NCBI GenBank assembly: GCA_002813895.1
Contig: CP024912.1
Span: forward strand, 2,046,001 to 2,110,000
DNA: 64,000 nt
Source: Cyanobacterium sp. HL-69
Lineage (GTDB): Bacteria > Cyanobacteriota > Cyanobacteriia > Cyanobacteriales > Cyanobacteriaceae
Reading direction: 5' to 3'
Shown: one piece after another, positions 1 through 64,000 of the stretch
Layout of the letters: every line of letters begins with the position of its first letter
How positions within the stretch are numbered: position 1 is the stretch's first letter
Position numbers and translations under genes: made by a program
Notes under the pieces: model-generated
What the model saw: the letters and a program-made list of their open reading frames with translations, nothing else
Told to the model about the DNA's origin: nothing
Database searches by the model: none

Positions 1-191
1 CTGATGATGAAGTTGATTTGGGTATTACCCATAGTGTGTTTGGTAATCCTAATCGCATGAAAACGGGGGTAGTTAAGTTAAAGTTAGATGAGCAGTGGAA
101 AACAAATCTATCTAAAAAAGATTATTGGAAGGTGACGGGATTATGTTTACCTTTGATGTTGAGGTATGGTTATCCAAAGAAGAATAATTGA
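1..191 (+). CDS. C-terminal fragment of a probable sulfotransferase-family protein
   Basis: An open frame enters from the left edge and stops with TGA at 189-191, leaving about 62 residues. The tail has an H-S-V-F-G-N-P segment, then a W-rich stretch and an ending with L-P-L-M-L-R-Y-G-Y. I recall this pattern from the C-terminus of cyanobacterial P-loop sulfotransferases, where the H-x-x-x-G-N-P segment lies near the PAPS site. No catalytic P-loop is visible because the N-terminal part lies outside the window, so the family call rests on this tail alone. Confidence 0.45.
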   Translation, partial: DDEVDLGITHSVFGNPNRMKTGVVKLKLDEQWKTNLSKKDYWKVTGLCLPLMLRYGYPKKNN

Positions 192-420
192 GAATTGATA
201 ATGAAACTTTAGCATTGCTTAATCAATGTACTGGAATTATGCTAGAAATTGAGACACTAAAATATTATCGCTATTGTTCATTGGTCGTCTCCATGAAAAA
301 TTATATTTAAAATCAGTAACGCTGAAACTTTTACTCCCTCGTCTCTCCTTCTTGCTAAAACCTAATAAAATCCCAATTAGTCCTAGAATAAAAATAGTTT
401 AATAGATTGTGGGTAATGGT

Positions 421-2937
421 ATGGAAACCGCTGAGTTGATGACATGGTTACAAGAGCGCACTGCTATGAATATTTTACCTGATGAGGTGTTAAAGGCGAT
501 CGCCCCTAACCTTACTTTAACTTCTTGGGCAAAAAATGAAACCATCATCGAAGCCAGTCAACCTATTAAAAATGTCTATATTTTAGAAGCAGGGCAAGTA
601 GAAATCAAAGGCACAAAACAAACCTCCTGTTTACTGCCTGGGAGCTTGATAAATCTACGGGAGCTAATTTTGGAACAATCTGCCCAAAATACCATTACCA
701 TCCTCACTGAGGCGAAATTATGGGCAATTCCTGCGGAAAAATTTACCCAGTTGATCAAACAATATCCCGCCATAAGTCAAGCCTTTTCCCAACAACTAGC
801 CCAAGAAATTGCCAACCTCTCTTCCCAATTGGATTTTGAACAGGAAAGAAGAGAGGCACTACGCCCCTACTTGGTAAACAAAGCAAAAAGGGGAATTATC
901 GGCAAAAGCCGTTATGCAGTCAGATTACGGCAGAATGTGAAGACTGCATCGAAAGATCATCAATCGGTGTTGATTTTTGGAGAGCAAGGATTAGAAAAAG
1001 ATAACTTAGCCGCTTTGATTCATTACGGTTCGGGCGATCGCCGTGAGCCTGTTATTAAGGTAGATTGTGCTAAACTTCAGGCCAGTGGAGCAGAAATTTT
1101 TGGTAGGGCGGGGGGTAAACCAGGTTTAATTGAAGCTGTAGGTAAAGGTACTGTAATTTTTAATAACATTCAAGATTTACCCTCAGAATTATTACCTTCT
1201 ATTGTCAAATTATTGGATACTAAAACCTATACTGCTATTAATCGAGGGGAGAATATAACTAATAGGGAAAAAGAATGTTCAGCCCGTTTAATTATTATTG
1301 CTGAAAAGGTTATTCCTGACATTAAAAAACTGATTACTCATAACATAAAAGTACCTCCTTTGAGGGTAAGAAAAAGTGACATCGAGGATCAAGTTAACTA
1401 CTATATCAGTTTAGTTTCCCGCAACAAAAAAATTAATAAACCTCAAATTAGCCCCGAAGCCTTACAACGCTTACAAAGTTACGATTTCCCTAACAATTTA
1501 CGAGAATTACAAAACCTCATTGAAAGGGCGATCGTGCAAATATCAGGTACAAATGAACTAACGGAAGAAATTATTTGGCCATCTCAAAGCAAAAAACGAC
1601 AATTTCGCTTCAACCTTTTAACCGCCTATCCTCGTTTTCGTAACTTCCTTCGTAGTCCGTGGTGGCCTGATCGCATTAACTACGGTTTCACTTTAACAGT
1701 ATTTGCCCTCGTGGTGATCATTTTATTTATGGGGCCCCAAACAAGGGATCAAAACTTTGCTCTCAATTTATTTTGGGCTTGGTGGTGGCCTTTGATTTTA
1801 CTTTCTTTTCCTTTTGTAGGTCGTTTGTGGTGTTCTATATGTCCATTCATGATTTATGGAGAAGTTACCCAGAAATTGACCCAAATTTTATTCCCCAATT
1901 ATGAACTAAAAAAGTGGCCAAGAAAAACGGCGGAAAAATGGGGCGGTTGGTTTTTATTTAGTGGGTTTGCTTTAATTCTACTATGGGAAGAACTTTGGGA
2001 TTTGCCTAATACGGCTTATCTTTCTTCCTGTTTATTGTTATTAATCACGGCGGGTGCGATGATTTGTTCAGCTATATTTGAAAGACGTTTTTGGTGTCGT
2101 TATCTTTGCCCCATCGGGGGAATGAATGGGATGTTTGCTAAGTTGGCAATGACGGAGTTACGCGCGCAACAGGGTACTTGTTCGGCGGAATGTAATACTT
2201 ATCAATGTTATAAGGGGGGCCCAGAAAAAGGAGAGGGGCAGGAAACCAATGGATGTCCTTTATATTCTCACCCTGCCCAAATGCAGGATAACCGAGACTG
2301 TGTTTTGTGTATGACTTGTTTAAAGGCTTGTCCCCATCGTTCGGTTACTTTCAATTTACGTCCTCCTGCGGTGGAGTTGTGGACGACTCACCAACCCCGT
2401 AGTTATGAGGTGGCGTTGTTGTTTTTGCTCCTCAATGCGGTGTTTTTACATCTAACTCCCCAAATTAATGATTATTTTAATTTAGGTTTGGATTTGGATA
2501 ATTTTTGGATTCACGGTTTAAGTGCGATCGCCCTTATCACTATTCCTGTTATTGTTCCTTTAATAGCCCATGGTGTCATTCGTCTAGTTTGTAAACTAAA
2601 TCAAACCCAATCCCGTAGTTTTATCGAACTTGCCTACGGCTATCTACCCTTAGTGTTAACCGTCAGTTTGGCTTACTATTTGCAAATGGGTTTAGGGGAA
2701 GCAGGGCAGGTGTTACCTCTTATTGCCACTACCTTTGGCTTGGATGGCAGTGGTTTACCCGTTTGGGTTGCCCATCCTGCGGTGATTGCTTTTTTACAGG
2801 GAGTAAGTATCATTTTCGGAGTTTTACTAACCATTATTTTGAGTCAAAAAATAGCCCGTCAATCCTTCAAACTTCTTTTACCTCAACACTTATCTAGTGT
2901 TAGTCTGGGAATTGCTTTTTGGTTATTGATTGTTTAA
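421..2937 (+). CDS. cNMP-binding / degenerate sigma-54-type AAA+ / membrane 4Fe-4S polyferredoxin fusion protein
   Basis: A protein of about 840 residues with three parts. Residues 20-135 look like a cyclic-nucleotide-binding (CRP-type) domain. Residues 160-385 follow the sigma-54 activator AAA+ fold, with a G-E-x-G-x-x-K Walker A remnant near 191 and the lid segment F-P-N-N-L-R-E-L-Q-N near 360. Residues 420-840 form a NapH/NosR-like membrane polyferredoxin with C-x-x-x-C-P motifs near 475 and 563 and a C-x2-C-x2-C-x3-C-P cluster near 631-642. The Walker B acidic pair is replaced by N-N and no G-A-F-T-G-A loop is present, so ATP-driven sigma-54 activation is unlikely; known cyanobacteria lack sigma-54. 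A GTG at 409 is an alternative start; neither has a clear Shine-Dalgarno. Role inferred: membrane redox/electron-transfer protein with a sensory front end. Confidence 0.75.
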   Translation: METAELMTWLQERTAMNILPDEVLKAIAPNLTLTSWAKNETIIEASQPIKNVYILEAGQVEIKGTKQTSCLLPGSLINLRELILEQSAQNTITILTEAKLWAIPAEKFTQLIKQYPAISQAFSQQLAQEIANLSSQLDFEQERREALRPYLVNKAKRGIIGKSRYAVRLRQNVKTASKDHQSVLIFGEQGLEKDNLAALIHYGSGDRREPVIKVDCAKLQASGAEIFGRAGGKPGLIEAVGKGTVIFNNIQDLPSELLPSIVKLLDTKTYTAINRGENITNREKECSARLIIIAEKVIPDIKKLITHNIKVPPLRVRKSDIEDQVNYYISLVSRNKKINKPQISPEALQRLQSYDFPNNLRELQNLIERAIVQISGTNELTEEIIWPSQSKKRQFRFNLLTAYPRFRNFLRSPWWPDRINYGFTLTVFALVVIILFMGPQTRDQNFALNLFWAWWWPLILLSFPFVGRLWCSICPFMIYGEVTQKLTQILFPNYELKKWPRKTAEKWGGWFLFSGFALILLWEELWDLPNTAYLSSCLLLLITAGAMICSAIFERRFWCRYLCPIGGMNGMFAKLAMTELRAQQGTCSAECNTYQCYKGGPEKGEGQETNGCPLYSHPAQMQDNRDCVLCMTCLKACPHRSVTFNLRPPAVELWTTHQPRSYEVALLFLLLNAVFLHLTPQINDYFNLGLDLDNFWIHGLSAIALITIPVIVPLIAHGVIRLVCKLNQTQSRSFIELAYGYLPLVLTVSLAYYLQMGLGEAGQVLPLIATTFGLDGSGLPVWVAHPAVIAFLQGVSIIFGVLLTIILSQKIARQSFKLLLPQHLSSVSLGIAFWLLIV

Positions 2938-3084
2938 GGCACTCTGTAAATGTTGGCGAAACTCACGGAGTAGGGCATTCATCATATTTTGATTTCCTTA
3001 CCTTCTGTACTATTATCTCTTTCCGAAAGAATTTCTGTGAGCTACAATTCTAAAGACTATTATAATTATTGGTATTAAAAAAGA

Positions 3085-4476
3085 ATGGCAGAATTAACCC
3101 CTAACCCTAGTTTTAGTTTGACGGTCAAGTTAGAATTATTAAACAGGGCTGGTACTTTAGCAAAAGTTACCCAAGCTATTGCGGATGTGGGCGGTAGTTT
3201 GGGAGAAGTATTATTAATCGAACGTAGCTTAAAGATTACTAAAAGAGAATTACATATCGACGCTTCTAGCACCGAACACGCAGAGAGAATTGTTCAAGCG
3301 ATTAAAAGTATTCCTGAAATTAAAGTATTACATATTAGCGATCGCACCTTCGACATCCACCGAGGCGGTAAAATCCATATCCAAAACCGTATCCATATTT
3401 CCTCCTCCTCCGACTTAGCCATGGCATACACCCCCGGGGTAGGGCGCATTTGTCGGGCGATCGCCGATAACCCTGAAAATGTTTTCTCCTTGACCATTAA
3501 AAGCAACGCCATTGCCATTGTTACCGATGGTTCAGCGGTTTTGGGGTTAGGAAACCTAGGCCCTGAGGCGGCTCTGCCAGTGATGGAAGGGAAAGCCATG
3601 TTATTTAAAGAATTTGCCAACATCGATGCCTTTCCCGTGTGTCTCAATACTCAGGATGTGGAAGAAATCATCCAAACCGTTAAAAATATGATGCCCGTAT
3701 TTGGGGGGGTAAACCTCGAAGACATCGCCGCCCCCCGTTGTTTTGAAATTGAGAGAAGATTACAAGAGGAATTAGATTTTCCCATCTTCCATGATGATCA
3801 ACATGGTACAGCCATTGTTAGTATTGCGGCGCTGATTAACGCCCTCAAATTGGTTAAAAAGGAAATCAGTGATATTAAAGTAGTTATCAACGGTGCAGGG
3901 GCTGCAGGCATTGCGATCGCCCGTTTACTCCAAAAAGCAGAATGCCATGGCATCGTCCTGTGTGACTCGAAGGGTATTATCAGTAAAGATAGAGAAAACT
4001 TGACCCCCGAAAAACAATCTTTAGCGGTAGAAGAAAAAGGAAGCCTCAAAGATGCCCTCGTGGGTGCCGATGTATTTATTGGGGTAAGTGCACCCAAAGT
4101 GGTAACTAGGGATATGATTCGCAGTATGGCAAAAGATCCCATTGTCTTCGCCATGGCAAATCCCATTCCCGAAATTCAACCCGAATTAATCCAAGATGAT
4201 GCGGCGGTAATTGCCACAGGCAGAAGTGATTATCCTAACCAGATTAACAACGTGTTGGCATTCCCCGGCCTTTTCCGTGGGGCTTTAGATTGTCGTGCCA
4301 AAACCCTCACCACCGAGATGTATTTACAGGCCGCAAAGGCGATCGCCTCTTTAGTACCACCGACGGTATTAGACAAAGAACACATCATTCCTTCCGTGTT
4401 TGACGAGCGTATTGTTCCCACAGTGGCAGCCGCCGTCCAACAGGCCGCCCGTGAAGCAGGAGTCGCTAGACTATAA
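3085..4476 (+). CDS. NAD(P)-dependent malic enzyme with N-terminal ACT domain
   Basis: Oxidative decarboxylation of malate to pyruvate, linking the C4 acid pool to pyruvate and reducing power in the cytoplasm. Residues 8-85 form an ACT regulatory domain. The malic domain shows Y-T-P-G-V-G near 115, the K-S-N-A-I-A-I-V-T-D-G segment near 139 and H-D-D-Q-H-G-T-A at 236-243. A Rossmann fold has G-A-G-A-A-G at 270-275. The 463-residue length suits the short bacterial form with an added ACT domain. The ACT domain suggests allosteric control by an amino acid, which is inference. It stands alone, with no overlapping neighbour. Confidence 0.93.
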   Translation: MAELTPNPSFSLTVKLELLNRAGTLAKVTQAIADVGGSLGEVLLIERSLKITKRELHIDASSTEHAERIVQAIKSIPEIKVLHISDRTFDIHRGGKIHIQNRIHISSSSDLAMAYTPGVGRICRAIADNPENVFSLTIKSNAIAIVTDGSAVLGLGNLGPEAALPVMEGKAMLFKEFANIDAFPVCLNTQDVEEIIQTVKNMMPVFGGVNLEDIAAPRCFEIERRLQEELDFPIFHDDQHGTAIVSIAALINALKLVKKEISDIKVVINGAGAAGIAIARLLQKAECHGIVLCDSKGIISKDRENLTPEKQSLAVEEKGSLKDALVGADVFIGVSAPKVVTRDMIRSMAKDPIVFAMANPIPEIQPELIQDDAAVIATGRSDYPNQINNVLAFPGLFRGALDCRAKTLTTEMYLQAAKAIASLVPPTVLDKEHIIPSVFDERIVPTVAAAVQQAAREAGVARL

Positions 4477-4510
4477 ATTTTTAAGTAGTATGACCAAAAA
4501 ATCCTCTGAC

Positions 4511-4541
4511 TGTTCCCTATTCCCCGTTCCCTGTTCCCGCC
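4511..4541. repeat. Short tandem heptamer-like repeat (STRR type)
   Basis: A run of near-repeats of TTCCC-T/G-N lies between the malic enzyme gene and rpsN. Its complement reads as G-G-G-A-A-C/T units. Related runs occur at 13514-13542 and 28204-28220 in the opposite orientation. Short tandemly repeated sequences of this kind are known in intergenic regions of many cyanobacteria. Confidence 0.6.
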
Positions 4542-4603
4542 CTCATGAAACAATTTTAGAATCAATCACCCCTGCCACTGACAGAGGACAGTAAAATCGG
4601 TTA

Positions 4604-4612
4604 TGATATAAT
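4604..4612 (+). promoter_or_regulatory. Extended -10 promoter element of rpsN
   Basis: TG-A-TATAAT gives a perfect extended -10 hexamer at 4607-4612, 31 bases before the rpsN start. No strong -35 is visible at the usual spacing, which fits an extended -10 promoter. Confidence 0.55.
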
Positions 4613-4642
4613 TTGCTGTGTTTATACGAAAAAATAATTTAA

Positions 4643-4945
4643 ATGGCTAAAAAATCTATGATTGCACGGGAAGCAAAACGTGCAAAACTAATTGCAAAAT
4701 ATGCTGACAAAAGGGCTGAACTAAAAGAGCAATTCAAACAAGCTCAAGATCCCTTAGAAAAATTAGAAATTCACCGTCAACTACAACAATTACCCCTCAA
4801 CAGTTCCCCCGTACGTCAACGCAACCGTTGTTGGGTTACTGGAAGACCTAGAGGCTATTACAGTGACTTTGGTTTATCTCGTAATGTTCTCAGAGAATGG
4901 GCTCACAAAGGTTTATTGCCCGGGGTTGTTAAATCTAGTTGGTAA
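4643..4945 (+). CDS. rpsN: 30S ribosomal protein S14
   Basis: A 100-residue S14, component of the head of the small ribosomal subunit. The C-terminal half has the family signature [11 protein letters not shown] and [11 protein letters not shown], ending K-S-S-W. The length and the absence of a four-cysteine zinc site mark the long zinc-free form usual in cyanobacteria. The gene is isolated from the ribosomal protein clusters, has its own extended -10 promoter and is followed at once by a strong terminator hairpin, so it is probably monocistronic. Confidence 0.96.
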
Positions 4946-4959
4946 AAAGGGTTTCTTCA

Positions 4960-4990
4960 GGGGCAAAGGTTTATTCCTTGCCCTTTTTTT
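4960..4990 (+). terminator. Rho-independent terminator of rpsN
   Basis: GGGGCAAAGG and CCTTGCCC pair around a short A/T loop with a one-base bulge, followed by a run of eight T residues. It lies 15 bases after the rpsN stop. Confidence 0.8.
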
Positions 4991-5298
4991 TATGTCGTTG
5001 ATTCGTTTTCCACGGTAATTGTTGTTTGTTCTTCTTCGGCGGTAGAACAATAGGCATAAACGTAACTCAACATTGTATTCCAGATGGCGATAGAGATAAT
5101 AGCGAGAATGAGCAAGGGAAATTCTCGGGGAATCTGAAATAATAATCCTACAATAATTAAAATTGAGCCTAAACTATCAGAAACCGTGAGATTGTGGATT
5201 TTATATAATACTGTCCTTGATGATAGTAAGGATGATGTACCCCAAAACCAGAAAAATATACCAATGGTAATAAAAAAATAAGTGAATATATCAGTCAT
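4990..5298 (-). CDS. MrpG/MnhG-like subunit of a monovalent cation/proton antiporter
   Basis: A 102-residue protein with three predicted membrane segments (about 5-25, 40-58 and 62-85) and a short acidic, polar tail. The pattern of a first helix, then S-R-T-V-L-Y-K-I-H-N, then a helix with D-S-L-G-S-I-L-I-I-V-G matches the MrpG/PhaG subunit, where an R-x-H segment precedes the second helix. Mrp complexes exchange Na+ or K+ for protons at the plasma membrane and are built from six or seven subunits. No other Mrp subunit lies beside it here, so it depends on partners elsewhere. The assignment rests on pattern only. Confidence 0.65.
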   Translation of the reverse strand: MTDIFTYFFITIGIFFWFWGTSSLLSSRTVLYKIHNLTVSDSLGSILIIVGLLFQIPREFPLLILAIISIAIWNTMLSYVYAYCSTAEEEQTTITVENESTT

Positions 5299-5397
5299 AG
5301 ATTTGTTTTGTGTCCTCGAGATTTCCTTTTCAAGTTATGATCGATGGTATGGAAGGAGTCTATTCCTTGTCATTATATTTTAAGTTTATTTTTGATC

Positions 5398-5949
5398 ATG
5401 TGGAAATCCATTTTGAAGAGCAATGTAATTGTTGCTTTAATTTTTTCGGTGTGTTTATGGTTGGGGTTTTCTAGTCCTGCTCTAGCTTTGGGGGGAGTTC
5501 AACCCACTTTAAATGAACCTGCCCCAGAATTCTCTCTCCCTAGCAATGGTGAAGATATAGAGGTTTCTTTAAATGATTTTCGGGGTAAGTGGGTAGTGGT
5601 TTACTTTTATCCCCAAGATTTTACCCCCGGTTGTACCCTTGAAGCGCAAAGATTTCAACGAGATTTAGCCGAATATGAGAAAAGAAACACTCAAATTGTG
5701 GGTATCAGTGTAGATGATGTTCAATCCCATGAGGATTTTTGTGATTCGGAAGGTTTAAAGTTTCCTTTGTTGGCGGATACCGATGGGAAAGTTAGTAAAG
5801 CCTATGGCTCTTGGTTGAGTGGTCGTTCTTTACGTCATACTTATATTATAAATCCTGAAGGGGTTTTGGTTGCCAAGTTTTTGGGGGTGCGTCCTGTGAT
5901 TCATAGTCAGGAGGTTTTGGCTACCCTTGATGAGCTACAAGTTAATTAA
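5398..5949 (+). CDS. Lumen/periplasm-targeted peroxiredoxin of the Bcp/PrxQ type
   Basis: Thiol peroxidase that reduces hydrogen peroxide and organic peroxides. An N-terminal hydrophobic signal (about 8-30, ending S-P-A-L-A-L) indicates export to the thylakoid lumen or periplasm. The peroxidatic cysteine lies in D-F-T-P-G-C-T-L-E-A. The cysteine five residues later that resolves many PrxQ proteins is replaced by Gln; the only other mature cysteine is in D-F-C-D-S-E-G. I chose ATG 5398 because the frame can be extended to 5344 but the signal peptide starts cleanly here. The next gene begins ten bases after the stop, suggesting co-transcription. Confidence 0.87.
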   Translation: MWKSILKSNVIVALIFSVCLWLGFSSPALALGGVQPTLNEPAPEFSLPSNGEDIEVSLNDFRGKWVVVYFYPQDFTPGCTLEAQRFQRDLAEYEKRNTQIVGISVDDVQSHEDFCDSEGLKFPLLADTDGKVSKAYGSWLSGRSLRHTYIINPEGVLVAKFLGVRPVIHSQEVLATLDELQVN

Positions 5950-5958
5950 GGAGTTGTG

Positions 5959-6213
5959 ATGAAATTACCAAAACTTAGTCAGGGGGATATTGATAGGATT
6001 GTAGAAATGGCTTGGGAGGATAGAACTACCTTTGATGCCATTGAGTTACAGTTTGGTTTGTCGGAAAAGCAGGTGATTGCTTTGATGAGAAAGGAAATGA
6101 AAAGTTCTAGTTTTAAGATGTGGCGCAAACGGGTTTCTGGTAGGAAAACAAAGCATCTCAAGAAAAGAGATTTTCTGGTAACTCGGTTTAAGTCTGATAA
6201 TCAAAAAACTTAG
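5959..6213 (+). CDS. TIGR03643/DUF2805-type small protein
   Basis: An 84-residue basic protein. The N-terminal half (I-V-E-M-A-W-E-D-R-T-T-F-D-A-I then a helix-turn-helix-like segment) matches the conserved family named TIGR03643, whose function is unknown. AAGGAG at 5948-5953 sits five bases before ATG 5959; a GTG at 5956 is too close to it. The RBS overlaps the stop of the peroxiredoxin gene, so the two are probably one transcript. The C-terminal tail is rich in Lys and Arg. A nucleic-acid-binding role is possible but not shown. Confidence 0.75.
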   Translation: MKLPKLSQGDIDRIVEMAWEDRTTFDAIELQFGLSEKQVIALMRKEMKSSSFKMWRKRVSGRKTKHLKKRDFLVTRFKSDNQKT

Positions 6214-6229
6214 TTTTAATTTAGTTAGA

Positions 6230-6265
6230 GGCGTGATCCCGCAGGGATCTGCTCCGCAGTACGCC
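6230..6265. repeat. Cloverleaf palindromic repeat element, copy 1
   Basis: Outer arms GGCGT/ACGCC enclose two small hairpins: ATCCC-gca-GGGAT and CTGC-tcc-GCAG. The whole 36-base unit would fold as a three-way junction. A relative lies in reverse orientation at 44679-44710 inside the LCP gene. The element sits between the TIGR03643-type gene and ribE and could act on mRNA ends, but no run of T follows. Confidence 0.75.
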
Positions 6266-6344
6266 AAGGGGTAAGATTTGCCCTTCTTTTTTTGTGATAC
6301 AGTTAGGGAAAATAACCAGCTATTTCGCATAAACTAATTTAAGA

Positions 6345-7034
6345 GTGTTTACAGGATTAATACAAGGTACAGGGAAAGTTAAATCTTTAGGTAATGATTT
6401 ATATGCGATCGCCATTGACCGAAAAAACAACCAAAAAATTACCCACGACTTAGAATTAGGAGACAGTGTCGCCGTGGACGGAGTTTGTCTTACCGTCGAA
6501 AAAATTACTAAAGATGGCTTTGTTGCCACCGCCTCCCCCGAAACCCTCCAAAGGACAACCCTAGCCAGAAGTACCCAAAATCAAAGCCCCGTAAACCTAG
6601 AAACCTCCCTGAGAGTAGGTAGTAAAATCGGAGGACATTTTGTTAGTGGTCATGTGGACGGTATTGGCTGCCTAACAGAATCAAAGCAAACCCAACAAGC
6701 TTGGGAAATGACCTTTTCTAGCCCCCCCACCCTTAAAGTTGAGTGGGAAAAATATCTCGCCCCCTATATCGTGTCAAAAGCTAGTATTGCGGTTAACGGT
6801 ATCAGCCTTACCATTGCCGAGTGTGATAGCGATGGTAGTTGCTTTAAAGTGGCAGTAATACCCGTTACCTATGCTGATACAAACCTCGCTCAATTAAAAA
6901 TAGGTGATTGGGTAAACCTAGAAAGCGACATTCTCGGTAAATATGTTGATAGACTAATTAGTCATCGTCTTGGAAAACAACCCATACAAGCAGACATCAC
7001 CCTAGATTTTTTAGCCCAGCATGGATATGGATAA
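6345..7034 (+). CDS. ribE: Riboflavin synthase (alpha chain)
   Basis: Dismutates two 6,7-dimethyl-8-ribityllumazine molecules to riboflavin and the pyrimidinedione, the last step of vitamin B2 synthesis. The protein has the two lumazine-binding repeats: M-F-T-G-L-I-Q-G at the start and a second barrel from about residue 100. G-H-F-V-S-G-H-V-D-G near 97 is the usual substrate-binding motif. The start is GTG at 6345; no upstream ATG fits, and the M-F-T-G start is near invariant in the family. It converges tail-to-tail with cobQ, the two stop codons touching. Confidence 0.95.
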   Translation: MFTGLIQGTGKVKSLGNDLYAIAIDRKNNQKITHDLELGDSVAVDGVCLTVEKITKDGFVATASPETLQRTTLARSTQNQSPVNLETSLRVGSKIGGHFVSGHVDGIGCLTESKQTQQAWEMTFSSPPTLKVEWEKYLAPYIVSKASIAVNGISLTIAECDSDGSCFKVAVIPVTYADTNLAQLKIGDWVNLESDILGKYVDRLISHRLGKQPIQADITLDFLAQHGYG

Positions 7035-8516
7035 TTAATAAAAACTACTCAAATCTAAATACTTCTCCATATAATCCGCCAACGTATCAATTAACTCCTC
7101 CCTATGCTGACGATAATTAGATATTCCCGTGGGCAAAGATGGTAAACCTCGCTTATGGCGCAGATGATTTAACCACGAGCGCCTCCAGGCACCATTATCA
7201 AAAATACCATGGAGATAACAACCCCACACCGACAAACTTTCATTAACCAGCCCTAAACTAGGATCATCAAATAAAGACATACATTTGATTTTACGTTTTT
7301 TCACCAAAGGAGTAACCAACTCTGTATAACCCTGATGAATTTCATAACCATCCACAGGAAAACCACCTTGAGGATAATTGGCTGATATTTCCCGTTGACG
7401 GGTAATTTTTTCAGGTTTGAGGGTAGTTTCAATGGGTAACAAGTCAATACCTTCTGTTTCGGGAGAAATACTCTCAAAATTTTCAGGATCTAAAATTCGA
7501 TGTCCTAGCATTTGATAACCACCACAAATGCCAAATACTGTGCCTCCTGCTTTTTCATATTCCAGAATTCTTTGTTTCATTCCCGTTTTTTCTAATACCA
7601 TCAAATCAGCAATGGTGGCTTGAGTCCCTGGAATTATTACCGCATCGGGAAACCCTATGTCCTCATGGGGTTCTATGTACTCTATTAAAACATGATCTTC
7701 TGCTTCGAGGGGATCAAAATCAGTAAAATTGTAAATTTTCGGTAACTTGATAATTTTTATGTGTAAATAGTGATGACCTTTACCATGGGTGCGTTTTAAT
7801 AATTGGAAAGAGTCTTGAGAAAGAGACTCCGTATCAAACCAAGGCACTACCCCCAAAATTGGTATGCCCGTATATTCCTCTAGCCATTCAATGCCAGAAT
7901 GGAGGATAGACTTATCTCCCCGAAACTTATTAATCACAATTCCTTTAACTAAAGCTCTTTCTTGGGGTTCAAGGAGTGCTAAAGTTCCTACTATATGGGC
8001 AAAAACTCCCCCTCTTTCAATGTCTGCCACCAAAATAGTATCGGCATTAAGATGGGTTGCAATCTTCATGTTAGCTAAATCTTGATGTTTCAGGTTAATT
8101 TCTGCGGGGCTACCTACCCCTTCACAAATAACAAGATTAAATTCCTGTCCGAGGGTTGATAAAGACTCTTTGATAATTTCCCAACCTTGCTCAAAGTATT
8201 TTTGATAATATTCTTGGGCATGGGCTACTCCTACCAAATGACCTTGAAAAAGCACTTGGGATGTCATTTCTCCATGGGGTTTTAGGAGTACAGGATTCAT
8301 CTCTACCCTGGGAGTTGTTTTAGCCGCCCATGCTTGAAAGGCTTGAGGATAGCCGATTTCTCCCCCACTGCTGGTGAGGTAGCCATCGGACGCCATATTT
8401 TCTCCTTTAAAGGGAGTTACTAACCATCCTTTACGCCAAAAAAGACGACATAGCGCAGCCACAAGGGTTGATTTTCCTGCGTGGGATGTGGTACCCACAA
8501 CCATAATTGCTTTCAT
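7035..8516 (-). CDS. cobQ: Cobyric acid synthase
   Basis: Glutamine- and ATP-dependent amidation of adenosylcobyrinic acid a,c-diamide to cobyric acid, in cobalamin (or pseudocobalamin) synthesis. The N-terminal P-loop-like amidotransferase domain begins V-G-T-T-S-H-A-G-K-S-T and has F-K-G-E-N-M-A near 37. The C-terminal class I glutaminase domain carries the nucleophile in F-G-I-C-G-G-Y-Q-M-L-G and the partner His in C-Y-L-H-G-I-F. Length 493 is normal. No other cob gene is adjacent, as is common in cyanobacteria, and I see no cobalamin riboswitch upstream. Confidence 0.96.
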   Translation of the reverse strand: MKAIMVVGTTSHAGKSTLVAALCRLFWRKGWLVTPFKGENMASDGYLTSSGGEIGYPQAFQAWAAKTTPRVEMNPVLLKPHGEMTSQVLFQGHLVGVAHAQEYYQKYFEQGWEIIKESLSTLGQEFNLVICEGVGSPAEINLKHQDLANMKIATHLNADTILVADIERGGVFAHIVGTLALLEPQERALVKGIVINKFRGDKSILHSGIEWLEEYTGIPILGVVPWFDTESLSQDSFQLLKRTHGKGHHYLHIKIIKLPKIYNFTDFDPLEAEDHVLIEYIEPHEDIGFPDAVIIPGTQATIADLMVLEKTGMKQRILEYEKAGGTVFGICGGYQMLGHRILDPENFESISPETEGIDLLPIETTLKPEKITRQREISANYPQGGFPVDGYEIHQGYTELVTPLVKKRKIKCMSLFDDPSLGLVNESLSVWGCYLHGIFDNGAWRRSWLNHLRHKRGLPSLPTGISNYRQHREELIDTLADYMEKYLDLSSFY

Positions 8517-8623
8517 TTATTTATTTTAGTTGTTGGGAAAAATATCGTCGTTGGGTTAAGTTGTTTAATTGTTATTTTGCATTAATATTGCTTTATAGCT
8601 TACCCTATCCAATTAATAAATTA

Positions 8624-8664
8624 ACAAAAAAAACAGCCCCTTTTCACTAATGAAAGAGGCTTTG
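8624..8664 (-). terminator. Terminator downstream of the pentapeptide-repeat gene
   Basis: On the minus strand, AGCCTCTTTCA and TGAAAAGGGGCT form a long stem with a four-base loop, then G and a run of eight T residues. It follows the stop of the pentapeptide gene by about 30 bases. Confidence 0.75.
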
Positions 8665-8691
8665 CTTTAGGTAAATTTTAATCATAGTTTT

Positions 8692-9141
8692 TTAATCAGG
8701 ATATTGTCCGCCTACACCGATGTTTGTGTTGTAAATGGTTGCTTCTTCAATGTTGAGGTTATGTATAAAGGCATTATCAACATGAGTATCAAACAGAGTA
8801 GCATAGGCTAGGTTCGTATTGTTTAGGTTTGCATAGTTCATGGTTGCATTGGTTAAAAATGCCCGATGAAGGTCAGCATAAGCAAGGTTTGCACCATCTA
8901 AGTCTGCTCCTTCTAGGTTGGCGTAACGTAGATTTGCTCCTCTTAAGTCTGCGTTTCTCAAGTCTGCACCGATAAGATGAGTTTCTTGTAAGTCTGCGTT
9001 TCTTAAGTCACAGCCCATACATTGGTTTGTTTCTATCAGTTGTTTTACATGGTCAGCATTTTGGGCGATCGCTTCAGGGCTTACTATAACACTAAGGGCG
9101 ATCGCACAGGGTACTGCCACAACAGTTAATAAATTTTTCAT
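8692..9141 (-). CDS. Secreted pentapeptide-repeat protein
   Basis: A 149-residue protein. Residues 1-26 form a signal peptide ending A-I-A-Q-N, so it is exported. Residues 47-130 hold tandem A-D/N-L-x-x pentapeptides (for example A-D-L-R-N, A-N-L-R-Y, A-N-L-E-G, A-D-L-D-G), which form a right-handed quadrilateral beta helix. Such proteins are numerous in cyanobacteria and can be lumenal; the role is unknown. Two cysteines in C-M-G-C just before the repeats could form a disulphide or bind metal. It has its own terminator and no operon partner. Confidence 0.85.
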   Translation of the reverse strand: MKNLLTVVAVPCAIALSVIVSPEAIAQNADHVKQLIETNQCMGCDLRNADLQETHLIGADLRNADLRGANLRYANLEGADLDGANLAYADLHRAFLTNATMNYANLNNTNLAYATLFDTHVDNAFIHNLNIEEATIYNTNIGVGGQYPD

Positions 9142-9456
9142 GAATTTTTCCCCCTATCTATATATGGTATTTTATCTTTATTTCCCTAATATATCTCTTA
9201 ATATTACAAGGATTTTACAAAGCAATTAGTTTTATCTATCTAGTCATAAAAAGTAATAAACTAGCTTTTAAAGATAAATAAGACTCAACATTAAAATTAA
9301 GCATTTATAATTAATCAAATTAATACAAATTAATGATTGTCTTAATAGTTAAATAATACGATGATTAGTTTATAACTCTTATTTATCAAAGACTATAAAA
9401 AGTATTTCTACTAACTTGAACTTTATTAATTGCTATACTTCTACAATAACAAATGA
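9142..9456. other. AT-rich intergenic region without a gene
   Basis: The 315 bases between the pentapeptide gene start and the sasA stop are very AT-rich. I find no coding frame, tRNA or strong hairpin; the right half probably carries the pentapeptide gene promoter on the minus strand. Confidence 0.5.
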
Positions 9457-10626
9457 TTAAAGATACACAGGTAGGGTAAAGCGAAAACAGCTGCCCTGAT
9501 TTCCATTATCATCAACCCAAATTTGACCGTAATGAGCATTAATTACCTGACGACAAAGAGCCAATCCAATGCCATATCCTTCCTGTTTTACATCCCTTTC
9601 TAAACGAAAATGACCATCAAAAATAAGCTCTTTTTTTTCTGGGGGGATACCCGAACCTGTATCAATGACACTAACTTCTATTTTTTGAGTAGTTTTATGA
9701 AGAATAGCAACGGTAATTTTTCCCTGATTAGGAGTGTATTTAATAGCATTTTCAATCAAATTAACTAATACTTGATATATCAATTCTGGATCAGCATATA
9801 CCGCAGGTAAATCTTGGGGAATATCTTTGACTAAATATTGATTTTTAATCTTAATTTTTTCACTAAAGCTATTAAGTAAATCATTACATAAACTAGGTAA
9901 ACTAACTTTAATAGGTATAATATTGAGTTGATGATTGGTCTTTTTCGATGTTTCTAATAAATCAGTAATCATTTTATTCATCACTTTAAACTGCTTTTTA
10001 GCCTGTTTACAAAGTTTTTTTTGTAGCTGAAATAACTTCTCTTTATCAGCTTCATTCATGGCTAATTCAATGGTTTCTACCGCAATAGATGCAGCGGTTA
10101 AAGGATTACGTAAATCATGTACCAACATCGCCAACATTTGATCTTTAAAATCCAATTGTTGTTGCAAATTTTCCACTTCTTGCCTCAGCTGAAAAATATC
10201 ATCACTCAAACGAATCAACTCAGAAGAAGGTAAACAAGTTTCTAAAATAGAATCTTTTGCACTTGTTTCTGTATCGAAATTTTGAGTCAAAGAGTGTTGC
10301 CACTTATCCCACCATTTCTGCAACTGGGCTGTTAAATTACTTCCTGCAAGGGTTTGTTGGGGGGCTGGATTAACTTTCACGAGGGATGGAGTAGCAACCA
10401 GTTTAAAATGTTCTACCAGATGGGGATATTTACTAATTTCTAATACTTCTAACTGAAATTGATAATCACGGGTTAGACTTTGAAGATAAGTTTTTATTTC
10501 TAGAATATTTTTCTGCGAACTATGACGATTATCAACAAATAATAATAGTTGAAGAGATTTTTTTGTTTGTTCTATATTTTTATCTTTGTCTTCGCCAAAA
10601 ATTAAATCACTGTCTGATGGATACAT
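9457..10626 (-). CDS. sasA: Circadian clock output histidine kinase SasA
   Basis: Sensor kinase that reads KaiC phosphorylation and phosphorylates RpaA to drive circadian gene expression. The N-terminal 100 residues form a KaiB-like thioredoxin fold domain (L-Q-L-L-L-F-V-D-N-R followed by V-A-T-P-S-L-V-K). A coiled segment leads to the HisKA domain with the phospho-acceptor in L-V-H-D-L-R-N-P-L-T near residue 170, then an HATPase_c domain with N-L-I-E-N-A-I-K-Y-T-P, D-T-G-S-G-I-P and Y-G-I-G-L-A-L-C. I chose ATG 10626; the frame extends to 10674 but that lead lacks family similarity. The gene is alone, as usual; kai genes are not in this window. Confidence 0.95.
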   Translation of the reverse strand: MYPSDSDLIFGEDKDKNIEQTKKSLQLLLFVDNRHSSQKNILEIKTYLQSLTRDYQFQLEVLEISKYPHLVEHFKLVATPSLVKVNPAPQQTLAGSNLTAQLQKWWDKWQHSLTQNFDTETSAKDSILETCLPSSELIRLSDDIFQLRQEVENLQQQLDFKDQMLAMLVHDLRNPLTAASIAVETIELAMNEADKEKLFQLQKKLCKQAKKQFKVMNKMITDLLETSKKTNHQLNIIPIKVSLPSLCNDLLNSFSEKIKIKNQYLVKDIPQDLPAVYADPELIYQVLVNLIENAIKYTPNQGKITVAILHKTTQKIEVSVIDTGSGIPPEKKELIFDGHFRLERDVKQEGYGIGLALCRQVINAHYGQIWVDDNGNQGSCFRFTLPVYL

Positions 10627-11069
10627 CGTGAATATCACTCCCCATGGGCATATTTTTGTTGCTACTATTACCAATTTATAGTATTTTCTAGGTTTTATTT
10701 TACTGTGAGGATATTTTTTTTGATAAATATTTGATGTTTTTCTCGGGAAGACACAAAAATAGAAAGTAACGGTGCGTGTAATATTTTAATTTATGTATAT
10801 ACCAATGTACCGAAATATTTAAAATTATTGGTGAATTTACGCTAAGTAAGTAGGCATAATTAAATCGATTTAGGCAAGGGGGTTTAAACCCCTTGTTCAT
10901 AAGAGTCTTAATAAAATAAGAGCTATAATTAATTTCGCCAACCTACTTAATTAAGATTTAGTTATTAATAAAAAAGTATTTATTCACTTTTATTTTTTTA
11001 CTTCTTGAGTTTGTAATATTTATATTATTATAAAATATTTATTTTTCTATGAATTATAAACTCAATAAT
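10627..11069. other. Intergenic region between sasA and scpA holding a palindrome
   Basis: About 440 bases with no convincing gene; a 66-codon minus-strand frame here (10700-10900) has unusual composition and spans the palindrome, so I do not call it. The only clear structure is the inverted repeat at 10875-10895. The sasA promoter should lie in the left part. Confidence 0.5.
10875..10895. repeat. CAAGGGG/CCCCTTG palindromic repeat, copy 1
   Basis: CAAGGGGG-TTTAAA-CCCCTTG, an almost perfect palindrome with one extra G. The same core recurs at 16751-16770, 19342-19359, 36098-36119 and, with another loop, 15111-15131. Confidence 0.7.
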
Positions 11070-11849
11070 TTATTCATTATCTATTAAAATTTGTATATCA
11101 ATGTCTTGATAAAATTCTTCTTGAGATAGTTCTACTTTTGACTGGGATGATAGTAGTAATAATGCCCAAAATACTCCTACTTTATCTTTTTTAGGAGTTT
11201 CTTGATATTGACTCCAAGAGGTTACTAATTGTTCTAGTTTTATTTGCTCTCGGGTTTCGGATATACGAGATAAATTTTTCGTTAAAAATATGTTTAAATC
11301 TTGGGCTAGTTGAGTTAAGTTTTCGTCATGGGCTAACTCAGTAATAGTTTTTAAAGCCTGTTTCTTGGTATATTTTCTTTTTTTATTTAAATTTAGTCCA
11401 TGAAGGTTACTAGCTTTCTTTAACTCTTTTTCAATGTCTTGCAGTTGAGTAATAAATTCTGACAATGTAACTCTTCTTTTGCGAGGAGGAAGGGCTGATG
11501 TTCTTCTTTTTATTTGTTGTTCTAAATTTGATTGTAGATGTCTTTTTCTGATAGTATTTTCAAGATCTTCTTCTATATAAATTTCTTCATTTTCTATTTC
11601 TTTTTGACCTAGTTTTTCGAGGGTATCTGCTTTTAATAAAACGAGCATTGATGCCCACAACATTACTTGCCCTGAGTGGGATAAATCTTGATCTAAAATG
11701 TCTATTGTATGACTTTCTTTAAGATTTAATTCTGCTAAAAAACGATCTATTATTTCTATTACTTGCACATCCCAAGGGTTAATTTCTCCTTTTTGGGCTA
11801 AGTCAATTAATACGGCGATGGCTTCACTAGCAGGACTATTATTTTTCAT
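11070..11849 (-). CDS. scpA: Segregation and condensation protein A
   Basis: Kleisin subunit that bridges SMC heads with ScpB during chromosome condensation and segregation. The N-terminal segment A-I-A-V-L-I-D-L-A-Q-K-G-E-I-N-P-W-D-V matches the family, followed by the long central linker with many charged residues and a C-terminal winged-helix region ending near L-S-Q-E-E-F-Y. Length 259 is typical. ScpB is not adjacent in this window. The surrounding DNA is strongly AT-rich and the gene has no near operon partner. Confidence 0.9.
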   Translation of the reverse strand: MKNNSPASEAIAVLIDLAQKGEINPWDVQVIEIIDRFLAELNLKESHTIDILDQDLSHSGQVMLWASMLVLLKADTLEKLGQKEIENEEIYIEEDLENTIRKRHLQSNLEQQIKRRTSALPPRKRRVTLSEFITQLQDIEKELKKASNLHGLNLNKKRKYTKKQALKTITELAHDENLTQLAQDLNIFLTKNLSRISETREQIKLEQLVTSWSQYQETPKKDKVGVFWALLLLSSQSKVELSQEEFYQDIDIQILIDNE

Positions 11850-11954
11850 TATTTATAAATGCAATGTATGGGGAAGAGGTTTTAACCCTTTATGGGGTAA
11901 TGATGGCAGAAAAGTAATTAACTAAAAAAAACGGAAAATTAAATATAAATTTAA

Positions 11955-11986
11955 TTCTCCATTATCAATTATTAATTCTCAATTAT
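11955..11986. repeat. AT-rich intergenic repeat of the ATTCTCAATTATT type
   Basis: The end of murE overlaps a run of short near-repeats ATTATCAATT-ATTAATTCTC-AATTATT. Similar runs lie at 26211-26241 (beside the permease stop), 51026-51049 and 187-203. These simple repeats often flank genes in AT-rich cyanobacteria. Confidence 0.4.
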
Positions 11987-13457
11987 TTATGAGGGCTTTT
12001 TGGGCTTCTTCTCTGTCATCAAAATGAATTTTTTCGGTGCCTAAAATTTGATAATCTTCATGGCCTTTTCCTGCAATTAAGACTCCGTCACCTGCTTGGG
12101 CGGTTTTGATGGCCGTTTCAATGGCTAAAGAGCGATCGCCCTGTACAATAGGTTTAATATGATTAGGAATACCCGCCAAAACATCTTCAAGGATTTGAGT
12201 GGGGTTTTCTGTGCGAGGATTATCGGAAGTTACTACCACTACATCGGCTAAATCAGCGGCAATTTTACCCATTATAGGGCGTTTTGTGCGATCGCGATCG
12301 CCCCCACAACCAAACACACATATCATTTTACCCTTAATAAAAGGACGGGATGCTTTGAGTAAATTTTCCAAACTATCGGGGGTATGGGCATAATCCACAA
12401 TAACAGTAACATCCTGATTCGGTTTAGCTTCCACCCTTTCCATGCGCCCTGGCACCCCTTTAAACTGGGGTAAACCTTGGGCAATGGTATCTAAGTCAAT
12501 ACCCAGTTGCAACACGGCACCAACTCCAGCCAAAAGATTTGCTAGGTTAAACTGCCCAACGAGGGGGGAAGAAAATTTAATTTCTCCTTGGGGAGTATGT
12601 AAAATCCCCTCCACTCCATTGGCTTGATATACTAAATCGGTGGTGTACAAATCCGCTTCCGTATTGGTAACACTGTAACTCCAGACATTTTCCACAGATT
12701 TAATCAATCTTTGTCCATAGGGGTCATCATAGTTAATAATGGCTTTACCATGGAGATATTCTTTGTTAAATAGGAGGGCTTTGGCTTGAAAATAATCCTC
12801 CATATCTTTGTGATAATCGAGGTGGTCTTGGGTTAAATTGGTAAATACAGCCACATCAAAATGACACCCTTTTATTCTTTTTTGGGCGAGGGCATGGGAG
12901 CTTACTTCCATTATGGCGTATTGGTTTCCAGCGTTTACGGCTTCTGATAACTGTCCTTGTAAATCTATGGCGAAGGGGGTGGTATGACTAGCGGTTTTTT
13001 GATAGTCTTGCCAACGGGCATAAAGGGTGCCAAAGAGGGCGGTTTTTTTCTGGGCTTGTTGTGAGAAAAATTCGATTAAGTGAGTGGTGGTTGTTTTGCC
13101 GTTAGTACCTGTAACCCCTACCATGGTTATTTTTTGACTAGGATAGTCATAAAATTTACTGGCCATTTGCGCACAAATATCATTCATATCGTCGGCTACT
13201 ATGACGCAGTCAGAATTTGTGGGGGCAATTTTATCATAGGCTTCTTTACTTATTATAGAGGCGATCGCCCCTTCGCTCAAAGCACTTTGCCAAAACTCTC
13301 CCCCGTCAACCCTTGTGCCAGGCATCCCGATAAATACATCCCCCGATGACACCAACTGAGAGTTAGTCACAATTCCTTTAACTTCAAAATCCAAGGCAGG
13401 ATGCTCAGGAATAGAGTTAATTTGTTCTAAATTGGACAATAATTGACGTAATTTCAT
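11979..13457 (-). CDS. murE: UDP-N-acetylmuramoyl-L-alanyl-D-glutamate--2,6-diaminopimelate ligase
   Basis: Adds meso-diaminopimelate to the growing UDP-MurNAc peptide in peptidoglycan synthesis. The Mur ligase P-loop V-G-V-T-G-T-N-G-K-T-T-T lies near residue 115. The substrate motif D-N-P-R-T-E near 405 is the signature for meso-DAP rather than lysine. Length 492 is normal. I chose ATG 13457 over the TTG just before it; G-G-G-G-T-G-A lies about ten bases upstream. An overlapping pair of HIP1 octamers sits inside at 12288-12301. MurF is not adjacent. Confidence 0.95.
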   Translation of the reverse strand: MKLRQLLSNLEQINSIPEHPALDFEVKGIVTNSQLVSSGDVFIGMPGTRVDGGEFWQSALSEGAIASIISKEAYDKIAPTNSDCVIVADDMNDICAQMASKFYDYPSQKITMVGVTGTNGKTTTTHLIEFFSQQAQKKTALFGTLYARWQDYQKTASHTTPFAIDLQGQLSEAVNAGNQYAIMEVSSHALAQKRIKGCHFDVAVFTNLTQDHLDYHKDMEDYFQAKALLFNKEYLHGKAIINYDDPYGQRLIKSVENVWSYSVTNTEADLYTTDLVYQANGVEGILHTPQGEIKFSSPLVGQFNLANLLAGVGAVLQLGIDLDTIAQGLPQFKGVPGRMERVEAKPNQDVTVIVDYAHTPDSLENLLKASRPFIKGKMICVFGCGGDRDRTKRPIMGKIAADLADVVVVTSDNPRTENPTQILEDVLAGIPNHIKPIVQGDRSLAIETAIKTAQAGDGVLIAGKGHEDYQILGTEKIHFDDREEAQKALINN

Positions 13458-13513
13458 CAAACTTCACCCCTCACTTAACAATAAAAGATTTTTACTATCT
13501 TATAGCAATATTT

Positions 13514-13542
13514 TGGGGAATGGGGAACAGGGAATGGGCAAT
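13514..13542. repeat. Short tandem heptamer-like repeat (STRR type), second copy
   Basis: GGGGAATGGGGAACAGGGAA and continuing units lie between murE and sufD. It is similar to the complement of the run at 4511-4541. Confidence 0.55.
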
Positions 13543-13624
13543 GGTCATAAAATAATAAATTAATTAGTAGTGATAATGAGTAATAGCTCATCATCTGCTT
13601 TTGTGGGGTAATAAACCCAACTTT

Positions 13625-13658
13625 AAAAAACTATGCCCCTCGCCTTTGGGAGAGGGGG
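13625..13658 (-). terminator. Probable terminator of sufD
   Basis: On the minus strand CCCCTC and GAGGGG pair around a short inner stem, followed after five bases by six T residues. It lies just after the sufD stop. Confidence 0.6.
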
Positions 13659-13669
13659 TGGGGGTATTG

Positions 13670-15043
13670 TTAATCAATGGTGCGACAAGCGACACACTGA
13701 GTTAACCGTTGAATGAGGGATTTATAAGGAATTTTATCAATAATCTCGGCGGCGAAGGCATCGAGGAGAAGATGACGGGCATCATTTTCATTTAAACCAC
13801 GGCTACGGAGATAAAAAATTTCATCGGCTTCTAATTGGCTAACCGTTGCCCCATGGGCGCATTTCACGTTATCCGCAGTGATTTGTAACTCTGGTTTGGT
13901 GTTAATCCTTGCTTTGGGAGATAACAATAAATTGCGATTTAATTGGGTAGCGTTGGTTTCTTGGGCTAGTTTTGGCACATTTACTCTACCATTAAAAATA
14001 CCGTGTCCAGAGTCATCTAAAATATATTTATGAAGTTGATTTACGGTACCATAGGGATAATTTAAGCTCACATGGCTATGGGTATCAGCAATCTGTTTTC
14101 CTTGTACCATGGATAAACCATGGAGGTTAGTGTGGGTTTGTTCACCTTTTTGGAGAATGTCTAGGTTATGACGGTACAATTTTCCACCTAAACTGATTTC
14201 ATTTATAGTATAACTACTGTTACGGTGCTGGGCGATCGCACTTAAGCCAATATGAAAACCATCCCCCGATTCCCGTTGAATACGACAATGATTTAAAGAA
14301 GCATTTTCCTGTAAATGAATTTCGGTGACAGCATTGGTAAAATAAGGCTTTCCACCCACCGCATCAGAACAACCAACGCTTGTCGCACCATAATATTCTA
14401 TAATCTCACAACGAGAATTAACCTCCCCCACTATCAAAATACGGGGTTGCACCAAAATAGGTAAATCTTCCTTTGCCACAATATGCAGTAAATGGATAGG
14501 AGTATGACACTCTATATTTTTATCAATCCACACCACAAAAGCATCATTAATTCCTGCCGTATTTAAAGCCGAAAAAACTTCATTTTCAGGTTGATTTTTA
14601 GTTAAAAAATGACCAACTTTTTCTTTTTTACTATCATCTAAATCAGCTAAATTACCCACATAAACCCCATCGGGCAATCCAGACACATCAGACAAATTTT
14701 CATCATAAAAACCATTCACGAAAACTAACCGAGAATTAGACGCTTCTTGCAATTTAAAACCATCTAAAACAAAATTAGATAAACTCTGTTTCGTTGGACG
14801 ATGAAAATCAACTTTTTGTAAAGCAGTCAAATCGGTAAAACGCCATGCTTCATCTTTACTGGTAGGAATATTTGATTTAACTATCTCATTAGCAGATTTT
14901 TGTCTTACTTGCTCAATAAAACTGCCTAAATTATCGTCAAAATTAGTTTTGTCACTTTGTCCTACCTGTAATAAACCACCTAAATAAGCATCGTTGTTGA
15001 CTTGAAAGTTATTAGGATTTAAAGTAGCCACTGAATCAGACAT
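13670..15043 (-). CDS. sufD: Fe-S cluster assembly protein SufD
   Basis: Scaffold partner in the SufBCD complex that builds iron-sulphur clusters, the main cyanobacterial system. The N-terminal region has D-E-A-W-R-F-T-D-L, and the C-terminal half forms the SufB/SufD beta helix with H-S-H-V-S-L-N-Y and N-V-K-C-A-H-G-A-T-V-S-Q-L. The last is the conserved C-A-H-G segment near the SufB-D interface. Length 457 is typical. It lies 177 bases downstream of sufC on the same strand, with a palindrome between them, so they may share a transcript. sufB and sufS are not in this window. Confidence 0.94.
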   Translation of the reverse strand: MSDSVATLNPNNFQVNNDAYLGGLLQVGQSDKTNFDDNLGSFIEQVRQKSANEIVKSNIPTSKDEAWRFTDLTALQKVDFHRPTKQSLSNFVLDGFKLQEASNSRLVFVNGFYDENLSDVSGLPDGVYVGNLADLDDSKKEKVGHFLTKNQPENEVFSALNTAGINDAFVVWIDKNIECHTPIHLLHIVAKEDLPILVQPRILIVGEVNSRCEIIEYYGATSVGCSDAVGGKPYFTNAVTEIHLQENASLNHCRIQRESGDGFHIGLSAIAQHRNSSYTINEISLGGKLYRHNLDILQKGEQTHTNLHGLSMVQGKQIADTHSHVSLNYPYGTVNQLHKYILDDSGHGIFNGRVNVPKLAQETNATQLNRNLLLSPKARINTKPELQITADNVKCAHGATVSQLEADEIFYLRSRGLNENDARHLLLDAFAAEIIDKIPYKSLIQRLTQCVACRTID

Positions 15044-15110
15044 AAAAATATATTATAAAATTTACAACAAAAAATAATAAACCTAACACCTACAAATACA
15101 CCTCCCTTAA

Positions 15111-15131
15111 CAAGGGGCACGGGGCCCCTTG
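15111..15131. repeat. CAAGGGGC/GCCCCTTG palindromic repeat between sufC and sufD
   Basis: CAAGGGGC-acggg-GCCCCTTG, an eight-base-pair stem in the 177-base sufC-sufD spacer. It belongs to the same family of dispersed inverted repeats as the copy at 10875. It could weaken read-through from sufC to sufD, but no T run follows on the minus strand. Confidence 0.65.
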
Positions 15132-15220
15132 CCAGAGAATTTTTCCCCTTATCACCAAGTTTTGATACCTCGTCATCAAAATAAATTTCATTGACGTAAT
15201 ATTCTTGATGAATTAATCAA

Positions 15221-15991
15221 TTAAACCTCTACTAATTGCTCATCTTCCAAGAAATCATAACCCCTTTCTTCCAACTCAATAGCCAAACTTTTATCACCAC
15301 TTAAAACAATTTTTCCTTGGGACATTACATGAATAAAGTCAGGCTTAATATAGTCCAATAATCTTTGATAATGGGTAATTAATAAGAAAGCATTATCAGG
15401 CTTTTGTAACTGATTTACCCCCTCAGAAACAATGCGTAAAGCATCAATATCTAAGCCAGAATCAATCTCATCTAAAATGCCCAAAGTAGGTTCTAATAAA
15501 GCCATTTGTAGGATTTCATTACGCTTTTTCTCTCCCCCAGAAAAACCTTCATTTAAGCTGCGACTAAGGAAAGCAGAATCCATTTTGACAATGCCCAATT
15601 TTTCCTCAATTAAATCTTCAAAATCAAAAGCGTCGATTTCTTCTAAACCTAAAAATTTACAACGGGCATTATAAGCCACCCTCAAAAAGTCTAAATTACT
15701 TACCCCAGGGATTTCTAAAGGATATTGAAAAGCCAAGAAAATACCAGCCAAAGCCCTCTCATCAGGCTCTTTATCTAGTAAGTTTTCCCCTTTATAGAGA
15801 ATCTCTCCCCCTGTTACTTCATATTCAGGATGCCCCGTTAAAACTTTGGAAAGGGTACTTTTTCCAGAGCCATTTCGCCCCATAATAGCGTGTACTTCCC
15901 CTGCTTTTATTTCTAAATTTACTCCCTTCAGAATAGGGGTGCCATCTACGGAGGCGCTGAGGTTACGAACAGATAATATGGTTTCAGTCAT
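15221..15991 (-). CDS. sufC: Fe-S cluster assembly ATPase SufC
   Basis: ABC-type ATPase that drives SufBCD conformational change. Walker A is [10 protein letters not shown] near 38, the signature is F-S-G-G-E-K-K-R near 149, and Walker B is [11 protein letters not shown]. The E-K-K-R-N-E-I stretch after the signature is typical of SufC rather than of transporters, and there is no membrane partner. Length 256 is normal. Transcribed ahead of sufD. Confidence 0.95.
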
Positions 15992-16178
15992 AATAAGTTA
16001 TTTAATACTGGTGAGCGTTCTTAATTTGTATATATTTTCTTCTGTGGATCTATTTTAAGGTACTTTAGCAACATTTTTGTTGTTTTATTCTTTTTTGCTT
16101 GTTAAAAAAACTCCATGAGTCGGATCTGTGATTAAATAAATAGGCGTATGAATAAGTTTTATGAAGGAGAGTTTTTAA

Positions 16179-16688
16179 ATGGATTTATCTCGTATTCCTG
16201 CACAACCCAAGGCTGGTTTAATCAATGTTTTAATTGAAATCCCCGGGGGAAGCAAAAATAAGTATGAGTTTGACAAGGATATGAATGCTTTTATTTTAGA
16301 TAGAGTATTATTTTCCTCGGTGAAATATCCTTATGACTATGGTTTTGTACCCAATACTTTAGCCGATGATGGTGATCCTTTGGATGGTATGGTAATGATG
16401 GATGAGCCTACTTTCCCTGGTTGTGTCATTGCGGCGCGCCCCGTGGCAATGTTGGAAATGATTGACGGGGGAGATAGAGATGAGAAAATTCTTTGTGTTC
16501 CTGCTGAAGATCCTCGCTATGATCATGTTAAGTCTTTAAAGGATATTGCTCCCCATCGCCTTGACGAAATTGCTGAGTTTTTCCGTTCTTATAAAAATTT
16601 AGAGAAGAAGGAAACCAAAATTTTAGGTTGGAAGGATGTTGATCAGGTTGCTCCTTTAGTGCAAGAATGCGTTAAGGCTTATAAGTAA
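16179..16688 (+). CDS. ppa: Inorganic pyrophosphatase (family I)
   Basis: Hydrolyses pyrophosphate to phosphate in the cytoplasm and so pulls biosynthetic reactions forward. The family I signature is present: Y-P-Y-D-Y-G-F-V-P near 49 and D-G-D-P-L-D-G-M near 65, supplying the metal-binding aspartates, with E-D-P-R-Y near 110. Length 169 is normal. AAGGAG lies 12 bases before ATG 16179. It is transcribed away from sufC and converges with purM across a 112-base spacer with two inverted repeats. Confidence 0.96.
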
Positions 16689-16708
16689 TATATAACTTCG
16701 TTTTTTTG

Positions 16709-16726
16709 GTGGGCATTGCCCATCCT
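16709..16726 (+). terminator. Hairpin after ppa (GGTGGGCA/TGCCCATCC)
   Basis: An inverted repeat with a G-T wobble lies 20 bases after the ppa stop. Its sequence is nearly the same as the terminator stem after glnB (49276-49292), but here the T run precedes it rather than follows it. It may be a repeat remnant rather than a working terminator. Confidence 0.4.
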
Positions 16727-16750
16727 ACGGGGAGAATACTAAATTTTTAA

Positions 16751-16770
16751 CAAGGGGTTTAAACCCCTTG
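16751..16770. repeat. CAAGGGGTTTAAACCCCTTG palindrome, perfect copy
   Basis: A perfect 20-base palindrome in the ppa-purM convergent spacer. On the minus strand it is followed by TTAAAAATTT, so it could end purM transcripts. Confidence 0.7.
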
Positions 16771-16800
16771 CCTCGATCATACCTGATACCTTTAAATGGT

Positions 16801-17826
16801 TTAACAAATAAATTGGATGTCTTTTTTTCCTTCGATAACTTTGCCGATATGGTAGGAGGAAATATTTTCGGCTTCAAAAAATTCGATGGTTTCTTTGACC
16901 TTGTGGGGTGGCACAATCACTACAAAACCTACTCCCATGTTAAAAGTATCAAGCATATCTTGTTGATTGACGTTACCTGTTTTGGCTAACCATTTGAAGA
17001 TGGGGGGAATTGCCCAACTATTGAGGTTTACTTCGATGGAGAGGTTGTCGGGGAGGCAACGGGGTAAGTTTTCGGGGATGCCTCCCCCTGTAATGTGTGC
17101 CATGGCTTTGATGCCAAGGTTATTTCCTAGGGCTTTGAGGATGGGCTTTACATAAATACGGGTGGGGGTGAGACAGGTTTCCCCGAGGGTTAATCCTCCT
17201 AATTCTTCTGGTTTGTCTTCCCAATTTAGTCCACTTACTTCGATGATTTTACGCACGAGGGAGAAGCCGTTACTATGAATGCCGCTACTGCTAAGGGCGA
17301 TCGCCTGATCTCCTATTTGTACATCTTTTCCATCTAAAATAGATGCTTTTTCCACAATTCCCACACAAAAACCAGCCAAATCATATTCCCCTACCTGATA
17401 AAAACCTGGCATCTCTGCGGTTTCTCCACCGAGTAAGGCACAACCACTTTCTTTACATCCTTGGGCAATGCCTACTACCACTTCTTCTAATTGACTGGGA
17501 TTTAATTTACCTGTGGCTAAATAATCAAGGAAAAACAATGGCTCGGCGCCTGATGTCAAAATATCATTGACACACATGGCAACTAAATCTATACCCACGG
17601 TGTCATGACGATTTAGTTGATGGGCTATTTTTAACTTTGTACCTACTCCATCGGTGCCGGAAATTAAAACAGGTTGTTTGTAGCCAGAAGGAATTTCAAA
17701 ACAACCACCAAAACCACCTAGCCCTCCTAAAACGCCCTGACGATAAGTGCTTTCTACCGCTGAACCAATTTTATTAACAAATTCTCTTCCTGCTTCAATA
17801 TCAACTCCAGCCTGTTTATAATCCAT
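16801..17826 (-). CDS. purM: Phosphoribosylformylglycinamidine cyclo-ligase
   Basis: AIR synthetase: ATP-dependent ring closure of FGAM to aminoimidazole ribotide in purine synthesis. The start [13 protein letters not shown] is the family N-terminus, so I use ATG 17826, although the frame runs to 17850. [11 protein letters not shown] near 60 is the conserved ATP/substrate loop, G-G-E-T-A-E-M-P lies near 130 and [11 protein letters not shown] near 240. Length 341 is normal. Monocistronic by position. Confidence 0.95.
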
Positions 17827-18422
17827 ATTTTCTAGGTTTTTAAATAACAATAAATTATGACAGTAATCATGTTAGCTAATATGATCATTTATTCTTATCT
17901 CGTTTTCTGATCAAATTACTATCACTTTACTAGGGGAAATCATACCATTATTAACTGGATTTTTTATGGTTTTGATGGAATCAGTTTTAAAAAGTGATTG
18001 GGGAATAATTAGATATTTTGCAGTAAATCTGGGCGTAATCTGGCAATTTTTCTGATTGTGACTAACCTTCAAGGGGTTTTCTCGTCTTTATTTTTTACTT
18101 TGACTCGATTTTTAGATTCCATCAACGATAAAAAACTATAAATTATCACCCCATTGATTAGTTTTCTTTAACTAAAACACCGAAAAAAAAAGTAAATAAA
18201 CCTACCAATTTAGTGGATTAATCTTTGGTTTTCAACCCAAATAAGGAATACTGAAGTTTTATCTTTTTTGAATAAGTATTTATTACCCCCCAAGCAAAAA
18301 TGACGTGTTAACTTAGGTAGAGTCAAAATTTATTAACGAATGTAAACATTCCATTATCTAGGAGTAAGAAACAGAATAAACCCGTATTCGGGGTTTTGAT
18401 CTCATTCAATAAAGAAAAAACT
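17827..18422. other. Divergent purM/rlpA spacer with a probable long rlpA leader
   Basis: About 600 bases without a gene. Close to rlpA there are two hairpins, 18338-18351 (GAATG-taaa-CATTC) and 18378-18396 (AAACCCG-tatt-CGGGGTTT, then T). The second looks like a short terminator ending 26 bases before the rlpA start. I tried to match the c-di-AMP (ydaO) riboswitch, which precedes rlpA-like genes in some bacteria, and could not find its conserved blocks. Confidence 0.45.
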
Positions 18423-19319
18423 ATGCTTACAAACACTTGGAACAACGCTGTTAAGTCAGCCATCACCATTATTTTAGGAGTATCGGGTTTAACCATCGCC
18501 CCTAATGTAAGAGCTAATACAGCGAATTTCTCGGATCAAAATACAGCAGGTACTTCTCAGGCACACAATCCTGTTGCTGTACAACTAGACAATGTCGCAG
18601 AAGAATTTTTAACTAGCAGAATTTATTCCCATAACTGGCAATCGAAACAGGCCGCCACTTTACACTTCCAAAATATTCCCTTACTTACTTTCGTAGGTGA
18701 AAATGAAGTAGAAACTAGCACTAGAGCGAAGGATTTAGCCTCTCGTCTTGACCAACTTCATCAACAACAGGCTGATGCCAATAAAATTGCTGTACGTTGG
18801 GATGACCAAAAAGCGGAATATCTTATTCAATACGATGAGCAAGATCTCGTTGCTATCAATGATAACAATATTTTGCCAGATTCTACAGCTAATGCGCAAG
18901 TAGATGCTTTACAAGCTGCTAATCGCCTACGCAGATTGTTGGGAAATGCAGAGCCTATCAGTACTATTATTAACCAGCCAGAAACACAATTGGCAAGTAC
19001 CACTGCGGTAAAGAGTTCTACTGGTAGAGTAATTCGGGGTATTGCTTCTTGGTATGGTCCTGGTTTCCATGGTCGTAGAACGGCTAATGGGGAAAGGTTT
19101 AACCAAAATGCTTTGACTGCGGCTCACCGTACTTTGCCTTTTGGTACTAAAGTAAGGGTTACTAATGTGAACAATGGTCGCTCTGTGGTGGTTAGAATTA
19201 ATGACCGTGGACCTTTTACTGGTGGTCGTGTCATTGATTTGGCTGCGGGTGCTGCTCAGGCCATTGGCTTGAAGGGTAGAGGAGTAGGGCCTGTTACTAT
19301 CCAAGTTTTGGGTCGTTAG
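18423..19319 (+). CDS. rlpA: Septal ring lytic transglycosylase RlpA family protein
   Basis: Exported peptidoglycan-acting protein. Residues 1-33 form a signal peptide ending V-R-A-N. The central region is unremarkable; the last 95 residues are a double-psi beta-barrel (RlpA) domain with G-I-A-S-W-Y-G-P-G-F-H-G, T-A-N-G-E-R-F, A-A-H-R-T-L-P-F-G-T and the catalytic-type I-N-D-R-G-P-F. The SPOR domain of enterobacterial RlpA is absent, as is common in cyanobacteria. ATG 18423 is chosen because the signal peptide begins there. A structured leader precedes it. Likely role: cleaving glycan strands during cell division or remodelling. Confidence 0.88.
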   Translation: MLTNTWNNAVKSAITIILGVSGLTIAPNVRANTANFSDQNTAGTSQAHNPVAVQLDNVAEEFLTSRIYSHNWQSKQAATLHFQNIPLLTFVGENEVETSTRAKDLASRLDQLHQQQADANKIAVRWDDQKAEYLIQYDEQDLVAINDNNILPDSTANAQVDALQAANRLRRLLGNAEPISTIINQPETQLASTTAVKSSTGRVIRGIASWYGPGFHGRRTANGERFNQNALTAAHRTLPFGTKVRVTNVNNGRSVVVRINDRGPFTGGRVIDLAAGAAQAIGLKGRGVGPVTIQVLGR

Positions 19320-19341
19320 TTTCCATTTTACTCAATTTAAT

Positions 19342-19359
19342 AAGGGGTTTAAACCCCTT
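19342..19359. repeat. AAGGGGTTTAAACCCCTT palindrome after rlpA
   Basis: A perfect 18-base palindrome 23 bases after the rlpA stop, in the convergent spacer with the next minus-strand gene. It belongs to the same family as 16751-16770 and is suited to act as a bidirectional end signal. Confidence 0.65.
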
Positions 19360-19407
19360 TCGCCTAAAAGCTTTTAGCCAAAATTAAATAGTCCCCCATG
19401 ATAGAAT

Positions 19408-20124
19408 TTAGCTGAGAATTAGTTCTGGAGATGGGGGAATTTTTATGTCTGTAAAGGGCTGATTGCTGAGACAATGCCAATGGCAGGTGTATAAATCTGG
19501 TTGTTGTACTTTGATAGAGGCGATGGCAGGGGTAGCAGGAAAGGGCCAAAGGCGATCGAAAATAATGGTTTCATCTACCATACGAAACTGCATGAGATAC
19601 ACCGCAGGAGTGGCATTAATGGATTCTAATAAGTCATGGGCAAGACCATAGAGAGGTTGCCGTAAGTTATCTTTTAAGTCGTAGGGTTGTTCGTAGGAGT
19701 TGGGAATTTCCCCTTCGCCGATAACTTCTCCATATACTAATCCTTTGGCGGTACATATAATAGGTAGCCATAAATCTCCTAACCAGAGATGATCTGTACT
19801 GGTACGATAGTTAAAGTTTTGTTCTACCCATTTTCGTCTTTTGTCAACCTCGTAACAGGCTTTATAAACGTTGTAGGCTTTGAAGTTAAACCATTCTGGT
19901 AGTTTAATGGTTAGGGGACAATAAATTAATTCTGAACTTGGATTGGCTAAAGTAATCGATTTTGACCATAAATCTGCTGCTCCCATAATTTTTACTTCGG
20001 TATCAGGGGCGGTGGTGATTATTCCCTTGGTTAATGCCGTTGCCATTTTTTGGGCGATGGGCGCTGAGGGAGATATTTTTCCCTGCTCGACTTGGGCATT
20101 GACTATTACAATAACTTTAGACAT
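19408..20124 (-). CDS. Conserved cyanobacterial protein of unknown function
   Basis: A 238-residue soluble protein that I recognise only as the sort conserved among cyanobacteria. It has no signal peptide or membrane segment. It starts with a hydrophobic beta strand (M-S-K-V-I-V-I-V-N-A-Q), has a W-rich middle (residues 75-125, including L-W-L-G-D-L-W-L-P) and ends with proline-rich sequence. No nucleotide-binding or catalytic motif stands out. It converges with rlpA and has no operon partner. Confidence 0.7.
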   Translation of the reverse strand: MSKVIVIVNAQVEQGKISPSAPIAQKMATALTKGIITTAPDTEVKIMGAADLWSKSITLANPSSELIYCPLTIKLPEWFNFKAYNVYKACYEVDKRRKWVEQNFNYRTSTDHLWLGDLWLPIICTAKGLVYGEVIGEGEIPNSYEQPYDLKDNLRQPLYGLAHDLLESINATPAVYLMQFRMVDETIIFDRLWPFPATPAIASIKVQQPDLYTCHWHCLSNQPFTDIKIPPSPELILS

Positions 20125-20354
20125 TCTTTAATCAATATGATGGTTTTTGGTTGTATTGCTATGAGTGGGATTTGTCTTTTTTACCCTTAAAAACAGCAAA
20201 AACATAAGCATAGTAGAAAATTAACTATACTTTGTGACACTCTTGCCTTTATGATAGAGATCAACTTGTTGTTAATTATAACTGAATTTGACTTATACTT
20301 AGTTTTTCAAACTCTATTATTGATTTTTGTTAACTCTATCGGTTTTTTTGATTA

Positions 20355-20594
20355 ATGCGAGAAAAGTTTTTGATTTGGTTGGATCGTTTTTTAATGGCTG
20401 ATGTTTTTTTAGTTATTATCAGTTTTGGTTGGTTTGCGATCGCCCTTATGGGTAAATCCATGGGTATTGCACTGGGTTGGGAGATTTGGTACAAACTATG
20501 GCAACCCGTATTCAACCCAGCCATCGGAATTTTATTTTTGGGTGCTTTTTCTAGTTGGTTAATAAAAAAATGGAACGAAAAATTCGGATCCTAA
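20355..20594 (+). CDS. Small two-helix membrane protein, unknown function
   Basis: A 79-residue protein with two predicted membrane helices (about 14-34 and 52-70), a positively charged N-terminus (M-R-E-K-F) and a K-K-W-N-E-K tail. The composition and clean start suggest a real gene. It converges with the DUF3531-type gene, the two stops lying three bases apart. The function is not known. Confidence 0.6.
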   Translation: MREKFLIWLDRFLMADVFLVIISFGWFAIALMGKSMGIALGWEIWYKLWQPVFNPAIGILFLGAFSSWLIKKWNEKFGS

Positions 20595-20597
20595 AAG

Positions 20598-21044
20598 TTA
20601 CTCTTCCATAAACTTATCTTCGGGGTTAGTTTCCACAGGCCAATCGGAATTTTCTCCGCCGATAATTAACTGATTAATGGTTACATAATCCTTGGAAAGT
20701 TCTCTCAAGGAATTGATTAAAATATCAATGGAAACTAGGTCACTGGTGCCTAGATCTAACCAACATCTACCCCAGTTACCCAAAAACTCAAACTCCCCCA
20801 TATTGTGCATCAAAGACATCATCGAATTTTCTGCATAATCAGTGTCATAGTTCATATAACTGATGTCAATTCCTACCTCTTGAACTTGGAAATTTTCCGC
20901 ATTATATCCTCCTAATTTACCGAGAAAAAACCAAGAATTAAATAACTCTTCAATATATTGTCTTTCCATTTCTTTCGGTACTGTTTCAAACTCGATCCAT
21001 ACCCATAAATCAAAAGGGTTAATTTCTCTAAATAATACTTCCAT
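20598..21044 (-). CDS. DUF3531-type protein
   Basis: A 148-residue acidic soluble protein beginning M-E-V-L-F-R-E-I-N-P-F-D-L-W-V-W. It contains the conserved L-G-K-L-G-G-Y-N-A-E-N and L-M-H-N-M-G blocks followed by C-W-L-D-L-G-T-S-D. I recognise this pattern as DUF3531, found in cyanobacteria and plant plastids. Its role is unknown. It is monocistronic by position. Confidence 0.75.
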   Translation of the reverse strand: MEVLFREINPFDLWVWIEFETVPKEMERQYIEELFNSWFFLGKLGGYNAENFQVQEVGIDISYMNYDTDYAENSMMSLMHNMGEFEFLGNWGRCWLDLGTSDLVSIDILINSLRELSKDYVTINQLIIGGENSDWPVETNPEDKFMEE

Positions 21045-21339
21045 TTTTATTTTATCTTTTTATTATCACTCTAAATTATACCATTATTTCTATCCTTAAA
21101 TAAAGGGCGATCGGGCTTTATTTAAACCTAAAATATTTTCAAGAATACTTATATAATATATAATCTAATAAGAAAGATAAAACTATTTTATTTAGACTAT
21201 GGTAATAAGTGAAAATCATTAAATAAATTTAAAAGAAAAGACCAAGTATTTTTTTTAAGGTGAGACTATTCTTATAACTAAACTTATCGTTAATTTCACT
21301 AAGCTAATTCACAAATTGTTAGTAAGAATTAGTTTTTTT

Positions 21340-22968
21340 TTAAAATCTTTGGATTAATGATTTAAAAAAATTAACTATATTTAAAATAAAGTTTTCCATC
21401 GTTAATATTAAAACATCTAATTTTTCGAGGATAATTTCTAAAAAGTGTTTTTCATAACCCATGGTAATAACCTTGGCTTCTATTTCACCTTCGGAGGGAT
21501 GTTTTTGTACATCAATAAATTTCTTTTCATCTACCAAGGTAATAGTTTTACTTTCCGATGTTACTTTGGCTATCAAATCTTTCTGAGTATCTACCTTATT
21601 TTTTGATACGGACAAATCTTTCTTTAGAGGAGTATGGACAACGCTTTTATGGTCAATATTTTTGTCTTGGTTATCTTGAAACTGAAGGGGGTTTTTCTCT
21701 CCATACAAGTCTTCCCATGATAGCCAAGGATCGCTGACTTGTCCATCAATTAGAAATAATTCCTTTGTGCTTTGAGAGAAGGTTAGGGGTTTATCTTTAT
21801 CAAGTTTAATATTGAAGAAATAATCGATCGCAGCCCATATCAAGGCTTGAATATTAAGGGGGTTATCATCATGGTTAATCACACTATCAAATTTACTTTT
21901 TACCACAGAAGCCTGATTTAAGCCTTTAACCATCAGCTTCTCTGTTTTAGCTTGTATTACTGGTAAAATTTCTTGGCTTTGAGTAACTATTCCCTGAATT
22001 TGTTGGGTAATTTCTTTATTAGTTTTTGATAGATGATGTTTTTCTTTTAAAGTATAATTATCACATTTATCATTCTCAATAGTTTTATTATCTATATCTT
22101 TTGAAGTAAAAAAGTAATTAATTGCCGCCTCTATTAACGCTACAAAATAAGCTTTTTCCTGTTTATTAACATTATCTAATGACTGCGAATTATTTTCTTG
22201 AGATTTAACTATACTCTCTTCTTTTTTTAATACTGTTAAAGCCCCCTTTTCAATTTTGAAAAATAGTTTATCAATAAAAAGGATAACTTTATTAGAATCT
22301 GGCTCAATATTTTGGTTATTTAATGATGTTTCTTCTGGGGGCTGAGTTGAGATTAAATCAGATTTTTTTAGTTGTTCTAAATCTTGGCTTATTTTACGAT
22401 TTCGAGAAAAAAGTTTAAAGGGATTAATTAAATCAAAGGAAGGTTTAAGTTGCTTTTTATCATTGGAGTTTTCTGTAGTTAATAATCCTTTCTCCGTTTT
22501 ATATTCAGTAATAACTGTATCAATTATCGTTTTAATCTCTTCTTGATGACGAGGAGGAAAAACTATTTTTATTTGATTTTTAGGTTTAGCGATAACGATG
22601 TTATGATTATCAATTAAACTAGCCAAACCTTTGACTGATTTTCTCTTTAGTTTGGGTATTTCAGGAATATCAATTATTTGCTCTGATACTTGTTCTAAGA
22701 TATAGTCTGAGGATACTTGTTCGGAAGTTTTATTTAGTTGTTTTTTAGAAATATTTTCTGAAGTACCTGTAAAGATATTACCTATTTTCTTAGTATTTTT
22801 TAATAGTACGTAAAGAGGATAAAGAATTGTAGCGATTCCTGTATTAACGGTTTGAGTAAATTGCCTTACCGATATGCCTAAAGATGAATTAATTTTTAAG
22901 TACTGACGATTGAAAAAATTAAGTAATCTACTTTTGTAGCGAGTGGATGATTCTTGGTTAGAAGACAT
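21340..22968 (-). CDS. Large cyanobacterial protein of unknown function with low-complexity middle
   Basis: A 542-residue protein. The N-terminus (residues 10-60: S-R-L-L-N-F-F-N-R-Q and then an aromatic segment L-Y-P-L-Y-V-L-L) and the P-W-L-S-W-E-D-L-Y-G motif near residue 420 look conserved. The middle is rich in Lys, Glu, Asn and Ser and probably disordered. The C-terminal 35 residues form an amphipathic or membrane-associated helix (F-I-L-N-I-V-N-F-F). No known catalytic motif. It has no operon partner; tRNA-Arg lies upstream on the same strand. Confidence 0.7.
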   Translation of the reverse strand: MSSNQESSTRYKSRLLNFFNRQYLKINSSLGISVRQFTQTVNTGIATILYPLYVLLKNTKKIGNIFTGTSENISKKQLNKTSEQVSSDYILEQVSEQIIDIPEIPKLKRKSVKGLASLIDNHNIVIAKPKNQIKIVFPPRHQEEIKTIIDTVITEYKTEKGLLTTENSNDKKQLKPSFDLINPFKLFSRNRKISQDLEQLKKSDLISTQPPEETSLNNQNIEPDSNKVILFIDKLFFKIEKGALTVLKKEESIVKSQENNSQSLDNVNKQEKAYFVALIEAAINYFFTSKDIDNKTIENDKCDNYTLKEKHHLSKTNKEITQQIQGIVTQSQEILPVIQAKTEKLMVKGLNQASVVKSKFDSVINHDDNPLNIQALIWAAIDYFFNIKLDKDKPLTFSQSTKELFLIDGQVSDPWLSWEDLYGEKNPLQFQDNQDKNIDHKSVVHTPLKKDLSVSKNKVDTQKDLIAKVTSESKTITLVDEKKFIDVQKHPSEGEIEAKVITMGYEKHFLEIILEKLDVLILTMENFILNIVNFFKSLIQRF

Positions 22969-23167
22969 GGCAAACGTCAGTAGGTTTTTATTTTAAAGGG
23001 ATTGTTCCTTCATGATTCATAGTATAGAACTTTTTCTAAATCACAGAAAATCATTTATTGTTTATACCCATGGAAAAACCGAATAGATAAATCTGCGGGG
23101 AAAAAATATTAACAAAATTATGACCACTCAAAAGTCCATGACTATGACTATGAAATAGTTAAAACAA

Positions 23168-23240
23168 CGAGTACGGAGGGATTCGAACCCCCGACACCCA
23201 GAACCGGAATCTGGTGCTCTATCCCCTGAGCTACGCACCC
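23168..23240 (-). tRNA. trnR-CCG: tRNA-Arg (anticodon CCG)
   Basis: The minus strand folds as a 73-base cloverleaf. The acceptor stem is GGGTGCG/CGTACTC with G-T wobbles, and the D arm contains AGCTCAGGGGATAGAGC. The anticodon stem is CCAGA/TCTGG around TTCCGGT, giving anticodon CCG. The T arm holds GTTCGAATC. No CCA is encoded. It lies between the large unknown gene and a divergent small gene. Confidence 0.95.
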
Positions 23241-23366
23241 ATAATAAATATATAAGATACCATTTTTTTGGTTCCTTGACAAAGTATTTTTTAAGGACTG
23301 CAAAATAATATTCATAGGGTAAGAGTATAATTTTCAATAGTGGTAATTAGATTAACGTAGGAAGAA

Positions 23367-23750
23367 ATGGAACTGAGTAGGGAAGAAATCAACTATTATC
23401 GAGAGCAATTAGAAGATTGTGAGATTGCTCTGAGGGCTTTGGAAATTATTGAGGATTGTGAGGGGGATTTGGTAGATTCTGCTACTAACATCGCTCTGTC
23501 TATTGGGCAAAGTCCTGATAGGATAGACTGGCTTGAAGGTATGGCAAAAAGATGTCGAGTTGCTATTTGTCACCAAGATTTGAGGCAAGATTTACAGGAC
23601 AATTACATTGAACCTGCCGTAAAATATTTATTAGAGCGTAAAATTTGTCCTCCTTTGTTGGTTACTCCTGTTATTATTTATGCACTTAGGCAGGGTATTG
23701 ATGGTTTTTGCGAGCCTCTGAGTTATCAGTTATTGGCTAATAATGATTAG
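23367..23750 (+). CDS. Conserved cyanobacterial protein of unknown function (127 aa)
   Basis: A helix-rich soluble protein. The N-terminal half is acidic (R-E-Q-L-E-D-C-E-I-A-L-R-A-L-E-I-I-E-D-C-E) and could form a coiled helix hairpin. Later segments (A-K-R-C-R-V-A-I-C-H and Y-L-L-E-R-K-I-C-P-P) carry several cysteines but no recognised metal-site spacing. AGGAAG lies seven bases upstream of ATG 23367. It ends 51 bases before the alcohol dehydrogenase start and may be co-transcribed with it. Function unknown. Confidence 0.7.
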   Translation: MELSREEINYYREQLEDCEIALRALEIIEDCEGDLVDSATNIALSIGQSPDRIDWLEGMAKRCRVAICHQDLRQDLQDNYIEPAVKYLLERKICPPLLVTPVIIYALRQGIDGFCEPLSYQLLANND

Positions 23751-23801
23751 GGGTAATGGTTTAAGTTATTCAATTTGAAGTTTTTAGATTTAAGTTTATC
23801 T

Positions 23802-24920
23802 ATGAGTAAAACAAAATCGGTAGTGAGTAAGGCGACGGAAGTTTTTAGTTTACAGATTGCCCCCGCTAGGATAGTGAAGGGGGATGATTGTTTAAAAAAT
23901 GCTGGGGGTGAAATTGCAGAGTTGGGCAAACGCCCCATGGTGGTGGGTGGTGATAATACTTTGAGGGTAATTGATAGTTATTTGGCTCCTATTTTTGAGG
24001 AGTATGGTTTAACTGCTAGTAGTGGAAGTTATGCCCCTGATTGTTGTGAGGTTTCTTTGGCAAGGTTGGAAGGGTTGGTAAAATCCCATGAGGCAGATTT
24101 TGTCATCGGTGTTGGGGGTGGCAAGGCTTTAGATATGGCTAAGTTAGTGGCTTTTAAGGCTGGATTGCCTGTGGTTACTATTCCTACTTCTGGGGCGACT
24201 TGTGCGGGGTGGACTGCGCTGAGTAATATTTATTCTCAGGAGGGGGCTTTTTTGTACGATGTGAGTTTGAGAAGTTGCCCTGATTTGTTGATTTTGGATT
24301 ATGGTTTGATTGCCTCTGCCCCCCTTCACACCCTCATAGCGGGCATTGGAGATGCGATCGCCAAGTGGTACGAGGCTTCTATTAGTAGTGGTAATTCCAG
24401 CGCTACATTGACCATTGCAGCGGTACAACAGGCTAGGGTGTTAAGGGATATTTTATTTCAAAAGGCAGAAAGTGCTATTTCCCATCCCCTCAGCGAAGAT
24501 TGGAAAGAGGTGGTAGATGCCACGGTATTACTAGCAGGGGTAAGCGGTGGTTTGGGCGGTGCAAATTGTCGCACAGTGGCTGCCCATGCGGTGCATAATG
24601 CCCTTACCCATTTACCCCATAGTCATCACAATCTCCACGGGGCAAAGGTATCTTACGGCATCCTCGTGCAACTGAGACTGGAGGAAATGCTAGATAATAA
24701 TAAGTTGGCAGCTACTTCAAGGCAACAGTTAATCAAGTTTTATCAAACCCTTGGTTTACCTTGCACCCTTGAGGATTTGGGTTTAGATAAAATTACCCTT
24801 GAGGAATTACGCCACTGTGCCCAAATTGCTTGTCAGCCCAAGTCTGATATTCATCGTCTGCCTTTTGTTGTAAAACCTGAGCCATTGGTGGCAGCTATGG
24901 TATCAACTACTGTTGTTTAA
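23802..24920 (+). CDS. Iron-containing alcohol dehydrogenase family protein (glycerol dehydrogenase-like)
   Basis: NAD-dependent dehydrogenase of the GldA/Fe-ADH fold. The nucleotide loop is G-V-G-G-G-K-A-L-D-M-A near 105. Metal ligands are the Asp in I-G-D-A-I-A-K-W and the His residues of A-A-H-A-V-H-N-A-L and N-L-H-G-A-K-V-S-Y-G. The arrangement is closest to glycerol dehydrogenase, but the substrate cannot be read from sequence. Length 372 is normal. ATG 23802 is preferred over an in-frame TTG 27 bases upstream. Confidence 0.85.
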   Translation: MSKTKSVVSKATEVFSLQIAPARIVKGDDCLKNAGGEIAELGKRPMVVGGDNTLRVIDSYLAPIFEEYGLTASSGSYAPDCCEVSLARLEGLVKSHEADFVIGVGGGKALDMAKLVAFKAGLPVVTIPTSGATCAGWTALSNIYSQEGAFLYDVSLRSCPDLLILDYGLIASAPLHTLIAGIGDAIAKWYEASISSGNSSATLTIAAVQQARVLRDILFQKAESAISHPLSEDWKEVVDATVLLAGVSGGLGGANCRTVAAHAVHNALTHLPHSHHNLHGAKVSYGILVQLRLEEMLDNNKLAATSRQQLIKFYQTLGLPCTLEDLGLDKITLEELRHCAQIACQPKSDIHRLPFVVKPEPLVAAMVSTTVV

Positions 24921-25036
24921 GTTTTAGGGATTAGATGTTAGGTTAAAATGCTTGTTATTTTATGATTTCAGCATAATATTAATGTTTGGTAAACCATAAT
25001 TTAGATCAAGTGTTATTAATCGATTGTGTAGAAAAT

Positions 25037-25058
25037 CCCCCTGCCCTTGCAAGGGGGG
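25037..25058 (-). terminator. Inverted repeat downstream of ddl
   Basis: On the minus strand, CCCCCCTTGC-AAGGGCAGGGGG forms a G/C stem followed by ATTTTCT, about 35 bases after the ddl stop. The T run is short, so it may be a weak terminator or another dispersed G/C inverted repeat. Confidence 0.4.
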
Positions 25059-25095
25059 ACAAAAAAATCGAAGTAATCCTTAACATTTCGTTGAA

Positions 25096-26139
25096 CTATG
25101 GATTGAGGGCAAAATCAATTAATTTGTCCACCAAATCGGCAAATTTTACCCCTGATGCTTCCCACAATTGGGGATACATACTGAGGGTAGTAAATCCGGG
25201 TAGGGTATTGATTTCGTTGATTAACACTTCCCCTGTTTCTTCCACATAGAAAAAGTCCACCCTTGATAACCCTTGACAATTGAGGGCATGGAATGCATTG
25301 AGGGACATTTCTTGAATTTGGTTAACGATATTTTGAGGTAGTTGGGAGGGGATGATTAACTGGGCTTTGCCGTCGGTATATTTAGTTTCGTAGTCATAAA
25401 AATCGGCATCATAGGTAATTTCGCCCACCACGGAGGCTTTGGCTTGGGCGTTGCCCAACACAGCGCACTCTACTTCTCTGGCTTTTACCCCCGCTTCTAC
25501 GATGATACGGGTATCATATTGGGCTGCCATGTCGAGGGCTTCTTCTAATTCTTGACGGGTGTTGGCTTTGGCAATGCCCACAGATGAGCCTAGGTTAGCA
25601 GGTTTTACAAAGCAGGGATAGCCAAGGGTTTCGTCAATGCGATCGCACATTTTCGGGAATACACAAGGGCCAGACAAAACTTCATCTCTGGTAACGGCAA
25701 CATAGGCAACTTGGGGCAGTTGGGCTTGGGCAAAGGCATTTTTCATGGCAATCTTATCCATACCCAAAGCCGAACCCAAAACACCACTTCCCACAAAGGG
25801 TACATCCATCAGAGTTAATAATCCTTGTACTGTGCCATCTTCTCCATTGGGTCCGTGTAGGATAGGAAACCACACTTGTATTTCTTGACATGGGGCTGGA
25901 AATTGCCATTTTGAGCCTTGGGAATCGGTGTCGTCAGGGATGCATGATGCTAAAATTTGCGTTGATTTTTTAGGCTCTAACCATACTCCATTTTGATTGA
26001 TATAAAAGGGAATTACCTGATATTTTTCCTTATTCTCTCCTGTTTCTAGGGCTTTTGCGATCGCCCGTGCCGATTTAATTGAAACCTGATGTTCCCCAGA
26101 ACGTCCACCAAATAAGAGTCCTACCTTTATTGTCGTCAT
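25096..26139 (-). CDS. ddl: D-alanine--D-alanine ligase
   Basis: Makes the D-Ala-D-Ala dipeptide for peptidoglycan. The ATP-grasp family signature starts with [13 protein letters not shown] near 8. [12 protein letters not shown] lies near 95, and the C-terminus has R-V-D-F-F-Y and [14 protein letters not shown], supplying Mg ligands. Length 347 is normal. Monocistronic by position. Confidence 0.95.
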
Positions 26140-26210
26140 TTTTATATTTTTCTAGTATGAATAATTAACTCTTGTTTTATAACATAGAGCAGATAATATC
26201 AATCTGTGTA

Positions 26211-26241
26211 ATTATCCATTATCCATTGTCAATTTTCAATT
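26211..26241. repeat. AT-rich intergenic repeat of the ATTATCCATT type
   Basis: ATTATCCATT-ATCCATTGTC-AATTTTCAATTATT lies immediately before the permease stop codon. It resembles the run at 11955-11986. Confidence 0.4.
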
Positions 26242-26243
26242 AT

Positions 26244-27461
26244 TTAAGCGCTGCGCAACGCCACAATGGGATCTAATTTTGCAGCCTGTCTGGCAGGTAC
26301 GACGCCAAAAAATAACCCTATGCCCCCAGAAACACTAACCGCAAGGGCAACCGCCACAGGAGAAGCCGTAGTGGGTAAAGGAGAAAGTAAACCCACGAGG
26401 GTTAAACCACCCACCCCAATGGCTGTGCCAACGACACCCCCCGCAGCAGAAATAATCACTGCTTCGATGAGAAATTGTAAGAGGATATTTTCTTCTGTTG
26501 CCCCAATGGCTTTACGAAGTCCGATTTCCTGAGTCCTTTCGGTAACAGAAACGAGCATAATGTTCATTACCCCGATGCCCCCCACCAAAAGGGAGATAGC
26601 CGAAATGGCCGCCAACATGATGGTTAAACCCCCTGTAACAGTATCAACGATGCTTAAAACATCCTTTTGGGTTTCCACTACAAAATCATCTTCCCCCACA
26701 ATTTTATGCCGTAATCGAAGCAAATTTTCGATTTGAAATCTAGCCGCCTCAATGCTGTTAGAATCCTTTGCAGACACGTTAATGACGTTTACCTGAGTAC
26801 CAAATTGAGATGTACGCCCTACCAATTGATTTGCCATGGTGGTTAGGGGTATATAGACAGTTTCGTCCTGATTAGTGCCTAGAAACGAGCCTTTTGCCTC
26901 CATTACACCGATTACCTCAAAATTAACGTTTCTGACCTTAATGGTCTGTCCGATGGGATTTTGGTTGGGAAAAAACTGAGTGGCAATTTCAGGCCCGATG
27001 ACTGCGACTCTGACACTGCGACTTACTTCGGTATCATCAAAAAAGCGTCCCTTTTCCACCACGAAACTACGCACAGGTAAAAATTCGGGGGTGACACCCG
27101 TGACTAAAACATTATTATTTCTACTTCCTGCGGTGACAAGAAAACGACCATTGATTTGGGGTGATACATTTTCCACGCTAGGCACCTGAGATGCGATCGC
27201 CTCTGCATCACTTAGTACAAGGGTATTAGGAGTTTCAAAGGTGGTACGCCGACTTTGTCTGTTACCCGGAATGACAAATAAAACGTTAGCCCCTAAAGAT
27301 TCAAATTGTTCGGAGGCTAATTGTTGCGCCCCTTGCCCGATGCCAATCATACCGATAACAGAGGCGTTACCAATAACGATACCAAGCATAGTGAGACTAC
27401 TACGCATTTTGTTCGCCATTAGGGTGGTGGTAGCCATTTTTAGAGTGTCAATTAGTTTCAT
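26244..27461 (-). CDS. MacB/FtsX-type ABC transporter permease
   Basis: A 405-residue membrane protein. It has one N-terminal helix (about 20-40), a periplasmic MacB-PCD core (about 45-235), then three C-terminal helices of the FtsX domain (about 280-305, 330-355, 365-390). The motif M-R-S-S-L-T-M-L-G-I-V-I-G is characteristic of MacB/YknZ permeases, as is T-Q-E-I-G-L-R-K-A-I-G-A. Such proteins work as dimers with a separate ATPase and often a membrane-fusion protein, pumping peptides, lipids or toxins out by mechanotransmission. Neither partner is adjacent here, so the cargo is unknown. Confidence 0.85.
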   Translation of the reverse strand: MKLIDTLKMATTTLMANKMRSSLTMLGIVIGNASVIGMIGIGQGAQQLASEQFESLGANVLFVIPGNRQSRRTTFETPNTLVLSDAEAIASQVPSVENVSPQINGRFLVTAGSRNNNVLVTGVTPEFLPVRSFVVEKGRFFDDTEVSRSVRVAVIGPEIATQFFPNQNPIGQTIKVRNVNFEVIGVMEAKGSFLGTNQDETVYIPLTTMANQLVGRTSQFGTQVNVINVSAKDSNSIEAARFQIENLLRLRHKIVGEDDFVVETQKDVLSIVDTVTGGLTIMLAAISAISLLVGGIGVMNIMLVSVTERTQEIGLRKAIGATEENILLQFLIEAVIISAAGGVVGTAIGVGGLTLVGLLSPLPTTASPVAVALAVSVSGGIGLFFGVVPARQAAKLDPIVALRSA

Positions 27462-27535
27462 ATTTTTCTCATCTTTTTTTCATAATTTTATCAAAATATA
27501 TTTTCTATTTTAAAACAGAATTTCAAAAGCTGGTA

Positions 27536-28141
27536 ATGGAGAAAAAGCATTACAATATGAGTGGTTATTTATTTTTATTCTTACTATTAATCGTGAATTT
27601 AATTACTATTTTATTAACCTCTTTTGGCTTAGCAATGGATGCTTTTGCTGTGTCTGTATGTAGTGGCCTAACTATTAAAAAAGTTCAATTTAGAGATGCT
27701 TTATTAATAGCGACTTTTTTTGGCGGTTTTCAGGTTTTAATGCCCATTATTGGCTGGTTTTTTGGTTTAATATTTCGTGATTTTCTTCCTAATTTTGATG
27801 ATTGGATTGCTTTTGTTTTACTTGGTTTTATCGGTATAAAAATGATCATGGAAGCCATGGAAGATGGGGCGGAAAAATTGGATAAAAACCCCCGTAATCT
27901 TTATAGTTTGTTTGGCTTGGCGATCGCCACTAGCATTGATTCTTTGGCAGTGGGCTTAAGTTTTTCCTTGGTTGAATCGGGCATTGTTAATCTTTTAATT
28001 GCCGTGGGGATTATTACTTTTTCTCTCTCTTTTGCTGGGGTAATTTTAGGGGGCAAATTCGGACATTTGTTTGAGAAACAAGCGGAAATGATTGGTGGTA
28101 TTATCCTTATTTTCCTCGGTTTGAGAATTTTACTACTTTAG
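27536..28141 (+). CDS. mntP: Putative manganese efflux pump MntP
   Basis: A 201-residue protein with about six membrane helices and two related halves. F-G-L-A-M-D-A-F-A-V-S-V in the first half and A-T-S-I-D-S-L-A-V-G-L-S-F in the second carry the acidic residues typical of MntP, which exports Mn(II). Manganese balance matters for photosystem II, so a pump here is plausible. ATG 27536 has little RBS support; ATG 27557 with a GGAG 15 bases upstream is an alternative. I see no yybP-ykoY (Mn) riboswitch in the 75-base spacer. Confidence 0.85.
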   Translation: MEKKHYNMSGYLFLFLLLIVNLITILLTSFGLAMDAFAVSVCSGLTIKKVQFRDALLIATFFGGFQVLMPIIGWFFGLIFRDFLPNFDDWIAFVLLGFIGIKMIMEAMEDGAEKLDKNPRNLYSLFGLAIATSIDSLAVGLSFSLVESGIVNLLIAVGIITFSLSFAGVILGGKFGHLFEKQAEMIGGIILIFLGLRILLL

Positions 28142-28203
28142 GAATTAGAACTTGAGTAAATAATTCTGTTATTGCTGAATTTAGATATGATTTTTACTTT
28201 AGG

Positions 28204-28220
28204 CGGGGAATGGGCAATGG
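28204..28220. repeat. Short STRR-like repeat, third copy
   Basis: GGGGAATGGGCAATGG lies between mntP and gshB and is almost the same as the end of the 13514-13542 run. Confidence 0.4.
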
Positions 28221-28320
28221 TAGTAATATAGGATATTTGTTGTAATTTAATAATATTTCATACCATAACCCGTGCAACGCCATAATCCTTCGATTGTTTT
28301 CAATTAGTAGATTTTATTAG

Positions 28321-29277
28321 TTATCCAAACAAAGAATTAATGGTTTCCTTACCTAAATTTACCCCATTGAGACGATCAATTTCTCGGATACCTGTGGGGC
28401 TAGTTACGTTTACTTCTGTTAAATAACCCCCAATCACATCAATACCCACAAAAGTCAAGCCATCAGCAATTAATTTGGGGGCGACGGTGTCACAAATTTT
28501 CAAGTCTTGGGCTGTAATTTCCGTTTTGGCAACTCTACCCCCTACGGCCATATTTCCTCGAAATTCCTTGCCTGTGGGAATGCGATTCACTGCGCCAAGG
28601 GGTTTACCATTTACTAAAATTATTCTTTTATCTCCTTCCTTGGCAGCTGGGAGATATTGTTGTACCATCACAGGTTCTTGTCCTTGTTTTGTGCTAATTT
28701 CGATAAGGGAGTTAAAATTGCGATCGCCCTTTTGCAAAAATAAAATACCTTCTCCTGCTTTACCGCCTAGGGGTTTGATGACAGCTTCCCCTTTTTCTTC
28801 GAGAAAATCAGCTATTACGGACTTACTTTGAGTAACGATGGTATCGGGTATTACGGAAGGGAAATTGAGGGCATATATCTTTTCGTTAGCACAACGGATG
28901 CCTTGAGGAGTGTTAATAACTTTTGTGGTGGAAGGGTTAATGAGGTCTAATATATAAGTAGCATAAAGATAACCGATAGTTACGGGAGGATCTTTACGCA
29001 TAAAGACTCCATCAAAAGATTCTAGGGGTAAAAATTGTGATTCTTGGAGACTATACCAATTATCCGAACTTATCCAATGATTATCCACCAATTCAACGGG
29101 CTTGAGGGTGACGGGCTGTAAATGCCCATAGGCTTTACCATCAACAATACTCAATTGAGGTACATAAGTAATCCAAATTTCATGACCGAGAGTTTGTGCG
29201 GATTCCATCATAGCTATACTACTATCATGGGTAGGATCTAATTTTGAAATCGGATCGATTATAAATACAAATTTCAT
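28321..29277 (-). CDS. gshB: Glutathione synthetase
   Basis: ATP-grasp enzyme joining gamma-glutamylcysteine and glycine to glutathione. The start M-K-F-V-F-I-I-D-P-I and the segment F-M-R-K-D-P-P near 91 are typical of bacterial GshB. K-P-L-G-G-K-A-G-E-G-I near 168 is the ATP-binding loop, and Y-L-T-E-V-N-V-T-S-P-T-G near 285 supplies metal ligands. Length 318 is normal. The glutaredoxin gene lies 87 bases upstream on the same strand, the usual cyanobacterial pairing, so the two likely form one thiol-redox unit. Confidence 0.95.
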   Translation of the reverse strand: MKFVFIIDPISKLDPTHDSSIAMMESAQTLGHEIWITYVPQLSIVDGKAYGHLQPVTLKPVELVDNHWISSDNWYSLQESQFLPLESFDGVFMRKDPPVTIGYLYATYILDLINPSTTKVINTPQGIRCANEKIYALNFPSVIPDTIVTQSKSVIADFLEEKGEAVIKPLGGKAGEGILFLQKGDRNFNSLIEISTKQGQEPVMVQQYLPAAKEGDKRIILVNGKPLGAVNRIPTGKEFRGNMAVGGRVAKTEITAQDLKICDTVAPKLIADGLTFVGIDVIGGYLTEVNVTSPTGIREIDRLNGVNLGKETINSLFG

Positions 29278-29364
29278 GAGTTATTGTGATGGTAATTAAT
29301 GCGTTAGTAGATGATATTTTTTTTAATGGTTTAATAGTCAACTTAGTTTTAAAATATTGTAGTT

Positions 29365-29625
29365 TTAACTATTTAATAAACCCTCTAATTTTCCAGCCCT
29401 TTCTAAAGCATAAATATCATCGCAACCCCCTATATGCTCATCATCTATAAAAATTTGGGGAACACTTGTTCTTCCATTGGCTCTTTCAGACATTTTCTGT
29501 TTTGCGGTGCGATCGCCATCTATACAATATTCAATAAAATCGACATTTTTTTGCTCTAATAATCCCTTAGCACGAATACAAAAAGGACAGGTACTCCAAG
29601 TATAAATTTCTACTTTTGCGCTCAT
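29365..29625 (-). CDS. grxC: Glutaredoxin 3
   Basis: An 86-residue dithiol glutaredoxin with the C-P-F-C active site at 13-16, T-S-V-P-Q-I-F near 53 (the cis-Pro loop) and G-G-C-D-D near 66 that contacts glutathione. It reduces protein and mixed disulphides using glutathione. It lies upstream of and in the same direction as gshB, supporting co-expression. Confidence 0.93.
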   Translation of the reverse strand: MSAKVEIYTWSTCPFCIRAKGLLEQKNVDFIEYCIDGDRTAKQKMSERANGRTSVPQIFIDDEHIGGCDDIYALERAGKLEGLLNS

Positions 29626-29995
29626 AGTGCTTAATATTTCTTTACAATAATGCCATTAAAATCTAATTGTACATCAGATCAGGATTGAACAATTAAACTT
29701 TAGTACGTTTTATCACCTTATCTCTTCATCCGTGATAATTACCCATACAATCAAACAATTTTTCGTAACATAAGTTAACGTAGAACAAAACTATCCTCTC
29801 TCAAGACATAAGTTAGAAAAAGTAACCAACAGAAAAAAAGTTAAAAATAATTAAACCTTTTACGAGGTAAATCGAATCTAAATAAGTGGGTGATTCGTAT
29901 TTGTGATGATGATTAAAATTTTCTCATGGTATATGGATAACTCCTTCACATTGAAATAAAAAATCACAACGTAACTATTTTGGACATAGGAAAAA
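29626..29995. other. Divergent spacer between grxC and the glycosyltransferase gene
   Basis: 370 AT-rich bases, presumably with promoters for both divergent genes. I find no gene, tRNA or strong inverted repeat. GGACATAGGAAAAA just before 29996 gives a weak AGGA ribosome-binding site. Confidence 0.45.
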
Positions 29996-32311
29996 ATGTT
30001 AAAAAATTCTCGAATTTATCCTACCACTATCATTATTCTGAGTCTCATTACCCTCCTTGCAATTTTTGTAATGGCATGGTTAACAGAAAATCAAGCTGTT
30101 AATAATATTTTTGAGGATATCGCTATGATTCAAAATAATCCTCCTTTGTGGTTACAAGTACCTGATTTTAAGTCCTATTATTACTTATATATTCCTGCAA
30201 TTTTATCTATTATCTTTTGTGTTTTAGTTAATAAACTATTTTCTAAGCAAAATAAATTGACTCGTTTGATAACTATTACTATTTTTAGTTTTTTAATGGT
30301 GCGTTATATTTTGTGGCGTAGTTTAGCTAGTTTAAATTTTAGTGATAAGACTACAGGACTATTTAGTATTGTTTTATTAGGTATTGAATTATTTTTTATT
30401 TTTAGTCCCCTCTTACAAAATTTGCTCATGTTAGGGCTAAAGTTCAGAAATAAAGAGGCAGATAGATTAAGTCAAACGGTTATTGATGGTAGTTATCAAC
30501 CTACAGTAGATGTTTTAATTCCTACTTATAATGAACCCTACGATATTATCAAAAAAACCATTGTTGCTTGTCAAGGAATAGATTATCAAAGAAAAAAAGT
30601 ATATTTATTAGATGATGGAGATAGAAAAGAAATTGCTCAATTAGCTTATGAATTAGGATGTAATTATATTACTCGTCCTGATAATTGTCATGCTAAGGCT
30701 GGTAATTTAAATAATGCTTTAAAACATACCGATGGAGAATTGATTACGGTGTTTGATGCTGATTTTATTCCTCAGCAAAATTTTTTAACTCGCACGGTGG
30801 GCTTTTTTCAAAAACAAAAACTAGCCCTACTACAAACTTATCAGAGTTTTTATTCTCCTGATCCTGTTACTCGTAATTTAGGTTTAGAAAAGAATTTCCC
30901 TCCTGATGTAGAAATTTTTTCCCGTCATTATCAAGTAATCAGGGATAGTTGGCAGAGTGCTTTATGTTATGGTAGTTCTTTTTTAGTGAGACGATCGCAC
31001 TTATTAGACATTGGGGGTTTTTGTCAAAATTCTCTCAGTGAAGACTATCACACGGGAGTGAAGTTATCGGCGCAGGGGTATGAGGTGGCATATCTAAATG
31101 AGAGTTTGAGCGCAGGATTATCGGCGGAAAACATTTTTGGGCATATTAGACAAAGGCAGAGATGGGCTAGAGGCACAATTCAATCTTTGTTTATTGCTGA
31201 AAATCCTTTAACTATCAAGGGGTTAAATTTTTGGCAGAGATTAGCCCATTTTGAGGGTATTATTCAATGGTTTACTAGCCCTTTACGCATTGCAATTTTC
31301 TTTTTGCCTTTGGCTTATACCGCTGGTATTTTGCCCATTGAGGCTAGTTTGCAAGAAATTATTTATTTTGTGGTGCCTTATTATTGTGTGCAGGTTGGTA
31401 CTTTTGCATGGCTCAATTTTCGTAGTCGTTCGGCGATGATTTCGGAGGTTTATAATATTGTTACTACTTTTCCTGTGACGTGGGAGGTAATTCAAACTTT
31501 GATTACTCCTCTTGGTTCTATATTTAAGGTTACACCAAAGGGAACTAAGTGCGATCGCTATTATTTCAATTGGAGTCTAGCCTCTCCTTTATGTTTCGTT
31601 TTGGCGGTTAATGTGGCTAATTTAATTAGTATTATCGGCTTGATTCAAACAGATTCTTTGGGAGAATTAAATTCTGTGGGGGGAATTAGTTTAATTCTTT
31701 TTTGGAATATTTATAATTTGATGATTATTTCCCTTTCTCTTTGGGCAATGTTGGATATACCAAAGCCCAATAATTATGAATGGTTTAACATTTTTGAAGA
31801 AATTAGGGTTGTAATTGATGAGCATATTTATCAAGGTATAATTACTCAAATTTCCGATGTAGGGGCGCTCGTGGAGTTAGATTATTCTTCTCTCAAAAGT
31901 ATTAATCAAGAATTTAAGATATTAATTAGTCAAAATCAGTTACCTGTCAAGTCTGAAAACGTAGAAATAATTGGTCAAAATTTATATCTTAAGGGTGAAG
32001 TATTAGAAGTTATTGAAGGAATAAATAATAATAAGTTAAATATAGTTTTTGATACCACAAATATTGAGCGTTATCGTCAATTAATTACTAAAATATATTG
32101 TCTTGATAATAACCCATGGACAAGTTTAAATACTGCTTCTGAATGGAAGACTATTTATCTATTATTTCGCTCTTTAATTACCACTCCTTGGCGTTGGATA
32201 AATTATAATATTTATCAAAGAAAAATGTTGTTGGGTAATATATCCTATGAGTTAGAAGGGAGTGAAGAAAAGAAAACTAAAACAGTATTAACTTCAACCT
32301 GGGATGATTAA
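29996..32311 (+). CDS. Cellulose-synthase-like processive glycosyltransferase (GT2) with PilZ-like C-terminus
   Basis: A 771-residue BcsA-type membrane enzyme. About four N-terminal helices precede the GT2 domain, whose catalytic set is complete: D-D-G at 206-208, D-A-D at 254-256, S-E-D at 348-350 and Q-R-Q-R-W at 386-390. The F-K-V-T-P-K-G gating-loop segment lies near 510, between further helices. Residues 595-690 align with the PilZ part of BcsA, but the R-x-x-x-R is missing and D/N-x-S-x-x-G reads Q-I-S-D-V-G, so c-di-GMP control is doubtful. Product inferred: a beta-glucan such as cellulose or a mixed exopolysaccharide. No BcsB-like partner adjacent. Confidence 0.85.
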   Translation: MLKNSRIYPTTIIILSLITLLAIFVMAWLTENQAVNNIFEDIAMIQNNPPLWLQVPDFKSYYYLYIPAILSIIFCVLVNKLFSKQNKLTRLITITIFSFLMVRYILWRSLASLNFSDKTTGLFSIVLLGIELFFIFSPLLQNLLMLGLKFRNKEADRLSQTVIDGSYQPTVDVLIPTYNEPYDIIKKTIVACQGIDYQRKKVYLLDDGDRKEIAQLAYELGCNYITRPDNCHAKAGNLNNALKHTDGELITVFDADFIPQQNFLTRTVGFFQKQKLALLQTYQSFYSPDPVTRNLGLEKNFPPDVEIFSRHYQVIRDSWQSALCYGSSFLVRRSHLLDIGGFCQNSLSEDYHTGVKLSAQGYEVAYLNESLSAGLSAENIFGHIRQRQRWARGTIQSLFIAENPLTIKGLNFWQRLAHFEGIIQWFTSPLRIAIFFLPLAYTAGILPIEASLQEIIYFVVPYYCVQVGTFAWLNFRSRSAMISEVYNIVTTFPVTWEVIQTLITPLGSIFKVTPKGTKCDRYYFNWSLASPLCFVLAVNVANLISIIGLIQTDSLGELNSVGGISLILFWNIYNLMIISLSLWAMLDIPKPNNYEWFNIFEEIRVVIDEHIYQGIITQISDVGALVELDYSSLKSINQEFKILISQNQLPVKSENVEIIGQNLYLKGEVLEVIEGINNNKLNIVFDTTNIERYRQLITKIYCLDNNPWTSLNTASEWKTIYLLFRSLITTPWRWINYNIYQRKMLLGNISYELEGSEEKKTKTVLTSTWDD

Positions 32312-32639
32312 TTTATGTTGTTGTTACATATTATATTTTAAATTAATTCAAAAAATATTGTTGTTAATAACTGTAGTTTAAACTAAGAAAACATTCAAAG
32401 AGAATAAGTAAGCTAACAAAGATTAGCTCAAAAACGTTATAACCTTACCTTTGACTAACATTTCATGGGTATCATGACGAAAATTTTCTGGTCTGCTATA
32501 TTAGTTCATACACAGGAAATTTTATTTTTGCTTATTTATATTTTCTCTCTATTTTCCTTTTATGTGTTTCCCTTTCTTATTCCTCTCTACATTTAGTCTA
32601 AACTACAGTTAGTTATTCGGACATATAATAGAAAGAAAA
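32312..32639. other. AT-rich spacer without a gene
   Basis: 328 bases between the glycosyltransferase gene and the ABA4-like gene. No coding frame, hairpin or RNA gene is evident; it probably carries the promoter of the downstream gene. Confidence 0.4.
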
Positions 32640-33107
32640 ATGTCGTCTGTAAAACTAACAATGGATTTAAATCTACTATTTAACCTCTCGAATCTTTTTG
32701 TCTTACCCTTTTGGATACTAATGATTGCTCTGCCAAAATGGTCAATCACCCAAAAAATAATGAAATCTTACTTAATATTTATTCCCCTGATTTTGCTCTA
32801 TATCTACCTATTTGTGACTAGCCTAGACGCAGAATCAGCCCAAACCTTATCTAATCCTCAATTACCAGAATTAGCCCAAGTATTTAGTAATCCTATCGTA
32901 ACCTTTGCTGCGTGGACTCATTTCCTCGTCCTCGACTTATTCCTCGGCAGACATATCTATTGGCAAGGGCAAGAGAAAAATATTTGGACTATTCACTCTC
33001 TAATATTATGCTTATTTGCAGGACCTATGCGCTTTTTATCTCATATAATTACTGATGCCATTCAATCTAATTTCAAAAAAACAGAAATTATTATTGATAA
33101 CTCCTAA
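32640..33107 (+). CDS. ABA4-like (DUF4281) membrane protein
   Basis: A 155-residue protein with about four membrane helices. The motifs N-L-F-V-L-P-F-W near 20, A-A-W-T-H-F-L-V-L-D-L-F-L-G-R near 97 and G-P-M-R-F-L-S near 128 match the ABA4-like family. The plant ABA4 is needed for neoxanthin formation; the bacterial role is not established, and a carotenoid link is inference only. A second in-frame ATG at 32661 is possible. It stands between the glycosyltransferase and FHA-PAS genes without close coupling. Confidence 0.75.
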   Translation: MSSVKLTMDLNLLFNLSNLFVLPFWILMIALPKWSITQKIMKSYLIFIPLILLYIYLFVTSLDAESAQTLSNPQLPELAQVFSNPIVTFAAWTHFLVLDLFLGRHIYWQGQEKNIWTIHSLILCLFAGPMRFLSHIITDAIQSNFKKTEIIIDNS

Positions 33108-33294
33108 GTCCAACAATCCCCATCATTTTTATTTAGGTGGGGCTTCATTATAAGAAAACAATAATTGTGGGCTATGACTGTAATCATCCACAAAATATTT
33201 TGATGGACTCAGTCTGTAACATCAAAACTATAATTGTTTATTATCAAAACTTATGTTATCTTTGAATCAAAATCTTAAAAACTGCAAATGTTAA

Positions 33295-34665
33295 ATGGTT
33301 AATAATACCTCCTTAAAACATATACTGTCCCTTGAATTAAGCACAGGGAAAAAGACATTTTTATTAGAAAAAAATATCCATTCCTTGGGTAGAAGTTCTA
33401 GTAATTCTCTTATTATTAACCACCGAGTAACCTCTCGTCATCATGGCAGTATTATTAAAGTTATTTATCAACATAAAAAAGAAGACAAATTTGATATAGC
33501 TTTTTGGATTTTAGATGGTGATTTTAAGGGTAATAAAAGTAGAAATGGACTATTTGTTAATACAAAAAAGGTTGACATATACAAATTATCTCCCGGAGAT
33601 ATTATCATTTTAGGGGGCATAGAGATAAAAGGGAAATATGATATTCTAAACATCGATTCTAAGGAATTTTTAAGTGTCATTCATAAAGAAAATCCCCAAA
33701 ATGTAACCTCTTTCATCACCACTGAAAAAGAGATTTTCCATAGTGACATATTAACTGAAAACTCGGAAGATAGTGATTATCAAGAACTAAAGCATATCGA
33801 AACAGAAAATAACTATTGTACCGATAGCATTGCTGAATTAATTGAAGGAATTATATTTATTGATATTCATACCTCCAAAATAATAGACTGTAATCAATCT
33901 TTTATTAAAATGCTTGATTACGAAAAAAAAGAAGATATTATCAAACTTAGTCTTGAAAATATTTTTACCATTGACAAAGAGATTTTAGAAGATGATATTA
34001 AACTATTAATCAGTGATAAATATGAAAGTGTTTTAAGACACTCTGCGATTAAGCAAAAAGAGAATGAGTTTTTACCTGTTCAAGTAAAAGTAAGGGCTGT
34101 TTCTCAAGGAGAAAGAAATTTGATTTGTATATCTATTTTAGACATAGCAGAAGAAAGAAAACTAGAAGAGTTATTACGTTATCGAAGCTATCATGATTTA
34201 ATTACTAATCTTCCTAATTATAAACTGTTTAAAGAACATTTATTTTCTGTCTTAGCGAACTATTATAGTAACGAAGAAGGTAATATTGCCTTAGTATTAG
34301 TAAAAATCAACGAATGGAAAGAAATTGGTTATAACTATAACTATGAAGTTGCAGAACTAATTTTAAAAAAAGTCTCTAAAAAATTCAAAAAATTAATTTC
34401 CGCTCAAGACATATTGTATCATTGGCGCGATGACGAATTTGCTTTTTTGTTGGCTCAAAATACTGTGGAATATTTGGACAAAATTAAATATGAAATATTA
34501 CTAATTGCCCAACAACCATTTTTAGTACAAGAGGAAGAAATACAAATAAGTTTTAGTATGGGTAGCGCATCTTATCCTACGGATGGTAACTATGAAGAAA
34601 TTTTACTACAAAAAGCTGATCGCACTTTAGTTGAAAACTATTACGAATATATAAAAAACAAATAA
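33295..34665 (+). CDS. FHA-PAS-degenerate GGDEF signalling protein
   Basis: A 456-residue cytoplasmic protein. Residues 25-115 form an FHA phosphothreonine-binding domain with L-G-R-S-S-S-N-S-L and S-R-H-H-G. Residues 177-290 form a PAS domain (I-I-D-C-N-Q-S-F-I-K-M-L-D-Y). Residues 297-450 are a GGDEF fold whose signature reads R-D-D-E-F (378-382), with the metal-binding D-x-D replaced by K-I-N. It should not make c-di-GMP and may instead bind ligand or protein. An FHA head suggests coupling to Ser/Thr kinases. It sits near the PilZ-like glycosyltransferase and directly before stpA. Confidence 0.8.
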   Translation: MVNNTSLKHILSLELSTGKKTFLLEKNIHSLGRSSSNSLIINHRVTSRHHGSIIKVIYQHKKEDKFDIAFWILDGDFKGNKSRNGLFVNTKKVDIYKLSPGDIIILGGIEIKGKYDILNIDSKEFLSVIHKENPQNVTSFITTEKEIFHSDILTENSEDSDYQELKHIETENNYCTDSIAELIEGIIFIDIHTSKIIDCNQSFIKMLDYEKKEDIIKLSLENIFTIDKEILEDDIKLLISDKYESVLRHSAIKQKENEFLPVQVKVRAVSQGERNLICISILDIAEERKLEELLRYRSYHDLITNLPNYKLFKEHLFSVLANYYSNEEGNIALVLVKINEWKEIGYNYNYEVAELILKKVSKKFKKLISAQDILYHWRDDEFAFLLAQNTVEYLDKIKYEILLIAQQPFLVQEEEIQISFSMGSASYPTDGNYEEILLQKADRTLVENYYEYIKNK

Positions 34666-34764
34666 ATTATTAATAAATAATAGTAGTTTGAAATACTTAT
34701 AAATTTTGCTAAAATCTTATATGCTGTTAATATGTTAGGGTAATTAATCTTTATAAAGAGAATA

Positions 34765-36033
34765 ATGACTAACATTAAAAATTTACATTTATCTTTAGAG
34801 CATAACTTATTAAAAGAAAAACTAATTAACACTCCTAATAGCTTGATTATTCAAGACTTAGATGGGGTGTGTATGGGCTTAGTAAAAGATCCATTAAATA
34901 GAATTATAAAATGGGATTATGTGCAGTCAGCAAAGAAAATGAAGGATCATTTTTTTGTACTTACTAACGGCGAACATATTGGGAAAAGGGGAGTAAATAA
35001 CATTATCGAAAAATCAGCTTCTTCTGCTCAAGAAGTCAAAGAAACAGGCTATTATTTACCTGGTTTGGCAGGGGGAGGAGTGCAGTGGCAAGACTGTTTT
35101 GGTAATGTAGAACACCCTGGTATAAGTGATAAAGAACTAAACTTTTTAGCTAGTGTTCCTCACATTGTTAGGGAAAAATTAACTGATTTTTGTATAAAAG
35201 AATGTAACTTTTTAAGCCCAAAAGGAATCAATAATATCATTGATGCAGTAATTCTTGATAACTTTGTTTCTCCCACAGTTAATATTAATACCTTTTATGA
35301 AAAATTAACTGATCACAATTCTATTTATATCAACTTACAAAACGAAGTTAAATTGTTGATGGATGAGTTATTAAGCCAAGCCGAAAAAGAAGGTTTAAAA
35401 GACTCATTTTTTGTCCATTATGCCCCTAATTTGGGTAGAGATGATAACGGTTTGGAAATATTACGTCCTGCCACAGAAACCGATTCAGGTACTACGGATT
35501 TTCAATTTATGGTAACAGGGGGAATAAAGGAAGCAGGGGTTTTATTTTTACTTAATTATTACTATTATTTACACACAGGAGAATATCCTTTGGGAGAAGA
35601 TTTTAATGTGAGAAAAGCCCCCCATACTCAGGAAGAATTATTAAGTTTAGTAGTGAATAATTTTGATCCCGAAAAGATGCCTTTTATCGTAGGTGTAGGT
35701 GATACTGTTAATAGTACGGTGATGGAACAAAATGGCAAAACAATCGTCCGTAGGGGAGGAAGCGATCGCAACTTCTTACAATTAATTCAAAATATTGGTG
35801 ATAAATTTAATATAGATAATGCTGTAGTTTATATTGATAGTTCGGGAGGAGAAATCAAAAATAGAAAACCTATAAAACTAGGTAAAGATGGTGAAAAAAC
35901 TATTGTTTTAGAAGGACCAGGGGATACTTTAGATAAAGAAGAACCTTTAAAATTAAATATGGTTTTTCCCCAAGGACATCAACAATACTGTAAGTTTTTT
36001 TGTGAAGTTGCGAACAGTCGTAAAACTGATTAA
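34765..36033 (+). CDS. stpA: Glucosylglycerol-phosphate phosphatase
   Basis: Dephosphorylates glucosylglycerol-3-phosphate to the compatible solute glucosylglycerol, the last step of salt acclimation in many cyanobacteria. L-I-I-Q-D-L-D-G-V-C-M-G-L near 27 carries the HAD-like D-x-D nucleophile pair typical of StpA. The protein is 422 residues, as in the family. L-A-G-G-G-V-Q-W-Q-D near 98 and G-V-G-D-T-V-N-S-T near 312 are further HAD-like conserved regions. The partner synthase ggpS is not in the window. Salt induction is expected but no site is visible. Confidence 0.93.
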   Translation: MTNIKNLHLSLEHNLLKEKLINTPNSLIIQDLDGVCMGLVKDPLNRIIKWDYVQSAKKMKDHFFVLTNGEHIGKRGVNNIIEKSASSAQEVKETGYYLPGLAGGGVQWQDCFGNVEHPGISDKELNFLASVPHIVREKLTDFCIKECNFLSPKGINNIIDAVILDNFVSPTVNINTFYEKLTDHNSIYINLQNEVKLLMDELLSQAEKEGLKDSFFVHYAPNLGRDDNGLEILRPATETDSGTTDFQFMVTGGIKEAGVLFLLNYYYYLHTGEYPLGEDFNVRKAPHTQEELLSLVVNNFDPEKMPFIVGVGDTVNSTVMEQNGKTIVRRGGSDRNFLQLIQNIGDKFNIDNAVVYIDSSGGEIKNRKPIKLGKDGEKTIVLEGPGDTLDKEEPLKLNMVFPQGHQQYCKFFCEVANSRKTD

Positions 36034-36044
36034 TTCTTTATTGA

Positions 36045-36104
36045 TCCACAAGTTTGGATAAGGATGCACAAGTTTGGGCAAGAATCCACAATTCTGGACA
36101 AGGG
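36045..36104. repeat. Three tandem 20-base repeats after stpA
   Basis: Units at 36045-36064, 36065-36084 and 36085-36104 share the pattern T-N-CACAA-N-T-N-TGG-N-N-AAG with few differences. The third unit runs directly into the palindrome at 36098-36119. Located between stpA and the phosphodiester glycosidase gene. Confidence 0.7.
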
Positions 36105-36119
36105 GCTTAAGCCCCTTGT
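36098..36119. repeat. CAAGGGGCTTAAGCCCCTTG palindrome
   Basis: A perfect palindrome of 22 bases including one A/T pair on each side. It is a member of the family at 10875, 16751 and 19342, with compensating centre changes (TTTAAA to CTTAAG). Possible end signal for stpA, followed by TATGGTTTTATTT. Confidence 0.7.
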
Positions 36120-36153
36120 TATGGTTTTATTTGAATATCTTTATTGAAAATAT

Positions 36154-38010
36154 ATGAAAAAAAAGAAGTTTTTTTGGCTCAACTTAATTATTATTTCCTT
36201 CATTTGCTCACTTTTATTAAACGGTTTTAATTTTAGTATTAATAAAGGAATAGGACAACCAGTTTTTGCTCAAAATAATTCCCAAGGAGTTGTACAACAA
36301 GGAACTAAAACTATAATTAATCAGCGAGAAATTAGTCTCCCTTGGATAGAATGGCGAGAAGGAAATCAAACCTATATTGGTATAAGTGATATTGCCTTAC
36401 AAAATACCCTAGGAGTAGAATTATTAAATAGTAACAATCCCAATGAACAACCTATTCAATGGTTTAATTCCTATCATAATTTACCCGCTCGTTTTGTAAA
36501 TCCTTATCGTTATTTAGATACAAGAAACCTATTAGAAAATACTGATATTATAATAGAAAGACAGGAAGATACTTTAACTATTAACACCCCCAATAGTCGA
36601 GTAAATCGAGTATATGATATTAATCAAAGTCAACAAAAAAGGGTGGTAATTGAGTTAGAAAGACCTACTTTTTTCCGTGTTAGTCAAGCAAGGGATGAAG
36701 GGGTAATTATTATTGAGGGGCAACCAACTTTTGGGGTTTCGGGAGAAAGTGATGATAGCTCTATTAATCCTTATAATAACACTGGTGCGTTAGAGGATGA
36801 GGGGGATAGAGTCAGGGGCGTGCAAAATCCTGTTTCTGGTGCTTTATTTCGGGTGGAAACGAATAATAATGCCACCCTTGTTCATATCAATATTCCTGCG
36901 GGGCATAATTTGAGGGTTAATTCCTCTGCCCCTAATTTACTTTTTGCGGAATTAAGCCCTATTGCGAAGGTACAAAAAAACATTTCTTGGTCTAATGATC
37001 TTAGTTGGCAGGATAGATATATCAGACTCAGCAATGGAGAGACTTTCTTTGTATCTATGTTAAAAGCTAATTTACAAAGGTCAGAGCTTAGTTTACGCCC
37101 CATCGTCACCAATGATAATACCATGATTGGTACAGCACCCCTAAGAACCATAGCACAAGGTCAAGGGGCGATCGCCGCTATTAACGGAGGCTTTTTTAAC
37201 CGTAATAATCAATTACCCTTGGGTGCCATCAGAAACAATCAAAATTGGCAAAGTGCCCCCATTCTCAATCGGGGAGTATTGGCATGGAATGACGCAGGAA
37301 GTTTCCAAATTAGTCGTCTTCGTCTCCAAGAAACCATTACCAATGGTACGGGCGATCGCCTTTTATCCGATTACATCAACAGTGGTTATGTACAAACAGG
37401 GGTATCCCGTTACACTCGCAGTTGGGGCAACAGTTACACTAGCCTGAGTAACAATGAGACTATTATAGTAGTAGAGGGCGATCGCATCAGGGAAAAAATA
37501 AATGTTGCCCAAGCAGGAAGTAACCCCATCACCATCCCCGCCAACGGCTATTTAATCGTCGTGCGTAACTCCCCCCAACTTGCCTCCAACTTTAACCAAG
37601 GGCAACCACTGCAAATTACCAGCACCACAACTCCCCCCACCATGGCGAATTTTCCCCATATGCTTGGGGCAGGGCCTATGCTATTGAACAACCGTCAAAT
37701 CGTCCTCAACGGCGAAGCAGAAGGCTTTAGCAATGCCTTTAATCAACAAAGGGCATCCCGTAGCGCCGTAGCCCTTGATAACCAAGGTAACATCATGTTT
37801 GTAGCTGTTCATCAAAGAATAGGAGGCTCGGGCCCTGGCTTACAAGAATTTGCCCAAATTCTCCTACAACTAGGGGCAAAAGACGCCCTCAACCTTGATG
37901 GCGGTAGTTCCACCCAAATTTATCTGGGAGGAGAAATAATTGATCGTTCTCCCGTTACCGCCGCTCGAGTACATAATGGATTAGGTTTGTTTTACCGTCC
38001 TCGAAATTAG
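36154..38010 (+). CDS. Secreted phosphodiester glycosidase family protein
   Basis: A 618-residue exported protein. Residues 1-40 form a signal peptide ending V-F-A-Q. Residues 50-290 form a beta-rich region that starts S-L-P-W-I-E-W-R-E-G, similar to copper-amine-oxidase-N/AMIN-like envelope modules. Residues 320-615 match the NAGPA/phosphodiester glycosidase domain, with A-A-I-N-G-G-F-F-N near 346, G-A-G-P-M-L-L near 505 and N-L-D-G-G-S-S-T near 578. The family removes sugars linked through a phosphodiester; here the target could be a cell-wall or extracellular polymer. Near-neighbour of polysaccharide and solute genes. Confidence 0.85.
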   Translation: MKKKKFFWLNLIIISFICSLLLNGFNFSINKGIGQPVFAQNNSQGVVQQGTKTIINQREISLPWIEWREGNQTYIGISDIALQNTLGVELLNSNNPNEQPIQWFNSYHNLPARFVNPYRYLDTRNLLENTDIIIERQEDTLTINTPNSRVNRVYDINQSQQKRVVIELERPTFFRVSQARDEGVIIIEGQPTFGVSGESDDSSINPYNNTGALEDEGDRVRGVQNPVSGALFRVETNNNATLVHINIPAGHNLRVNSSAPNLLFAELSPIAKVQKNISWSNDLSWQDRYIRLSNGETFFVSMLKANLQRSELSLRPIVTNDNTMIGTAPLRTIAQGQGAIAAINGGFFNRNNQLPLGAIRNNQNWQSAPILNRGVLAWNDAGSFQISRLRLQETITNGTGDRLLSDYINSGYVQTGVSRYTRSWGNSYTSLSNNETIIVVEGDRIREKINVAQAGSNPITIPANGYLIVVRNSPQLASNFNQGQPLQITSTTTPPTMANFPHMLGAGPMLLNNRQIVLNGEAEGFSNAFNQQRASRSAVALDNQGNIMFVAVHQRIGGSGPGLQEFAQILLQLGAKDALNLDGGSSTQIYLGGEIIDRSPVTAARVHNGLGLFYRPRN

Positions 38011-38016
38011 AAGAGC

Positions 38017-38049
38017 AAAAAAAAGCCCCTCTCCCATAGGAGAGGGGTT
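38017..38049 (-). terminator. Terminator of hemL
   Basis: On the minus strand CCCCTCTCC-tatg-GGAGAGGGG is a nine-base-pair stem followed by C and a run of eight T. It sits 15 bases after the hemL stop and also just after the opposing phosphodiester glycosidase gene. Confidence 0.85.
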
Positions 38050-38063
38050 GAGGTGAGGGTAAA

Positions 38064-39365
38064 TTAAATTTCTTTTAATACTTCTGCCGCCGCTTTGATA
38101 GTGGCTTCAATGTCTTCTTCCGTGTGAGCCAAAGAAGTAAAACCAGCTTCAAATTGAGAAGGAGCTAAATAAACACCTTTTTCGAGCATTCCTCGGTGGA
38201 AACGTCCAAATTTAGCTGTATCTGCCTTTTTAGCATCATTATAATTGTGAACAGGGGTATCAGAAAAGAACATCCCAAACATACCGCTAATATTACCACC
38301 ATTTACCTGATGTCCTGCTTTACGGGCGACATCTAACAAACCAGTAATTAACTGATTGGTGATTTTTTCTAAATACTCATAGGTACCAGGTTTTTGTAAC
38401 AATTCGAGGGTTTTAATCCCTGCCATCATAGCCAAAGGATTACCAGATAAAGTTCCAGCCTGATACATAGGGCCTGCGGGGGCTACCATGGACATGATTT
38501 CTTTTTTACCACCATAGGCACCCACAGGTAAACCACCACCGATTACCTTCCCAAGGGTAGTTAAATCAGGGGTAACGCCAAATTTTTCTTGTACTCCACC
38601 ATAGGCAATACGGAAACCTGTCATGACTTCATCGAATACCAATAGAGCATCATTTTCTTCGGTGATTACTCTCAACCCTTCGAGGAATCCAGCATCAGGG
38701 GGTACAAATCCAGCATTACCTACCACCGCCTCAAGGATTACCCCAGCAATTTCTCCTTTGTTGTCTTCAAATAGTTTTTTAACGGCTTCTAGGTCATTAT
38801 AGGGGGCTGTGAGGGTGTCGGAAGTAACACTTTTGGGAACTCCCGGAGAATCAGGCAAACCAAGGGTAGCAACCCCTGAACCTGCTTGAACTAGGAACAT
38901 ATCTCCATGACCATGATAACAGCCTTCAAATTTAATAATTTTGTTTCTCTTGGTATAAGCGCGCATCAAGCGTAATACGGATAAACAAGCTTCGGTACCA
39001 GAGTTTACAAACCTCACCATTTCAATGCTGGGTACGGCTTCGATAACCATTTCAGCGAGGACGTTTTCGAGCAAACAAGGGGCACCAAAACTGGTGCCTT
39101 TTTCTAATACTTCTTTGAGGGCGCTCAATACTTCGGGATGGGCATGACCACAAATGGCAGGGCCCCAACTGCCGACATAATCAATATATTTATTATTATC
39201 TACGTCCCAAATATAAGCTCCGTTTACTCTATCGAATACAATGGGTTGTCCACCCACGGATTTAAATGCTCTTACTGGGGAGTTTACACCCCCTGGCATC
39301 AGTTTTTGAGCTTGAGCAAAGATTTCTTCTGATTTTGTGGTTATAAATGATGTTGTGGTAACCAA
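38064..39365 (-). CDS. hemL: Glutamate-1-semialdehyde 2,1-aminomutase
   Basis: PLP enzyme converting glutamate-1-semialdehyde to 5-aminolevulinate, the entry to heme, chlorophyll and bilins. [12 protein letters not shown] near 23 is the family start, D-E-V-M-T-G-F-R at 245-252 provides the PLP aspartate and [11 protein letters not shown] near 270 the Schiff-base lysine. Length 433 is normal. Monocistronic with a strong terminator. Confidence 0.96.
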
Positions 39366-39450
39366 TGTTATCTCCTGGGCTTTTCTGTTTTAATTTTTTA
39401 TAATCAATCTATTTTACCGAACTATTGGCTTCTAAGTTGTGGATCTGTCT

Positions 39451-41298
39451 TTACCATGGGTTATGAGTTATATTTTCATCTTTTAATTTTTCGTTGAGTT
39501 TATCGTAAATACCAGTAAATTGTAAGGAGTGTAGTTTGGCATAATATCCTTTTTTGGCTATTAACTCTTGATGGTTGCCAACTTCTTTAATGGTACCTTT
39601 TTCCAAGGCGACGATTTGATCAGCATCATGGATGGTGGACAGTCTATGGGCAATAACAAGGGTAGTTCTATTTTTTGATAATCTATTCAGGGCATCTTGT
39701 ACTATTTTTTCGGAAACAGTGTCGAGCGCACTGGTGGCCTCGTCTAGGAGTAGGATTTGAGGATCTCTTAATAAGGCTCGGGCGATCGCAATTCGTTGTT
39801 TTTGTCCCCCTGAAAGTAGTACGCCGCGATCGCCTATTTCCGTTTCCAATTGCTCGGATAAATCCATCACAAAATCATAGGCATTAGCCTGTTTTAAGGC
39901 ATTGATCAAATCTTTCTCACTCACATTATCCATACCATAACAGACGTTGTAACGGACCGTGTTATTGAACAAGAAAGTATCCTGACTTACAATAGCCATT
40001 TTATCCCGCACACTCTTAAGATTATATTCCCGATAATCTATGCCATCAATCAAAATTTCACCCTCAGAAGGATCATAAAATCTCACAAATAGATCCCCTA
40101 AAGTTGATTTTCCAGAACCAGAAGAACCCACCAAAGCCGTCACCTTACCTTGAGGAATCATTAAATTAATATCTTTCAAAACGAGGGTATCATGACCTGG
40201 ATAATGGAAACTGAGATTCTTAAGTTCAAAACCCTTTTGCAAAGAAGAAAATTCTATATCTCCTTCGGGTAAAAATGGCTTATCAGACTTATCCAAAAAA
40301 GCATGGATAACTTCCACACTACTCGATTGATTGGCAAAAGCATTTCTTTTATTGTCGATTTGGGCAACCAAAGGCACAGCCCTAAATAGTAATATTAAAT
40401 AAGTTAAAAGAAGAGGAACTAAAGTGCTAGCATCTTCCTGAAAAATTAATTTTCCGATGATAACAATCCCCAAAATAATACATATACCTCCAATTTCATT
40501 AAGAGGTTGAATAAAAACGCTGTTATATTGAACCTTTAAAGCAGCTTCTTCTCGCTCATGGATTAAATCAACTAAATTTTGATATTCATTATCTTCCTGA
40601 CTAACCGATTTGACTAATCTAATGCCTCCCAAAGTTTCTACTAATTTTTGGGTATATGTCCTCGAAATTCTTCTTTGTTCACGACCTAATGCCTTCGACC
40701 TCTTCACAAAAACTTGATTACTACGACTCAAAAGAAATAGCAAAAAGCCAGTAATTAAAGTCAATTGCCAAGAAAGAGTCATTAGTATGGCACTAAAAGT
40801 TAATAAATTAAAAGAAATACTTAACATTCCAATGGCCGTATTAATAGACGATGCCGTTCTACTGCATTCTGTCTCTAAATAACTCATTAAAGTACCTGTT
40901 TTTGTCCTTTGAAAAAAATCTAAATCCACAGACATGACAATTTTGAATAAATCATCTCGAATACTATTTGCCAATCTTTTAGTTAGCCACGAACTAGACA
41001 AACTATTTAACATATTATTAACATTTTTCAATATAATAATAAAGACAATAGTTCCTAACATTAATGCTATTTTCAAGTTACCTGAAAAACTGTCAAAAAT
41101 AGAAAACGGTTTACTAAGAATAGGGGGAAAACTACTAATATCTAATAAGCTAGGATCAAGAATAGCAAGAACTATGGGTATAATTAAGGTTATGCCAATA
41201 CTATTAAACAAAGCCCCTGAAAAACCGAAAAAAAGACTTAGTAGAATCCACCATCGAAAACGGAGGGCATATTCCAGTAATAATTTATTCTGATTCAT
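39451..41298 (-). CDS. ABC exporter (fused membrane and ATPase domains), MsbA/HepA type
   Basis: A 615-residue half-transporter that works as a homodimer. Residues 15-330 contain six membrane helices; the first carries W-I-L-L-S-L-F-F-G-F-S-G-A. The ATPase domain has Walker A G-S-S-G-S-G-K-S-T-L-G, signature L-S-G-G-Q-K-Q-R and Walker B L-L-L-D-E-A-T-S-A-L-D. The overall form fits exporters of lipids or polysaccharide precursors, HepA being the best-known cyanobacterial relative. The glycosyltransferase gene just upstream on the same strand (41 bases) suggests the pair builds and exports a glycan or glycolipid. Confidence 0.88.
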   Translation of the reverse strand: MNQNKLLLEYALRFRWWILLSLFFGFSGALFNSIGITLIIPIVLAILDPSLLDISSFPPILSKPFSIFDSFSGNLKIALMLGTIVFIIILKNVNNMLNSLSSSWLTKRLANSIRDDLFKIVMSVDLDFFQRTKTGTLMSYLETECSRTASSINTAIGMLSISFNLLTFSAILMTLSWQLTLITGFLLFLLSRSNQVFVKRSKALGREQRRISRTYTQKLVETLGGIRLVKSVSQEDNEYQNLVDLIHEREEAALKVQYNSVFIQPLNEIGGICIILGIVIIGKLIFQEDASTLVPLLLTYLILLFRAVPLVAQIDNKRNAFANQSSSVEVIHAFLDKSDKPFLPEGDIEFSSLQKGFELKNLSFHYPGHDTLVLKDINLMIPQGKVTALVGSSGSGKSTLGDLFVRFYDPSEGEILIDGIDYREYNLKSVRDKMAIVSQDTFLFNNTVRYNVCYGMDNVSEKDLINALKQANAYDFVMDLSEQLETEIGDRGVLLSGGQKQRIAIARALLRDPQILLLDEATSALDTVSEKIVQDALNRLSKNRTTLVIAHRLSTIHDADQIVALEKGTIKEVGNHQELIAKKGYYAKLHSLQFTGIYDKLNEKLKDENITHNPW

Positions 41299-41339
41299 TT
41301 TTATAATTAATATACTGTGGATTTACAAAGAAAATATTA

Positions 41340-42536
41340 TTATTTTATCGGTAAAGAAGTAATGATTTTATCGAGCATGAACATCATTTGTTCTAGGCTA
41401 TAGTACCGAAAATAACGCTCCCTTGCTCTCAATCCTATTTCTATAGCTGTATCATAATCATTAAAAATGGTTTTGAGTCCTTGGGCTAAATCTTCAGGAG
41501 ATTGAGGCTCAACTAGATAACCTGTCTCTTGAAGTACTTCGGGAATATCACCTACCCTTGTCGCTAAAATGGGTTTTGCCATGGCCATAGCATCGGTGAG
41601 CTTTAGGGGAAATTGGGCTATGGTTTCGGGGGTTTGTCTTTGGGGAATTACCATTACGTCCGCACAGGATATAATTTCGGGCATTTGCTCAAAGGGTTGG
41701 GGTTCCATGGAAATAATCCATTTTGACCATTTTTGCTGTAAATACTGATCGTAATCGTCATAGGGGCTACCTCCAACTATTACTAATCTAAGATCTTCCC
41801 ACTGTAATAAATCCATGGCTTCGAGTAGGTCTTCTAATCCTTTATAGGGGCGAGGAGCACCAGGAAACATCAAGACTCGATATTTTTCTAGTCCATATTT
41901 TGTTTTACAGGTCAGGGGGTCAAATTTAGCAGGATTAAAAAGTTCTAGGTCTTTTCCTTGGGGTATATATGTCCCACCGAATTTTTTTTGTAAAAATGTA
42001 TTGTGGGTGGTGACGGCATCGGCATAGGAGATGAATTTTTCGAGCCAACGAAGATATAGGGGATGATCTGGATACCTTAAGGCTCCATCTTCTTTGATTA
42101 TTTCTTTGATAAATTTGATCGGTTTAAAGCCAAATTTCCAATTATCTCCCCCATGCCAACTCATTTCCCAGTCATCTATGTCTAAGATAAGAGGACGACC
42201 AGAAGTTAGTTTTTTGATAATAGCTAAACCATAGCTGGTGGTTTTGGGTTTAATGGCATAAAGAATATCTCCATCAATTTGATTTAGTAATTCTTTACTG
42301 GCACTAATTATTCCTGAATGATATTCACAGGGTACATAGACTATGGGAATGTCGGTGGAAAATTTAGGGGTTTGTGATCCAAATCCTAAGCCAAATATTT
42401 TTACCTGGTGTCCTATTCTTTGTAGGGCTTTACCCAAAAGAAAGGGGCGTACGGCACCACCCCAGCGGCCTGAGCCACTGGTGGACAAATCACTAACTAT
42501 TATGGATATTTTTAGGGGATGTTTGTTGGTATTCAA
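41340..42536 (-). CDS. Glycosyltransferase family 4
   Basis: A 398-residue GT-B-fold retaining glycosyltransferase. The N-terminal domain has G-R-W-G-G-A-V-R-P-F-L-L-G, suited to acceptor binding. The C-terminal domain has M-F-P-G-A-P-R-P-Y-K-G-L-E-D-L near 228, D-V-M-V-I-P-Q-R-Q-T-P-E-T near 292 with the expected acidic sugar-nucleotide contact and L-T-D-A-M-A-M-A-K-P near 310. Acceptor and sugar are unknown. It lies 41 bases upstream of the ABC exporter on the same strand, and the two are probably one transcript for a surface glycan. Confidence 0.85.
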   Translation of the reverse strand: MNTNKHPLKISIIVSDLSTSGSGRWGGAVRPFLLGKALQRIGHQVKIFGLGFGSQTPKFSTDIPIVYVPCEYHSGIISASKELLNQIDGDILYAIKPKTTSYGLAIIKKLTSGRPLILDIDDWEMSWHGGDNWKFGFKPIKFIKEIIKEDGALRYPDHPLYLRWLEKFISYADAVTTHNTFLQKKFGGTYIPQGKDLELFNPAKFDPLTCKTKYGLEKYRVLMFPGAPRPYKGLEDLLEAMDLLQWEDLRLVIVGGSPYDDYDQYLQQKWSKWIISMEPQPFEQMPEIISCADVMVIPQRQTPETIAQFPLKLTDAMAMAKPILATRVGDIPEVLQETGYLVEPQSPEDLAQGLKTIFNDYDTAIEIGLRARERYFRYYSLEQMMFMLDKIITSLPIK

Positions 42537-42637
42537 AACAATCTTAGTAGTGGGTTAATGAGTTCACGAGTATAATGGCAAGTTAAGTTTTATTTCGTAA
42601 TGTTATTTTATCTATAGATTTTAGTCAATTTTTTATT

Positions 42638-43411
42638 ATGAATATTATTAGAATTCCCGTTTTATCGGACAATTATATCTTTGTTTTACACGATCGCACT
42701 TTAAACCAAGCAGCAGTGGTAGACCCAGCGGAGGCTCACCCCGTTTTAGACTGTTTGGAGAGCTTAGGAGCCAAGTTAGTGGCTATTTTTAACACTCACC
42801 ATCACCTAGACCATGTGGGGGGTAACAAAGAGTTATTAGAGGCATTTCCCGATGCTGTTGTTTATGGTGGAGAAGAAGATCGGGGGAGGATTCCTCGTCA
42901 ACAGTTTTTCCTTAAGGAAGGAGATAAGGTGGAATTTGCTGGTAAAAAAGGAGATGTCTTTTTTGTACCCGGTCACACCAAAGCCCACATTGCCTACTAT
43001 TTTGCCCCTACCGATAAAAATGAGGTGGGAGAGCTATTTTGTGGAGATACCCTCTTTGCTGGGGGCTGTGGACGTTTGTTTGAGGGTACTCCTGCCCAGA
43101 TGGTTAATTCCTTAAGTAAGCTTCGCTCCTTGCCCGATAACACCAGGGTATGGTGCGCCCATGAATACACCTTGAGTAACTTAAAATTTGCTATTACAGT
43201 GGATGGTAACAATTTAGACCTTATGAATCGTTACCAAGAGGTTACAATGGCACGGGAAAATGATCAGCCCACTATTCCTACCCTTATTGGATTAGAAAAA
43301 AAGACTAATCCTTTTATGCGTTGGGATAGTGATCAGATTAAATCTGCCATGGGTTTTGAGGAACCAAGTCGGGTATTCGGTCGTTTACGGGGTATGAAAG
43401 ATAATTTTTAG
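42638..43411 (+). CDS. gloB: Hydroxyacylglutathione hydrolase (glyoxalase II)
   Basis: Hydrolyses S-D-lactoylglutathione to glutathione and D-lactate, detoxifying methylglyoxal. The metallo-beta-lactamase motif T-H-H-H-L-D-H-V-G-G near 53 binds the two metals; further ligands are in P-G-H-T-K-A-H near 110, F-C-G-D-T-L-F near 132 and C-A-H-E-Y-T near 172. The C-terminal domain ends with V-F-G-R-L-R. Length 257 is normal. Pairs functionally with gshB/grxC elsewhere in the window. Confidence 0.95.
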   Translation: MNIIRIPVLSDNYIFVLHDRTLNQAAVVDPAEAHPVLDCLESLGAKLVAIFNTHHHLDHVGGNKELLEAFPDAVVYGGEEDRGRIPRQQFFLKEGDKVEFAGKKGDVFFVPGHTKAHIAYYFAPTDKNEVGELFCGDTLFAGGCGRLFEGTPAQMVNSLSKLRSLPDNTRVWCAHEYTLSNLKFAITVDGNNLDLMNRYQEVTMARENDQPTIPTLIGLEKKTNPFMRWDSDQIKSAMGFEEPSRVFGRLRGMKDNF

Positions 43412-43570
43412 GAAATTACTACTCATTTTGTGGTCTAATTGCCTATTATTTAAGAGGTTATCTTTTACTATGTGATTAATTTTTATTGATCATATTCGTT
43501 AACCAAAATAAAAATACATCGTTGGGTCCTTTGGCTAAGTTATTTTTTAAATTTTTTGTGGGGAGTTTTA

Positions 43571-45019
43571 ATGTCTGTAAGTAAAGTAAATTATCGTCCC
43601 AAGAAAGGGGGACCTAAAAAAGTACAACCCCCCAAGAAGGGGGCTAGGGTGAATTGGCTTTTAATGGGATTTGGTTTAAGTGCGATCGCCTCTTTGTCCA
43701 CCGCCATAGGTGCTTTACTCGCCCTTTCTTTTACTCAAACTCCCCTCAATCAAGTTCGCCTAAGTCCGGACGAAGAAGCAGTTTTTAATCAAGAAGAAAC
43801 TTTAAGTTACAGTAGCTTGAATGTTCCTGAACTGCGCAGACCCATTAATATCCTTGTATTAGGCATTAAATCTTTAAGTACCGACATCCCCGACTATCCA
43901 GAAACCAATTTAGGTTATCATCCCCTTGTCAACTCCTTCCAAGGGCGATCGGATAGCATGATGTTACTAAGACTAGATCCCCGAAAAAATGAGGTGGTTG
44001 TGTTGTCCATCCCCCGTGACACCAGAACCCGTGTGGAGGGCGTTGGCATAACCAAAATCAACGATGCCAACGCCTATGGAGGAGCATCCCTCGCCGCTGA
44101 ATCCGTTAGTAATCTTCTTAACGGTGTGGAAATTGACCGTTATGTGCGCATCAATGTCCAAGGAGTTGAAAAACTCATCGATGCCCTTGGGGGGGTAGAT
44201 TTCTATGTTCCCAAAGACATGAAATATACGGATCATAGTCAACGCCTTTATATTGACTTAGAAGAAGGACAACAACAGTTAGATGGTCAAAAAGCATTAC
44301 AACTTTTACGATTCCGTTACGATGCCCTTGGGGATGTGGGTAGGGTACAACGACAACAAGCTCTGATCAGAGCCTTAACAGAACAGGCTTTAAGTCCTAA
44401 AACAGTCTTACGTATTCCTGAAATTTTAGGTATTGTTCGCTCCCATATCGACACTAACCTAGGTACAAATGAATTAATTGCCATGGCAGCTTTCATGGGG
44501 CAGAAAAGCAGATCCGATTTTCAGATGGTGATGTTGCCAGGAGATTTTAACCAGCCAGAAGAAGGACAGCCCAGTTATTGGTTACCTAGTCAAAGGGGTA
44601 TTACAAGGGTTGCTCAGGACATTTTTGGAGTTCAACCTGATTATTTTTATGCCAATGACAATAGTGATAGTATAGAAGCGCGCCGCGAAGCGGATCCCTA
44701 CGGGATCGCCCCTAGCAGTGTGAGAGTTGCCATACAAACCCGTGATGGTGACAGAGAAATTGCCCAAAGTGTTGCCAATCAGCTAATAGAATCAGGTTAC
44801 AACCGAGTTTTCATCAGCACTATTCCCTACAATGAGCCTACTACCAAAACCAGGATTGTCGCCCAAGGGGGAGATCCTTCCATGGCGGCAAGAGTAAGAG
44901 TAGCATTGGGTTTAGGGGAAGTATTAGTAGAAAGCACAGGGATTTTAGGTACCGATGTCACCATTCAGGTAGGTAGAGACTGGACTATGGACAATGAGCC
45001 ATCGACCATTGATAATTAA
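43571..45019 (+). CDS. LytR-CpsA-Psr (LCP) family cell-wall polymer ligase
   Basis: A 482-residue membrane-anchored enzyme. A basic cytoplasmic head (P-K-K-G-G-P-K-K) precedes one membrane helix (about 28-52). The LCP domain (about 90-300) has G-R-S-D-S-M-M-L-L-R near 122, V-L-S-I-P-R-D-T-R near 145 and L-R-F-R-Y-D near 252, the Asp/Arg residues that hold Mg-polyprenyl phosphate. A LytR_C domain ends the protein. LCP enzymes move polymers from lipid carriers to peptidoglycan. Between the two domains lies a stretch encoded by the palindromic element at 44679-44710. ATG 43571 has GGGGAG ten bases upstream. Confidence 0.9.
   Translation: MSVSKVNYRPKKGGPKKVQPPKKGARVNWLLMGFGLSAIASLSTAIGALLALSFTQTPLNQVRLSPDEEAVFNQEETLSYSSLNVPELRRPINILVLGIKSLSTDIPDYPETNLGYHPLVNSFQGRSDSMMLLRLDPRKNEVVVLSIPRDTRTRVEGVGITKINDANAYGGASLAAESVSNLLNGVEIDRYVRINVQGVEKLIDALGGVDFYVPKDMKYTDHSQRLYIDLEEGQQQLDGQKALQLLRFRYDALGDVGRVQRQQALIRALTEQALSPKTVLRIPEILGIVRSHIDTNLGTNELIAMAAFMGQKSRSDFQMVMLPGDFNQPEEGQPSYWLPSQRGITRVAQDIFGVQPDYFYANDNSDSIEARREADPYGIAPSSVRVAIQTRDGDREIAQSVANQLIESGYNRVFISTIPYNEPTTKTRIVAQGGDPSMAARVRVALGLGEVLVESTGILGTDVTIQVGRDWTMDNEPSTIDN
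44679..44710. repeat. Cloverleaf palindromic repeat element, copy 2, inside the LCP reading frame
   Basis: CGCG-CCGC-gaa-GCGG-ATCCC-tac-GGGAT-CGCC. It is the reverse-orientation relative of 6230-6265. The two inner hairpins are kept, and the second has changed on both arms (CTGC/GCAG to GCGG/CCGC read on the other strand). It keeps the LCP frame open, encoding roughly A-R-R-E-A-D-P-Y-G-I-A in the linker before the LytR_C domain. Confidence 0.75.
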
Positions 45020-45083
45020 TAAAAAAACTTTCTTCTTTTAACCTAGAAAATGAAGAAGGTTACATATAAATCATCAATTATTC

Positions 45084-45623
45084 ATGCGTATTTACGGTAA
45101 CAGAGAAATTAAGACTCTTTCGGGGCAAGATACCCGCCCCACTACCTCCAAGGTGAGGGAAGCCATTTTTAATATTTGGCAACATAAAATTTATGGCTCT
45201 CGATGGCTCGATTTATGTGCAGGAAATGGCACTATGGGAGCCGAAGCCCTTTGTCGTGGAGCAAGTAAAGCTGTTGCGATCGAAAAATCTCCCCGTGCCT
45301 GTCAAATTATCAGAGACAACTGGCAAAAAATAGCCCAAGAAAATCAAGAAATTATAGTTTTAAAAGGAGATCTTTTAAAAAGATTAAAAAGTTTACAAGG
45401 ACATCAGTTTGACCTTATTTACCTCGATCCTCCCTATCATTTAAACCTTTATAATCCTACCTTAAAAGCTATTTTTGATTATAATTTATTATCTTCTCAA
45501 GGAGAAATAGCCACAGAATTTGACAAGAAAAAATCCCCCGTAATAATGACCGATACATGGCAACTATTACAGGAGAAATCCTATGGTAACACGGATGTTA
45601 ATTTCTATGGAAAATTGTCTTAA
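45084..45623 (+). CDS. rsmD: 16S rRNA (guanine(966)-N(2))-methyltransferase
   Basis: SAM-dependent methylation of G966 in 16S rRNA. M-R-I-Y-G-N-R-E-I-K-T and R-P-T-T-S-K-V-R-E-A-I-F-N-I near 17 form the family start. The SAM loop is L-D-L-C-A-G-N-G-T-M-G-A-E-A near 42, and the catalytic D-P-P-Y is in Y-L-D-P-P-Y near 114. Length 179 is normal. It begins 64 bases after the LCP gene stop and overlaps the opposing pirin gene by four bases at the stop codons. Confidence 0.92.
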   Translation: MRIYGNREIKTLSGQDTRPTTSKVREAIFNIWQHKIYGSRWLDLCAGNGTMGAEALCRGASKAVAIEKSPRACQIIRDNWQKIAQENQEIIVLKGDLLKRLKSLQGHQFDLIYLDPPYHLNLYNPTLKAIFDYNLLSSQGEIATEFDKKKSPVIMTDTWQLLQEKSYGNTDVNFYGKLS

Positions 45624-46324
45624 TTTACAAAGTGAAATAACAAAAATTCGCTATCTTCTTGGTTACTCTTAATAGTTAGTAAATCTTCTTCTTTAATGGC
45701 AACTCCATCACCAGCATTAATGGTCTGATTATTTAGTTCTAATTCCCCTTTTACCAGTTGAATCCAAGCATAATCATTATTAGCCAAAGAATGACCTATT
45801 TTTTCATTTTCTCCTAAAATAGCAGACCAAACATTGACATTTTGATGAATTTTTAAAGAATTATTTTCCCCCTCTGGAGAAACTAATAAACATAATTTTC
45901 CTTTCTTTTCCTCCTCAGAAAAGATTTTTTGTTCATAACTAGGCTCTAAATTTTTTTGAGCAGGTACAATCCAAATTTGTAATAAATGGACTTCTTTTTG
46001 ACTAGAGTGATTAAATTCACTATGACGAATACCCGTCCCCGCACTCATCCTTTGTACTTCTCCCCTCGAAATAGTTTCACCGTTACCGATACTGTCTTTA
46101 TGCTCTAATTCTCCCTCAATGACATAGGTAACAATTTCCATGTCTTGATGTCCATGGGTGCCAAAACCTTTTCCAGGGGCAATTTTATCCTCATTAATAA
46201 CCAAAAGATCACCAAATCCCGTATATTTAGGATCATAATAACTTCCGAAAGAAAAAGTATGTTTTGTGTTTAACCAGTCAAACTTAACGTGTCCTCTTTC
46301 AGCGGATGGGCGTATTGTAATCAT
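45620..46324 (-). CDS. Pirin family protein
   Basis: A 234-residue bicupin. The first barrel carries F-G-T-H-G-H-Q-D-M-E-I-V-T-Y near 54 and H-K-D-S near 75, then the second histidine set around G-I-R-H-S-E-F-N near 100, giving the expected iron ligands (three His, one Glu). The second barrel has no clear metal site. Bacterial pirins include YhhW-type quercetinases and stress or regulator-binding proteins; the substrate here is unknown. Confidence 0.87.
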   Translation of the reverse strand: MITIRPSAERGHVKFDWLNTKHTFSFGSYYDPKYTGFGDLLVINEDKIAPGKGFGTHGHQDMEIVTYVIEGELEHKDSIGNGETISRGEVQRMSAGTGIRHSEFNHSSQKEVHLLQIWIVPAQKNLEPSYEQKIFSEEEKKGKLCLLVSPEGENNSLKIHQNVNVWSAILGENEKIGHSLANNDYAWIQLVKGELELNNQTINAGDGVAIKEEDLLTIKSNQEDSEFLLFHFVN

Positions 46325-46643
46325 TATTTTTTGTCCTAAAGTTAATCTGATTTATTTTGAATAAATATCTCCGTTAGCAATTGTTAATAATTGATAAAAG
46401 AGTAATCCTGAGTTATGTTAATAATAAAAAATATGGCATGACTCCATACTTTTAAAGATTCCACAAATGGAATGGGAATAGAAGTATGAATACTACTCAG
46501 GATAAAATCAAGTATAGCACTAGCAAAGTTACAAGTATTGTTCGTTAATTCCCACTCAAATACTGTAGATAACCACAATAATTATTGTTTAATATTACGC
46601 TAACTTTAGACAAAATAACAGATAAATATAAGTTAATAACAAT
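46325..46643. other. AT-rich spacer, no supported gene
   Basis: About 320 bases between pirin and a small minus-strand gene. A 64-codon frame (46384-46578, minus) is rich in Ile and Phe but has no sign of conservation or RBS, and I leave it out. Confidence 0.4.
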
Positions 46644-46904
46644 TTATTGGTGCTCTGAAATTATTTGATAAATAGGAATGAAATTTTCCCACGGTAATAA
46701 AATTGGTTGCTTATTAAAAATTAACTGCCCATGATAGGTTTTTTTGTCAATGGCAACCCCAATAGGCTGAGAATCAAGAGTTACATGAAATTTGCAATAT
46801 GTTTCGTAAATTTCTTTGGCGGCTCTTAACATAGTAGGGTCTAATATTTGAGGAATACTATTTAAAACTTTCTGGGAGAGATGATTTTTATTGATTACTG
46901 GCAT
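46644..46904 (-). CDS. Small protein of unknown function (86 aa)
   Basis: An 86-residue soluble protein with no membrane segment or known motif. The middle part reads like a small beta-rich domain (F-H-V-T-L-D-S-Q-P-I-G-V-A-I-D). Codon use resembles its neighbours and the start is a plain ATG, so I judge it probably real. I do not recognise a family. It lies alone between pirin and glgA. Confidence 0.45.
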   Translation of the reverse strand: MPVINKNHLSQKVLNSIPQILDPTMLRAAKEIYETYCKFHVTLDSQPIGVAIDKKTYHGQLIFNKQPILLPWENFIPIYQIISEHQ

Positions 46905-47171
46905 AGTTTTTTTAAAAATATATAAATAGTTGGGATGCTAACACTAAAATATATTCTACTTATATCTGAGGTAAAGAGATCTTTTTATATTATCAGTATT
47001 AAATTTTTATTAGTGATATTAAACTTATGGTGAAATAGCTTATAAAAATGCTCGAAAACATTACTTGAGAAACATTGTAAGTGTTCTGTCTAAAAATCTT
47101 TGCGATCTATATTTATCTGACTTTTTAGCTTTTATTTGGAAGAAGTCTATTATCCCTTTGTCCATGGCATT

Positions 47172-48647
47172 CTACTTATGACGTAGATAATCATAAAGTC
47201 TTACATATTGTTTTCCAGGATTATTCCATGAGTAGTCATATTCCATACCTTGTTTTTGGAGTATTTCAAAGTCTTTGGGGTAATGATGCCACAGGGAAAT
47301 GGCTCTTTCTAATCCCGACTCTAGGGCGTTATGGTCATTTTCATAAAATACAAATCCATTGCGTTTATCTGGGCTATGGTGCTGGTCATAATCTTTATCA
47401 AAGACTGTATCCATTAAACCCCCAACTCCTCTAACTACGGGGATTGTACCATATTTTAGACCAATCATCTGGGTTAGTCCACAGGGTTCGTAAACACTAG
47501 GGACAACGATAATATCAGCCCCCGCATAGATAAGATGGGCTAATTCTTCGTTAAATCCTAGTTCTAAATGACAGTCTGGGTTGTCGTTGAGAAAACCTTT
47601 TTCGTGGGTAAACCAATTATTAATACTCGGTTCGGTGGCTGATCCTAGCAAAACAAATTGGGCGTTATTATGGATAGAGTGGTAAATACTATGGTGAACT
47701 AGGTCAACCCCTTTTTGACCGTCTAAACGACCCACAAAAGCAACGATGGGCTTATGTTCATTCCTCAGTAGTAGTCTTTCTCGAAGGGCTTTCCTATTTT
47801 TAGCTTTTCCTTCAAATATATCGATGGTGTATTTGTGGGGAATGAGGGTATCTATTTCAGGATTCCAGATATTGTAGTCAATGCCGTTGAGGATGCCATC
47901 AAATTTGTAGTGGTGTAGTTCTAGGGTATGCCCTAAGCCATAGCTGACATCGCTGTATCTGGCTTCCCAAGCGTGGTGAGGGGATACGGTGTTGATGTGG
48001 TTAGAATAGACTATGCCCCCTTTCATCAGGTTGAGGGCAAAGGGGTTAAAGTTGTCCCTGAGGCGATCGTAATCATAATAATATTTTTCGTTATTTAAAC
48101 CTGTGGCTTCGAGAATTTCTGTTCCTGTGATACCTTGGTGTTTAAAGTTATGGACGGTAAAACATACTCTCTGATTTGCCATACCATGCCATTTATACAT
48201 TTCGTACAACATGACTGGTACTAATGCTGTTTGCCAATCATGGCAGTGAATAATGTCGGGGCGTTTGTTGCTGATAAATAAAAATTCTAAAGCTGCTTTA
48301 CTAAAAAAGGCAAAGCGCATGGTGTCGTCGTTACAACCATAATAACAACCTCGATCAAAGAATTGATCTTGGGAATAGGGTTTGATGAAAAAACAAAGGC
48401 GCCCATGAACCCATCCACAATATACGGAACAATGAACGGTGCCATCGTACCAAGGGACATATAAATCTTTGTAGGCATCATGGAGTCCCCAGATATGATC
48501 ATAACGCATACAATCATACATAGGCAGGATAATTTCTACGGTGTTACCTCTGTTTTCTACTTCTCGGCTTAAACCATAGATAACGTCTCCTAACCCTCCT
48601 GCTTTGATGACAGGTGCGCACTCTGAAGCAATATGAACAATATACAT
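47172..48647 (-). CDS. glgA: Glycogen synthase (ADP-glucose)
   Basis: Adds glucose from ADP-glucose to glycogen chains (GT5, GT-B fold). The N-terminal K-A-G-G-L-G-D-V near 15 is the ADP-glucose loop, H-D-W-Q-T-A near 135 and F-T-V-H-N near 162 line the active site, and S-V-Y-E-P-C-G-L-T-Q near 384 and Y-G-T-I-P-V-V-R near 400 are the C-terminal signature. The N-terminus (Y-I-V-H-I-A-S-E-C-A-P) fits the cyanobacterial GlgA2/starch-synthase III-like branch better than GlgA1, which is a judgement. Length 491 is normal. Monocistronic. Confidence 0.93.
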   Translation of the reverse strand: MYIVHIASECAPVIKAGGLGDVIYGLSREVENRGNTVEIILPMYDCMRYDHIWGLHDAYKDLYVPWYDGTVHCSVYCGWVHGRLCFFIKPYSQDQFFDRGCYYGCNDDTMRFAFFSKAALEFLFISNKRPDIIHCHDWQTALVPVMLYEMYKWHGMANQRVCFTVHNFKHQGITGTEILEATGLNNEKYYYDYDRLRDNFNPFALNLMKGGIVYSNHINTVSPHHAWEARYSDVSYGLGHTLELHHYKFDGILNGIDYNIWNPEIDTLIPHKYTIDIFEGKAKNRKALRERLLLRNEHKPIVAFVGRLDGQKGVDLVHHSIYHSIHNNAQFVLLGSATEPSINNWFTHEKGFLNDNPDCHLELGFNEELAHLIYAGADIIVVPSVYEPCGLTQMIGLKYGTIPVVRGVGGLMDTVFDKDYDQHHSPDKRNGFVFYENDHNALESGLERAISLWHHYPKDFEILQKQGMEYDYSWNNPGKQYVRLYDYLRHK

Positions 48648-48804
48648 AGAGAGCTTTTTCCCCTTAGTTTTTGCTATTTTCCGTTTAAATTTCTTAAGTT
48701 ATATCAAATCTTCGGGTTTTTGTAAATCTGGTTAAAGGGCGATCGCATTTTAGGTTCAGCGAATAAGGTCATAATATGCTTTGGTTTTTAATAATCAGAG
48801 AAAT

Positions 48805-48818
48805 GTAGTGTATTTGAC
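48805..48818 (+). promoter_or_regulatory. Possible imperfect NtcA-type site upstream of glnB
   Basis: GTA-N8-GAC differs by one base from the NtcA consensus GTA-N8-TAC, 100 bases before the glnB start. Cyanobacterial glnB genes are often NtcA-controlled. The -10 box expected about 22 bases downstream is not clear, so support is weak. Confidence 0.25.
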
Positions 48819-48864
48819 AAAAAACCATAGGATAAGAGTGTTAGAAAATAACAGGAAAATTGTA

Positions 48865-48885
48865 TAAGCTATAGATTAAGCTATA
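48865..48885 (+). repeat. Nine-base direct repeat before glnB
   Basis: TAAGCTATA occurs twice with a 12-base period (48865-48873 and 48877-48885), about 35 bases before the glnB start. It may be a binding site or chance in AT-rich DNA. Confidence 0.4.
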
Positions 48886-48902
48886 TAAGTAAATAATTTT
48901 GA

Positions 48903-49256
<354 letters not shown>

Positions 49257-49275
49257 GTTTACAGTTATTTCTCAT

Positions 49276-49302
49276 GGTGGGCAATGCCCACCTCTTTTTT
49301 TT
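49276..49302 (+). terminator. Rho-independent terminator of glnB
   Basis: GGTGGGCA-A-TGCCCACC is an eight-base-pair stem followed by TC and eight T residues, 20 bases after the glnB stop. The stem is nearly the same as the hairpin after ppa at 16709. Confidence 0.85.
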
Positions 49303-49304
49303 GT

Positions 49305-49778
49305 TTAACGGAATTTTATCTGACTCAATATGTAGCCAAGACGAGATGGTTTATTTATGTATAAATATCCTAGGAGAGTTTCAAACCCTGTGGCTTGTTG
49401 ATATATTCCGGGGGCAAGTTTGCGGGGAGATTTTTTGACGGAGTTTCTTCCTCTTTTTACCCATATTCTTTCTTCTTCATCTAATAATGGGTAAATACTT
49501 TGTAGGTGTTTTGCTTGACTTTCGGCTCTTACTTGGTGGACTACTTTGTGGTGATGGTCTGCTATTTTTAGGCAGGGTACTAGGTAATGAGTCCTAACGT
49601 GGAGTTCATAGATAGCGTCACCGATGTAGGCAAGGGATATGGGGGAAATTTGTTTGAGAGATGATGGAGGTATTGTTGCAAGAGGGTTTTCTTCTCTCAC
49701 ATTGACTACCTCATGGTCATCATTTTCTCTCGAGGGGGACTTAGGTGGCGGTCGTAAATCAATGTCGTTCTGGGTCAC
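49305..49778 (-). CDS. mrnC: Mini-ribonuclease III
   Basis: RNase III-like domain without a dsRNA-binding domain, which in Bacillus matures 23S rRNA ends. A poorly conserved 40-residue lead is followed by S-L-A-Y-I-G-D-A-I-Y-E-L-H-V-R near 50, containing the catalytic acidic residues, then a K-R-G-R-N-S segment near 108 and T-G-F-E-T-L-L-G-Y-L near 132. Length 157 is slightly longer than average because of the N-terminal extension. It ends next to the glnB terminator and lies just after the STAS gene on the same strand (22 bases), which may form one transcript. Confidence 0.88.
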   Translation of the reverse strand: MTQNDIDLRPPPKSPSRENDDHEVVNVREENPLATIPPSSLKQISPISLAYIGDAIYELHVRTHYLVPCLKIADHHHKVVHQVRAESQAKHLQSIYPLLDEEERIWVKRGRNSVKKSPRKLAPGIYQQATGFETLLGYLYINKPSRLGYILSQIKFR

Positions 49779-49800
49779 AATAACACCGTTATTTTTTTGA

Positions 49801-50163
49801 TTATGATATGTCCGCTAAGGCTTCATCGAGAGAATTTCTTAGATTAAGGAATTTTTCTAATCGCACCATCTTAACGGTTTGAGTAACCCTCGGATTAGTA
49901 ACAATTTGCATTTTTCCTTTGATGGGTTCGATCGCCTTTACGATGCGAACTAATGCTCCTAAACCAGAACTATCAATAAAGTCGATTTGAGATAAATCGA
50001 GAATAATTTGACTAGCTCCTTCTTTTACATAACTCAGGATAACTTTCTGAAATGTGGGCTCAGAAAAAGCATCTAACTGACCTAGTAGGTGAAAAATTTG
50101 GCAATTTTTTTTGACTTCACGAGTCCCTCTAAGACTCACTGTCAAGTTTAGTTGTTCGGAAAT
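49801..50163 (-). CDS. STAS-domain anti-sigma factor antagonist-like protein
   Basis: A roughly 120-residue SpoIIAA-like STAS protein. The conserved phosphorylatable serine lies in D-F-I-D-S-S-G-L-G-A-L-V, and C-Q-I-F-H-L-L-G-Q-L-D-A-F opens the domain. Such proteins switch partner proteins through Ser phosphorylation. A strong AAGGAGGT at 50168-50175 points to an ATT codon at 50161-50163 five bases downstream, since no ATG, GTG or TTG lies at proper spacing; a TTG at 50193 would read through the Shine-Dalgarno, and a later TTG is at 50145. I use the ATT start. Placed before mrnC. Confidence 0.8.
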   Translation of the reverse strand: MSEQLNLTVSLRGTREVKKNCQIFHLLGQLDAFSEPTFQKVILSYVKEGASQIILDLSQIDFIDSSGLGALVRIVKAIEPIKGKMQIVTNPRVTQTVKMVRLEKFLNLRNSLDEALADIS

Positions 50164-50412
50164 AGCTACCTCCTTGCTTTTTATGTAGCTCAAGATATTG
50201 ATAGTTATAGATTATATAACTAAATATCTAGTTAATCACATTTTTACTCCTTAACTCTCATCTTTTTGGTCATTTTCTCAGTTTTCTCTGGGGAATTTTT
50301 TTTAAATCTGGCTAAGATGCAAGTATGTTCTGGAGTTTTGTTTGTAAAGTCAAGGTAAAATGAATGGGTTAATTATTTTTTTGTTTTTGTGGGGGGTGTT
50401 ACATTAGTATTT

Positions 50413-50736
50413 ATGATAATTAATTTTTCCTTGGTTGCTTTTCGTCACAGACTGACTTTTTTTTCTAGTTTGCTAATGTTATGGTTAGGGTTTTCATGGC
50501 AAGGGGTGAAGGCTTTACCGCCCCCAGAGGAGATTCCAGAGGAGGTATTGCGCACGGAAATTATTGTGGAAGGGCGATCGCCTTTAGATAATCAACCCCT
50601 TTCGGCTCAGGAATACGCCCAATTACAACAATCTTTAAGGGAATCAAAATATTCTCCTGCTCTGAGTGAAGATGTAAGGCACACTGTTTTTTTATTACAA
50701 TTACTAAAAATATTTAGAACTTTTAATCCTTTATAA
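50413..50736 (+). CDS. Exported cyanobacterial protein of unknown function
   Basis: About 107 residues. Residues 5-30 form a hydrophobic signal (F-S-S-L-L-M-L-W-L-G-F-S), then a proline-rich start of the mature part, P-P-P-E-E-I-P-E-E-V-L-R-T-E-I-I. The body P-L-S-A-Q-E-Y-A-Q-L-Q followed by an R-x-x-x-F-L-L-Q-L-L-K helix looks conserved in cyanobacteria by my recollection. A GTG at 50389 is an alternative start. The role is not known. Confidence 0.65.
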   Translation: MIINFSLVAFRHRLTFFSSLLMLWLGFSWQGVKALPPPEEIPEEVLRTEIIVEGRSPLDNQPLSAQEYAQLQQSLRESKYSPALSEDVRHTVFLLQLLKIFRTFNPL

Positions 50737-51056
50737 AAGAAGTATTTTTTTGCAAAATTATTAAACAGCAATGTCACAATATAATATAATCTATAAAAAT
50801 ATAAGTCTTCCATAATACTTCAATAAAGGGAAAGTTTAACCGAAGAAATTAGACACAATATTTTTGAAAATTATACATGATAATTATATAAAAATTGAGA
50901 GAATTATTTTCTTAAAAAAGATAGAAAAAGAAATATATTTGATGTTTTTCTAATAATTTGTTTTTCAAACAATGATTTAGGTCTGCCATATCTAGTTATA
51001 GTCAGTAAAATATTAATACAATTAACTGTTCATTATTAATTATTCATTAGTTTGTT
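50737..51056. other. AT-rich spacer without a gene
   Basis: 320 bases between two plus-strand genes of unknown function. No hairpin, coding frame or RNA gene is visible. The end (51026-51049) is a run of ATTAATTATT-CATTAG repeats right before the next start. Confidence 0.45.
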
Positions 51057-52397
51057 ATGGATAACCTATCAGATAAAGATATATCCCTTGAATCAGAAGC
51101 TACCGCAGGAGAATATAAATCTAATAATTTTTCCGTGGGTATTATCTCTTTAATCATTGGGATAATTTTCACGATAGGGGGAGGATTAGCTTTTTATTTT
51201 ACCCGTCCTTGTGCCGTGGGGGAATGTTCTTTAATTCCTGAAGCTCAAGAAAGTGTTGATAATTCCTTGCTCAGTATCAATGAGGATATGAGTAAGATTG
51301 AGTTGGAAGAATTACAGCTAAATTTGATTGCTGTCAATTTAAGATTAGGTAATATTCCATCATGGTCAAAAAGTTATGATCAAGCCCAAACTTTAATTAT
51401 TGAAAATCAACTTATAATTGATGATTTAGAGACAATTTTACAGTCTTTACAGTTAAGAGAAAATGCTCAAAATATGAGTGCAGAATTACCTTTATCTATG
51501 GATGAATGGACAAGGGTGGAAAATTTTTGGATAGAGGCGATCGCCCTTATTGAATCTATTAATAATCCATTTTTAACACCATGGATAGAGAATAAATTAG
51601 AAGAATATAATGATAATTTAGTCGTAGCGAAAGATAGTTTTGAGCAGGAACAAATGGGAGATCAATTACTATCAGAAGTAAAACAAATTGCTCAACAAAA
51701 TGAGGAATTAAATAATAATATATCCTCCTTAGAAGAACTAAAAATCGTTGAAAGTAATTGGCAAAAGGCGATCGAAAAAGTAAGAGAAATTCCCCTACTC
51801 ACCACCGCCGAAACAGAAAAAGAAAACCTCCTCGAAGAATATAACCAATATTTAACCCAAATAAGAGCCACCATTAGACAAGAAGAAATCGCCAATAATC
51901 TTTATGGGCAAATACAAAATAAAATTATCCAAGCCCAAAACGCCCAAACCAACAACCAATGGACAAACGCTGTTAACTATTGGCAAGAAATTAATAACCT
52001 GATTTCCCAATTTCCAGAGGACACATTAAAACAACCACAACTCGAAAGCCTAAAACAAAGCGCCCCTGAAAATTTATCCCAAGCCCAAGAAGAATTGAAA
52101 CAGGCCATAAATAGAAATAATGCCAGAGAAGAATTGGCAAAAATATGTGAGGGTAGTGGCAAAATTTGTGACTACTCAGTAGAAACCAACCGCATCAAAG
52201 TTACTTTAACCAGTGATTATCTCAGAAACATCGCCAGAATTGCGGAACAATCAACCAATGGAGTAAACAACGAAACGGATGTTTTAATTAATCATATTAA
52301 TCAAGTAGAAAAAAACTATCGTTATCTTAGTTCTAAATATGAAATGCCCTTGGAGGTTTATAACCCACAACAAAAGCTCATAGTTAGATATGATTAA
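51057..52397 (+). CDS. Single-pass membrane protein with coiled-coil body, unknown function
   Basis: A 446-residue protein. A short cytoplasmic lead and one membrane helix (about 27-48) are followed by C-A-V-G-E-C and a long Glu-, Gln- and Asn-rich helical region (residues 70-360) with heptad-like patterns. The last 80 residues may be a small folded domain (K-I-C-D-Y-S-V-E-T-N-R-I-K-V-T-L-T). Expected to sit in the plasma membrane with the coiled coil in the periplasm. I do not recognise a family. The amt gene begins 118 bases downstream on the same strand. Confidence 0.65.
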   Translation: MDNLSDKDISLESEATAGEYKSNNFSVGIISLIIGIIFTIGGGLAFYFTRPCAVGECSLIPEAQESVDNSLLSINEDMSKIELEELQLNLIAVNLRLGNIPSWSKSYDQAQTLIIENQLIIDDLETILQSLQLRENAQNMSAELPLSMDEWTRVENFWIEAIALIESINNPFLTPWIENKLEEYNDNLVVAKDSFEQEQMGDQLLSEVKQIAQQNEELNNNISSLEELKIVESNWQKAIEKVREIPLLTTAETEKENLLEEYNQYLTQIRATIRQEEIANNLYGQIQNKIIQAQNAQTNNQWTNAVNYWQEINNLISQFPEDTLKQPQLESLKQSAPENLSQAQEELKQAINRNNAREELAKICEGSGKICDYSVETNRIKVTLTSDYLRNIARIAEQSTNGVNNETDVLINHINQVEKNYRYLSSKYEMPLEVYNPQQKLIVRYD

Positions 52398-52457
52398 AGA
52401 ATAAGAAAACTGAACAAAATAACATTATTACAATTCATGTTTTGTAGTGGATGATGC

Positions 52458-52463
52458 TATAAT
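52458..52463 (+). promoter_or_regulatory. Candidate -10 element of amt
   Basis: A perfect TATAAT lies 52 bases before ATG 52515. No matching -35 is seen, which would fit an activator-dependent promoter, but no clear NtcA box lies at the right distance. Confidence 0.35.
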
Positions 52464-52514
52464 TACTTGCCTTAAAGCATAGAATATTTAAGTTATTTGA
52501 GAAATAAAAATAGA

Positions 52515-53975
52515 ATGTTCAGACTTCAGACAACAAAAAAGAAAATAAAAAGAATTGCGCAAAAAATAAATTTCTCTCCCAGTTGGCAAGGATGTATAGT
52601 ATTAAGTGTATTTTTGTTGCTTTCCTGTGTTACCTCCGTTTCCGCCCAAGAAACCCTTGCAGAATTAACGGATGCAAGTAAAGAGTTAAAAGTAGGTTTA
52701 GATACCTTTTGGGTTGTATTCGCTTCAATTTTAGTAATTTTTATGAATGCCGGTTTTGCCATGTTAGAAACTGGTTTATGTCGGCGAAAAAATGCCGTAA
52801 ATATGCTCTCTAAAAACTTGATCGTATTTGCTATTTCTACCATTGCTTATTGGGCTGTGGGCTTTGCTCTCATGTTTGGGGATGGTACAGACTTTTTTGG
52901 TTTTAGTGGATTTTTTCTGTCTGGGGCGGACAATAGCCCTACCATTAGTGGGGATTACATAGGGGTTTATAGCTCTTTGGGTTCGGTAAATATACCTTTA
53001 GCAGCCAAGTTTTTGTTTCAAGTGGCCTTTGCTGGAACCGCTGCCACCATTGTTTCTGGGGCGGTAGCCGAAAGAATTAAGTTTATTGATTTTATTTTAT
53101 TCAGTGTGTTTTTAGTGGCGATCGCCTATCCCCTTGTGGGAAACTGGATTTGGGGAGGTGGATGGTTATCCAAACTAGGATTCCAAGACTTTGCTGGCTC
53201 TACCGTAGTCCACTCTGTGGGGGGATGGGGAGCCTTAACAGGTTCAATTTTATTGGGAGCAAGAAAAGGAAAATACAAACCATCGGGCGGAATTATGCCA
53301 CTACCAGGTCATAATTTAAGTTTGGCAACCCTAGGTTGTTTCATCCTCTGGATTGGTTGGTTTGGTTTTAATGCCGGTTCAACCCTAGAACTATCCCAAG
53401 ATATTAGTTATATCGCCCTTACCACCAATCTTGCGGCAGCCTCTGGAGCTATTTCGGCCACCATTATCAGTTGGGTATTAGCAGGAAAACCAGACTTATC
53501 TCTCATCATTAATGGAGTTTTATCTGGACTAGTAGCCATCACTGCAGGTTGTGCTTTTGTCAGTTATGGTGACGCTATCATTATCGGTATCATTGGCGGA
53601 GCGTTGGTTGTCGTATTTGTTTATTACTTAGATAGCATTAAAATTGACGACCCCGTGGGGGCAGTTTCTGTTCACCTAGTTAATGGTATTTGGGGTACTA
53701 TTGCGGTGGGTTTGTTTGCCAGTCCTATTGTTTCAGGAGACCCTAATATCAAAGGTTTATTTACCACTGGTAGCATATCTCTATTAGGGGTTCAACTGTT
53801 GGGAGTCCTTGCGGTGGGAGCGTTTATGGTGATATATAGTTTTATTATTTGGTCTATCCTCAAGGCTTTATTAGGGTTGAGAGTGTCTGAAGAAGAAGAA
53901 TACTTTGGTTTGGATATTGGAGAGCATGGTATGGAAGCCTACAATGGTTTTTCGGAAGATGTTAATGAGATTTAA
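52515..53975 (+). CDS. amt: Ammonium transporter
   Basis: A 486-residue Amt channel of the plasma membrane. A signal-like N-terminus (hydrophobic 28-45, ending S-A-Q-E-T) is followed by eleven predicted membrane helices. The pore histidines lie in [12 protein letters not shown] near 236 and in [13 protein letters not shown] near 389. E-T-G-L-C-R-R-K-N near 86 and D-D-P-V-G-A near 380 are also family-typical. ATG 52515 is chosen over TTG 52497. P-II protein may gate it, as in other bacteria. Amt genes are commonly NtcA-regulated. Confidence 0.94.
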
Positions 53976-54018
53976 ATGATTTTTTTACCTTTCTTTTGAT
54001 GAAGGGTTCTTTTCGTGG

Positions 54019-54037
54019 GGGCAAATCAATTTTGCCC
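54019..54037 (+). terminator. Hairpin after amt
   Basis: GGGCAAA-tcaat-TTTGCCC gives a seven-base-pair stem 45 bases after the amt stop. It is followed by only TTCC rather than a T run, so it may be a terminator remnant or a pause site. Confidence 0.4.
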
Positions 54038-54265
54038 TTCCTGACAATTCTTACTTGGGGTAGAAATAGAAAAGTATATCTAGGGGATGGTGAAAAATTC
54101 TTTAGGTTTGGGTTAGGCTTCGGGTGTTTAGTGGCGATTCACAATTTTTATATTTTTAAGGCTAATACGAAAGTATTTATTTTGAGTCAATCACTCTTTA
54201 CCTGAGTTACCGTTATTGGTAACAGTTCTGTTTTGCAGGGTTATGATTTATTCAGCTCACCTTAT

Positions 54266-54715
54266 CTAGTCTTCATTGCCTTGGGGATATTGAACTAAAT
54301 TAAACCAAAAATTTTCAATTAATTCTACTTGTTGTTTAAAATCTTTCATACTAATAGGCTTAGTTAAATAACAATTTGCCTGTCCTTGATAGCAATCTAA
54401 AATATCCCTTTCATCATCAGATGTGCTAAGAATAATTATAGGAATAGTTTTCAAATTATCATCAGCTTTCACTTCTGCTAAAACTTCTTTTCCGTTTTTC
54501 CTCGGTAAATTGAGATCTAACAAAATTAAGTTTGATCGTGGTACATCTTCGTAACCCTCTTCTTTCCGTAAAAATGCGATCGCCTCTATGCCATCCTTAA
54601 CCACATAAAGATTATTGGGCGTCTTAGCCATGGATAACATCTTTCTCATCAAAATAACATCCGTGTGAGAATCTTCCACCAATAAAATATTAATTGCTTC
54701 GTCAAATAATTTCAT
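54266..54715 (-). CDS. CheY-like response regulator (Rcp1 type)
   Basis: A 149-residue single-domain receiver. The acidic pocket is E-D-S near 15, the phospho-acceptor Asp is in L-I-L-L-D-L-N-L-P near 68, and the T/S switch (I-L-S-T-S-D near 98) and K in T-K-P near 119 complete it. R-K-N-G-K-E-V-L-A-E following the acceptor is the hallmark of the phytochrome-type Rcp1 regulators. No output domain. It lies 16 bases downstream of the ethylene-receptor-like kinase on the same strand and is almost certainly its partner. Confidence 0.9.
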   Translation of the reverse strand: MKLFDEAINILLVEDSHTDVILMRKMLSMAKTPNNLYVVKDGIEAIAFLRKEEGYEDVPRSNLILLDLNLPRKNGKEVLAEVKADDNLKTIPIIILSTSDDERDILDCYQGQANCYLTKPISMKDFKQQVELIENFWFNLVQYPQGNED

Positions 54716-54731
54716 GGATTATATAATTGTC

Positions 54732-55889
54732 CTAACTTGAGATAAGATTTTTGGGCATAGTAAAATAAAAAGTAGATCCTTTATCCAATTCAGATTTTAC
54801 CCATATTTTACCACCATGACGAGAAATTATTTTTTGACATAAAGCTAAACCAATTCCAGTACCTTCATATTCATCCTGACAATGTAATCTTTGGAAGATG
54901 GTAAAAATCTTTTCTTGATACTCTAAACTAATACCAATACCATTGTCTTTTATGTAAAATAACCAATTACTCTCTTGATTTTCAACTCCTATTTTAATTT
55001 CTATTTGTTCATTATTATTAAACTTAAGAGCGTTACTAATTAAATTTAACCATAGGTGGATTAATTGAACTCGATCGCCCTTAATTTCTGGCAATATTTG
55101 CACATCTAATTGTATGTTAATATCTTGATAGGATGGAATTACTAAATCGATACTTTCTTGAACTATTTCGTTAAGATCTACTATAGTAAATTGTCTGCGT
55201 TGTTGACTAACTTTTGATAACCTTAAAAGGTCTTTAATTAAAATCTTCATTTTCTGAGATGATGAGGCAATGTAGGTCAAATATTCCCTTGCCGTCTCCT
55301 CAAATTGAGCAGAATATTCCTCTATTAAAATTTCTGCAAAACTGGTAATAGTTCTTAAAGGCTCTTGCAAATCATGGGATGCCACATAGGCAAATTGTTC
55401 TAATTCTTCATTAGAGCGTTTTAAATCTCGATTGGAGGTAATGAGTTTCGCTTCTATTTTTTTACGCTCTTTAATCTCATTTTCTAGTTGGATATTGATT
55501 TTATTTAATTTCTCTGGACTAGGAAGGGCAAGGGCAAGGGGGATGACAGAAGATAGTTCAAAGGCAGTAAGTAAAGATATTATGGCGCAGAAAATTTTGA
55601 TAATTCCCGATAACCAGTACAAAGGATACCAAAGAGTAACAATAGCCACTAGATGGGTAATACCGCAACTAACAATAAACAAACTAAATAAGATAAATAT
55701 TCTTGAAAAGGGTACATCTTCTCTTTTTTGAACAAAATAAAGTAGTGTAATAGGTATAGAAAAATAGGCGATCGCAATGAGAAGATCTGCCATAACATGA
55801 AAAGAGACTAATTCTGGTTGCCACAAATAACAGTGTCCATGGGGGACATAACCATTACCAGAAAATATTTTTTCCATAAGACTTTGCAT
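54732..55889 (-). CDS. Ethylene-receptor-like (ETR1-type) sensor histidine kinase
   Basis: A 385-residue membrane kinase. Residues 1-115 form three helices like the ethylene-binding domain: H-G-H-C-Y-L-W-Q-P near 17, D-L-L-I-A-I-A-Y-F-S-I-P at 35-46 and F-I-V-S-C-G-I-T-H-L at 71-80. Asp35, Tyr42, Ile45, Pro46, Ile72, Cys75 and His79 match Arabidopsis ETR1 residues 25, 32, 35, 36, 62, 65 and 69 at a constant shift of ten. A short coil leads straight to HisKA with S-H-D-L-Q-E-P-L (His172) and HATPase with T-G-I-G-L-A-L-C. No GAF or PAS lies between, unlike the plant receptors. Senses ethylene or a related small signal by inference. Confidence 0.9.
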   Translation of the reverse strand: MQSLMEKIFSGNGYVPHGHCYLWQPELVSFHVMADLLIAIAYFSIPITLLYFVQKREDVPFSRIFILFSLFIVSCGITHLVAIVTLWYPLYWLSGIIKIFCAIISLLTAFELSSVIPLALALPSPEKLNKINIQLENEIKERKKIEAKLITSNRDLKRSNEELEQFAYVASHDLQEPLRTITSFAEILIEEYSAQFEETAREYLTYIASSSQKMKILIKDLLRLSKVSQQRRQFTIVDLNEIVQESIDLVIPSYQDINIQLDVQILPEIKGDRVQLIHLWLNLISNALKFNNNEQIEIKIGVENQESNWLFYIKDNGIGISLEYQEKIFTIFQRLHCQDEYEGTGIGLALCQKIISRHGGKIWVKSELDKGSTFYFTMPKNLISS

Positions 55890-56361
55890 AGTAATAAATA
55901 GTTAAGGAGTGGTCATAGTCTATTTTCGTTAGATGATCTAGGGAGAGGAATATAATATCGTCATTTAATAGTACAAGAATCGAAATAAATAAAATAGCTC
56001 TAAAGATACAAAATATAAATCAGTATTTGTAACTATAAAAAAAGAGTTTTTTAAAATTTTATTAAAGTTTTGTTAACAGGTTTTGGTCACTAAACCTTAG
56101 TTTTACTAAACTATAGCGAAAATAATTATTAATTTGCTTGAGCAAAAATACGTAATAACCTTATCAGTATATTTATGGGGTAATATCGCAAATTTTTGTA
56201 AAAAAAAACCTCACCACTAAGTGAGGTAAAAAATCAAAATATAAAAATAATGGTTAGGGAGCGCTGAATTCGTAAAGAGAGAAAAGGCAGAAAGAAGTGA
56301 ATTATTATTAAATTTTGATCATCCCATTGTGCCAAAACTCTACTTTTTCAGCATCTCCTCC
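55890..56361. other. Spacer between the kinase gene and ilvD
   Basis: About 470 bases. It holds the ilvD terminator at 56201-56232 and, toward 55890, the presumed kinase promoter. I see no other gene or repeat. Confidence 0.5.
56201..56232 (-). terminator. Rho-independent terminator of ilvD
   Basis: On the minus strand ACCTCAC-ttagtg-GTGAGGT is followed by nine T residues. It lies about 130 bases after the ilvD stop. Confidence 0.8.
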
Positions 56362-58047
56362 TTATTTGCTCTCTAAATCAGTAACAGCGCCAAGACTACT
56401 AGAAGATACTAATTTGGCGTATTTCCCAAGGATACCTCTACGGTAACGAGGTTCGGGGGGTTGCCAATGCTGACGGCGACTATTTAATTCTTCTTCGGGG
56501 ACGTTTATTTGTAATAGTTTTTGTTTGGCATCGATGGTGATGCTGTCTCCTTCCTTCACGAGGGCAATATTTCCACCCACGGCAGCTTCAGGGGCAACGT
56601 GTCCTACGACTAAACCATAAGTACCACCAGAAAAACGTCCATCGGTGATTAAGCCGACTTTGTCGCCTAATCCAGCACCGATAATGGCGGAAGTGGGAGC
56701 TAACATTTCTCGCATACCAGGGCCGCCCACAGGGCCTTCATTACGAACAATTATTACATCTCCAGCAACAATTTTTCCTGCGAGGATGGCATCAAGACAT
56801 TCTTCTTCGGATTCAAATACCCTAGCAGGACCAGTAATAACGGGGTTTTTAACACCGCTAATTTTGGCCACAGAGCCTTCATAGGCAAGGTTTCCTTTAA
56901 GGATAGCAAGGTGTCCTTCTTTGTAGAGGGGGTTATCCCATTGGCGGATAACCTCTTGATTGGTGGGGGGGGTGTCGGGAATGTCTGCCAAAACTTCAGC
57001 GATGGTTTGTCCGCTGATGGTGAGAGCATCCCCATGGAGTAGGCCATTAGCTAGTAACATTTTCATTACTTGAGGGATTCCCCCTGCTTTGTGTAAATCC
57101 ACAGTGACATAGCGTCCTGATGGTTTTAAATCACAAATGACGGGTACTTTTTGACGGATGGTTTCAAAGTCATCGAGGGTTAATTCTACGCCGATGGTAT
57201 TGGCGATCGCCAATAAATGTAGTACAGAATTAGTAGATCCCCCCACCGCCATAATAACGGCGATCGCATTTTCAAAAGCCTTACGGGTGAGTAAATCCTT
57301 CGGTAAAATTTGCTTACGGATAGCATTAACCAAAGCCTCCCCAGATTTCTGGGTACTTTCCACCTTCTCATAATCTTCCGCCGCCATGGTAGAAGAATAA
57401 GGCAAACTCATGCCCATGGCCTCAAAAGCAGAAGACATGGTATTAGCCGTAAACATACCACCACAAGAGCCAGCACCCGGACAAGCATTTTTTTCCACCG
57501 CTGTCAACTGGGCTTCATCTATTTTTCCAGCGCTATACTGCCCTACCGCCTCAAAAGCACTAACTACCGTTAAATCTTCCCCATTGAGACGACCAGGTTT
57601 AATAGTACCACCATAGACAAAGATAGCAGGAATATTCATTCTTGCCATGGCAATCATCGCCCCAGGCATATTTTTATCACAACCACCGATGGCAATTACC
57701 CCATCCAGACTTTGTCCTTTGCATACCGTCTCGATAGAATCCGCAATCACATCCCTAGACACAAGAGAATATTTCATCCCCTCAGTACCCATAGAAATAC
57801 CATCACTAATGGTAATGGTACCAAACATCTGAGGCATTCCTCCCGCCTCCTTGATACTCTTTTGAGCCTCTATGGCAAGATCATTTAAACCCATATTACA
57901 AGGGGTAATAGTGCTATAACCATTAGCAACCCCCACAATAGGCTTAGTAAAATCATTATCACCAAATCCTACCGCCCTGAGCATCGCTCTATTAGGCGCC
58001 CTTTGTACTCCCTTCGTAATCGATTGACTTTTAAGATTCTCTGTCAT
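56362..58047 (-). CDS. ilvD: Dihydroxy-acid dehydratase
   Basis: Iron-sulphur enzyme that dehydrates dihydroxy acids in valine and isoleucine synthesis. Cluster cysteines are in [11 protein letters not shown] near 123 and [11 protein letters not shown] near 191. [11 protein letters not shown] near 268 and [10 protein letters not shown] near 465 are other family motifs. Length 561 is normal. Monocistronic with a late terminator. Confidence 0.96.
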
Positions 58048-58126
58048 TATCTCTAAAAATGTTAGATTGAATACTATTATTTTCTCATGTTCTGAAATAC
58101 AGTCGCTATTTTAGCGGCAATATCTT

Positions 58127-58795
58127 TCAAGACTCTACTCTTGTCTGTCTTAACCGTTGATGAATTTTAGCCAAATACCACATATAATCATCAATTTCAC
58201 ATTTTATCGCTTCGTTGATATGAAAACGAGATTTTTCTATGTTACTAGCAATAGTTTTCCCTACTTCGAGGATAGGAATTTCCCCCCGATGGGCTTCATA
58301 AAACAACCCTAGATATAGATGAGTATAAAGATTATCCCGCAAGGTATTTGTTTTTTCCGAGAGTAACAAATTTTCGGGGGAATAATGACCAGCAAACACC
58401 TGATATATTTTTCTCATCACGGGGCGAGGATCATATTTTACTGGTAAAAGACATTGTTGAGCTTCTTTTATTCCTTCTAATTGGGCAATACAAAGAAAGT
58501 GCCAAATAGTTTCTTCTACATCCTGAGAGTTAACGCTTAAGTCTATTTCAAACTGTCTTGCCCCTTGGGCATATTTACCTAAATAATAATAAGATAAACC
58601 CCTTTGCCAGAGATAGGGGGTTAGTTGAGGGTTTAATTCTTCGGCCTTGTTGTAGTCTCTAAGAGATTCCACCATCCTACCTAGTTTAAAATAGGTCATA
58701 CCACGGTGAATATAATTACGAGCATCGAAGGGGTGAATACGTAATTTTTTATTCTGGCGAATTAATTCCTTTTCTAATTCATAGTTGTTATTCAT
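58127..58795 (-). CDS. TPR-repeat protein
   Basis: A 222-residue soluble helical protein. Residues 15-95 hold about two to three tetratricopeptide repeats: A-R-N-Y-I-H-R-G-M-T-Y-F-K-L-G-R and L-W-Q-R-G-L-S-Y-Y-Y-L-G-K-Y are typical first helices. The rest is helical with the segment L-Y-T-H-L-Y-L-G-L-F-Y-E-A near 155. No signal peptide. TPR proteins mediate protein-protein contacts; the partner is unknown. Monocistronic by position. Confidence 0.8.
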   Translation of the reverse strand: MNNNYELEKELIRQNKKLRIHPFDARNYIHRGMTYFKLGRMVESLRDYNKAEELNPQLTPYLWQRGLSYYYLGKYAQGARQFEIDLSVNSQDVEETIWHFLCIAQLEGIKEAQQCLLPVKYDPRPVMRKIYQVFAGHYSPENLLLSEKTNTLRDNLYTHLYLGLFYEAHRGEIPILEVGKTIASNIEKSRFHINEAIKCEIDDYMWYLAKIHQRLRQTRVES

Positions 58796-59068
58796 TCAAG
58801 TACCTATTTTATAAGGCTTTAGCTTTATCTTTTTTTACTTTTTAAGGGGTAAATATTTACTATAAAAAACACTTTTGACGATCGCACTCTACTTTTTTGA
58901 AAAGAGTTAAAAATAAGGTAAAAAATACAATCTAACCGTTAAAGAGTCTTTTTTAACAATTTAATTAATGATACCGATAAAAATATTGAGAAGATTTACA
59001 TAAATCAGTATATCATTATAAGCAAAATTATTAATATCAACTAGTGTAGTGTTGAGGAGAGCGAAAAA

Positions 59069-60490
59069 GTGAATACCATAGATCTAAACGGCAAACCATT
59101 TCATTTTATCGGCGTTGGTGGTATCGGTATGTCTGCCCTCGCCCATGTGTTGGCAAAAAGAGGTATTCCGATTTCAGGCTCAGATCTCAAATCTACTCAT
59201 ATTACTGAGCGTTTACAGTCCATGGGAGCAAAGGTTTTCTTCACCCAAGAAGCCAGTAACCTAGATCAATTGTACCATCTTCATGGAGCAAAAGCACACA
59301 AAAATCTTCAGGTAGTATGTTCTACTGCCATAAATGAGAATAATTCAGAATATCAAGGGGTAATAGAAAAAGGCTACCCTGTGTTTCATCGCTCTGATTT
59401 ATTAGCCGCCCTCATCAAAGATTATCACAGCATTGCAGTGGCTGGAACCCACGGAAAAACTACCACCAGTAGTATGATTGGTTATATGTTACTTAAGTGT
59501 AAATTAGATCCTACGGTCATTGTGGGCGGTGAAGTGAGCGCTTGGGGAGGTAATGCGAGGTTAGGGGATAGTGATTTATTGGTGGCGGAAGCTGATGAGT
59601 CTGATGGCTCTTTGGTCAAACATTCTCCCGCTATGGGTATCATTACTAATATTGAATTGGATCATCCTGATCATTACAAAGATTTAAGTCAGTTAGTAGA
59701 TATTTTTAATCAATTTAGTTCTCAGTCAGATATAACCATCGCTTGTATTGATTGTCCTGTGGTGAAGGAGAATATTAAAGCTGACATTACCTATAGCATT
59801 AATCCAGACTCTGGCGCAAATTATATCGCCACTAATATTGTTCATAAGCCCGAAGGTTCTCAGGCTCAAGTATGGGAAAATGGGGAATTATTAGGGGATG
59901 TATCTTTGCTATTATCGGGAAATCACAATATTAGTAATGCCCTAAGTGCGATCGCCATTGGACGTAAACTAGGAGTTGATTTTGCTACCATTGCCGAAGC
60001 CCTATCCAGTTTTGACGGGGCAAAAAGACGCTTTGAGTATAGGGGAAAATTTCAGGGGGCTACCCTCATCGATGACTATGCCCACCACCCTAGCGAAATC
60101 CGTTGTACCCTTGAGGCGGCCCGTACCAGACTACCTCAATATGATGCCAGTCGTGTGGTGGCTATTTTTCAGCCCCATCGTTATAGTCGCACCGAGACAT
60201 TTTTAGATGACTTTGCCCAATGTTTTAAGTCTGCAGATGTAGTCATCTTGACAGATGTTTACAGTGCGGGGGAGAAAAATGAAACAGGCATTACTGGACA
60301 GACACTGGCACAAACCATGGAAAAATACCATAATAAAGTGTTGTATCATCCCGAATTGTCTTCTTTGAAAGATTTTCTGACAGATTTTCTTCAACCCCAA
60401 GATTTAACCTTATTCCTAGGGGCAGGAAACCTTAACCAAGTAATACCTCAACTCTTACCCGTTGAGGAAGAATCATTATTGGTGGCCTAA
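59069..60490 (+). CDS. murC: UDP-N-acetylmuramate--L-alanine ligase
   Basis: Adds the first alanine to UDP-MurNAc. The start is GTG at 59069 with GAGGAG ten bases upstream. I-G-V-G-G-I-G-M-S-A-L near 15, the P-loop A-G-T-H-G-K-T-T-T near 130, H-P-D-H-Y near 200 and D-D-Y-A-H-H-P near 338 are classic Mur ligase and MurC motifs. Length 473 is normal. It lies 71 bases upstream of murB on the same strand, the usual cyanobacterial order, and the two are probably co-transcribed. Confidence 0.96.
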   Translation: MNTIDLNGKPFHFIGVGGIGMSALAHVLAKRGIPISGSDLKSTHITERLQSMGAKVFFTQEASNLDQLYHLHGAKAHKNLQVVCSTAINENNSEYQGVIEKGYPVFHRSDLLAALIKDYHSIAVAGTHGKTTTSSMIGYMLLKCKLDPTVIVGGEVSAWGGNARLGDSDLLVAEADESDGSLVKHSPAMGIITNIELDHPDHYKDLSQLVDIFNQFSSQSDITIACIDCPVVKENIKADITYSINPDSGANYIATNIVHKPEGSQAQVWENGELLGDVSLLLSGNHNISNALSAIAIGRKLGVDFATIAEALSSFDGAKRRFEYRGKFQGATLIDDYAHHPSEIRCTLEAARTRLPQYDASRVVAIFQPHRYSRTETFLDDFAQCFKSADVVILTDVYSAGEKNETGITGQTLAQTMEKYHNKVLYHPELSSLKDFLTDFLQPQDLTLFLGAGNLNQVIPQLLPVEEESLLVA

Positions 60491-60561
60491 CTCTTTCCTT
60501 GCCCTTATGGGGCTTTTATCTTCTCCTTTTTTGTAATTTAGCTTAATAATTGTTGTGTAAA

Positions 60562-61503
60562 ATGGCGATCGCACCTAATCAACCCATCTCCGACTCCCTT
60601 ACCAATCCCGTCACCCTCCCTCATACAGACTGCGTAATTCATCAAAAAGTTCACCTTGCCCCCTACACATCCTATCGAGTGGGGGGAAAAGCTCAATGGT
60701 ATGCCGAACCTAAGGCATGGCAAGACATTCAAGAAGTGTTTCATTGGGTTGACAAACAGCAAATTCCTTTTACCTGCCTTGGTAAAGGTTCAAATTTACT
60801 CATTTGTGATGGTGGTATCGAAGGATTAGTCCTCAACACCCGTCACCTCAATCAATACACCGTGGATGAAACTAACCAAACCATTACCGTCGGGGCTGGT
60901 TATTCTTTGCCCAAACTAGCTTGGCAAGTAGCCAAAAAAGGCTGGGAAGGACTGGAGTGGGCAGTGGGCATCCCCGGCACTCTTGGGGGCGCTGTGGTTA
61001 TGAATGCAGGGGCGCATAAGGGCTGTATGGCTGATGTTTTAGTAAAGGCGATCGTTGCTTACCCCGATGGTACTATCAAAGAATTATCAGGCAAAGAATT
61101 ACAATATTCCTATCGCACCTCCAGACTACAAAAAGAATCGGCCCTTGTTTTGAGTGCTACCCTTAAATTAAGTGCCACTTCCACCAGAGAAAGTGTCATG
61201 GAAATCACAGGTAACAATTTTAAACACCGTAAACAAACTCAACCCTACGACAAGCCCAGTTGTGGTAGTGTTTTTCGTAATCCTCAACCCCAAGCTGCGG
61301 GATGGTTAATCGAACAAATTGGCTTAAAAGGCTACCAAATTGGAGGGGCGCAAGTAGCCCATCGCCATGCTAATTTTATTCTTAATGGAGGAAATGCCAC
61401 GGCAGGGGATATTTATAACTTAATTAGCCATGTCCAAGAGCAAGTTCAAAATAGTTGGTCAATTTTGCTTCATCCTGAAGTTAGAATGTTAGGGGAATTT
61501 TAG
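60562..61503 (+). CDS. murB: UDP-N-acetylenolpyruvoylglucosamine reductase
   Basis: FAD enzyme reducing enolpyruvyl-UDP-GlcNAc to UDP-MurNAc, the step before MurC. T-S-Y-R-V-G-G-K-A near 34, L-G-K-G-S-N-L-L near 72, G-I-P-G-T-L-G-G-A near 133 and the catalytic S-C-G-S-V-F-R-N-P near 233 are present. Length 313 is normal for the type I enzyme. ATG 60562 is preferred to a TTG at 60550. Runs on from murC. Confidence 0.96.
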   Translation: MAIAPNQPISDSLTNPVTLPHTDCVIHQKVHLAPYTSYRVGGKAQWYAEPKAWQDIQEVFHWVDKQQIPFTCLGKGSNLLICDGGIEGLVLNTRHLNQYTVDETNQTITVGAGYSLPKLAWQVAKKGWEGLEWAVGIPGTLGGAVVMNAGAHKGCMADVLVKAIVAYPDGTIKELSGKELQYSYRTSRLQKESALVLSATLKLSATSTRESVMEITGNNFKHRKQTQPYDKPSCGSVFRNPQPQAAGWLIEQIGLKGYQIGGAQVAHRHANFILNGGNATAGDIYNLISHVQEQVQNSWSILLHPEVRMLGEF

Positions 61504-61521
61504 TTAATTTTTCAGCGCACC

Positions 61522-63255
61522 CTAAATATTAATAGTCTTTTTTTCCTTACTTGCTTTTTCTAATAAAGAATCAGCGAAGGCGAGGGCTTCGGTGGCAGAA
61601 TGTCCTCCCGTAAGTTCGGCTAATTCGTCACGACGGGCATTTTGTTCGTGAAGGGGGGTAATTTTAACGATGGTACGAATATCTTTGACATCTTTATCCC
61701 CTTTGGTGAGGTGTTTTGATACCCTAAAATGATTATCTGCCATGGCAGCGACGAGGGGTTGATGGGTGACACAGATTACTTGATGTTGTAGGCTTAATTT
61801 ATGTAGTTTATGGGCGATCGCCTGTGCTACTTTTCCTGATACCCCTGCATCAATTTCATCGAAAATAAGGGTTTTGGGATCAACTTGAGTACCCGAAAAA
61901 CAAGACTTGAGAGCCAAAAGAAAACGACTCATTTCCCCCCCTGAAGCTGTCATGGCTAGGGGTTGTAAATCTTCTCCTGGGTTCGGGCTAAAATAATATT
62001 CTATTTGATCACAGCCTGTTATGGTGGGTTTGGTGGGGGTTAAACGACACTCGAATTGTACCTTTTCCATGCCCAAGGGTTTTAACTCTGAGGTGAGTTG
62101 TTTTTCCAGTTTAGAAGCGGCTGCGGTGCGCAGTGCGGTTAATTTTTGGCACAAATCGAGAGTTTTGGTGTTGATTTGCTCATACTCTGCCTCTAACTCC
62201 TCAATGGAGCGCTCATTGCTTTCTAGTTGTACTAATTCTTCTTTTAATCCTTGGTGATATTTAATCACTTCTGCTAAACTAGGACCATATTTGCGACAAA
62301 TACGCTTAAGAGTCCTAATTCTTTCTTCTACCTCCTCCAATCTATCGGGATCTCCTTCTAACGAAGAACCATAGCTATGGATTTGATGTCCAGCTTCGAC
62401 GATTTGATTGAGCGCCCCTTGTACCATTTCCAAAATACTGGTTAACTCTTTATCGTAGTTAGCCATATCAATTAATACGGCTTCAGCTTTGCCCAGAATA
62501 TCAGCGGTGGCATTTTCTTCGGTTTCACTCTGATATAAAAGGTTATAGGCTTGGTAGCTTAACTGTTGTAATTCTACCACGTGGGTAAGGCGATCGCTCT
62601 CTATTTCCAATTGTTCCAACTCATCGGCATCCCTTAGGTGAATACTATTCAACTCCTTAATCTGATGCTTTAGTAAGTCTAACCTTTGCAGTCGTTGTTG
62701 TTCCGATTGACGACGGGCGATGAGGGCTTGATGGGCGTTATCCATTTCCACAAAGGCTTCTGTTACCAGTTTTCTTTGGCTTAACAGTTTTTTACCCCCA
62801 TAAGCATCTAACAAATCCCTTTGGGTAGCCGTGGCGAATAATTCCCCTGTTTCCCCTTGTACCGTAATTTCTAAGAGGCGATCGCGCAGAGCTGTGATAA
62901 CCTGTTTATTAACTATTACCCCATTGACTCGGCTACGGGAGCGAAAATTACCTTTTTTAAACGTCAAATCCCGACTACATATCACCGTGCCATCGTGGAA
63001 AGAATCTAATTCTTGCTCATCCAACCATGCTTCCAAATTAGAATTGCTGTGGAAAGTCGCTTCTACTATGGCCTTTGTTTCCCCATTACGAATCATACGA
63101 TTACTTGCCTTGCCCCCCAACACCACATCAATGGCATCTAAAATAATCGATTTTCCAGCGCCCGTTTCCCCCGTCAAAACGCTTAATCCTTGTCCTAACT
63201 CTAAATCTAAATGATCAACTAAGGCAAAATTATCAATACGAATGGAAATTAACAT
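61522..63255 (-). CDS. recN: DNA repair protein RecN
   Basis: SMC-like ATPase acting early in double-strand break repair. Walker A is G-E-T-G-A-G-K-S-I-I-L near 30; two coiled-coil arms span about 150-370; T-A-S-G-G-E-M-S-R-F near 440 is the signature and L-I-F-D-E-I-D-A-G-V-S-G near 475 is Walker B. Length 577 is typical. It converges with murB, the two stops 18 bases apart. Confidence 0.94.
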   Translation of the reverse strand: MLISIRIDNFALVDHLDLELGQGLSVLTGETGAGKSIILDAIDVVLGGKASNRMIRNGETKAIVEATFHSNSNLEAWLDEQELDSFHDGTVICSRDLTFKKGNFRSRSRVNGVIVNKQVITALRDRLLEITVQGETGELFATATQRDLLDAYGGKKLLSQRKLVTEAFVEMDNAHQALIARRQSEQQRLQRLDLLKHQIKELNSIHLRDADELEQLEIESDRLTHVVELQQLSYQAYNLLYQSETEENATADILGKAEAVLIDMANYDKELTSILEMVQGALNQIVEAGHQIHSYGSSLEGDPDRLEEVEERIRTLKRICRKYGPSLAEVIKYHQGLKEELVQLESNERSIEELEAEYEQINTKTLDLCQKLTALRTAAASKLEKQLTSELKPLGMEKVQFECRLTPTKPTITGCDQIEYYFSPNPGEDLQPLAMTASGGEMSRFLLALKSCFSGTQVDPKTLIFDEIDAGVSGKVAQAIAHKLHKLSLQHQVICVTHQPLVAAMADNHFRVSKHLTKGDKDVKDIRTIVKITPLHEQNARRDELAELTGGHSATEALAFADSLLEKASKEKKTINI

Positions 63256-63400
63256 TAAATTAGATCTACTATTCTATATACATCATAAGGGCGATCGGCA
63301 ATTTCATGATTTTACTCTCATCACCAAGAAAATTCCATATTCAGTTGACGAAACATCGCCCGTATAAGATGATCAAGGAATATTGCAACAAAAATTAACA

Positions 63401-64000
63401 ATGACCAAAAAGTATAACGTATATGGCATGGGTAATGCTCTGGTGGACATGGAGTTTGAAGTCACCCCAGAATTACTCAGCCAACTAAAAATCGATAAAG
63501 GTGTTATGACCTTAATGGACGAAACCCAACAAAAACACATAATAGAACAACTACCACCCCCTTGTAAACAAGCCTGTGGAGGTTCGGCCGCTAACACCTT
63601 AGTCGCCATCAGTCAACTAGGGGCAAAAGGTTTTTACTCTTGCAAAGTAGCCCATGATGATAGCGGTGCATTCTATCTCCAAGACTTACTCGATTGTGGT
63701 TTAGATACCAACCTTAGTCAAGATAACCGCCCAGAAGGCATTACAGGAAAATGTCTCGTATTAGTAACCCCCGATGCCGATCGCACCATGAACACATTTT
63801 TGGGCATTACAGGGGATTTAAGCCAGAATGAATTAAACAAAGAAGCCATCAAAGATTCCCAATATCTCTACATCGAAGGATATTTAGTATCATCCCCTAC
63901 CGCATTACAAAGCGCCATAGAAGCCAAAAAAATAGCCCAAGAAGCGGGGGTAAAAGTAGCCTTTTCTATCTCCGATGCCAACATGGTTAATTTTTTCCGT
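63401..64000 (+). CDS. PfkB-family sugar/adenosine kinase, 5' portion
   Basis: An open frame of 200 codons from ATG 63401 to the window edge without a stop. The start [16 protein letters not shown] and the C-G-G-S-A-A-N-T-L segment near 64 match the PfkB family (ribokinase/adenosine kinase fold); the later catalytic D-x-G-x-G-D is outside the window. The N-terminus resembles adenosine-kinase-like proteins of cyanobacteria more than ribokinase or fructokinase, but the substrate is not certain. Divergent from recN across 145 bases. Confidence 0.85.

Follow-up and report, generated by a model that had tools for sequence, protein, structure and literature searches.

The window, the whole 64,000-nucleotide stretch of DNA analysed here, holds two copies of a short repeat, as the original prediction had stated: one at 6230–6265 on the plus strand and one at 44678–44709 on the minus strand (Table 1). 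The first corresponds to the 36-mer GGCGTGATCCCGCAGGGATCTGCTCCGCAGTACGCC, which shuffled sequences matched 0.00 times on average at ≤3 mismatches. Copy 1 is intergenic, lying between the stop codon of a TIGR03643/DUF2805 gene and a terminator-like hairpin, ahead of the riboflavin synthase gene ribE. Copy 2 contributes eight extra codons to an LCP-family gene, immediately before the LytR_C domain. Relative to copy 1, hairpin 2 of copy 2 reads CCGC/GCGG instead of CTGC/GCAG. In hairpin 1, ATCCC/GGGAT is constant and the loop varies (GCA in copy 1, GTA in copy 2), exactly as had been claimed.

A search of the window against Rfam at gathering score returned tRNA alone, with no RNA-family match at the repeat, and BLAST of copy 1 against its own genome (131-base query) found only copy 1 itself, because the unit is too short and too diverged. 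A different dispersed palindrome, AAGGGG(TTTAAA)CCCCTT with its variants, occurs at five places in these 64 kb (10871, 15105, 16746, 19336 and 36094).

Table 1. Positions in the window of the two copies, their targets and neighbouring features
Feature	Position	Strand	Remarks
TIGR03643/DUF2805 gene	5956..6213	+	upstream of copy 1
Copy 1 target, left part	6233..6237	+	GTGAT, HIP1 GCGAT with one mismatch
Copy 1 hairpin 1	6235..6249	+	GATCCC-GCA-GGGATC; initial GAT are target bases
Copy 1 insert	6238..6261	+	CCCGCAGGGATCTGCTCCGCAGTA; 24 nt, two hairpins
Copy 1 hairpin 2	6249..6259	+	CTGC-TCC-GCAG; first C shared with the end of hairpin 1; pair types counted across copies
Copy 1 target, right part	6262..6264	+	CGC
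Terminator-like hairpin and T run	6267..6293	+	beside copy 1; conserved in insert-free G004
ribE, riboflavin synthase gene	6345..7034	+	downstream of copy 1
LCP-family gene (LytR_cpsA_psr and LytR_C)	43556..45019	+	holds copy 2 in frame
Copy 2 insert	44681..44704	-	CCCGTAGGGATCCGCTTCGCGGCG; between GCGAT (44709-44705) and CGC (44680-44678); empty HIP1 in G004
Empty, HIP1-like orthologous site (L168)	49599..49911	+	insert common to G003 and G004

The unit and its target

The unit of repetition is a 24-nt insert and not a 36-nt cloverleaf. It splits the cyanobacterial palindrome HIP1 (GCGATCGC), and its general form is GCGAT[CCC nnn GGGATC YGC nnn GCRG YR]CGC. The target was examined in 95 distinct copies picked on the two hairpins, with the flanks disregarded; the count of strict-pattern matches over 60 genomes, given below, is larger, 136. 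Conservation in these copies ends at GCG on the left and at CGC on the right. Removal of the 24 nt between GCGAT and CGC gives exact HIP1 in 52 of the 95 and HIP1 with at most one mismatch in 87. Hence the predicted cloverleaf keeps its two inner hairpins, whereas its outer stem is the split palindromic target with adjoining flanks rather than a part of the repeat. Beyond the target, the next pair alone exceeds chance (35 of 95 copies, against 24.2 in shuffles, sd 4.1); one extra flank pair is expected from the longer HIP1 form GGCGATCGCC.

Two other definitions of the unit were tried and given up. A pattern treating the outer arm as part of the repeat, by demanding GGCGT outside hairpin 1, matched one copy, because this arm is target plus flank. 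Two separate insertions of 11 and 13 nt were also considered and dropped, since half-elements, with one hairpin in HIP1, are rare: in 1.10 Mb of DNA, hairpin 1 alone was found at two palindromic sites (four strand matches) and hairpin 2 alone at one, against 107 full elements.

Filled and empty sites

Orthologous sites were sought for 16 further copies of the window's genome (G000), G003 and G004. From 12 of these copies 19 pairs were aligned; L130, L134, L138 and L139 were without a spanning orthologous match. One alignment missed the element, two had the insert in both genomes, and 16, representing nine sites, were filled in one genome and empty in the other. Six of the 16 copies have no filled/empty alignment of their own (four with no spanning match, one with the element missed and one that is a second view of a shared site).

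The gap between filled and empty sites was exactly 24 nt in 14 of the 16 alignments, including one that the alignment placed in two pieces (L128 against L178), and 23 and 22 nt in the remaining two. These sites bear out the prediction that the repeat is mobile. The gap lies at GCGAT/CGC, equivalent to GCG/ATCGC on the opposite strand; the empty site is a perfect HIP1 in 8 of the 16 alignments, and in the clean cases the target is neither duplicated nor lost. A 24-nt gap also separates a plasmid of Picosynechococcus PCC 7117, filled as GGGCGAT[24 nt]CGCC, from a plasmid of PCC 8807, empty as GGGCGATCGCC.

The two copies in the window are not the cleanest cases, with gaps of 30 and 20 nt. The insert of copy 2 is absent from the orthologous LCP gene in all 14 relatives searched, and the orthologous site in G004 is GGCGATCGCC; the neighbouring linker differs too, which widens the raw alignment gap against G004 to 30 nt. 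For copy 1 (window 6233–6264), the orthologous site in G004 (L049) is GGCGATCAATCGCC, that is GCGAT-CAAT-CGC. Four bases, CAAT, occupy the insertion point in G004 and reduce the gap to 20 nt; they may be what is left of an insert, or a chance sequence. The window also contains the reverse situation, an empty site at which G003 and G004 share the insert. By LCP and ribE proteins, G004 is closer than G003 to the window's genome. The empty site suggests that a 24-nt insert has been lost or that recombination has occurred.

The flanks of elements L150 (G004:C8) and L157 (G003:C1) contain two further short dispersed repeats, of about 45 and 60 nt, each with many matches in G004 or G003.

Covariation among copies and decay after insertion

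Folding of the individual copies did not surpass that of shuffles: z was -1.81 for the 40-mer as RNA, and between -1.23 and +0.16 for the two 32-mers on both strands as DNA or RNA. The structural evidence comes from comparing copies. A search of 11 genomes that placed no constraint on hairpin 1 gave 194 matches, and the 150 listed were used (71 of the 94 from G056, none of the 21 from G029 and all from the other genomes). Pairs were counted directly at each position and compared with shuffles, which ignore relatedness; the copies fall in few subfamilies, so these counts do not number independent events.

The change claimed for hairpin 2 is compensating, as had been stated. Among the 150 listed of 194 matches, pair 18/26, at which the pattern left Y and R free, was C-G in 108, T-A in 42 and nothing else, so that all 150 were paired against 119.8 in shuffles (sd 2.5). 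The same pair in the 95 hairpin-picked copies was T-A in 48, C-G in 47 and nothing else. Within hairpin 1, and again in the 150 listed, pair 7/13 was C-G in 78, T-A in 46, G-C in 13, G-G in 9 and otherwise in 4, giving 138 paired with G-T included (92.4 in shuffles, sd 3.5), and pair 8/12 was paired in 148 (132.1 in shuffles, sd 1.3). Two of the five pairs of hairpin 1, plus the sole free pair of hairpin 2, are therefore above shuffles. Pairs 4/16 and 6/14 showed no covariation beyond shuffles in this sample, position 4 being a target base; pair 5/15 barely varies, and the remaining positions are near-invariant or set by the pattern. Covariation among the copies is real.

Copies whose arms do not pair, which the original prediction had named as a refutation, do occur: among the 150 listed matches (of 194), 42 lack pairing at one or more of the five positions of hairpin 1. 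The other 108 are fully paired there, and 147 lack at most one pair. Both types of hairpin 2, C-G and T-A, coexist in G000, G007, G010 and G056 among the copies listed. The window copies represent these two subfamilies, one each, and the double change between them was most likely inherited rather than made in situ. Loops of hairpin 2 were found in both orientations in the 150 listed of 194 (GTA 47 and TAC 7, TTC 40 and GAA 4, TCC 23 and GGA 10), and the two-way loops in copies of G056 and G037 are as hairpin inversion would give.

Changes after insertion can be read at six sites where two species both carry the insert: four are shared by G007 and G010, and two by the pairs G000/G004 and G003/G004; the G007/G010 comparison covered 18 of 19 and 19 of 19 copies of the looser pattern. 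Between orthologous copies at these sites 12 stem pairs differ. Ten no longer pair in one or both copies, one is still paired through a one-sided change and one is compensated. Stems in this small sample thus drift once the element has landed. Given that drift, the covariation among copies suggests that further spreading is mostly left to well-paired elements. Since copies covary and yet stems at shared sites decay, the structure appears to be needed for spreading and not for host function at each site.

Distribution

In the 3.30-Mb genome the strict two-hairpin pattern has two matches, and both are the window copies. A looser 32-mer pattern (≤3 mismatches) occurs seven times, with no match for its reversed control. 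Across 60 genomes, the window's own included, 14 carry the strict pattern in 136 copies, with up to 49 in one genome, and the reversed control matched in none of the 60. The exact 32-mer pattern was present in 4 of 386 genomes of the phylum, all from the order of the window's organism. In a genome collection 91 stretches were found; the 80 listed all come from records titled as cyanobacteria, and listed records with the pattern include Prochloron, Paraprochloron, ESFC-1, Xenococcaceae, Crocosphaera and Phormidium. At E 0.1, a search of 50,697 phage records gave no match, and a plasmid search matched two records.

Within the family, HIP1 count and copy number rise together (rho 0.80, p 0.0003; 15 genomes, uncorrected for kinship), but this correlation is lost when all 60 genomes are taken together (rho -0.24, p 0.06). 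Genomes with strict copies all have 518 or more HIP1 sites, yet 41 of the 46 genomes lacking such copies have at least 500. The data are therefore consistent with a need of the element for HIP1, and show that HIP1 by itself does not suffice. The congener G002, possibly a case of HIP1 loss, has only 59 HIP1 sites (about 2,000 in G000, G003 and G004) and yielded no copy, even at 3 mismatches.

Insertion in genes is tolerated but depleted. Of the copies with long flanks, 35 of 85 fall within ORFs of 150 or more codons; for HIP1 sites at these loci the proportion is 171 of 254 (p 3e-5). Orientation of the copies relative to the host ORFs is unbiased (17 and 18). Among 90 distinct 32-mers, 47 are open in all six frames; shuffles are so in 34%, and the difference is not striking.

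Discussion

The repeat is most likely SDR5-like: a small dispersed repeat of 24 nt that is mobile but non-autonomous and inserts at one exact point of HIP1. Elhai et al. reportedly described, in 2008, SDR families of 21–27 nt with hairpins bearing compensatory mutations; the element here falls within that length in its typical gap of 24 nt, and the three pairs above shuffles (7/13, 8/12 and 18/26) compare with those compensated hairpins. Membership of the SDR5 family is probable on insertion point, length and hairpins. The insertion point matches because GCGAT/CGC reads GCG/ATCGC on the other strand, and SDR5 is placed between nucleotides 3 and 4 of HIP1 (Elhai 2015, PMC4390886). In the portions of the SDR and HIP1 literature covered by our search, no SDR5 consensus and no fuller description of the element was found.

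Other small repeats are more distant. REP and REPIN elements with their RAYTs are likewise short, palindromic, dispersed and non-autonomous, but REPs are extragenic, whereas our element targets HIP1, often inside genes, and has no clear link with Y1 transposases. Rickettsia palindromic elements resemble it in being palindromic inserts in frame in unrelated genes, but they are about 150 bp (PMC10969869), whereas the element here has 24 nt and lies in HIP1-like sites.

The element inserts at GCGAT/CGC with target bases neither duplicated nor lost. The mobilising machinery may recognise the two small hairpins, and pairing would therefore be kept in the lineages that spread. Less surely, the folded form could be single-stranded DNA that a putative trans-acting enzyme joins into HIP1, either at a nick or at the replication fork. 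Inside genes, an insertion adds eight codons; at any given site the element has no demonstrated role for the host. A fuller scheme, which we offer tentatively, is that copying passes through folded single-stranded DNA, with GNA-loop mini-hairpins acting as a recognition signal, that enzymes nicking or methylating HIP1 would do the joining without a transposase, that the structure is selected for transmission only, and that the outcome in proteins is a repeated eight-codon insert.

The loops bear on whether the moving form is DNA or RNA. Among the 150 listed of 194 matches, loop 1 is GNA or TNC in 123 and loop 2 in 135, and a TNC loop is GNA on the opposite strand. GNA loops on G-C stems give extraordinarily stable mini-hairpin DNA, such as GCGAAGC with a Tm of 78 C (PMC4686876). 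The plus strand of copy 2 contains exactly GCGAAGC. Moreover, G-T pairs are scarce in the same 150 of 194: 1 at 7/13 and 8/12, none at 18/26, where the pattern permitted T-G, and 3, 1 and 2 at 4/16, 5/15 and 6/14. The rare G-T pairs and the GNA/TNC loops favour, at the level of sequence, a DNA form over an RNA form, and because the loops are mostly of this kind, movement as folded single-stranded DNA may be proposed. In the strongest alternative, which we consider rather doubtful, an RNA copy is reverse-transcribed or reverse-spliced into HIP1 and the stems are RNA stems. They could pair as RNA as well, and Elhai et al. are said to have favoured, in 2008, RNA intermediates for SDR elements; this route would leave both a DNA-type stability rule in the loops and the scarcity of G-T pairs to be explained.

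Template switching within hairpins (quasi-palindrome correction) might also produce compensating changes, and structure would then be under no selection. The occurrence of hairpin 2 loops in both orientations is what inversion would give, but at shared sites 10 of the 12 changed pairs were broken and not corrected, so correction is infrequent once the element is inserted, and we consider this explanation unlikely.

Movement of a REP element by a RAYT or another Y1 transposase, which the original prediction had suggested, seems quite improbable. A short palindromic unit whose target is not duplicated would suit such an enzyme, and Y1_Tnp (PF01797), found in 51 of the 60 genomes, has at least one match in all 14 genomes with strict copies, but also in 37 of the 46 others. 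Copy number is not clearly related to the Y1_Tnp count, either over the 60 genomes (Spearman rho 0.24 with p 0.06; p 0.11 by Mann-Whitney) or within the family alone (rho 0.41, p 0.13). G007 carries 19 copies of the looser pattern with a single weak Y1 match (E 8.8e-5). Furthermore, the flank columns of the 95 copies are GCG and CGC, the halves of HIP1, and no GTAG or CGTC tag was found at the end of the element. The window's genome has two Y1 matches; the one examined, a 133-aa Y1 transposase-like protein (G000:C1:187899-188237, L272), has YVKNQKQHH near its end and is not REP-type by this motif. It resembles the low-copy non-REP subclass 1.2, whose members generally lack IS200 end structures (PMC6006769).

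A host regulatory or mRNA-stabilising structure selected at its sites, RNA stability having been raised in the original prediction, is favoured by the place of copy 1, which follows a stop codon and precedes a terminator-like hairpin, but is very improbable, as orthologous sites in close relatives are empty, the terminator-like hairpin is conserved in G004 without the insert, stems at shared sites mostly decay uncompensated, and 35 of 85 copies are inside long ORFs.

At 24 nt, the SDR5-like element is among the smallest mobile DNAs known. Its insertion can be read to the base on both sides, in close relatives of the window's organism and in the cultured Picosynechococcus PCC 7117 and PCC 8807; therefore target, length and active source sequences are directly testable. 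In addition, covariation among copies set against decay at shared sites offers a simple way to separate the structure that an element needs to spread from the structure that its host needs.
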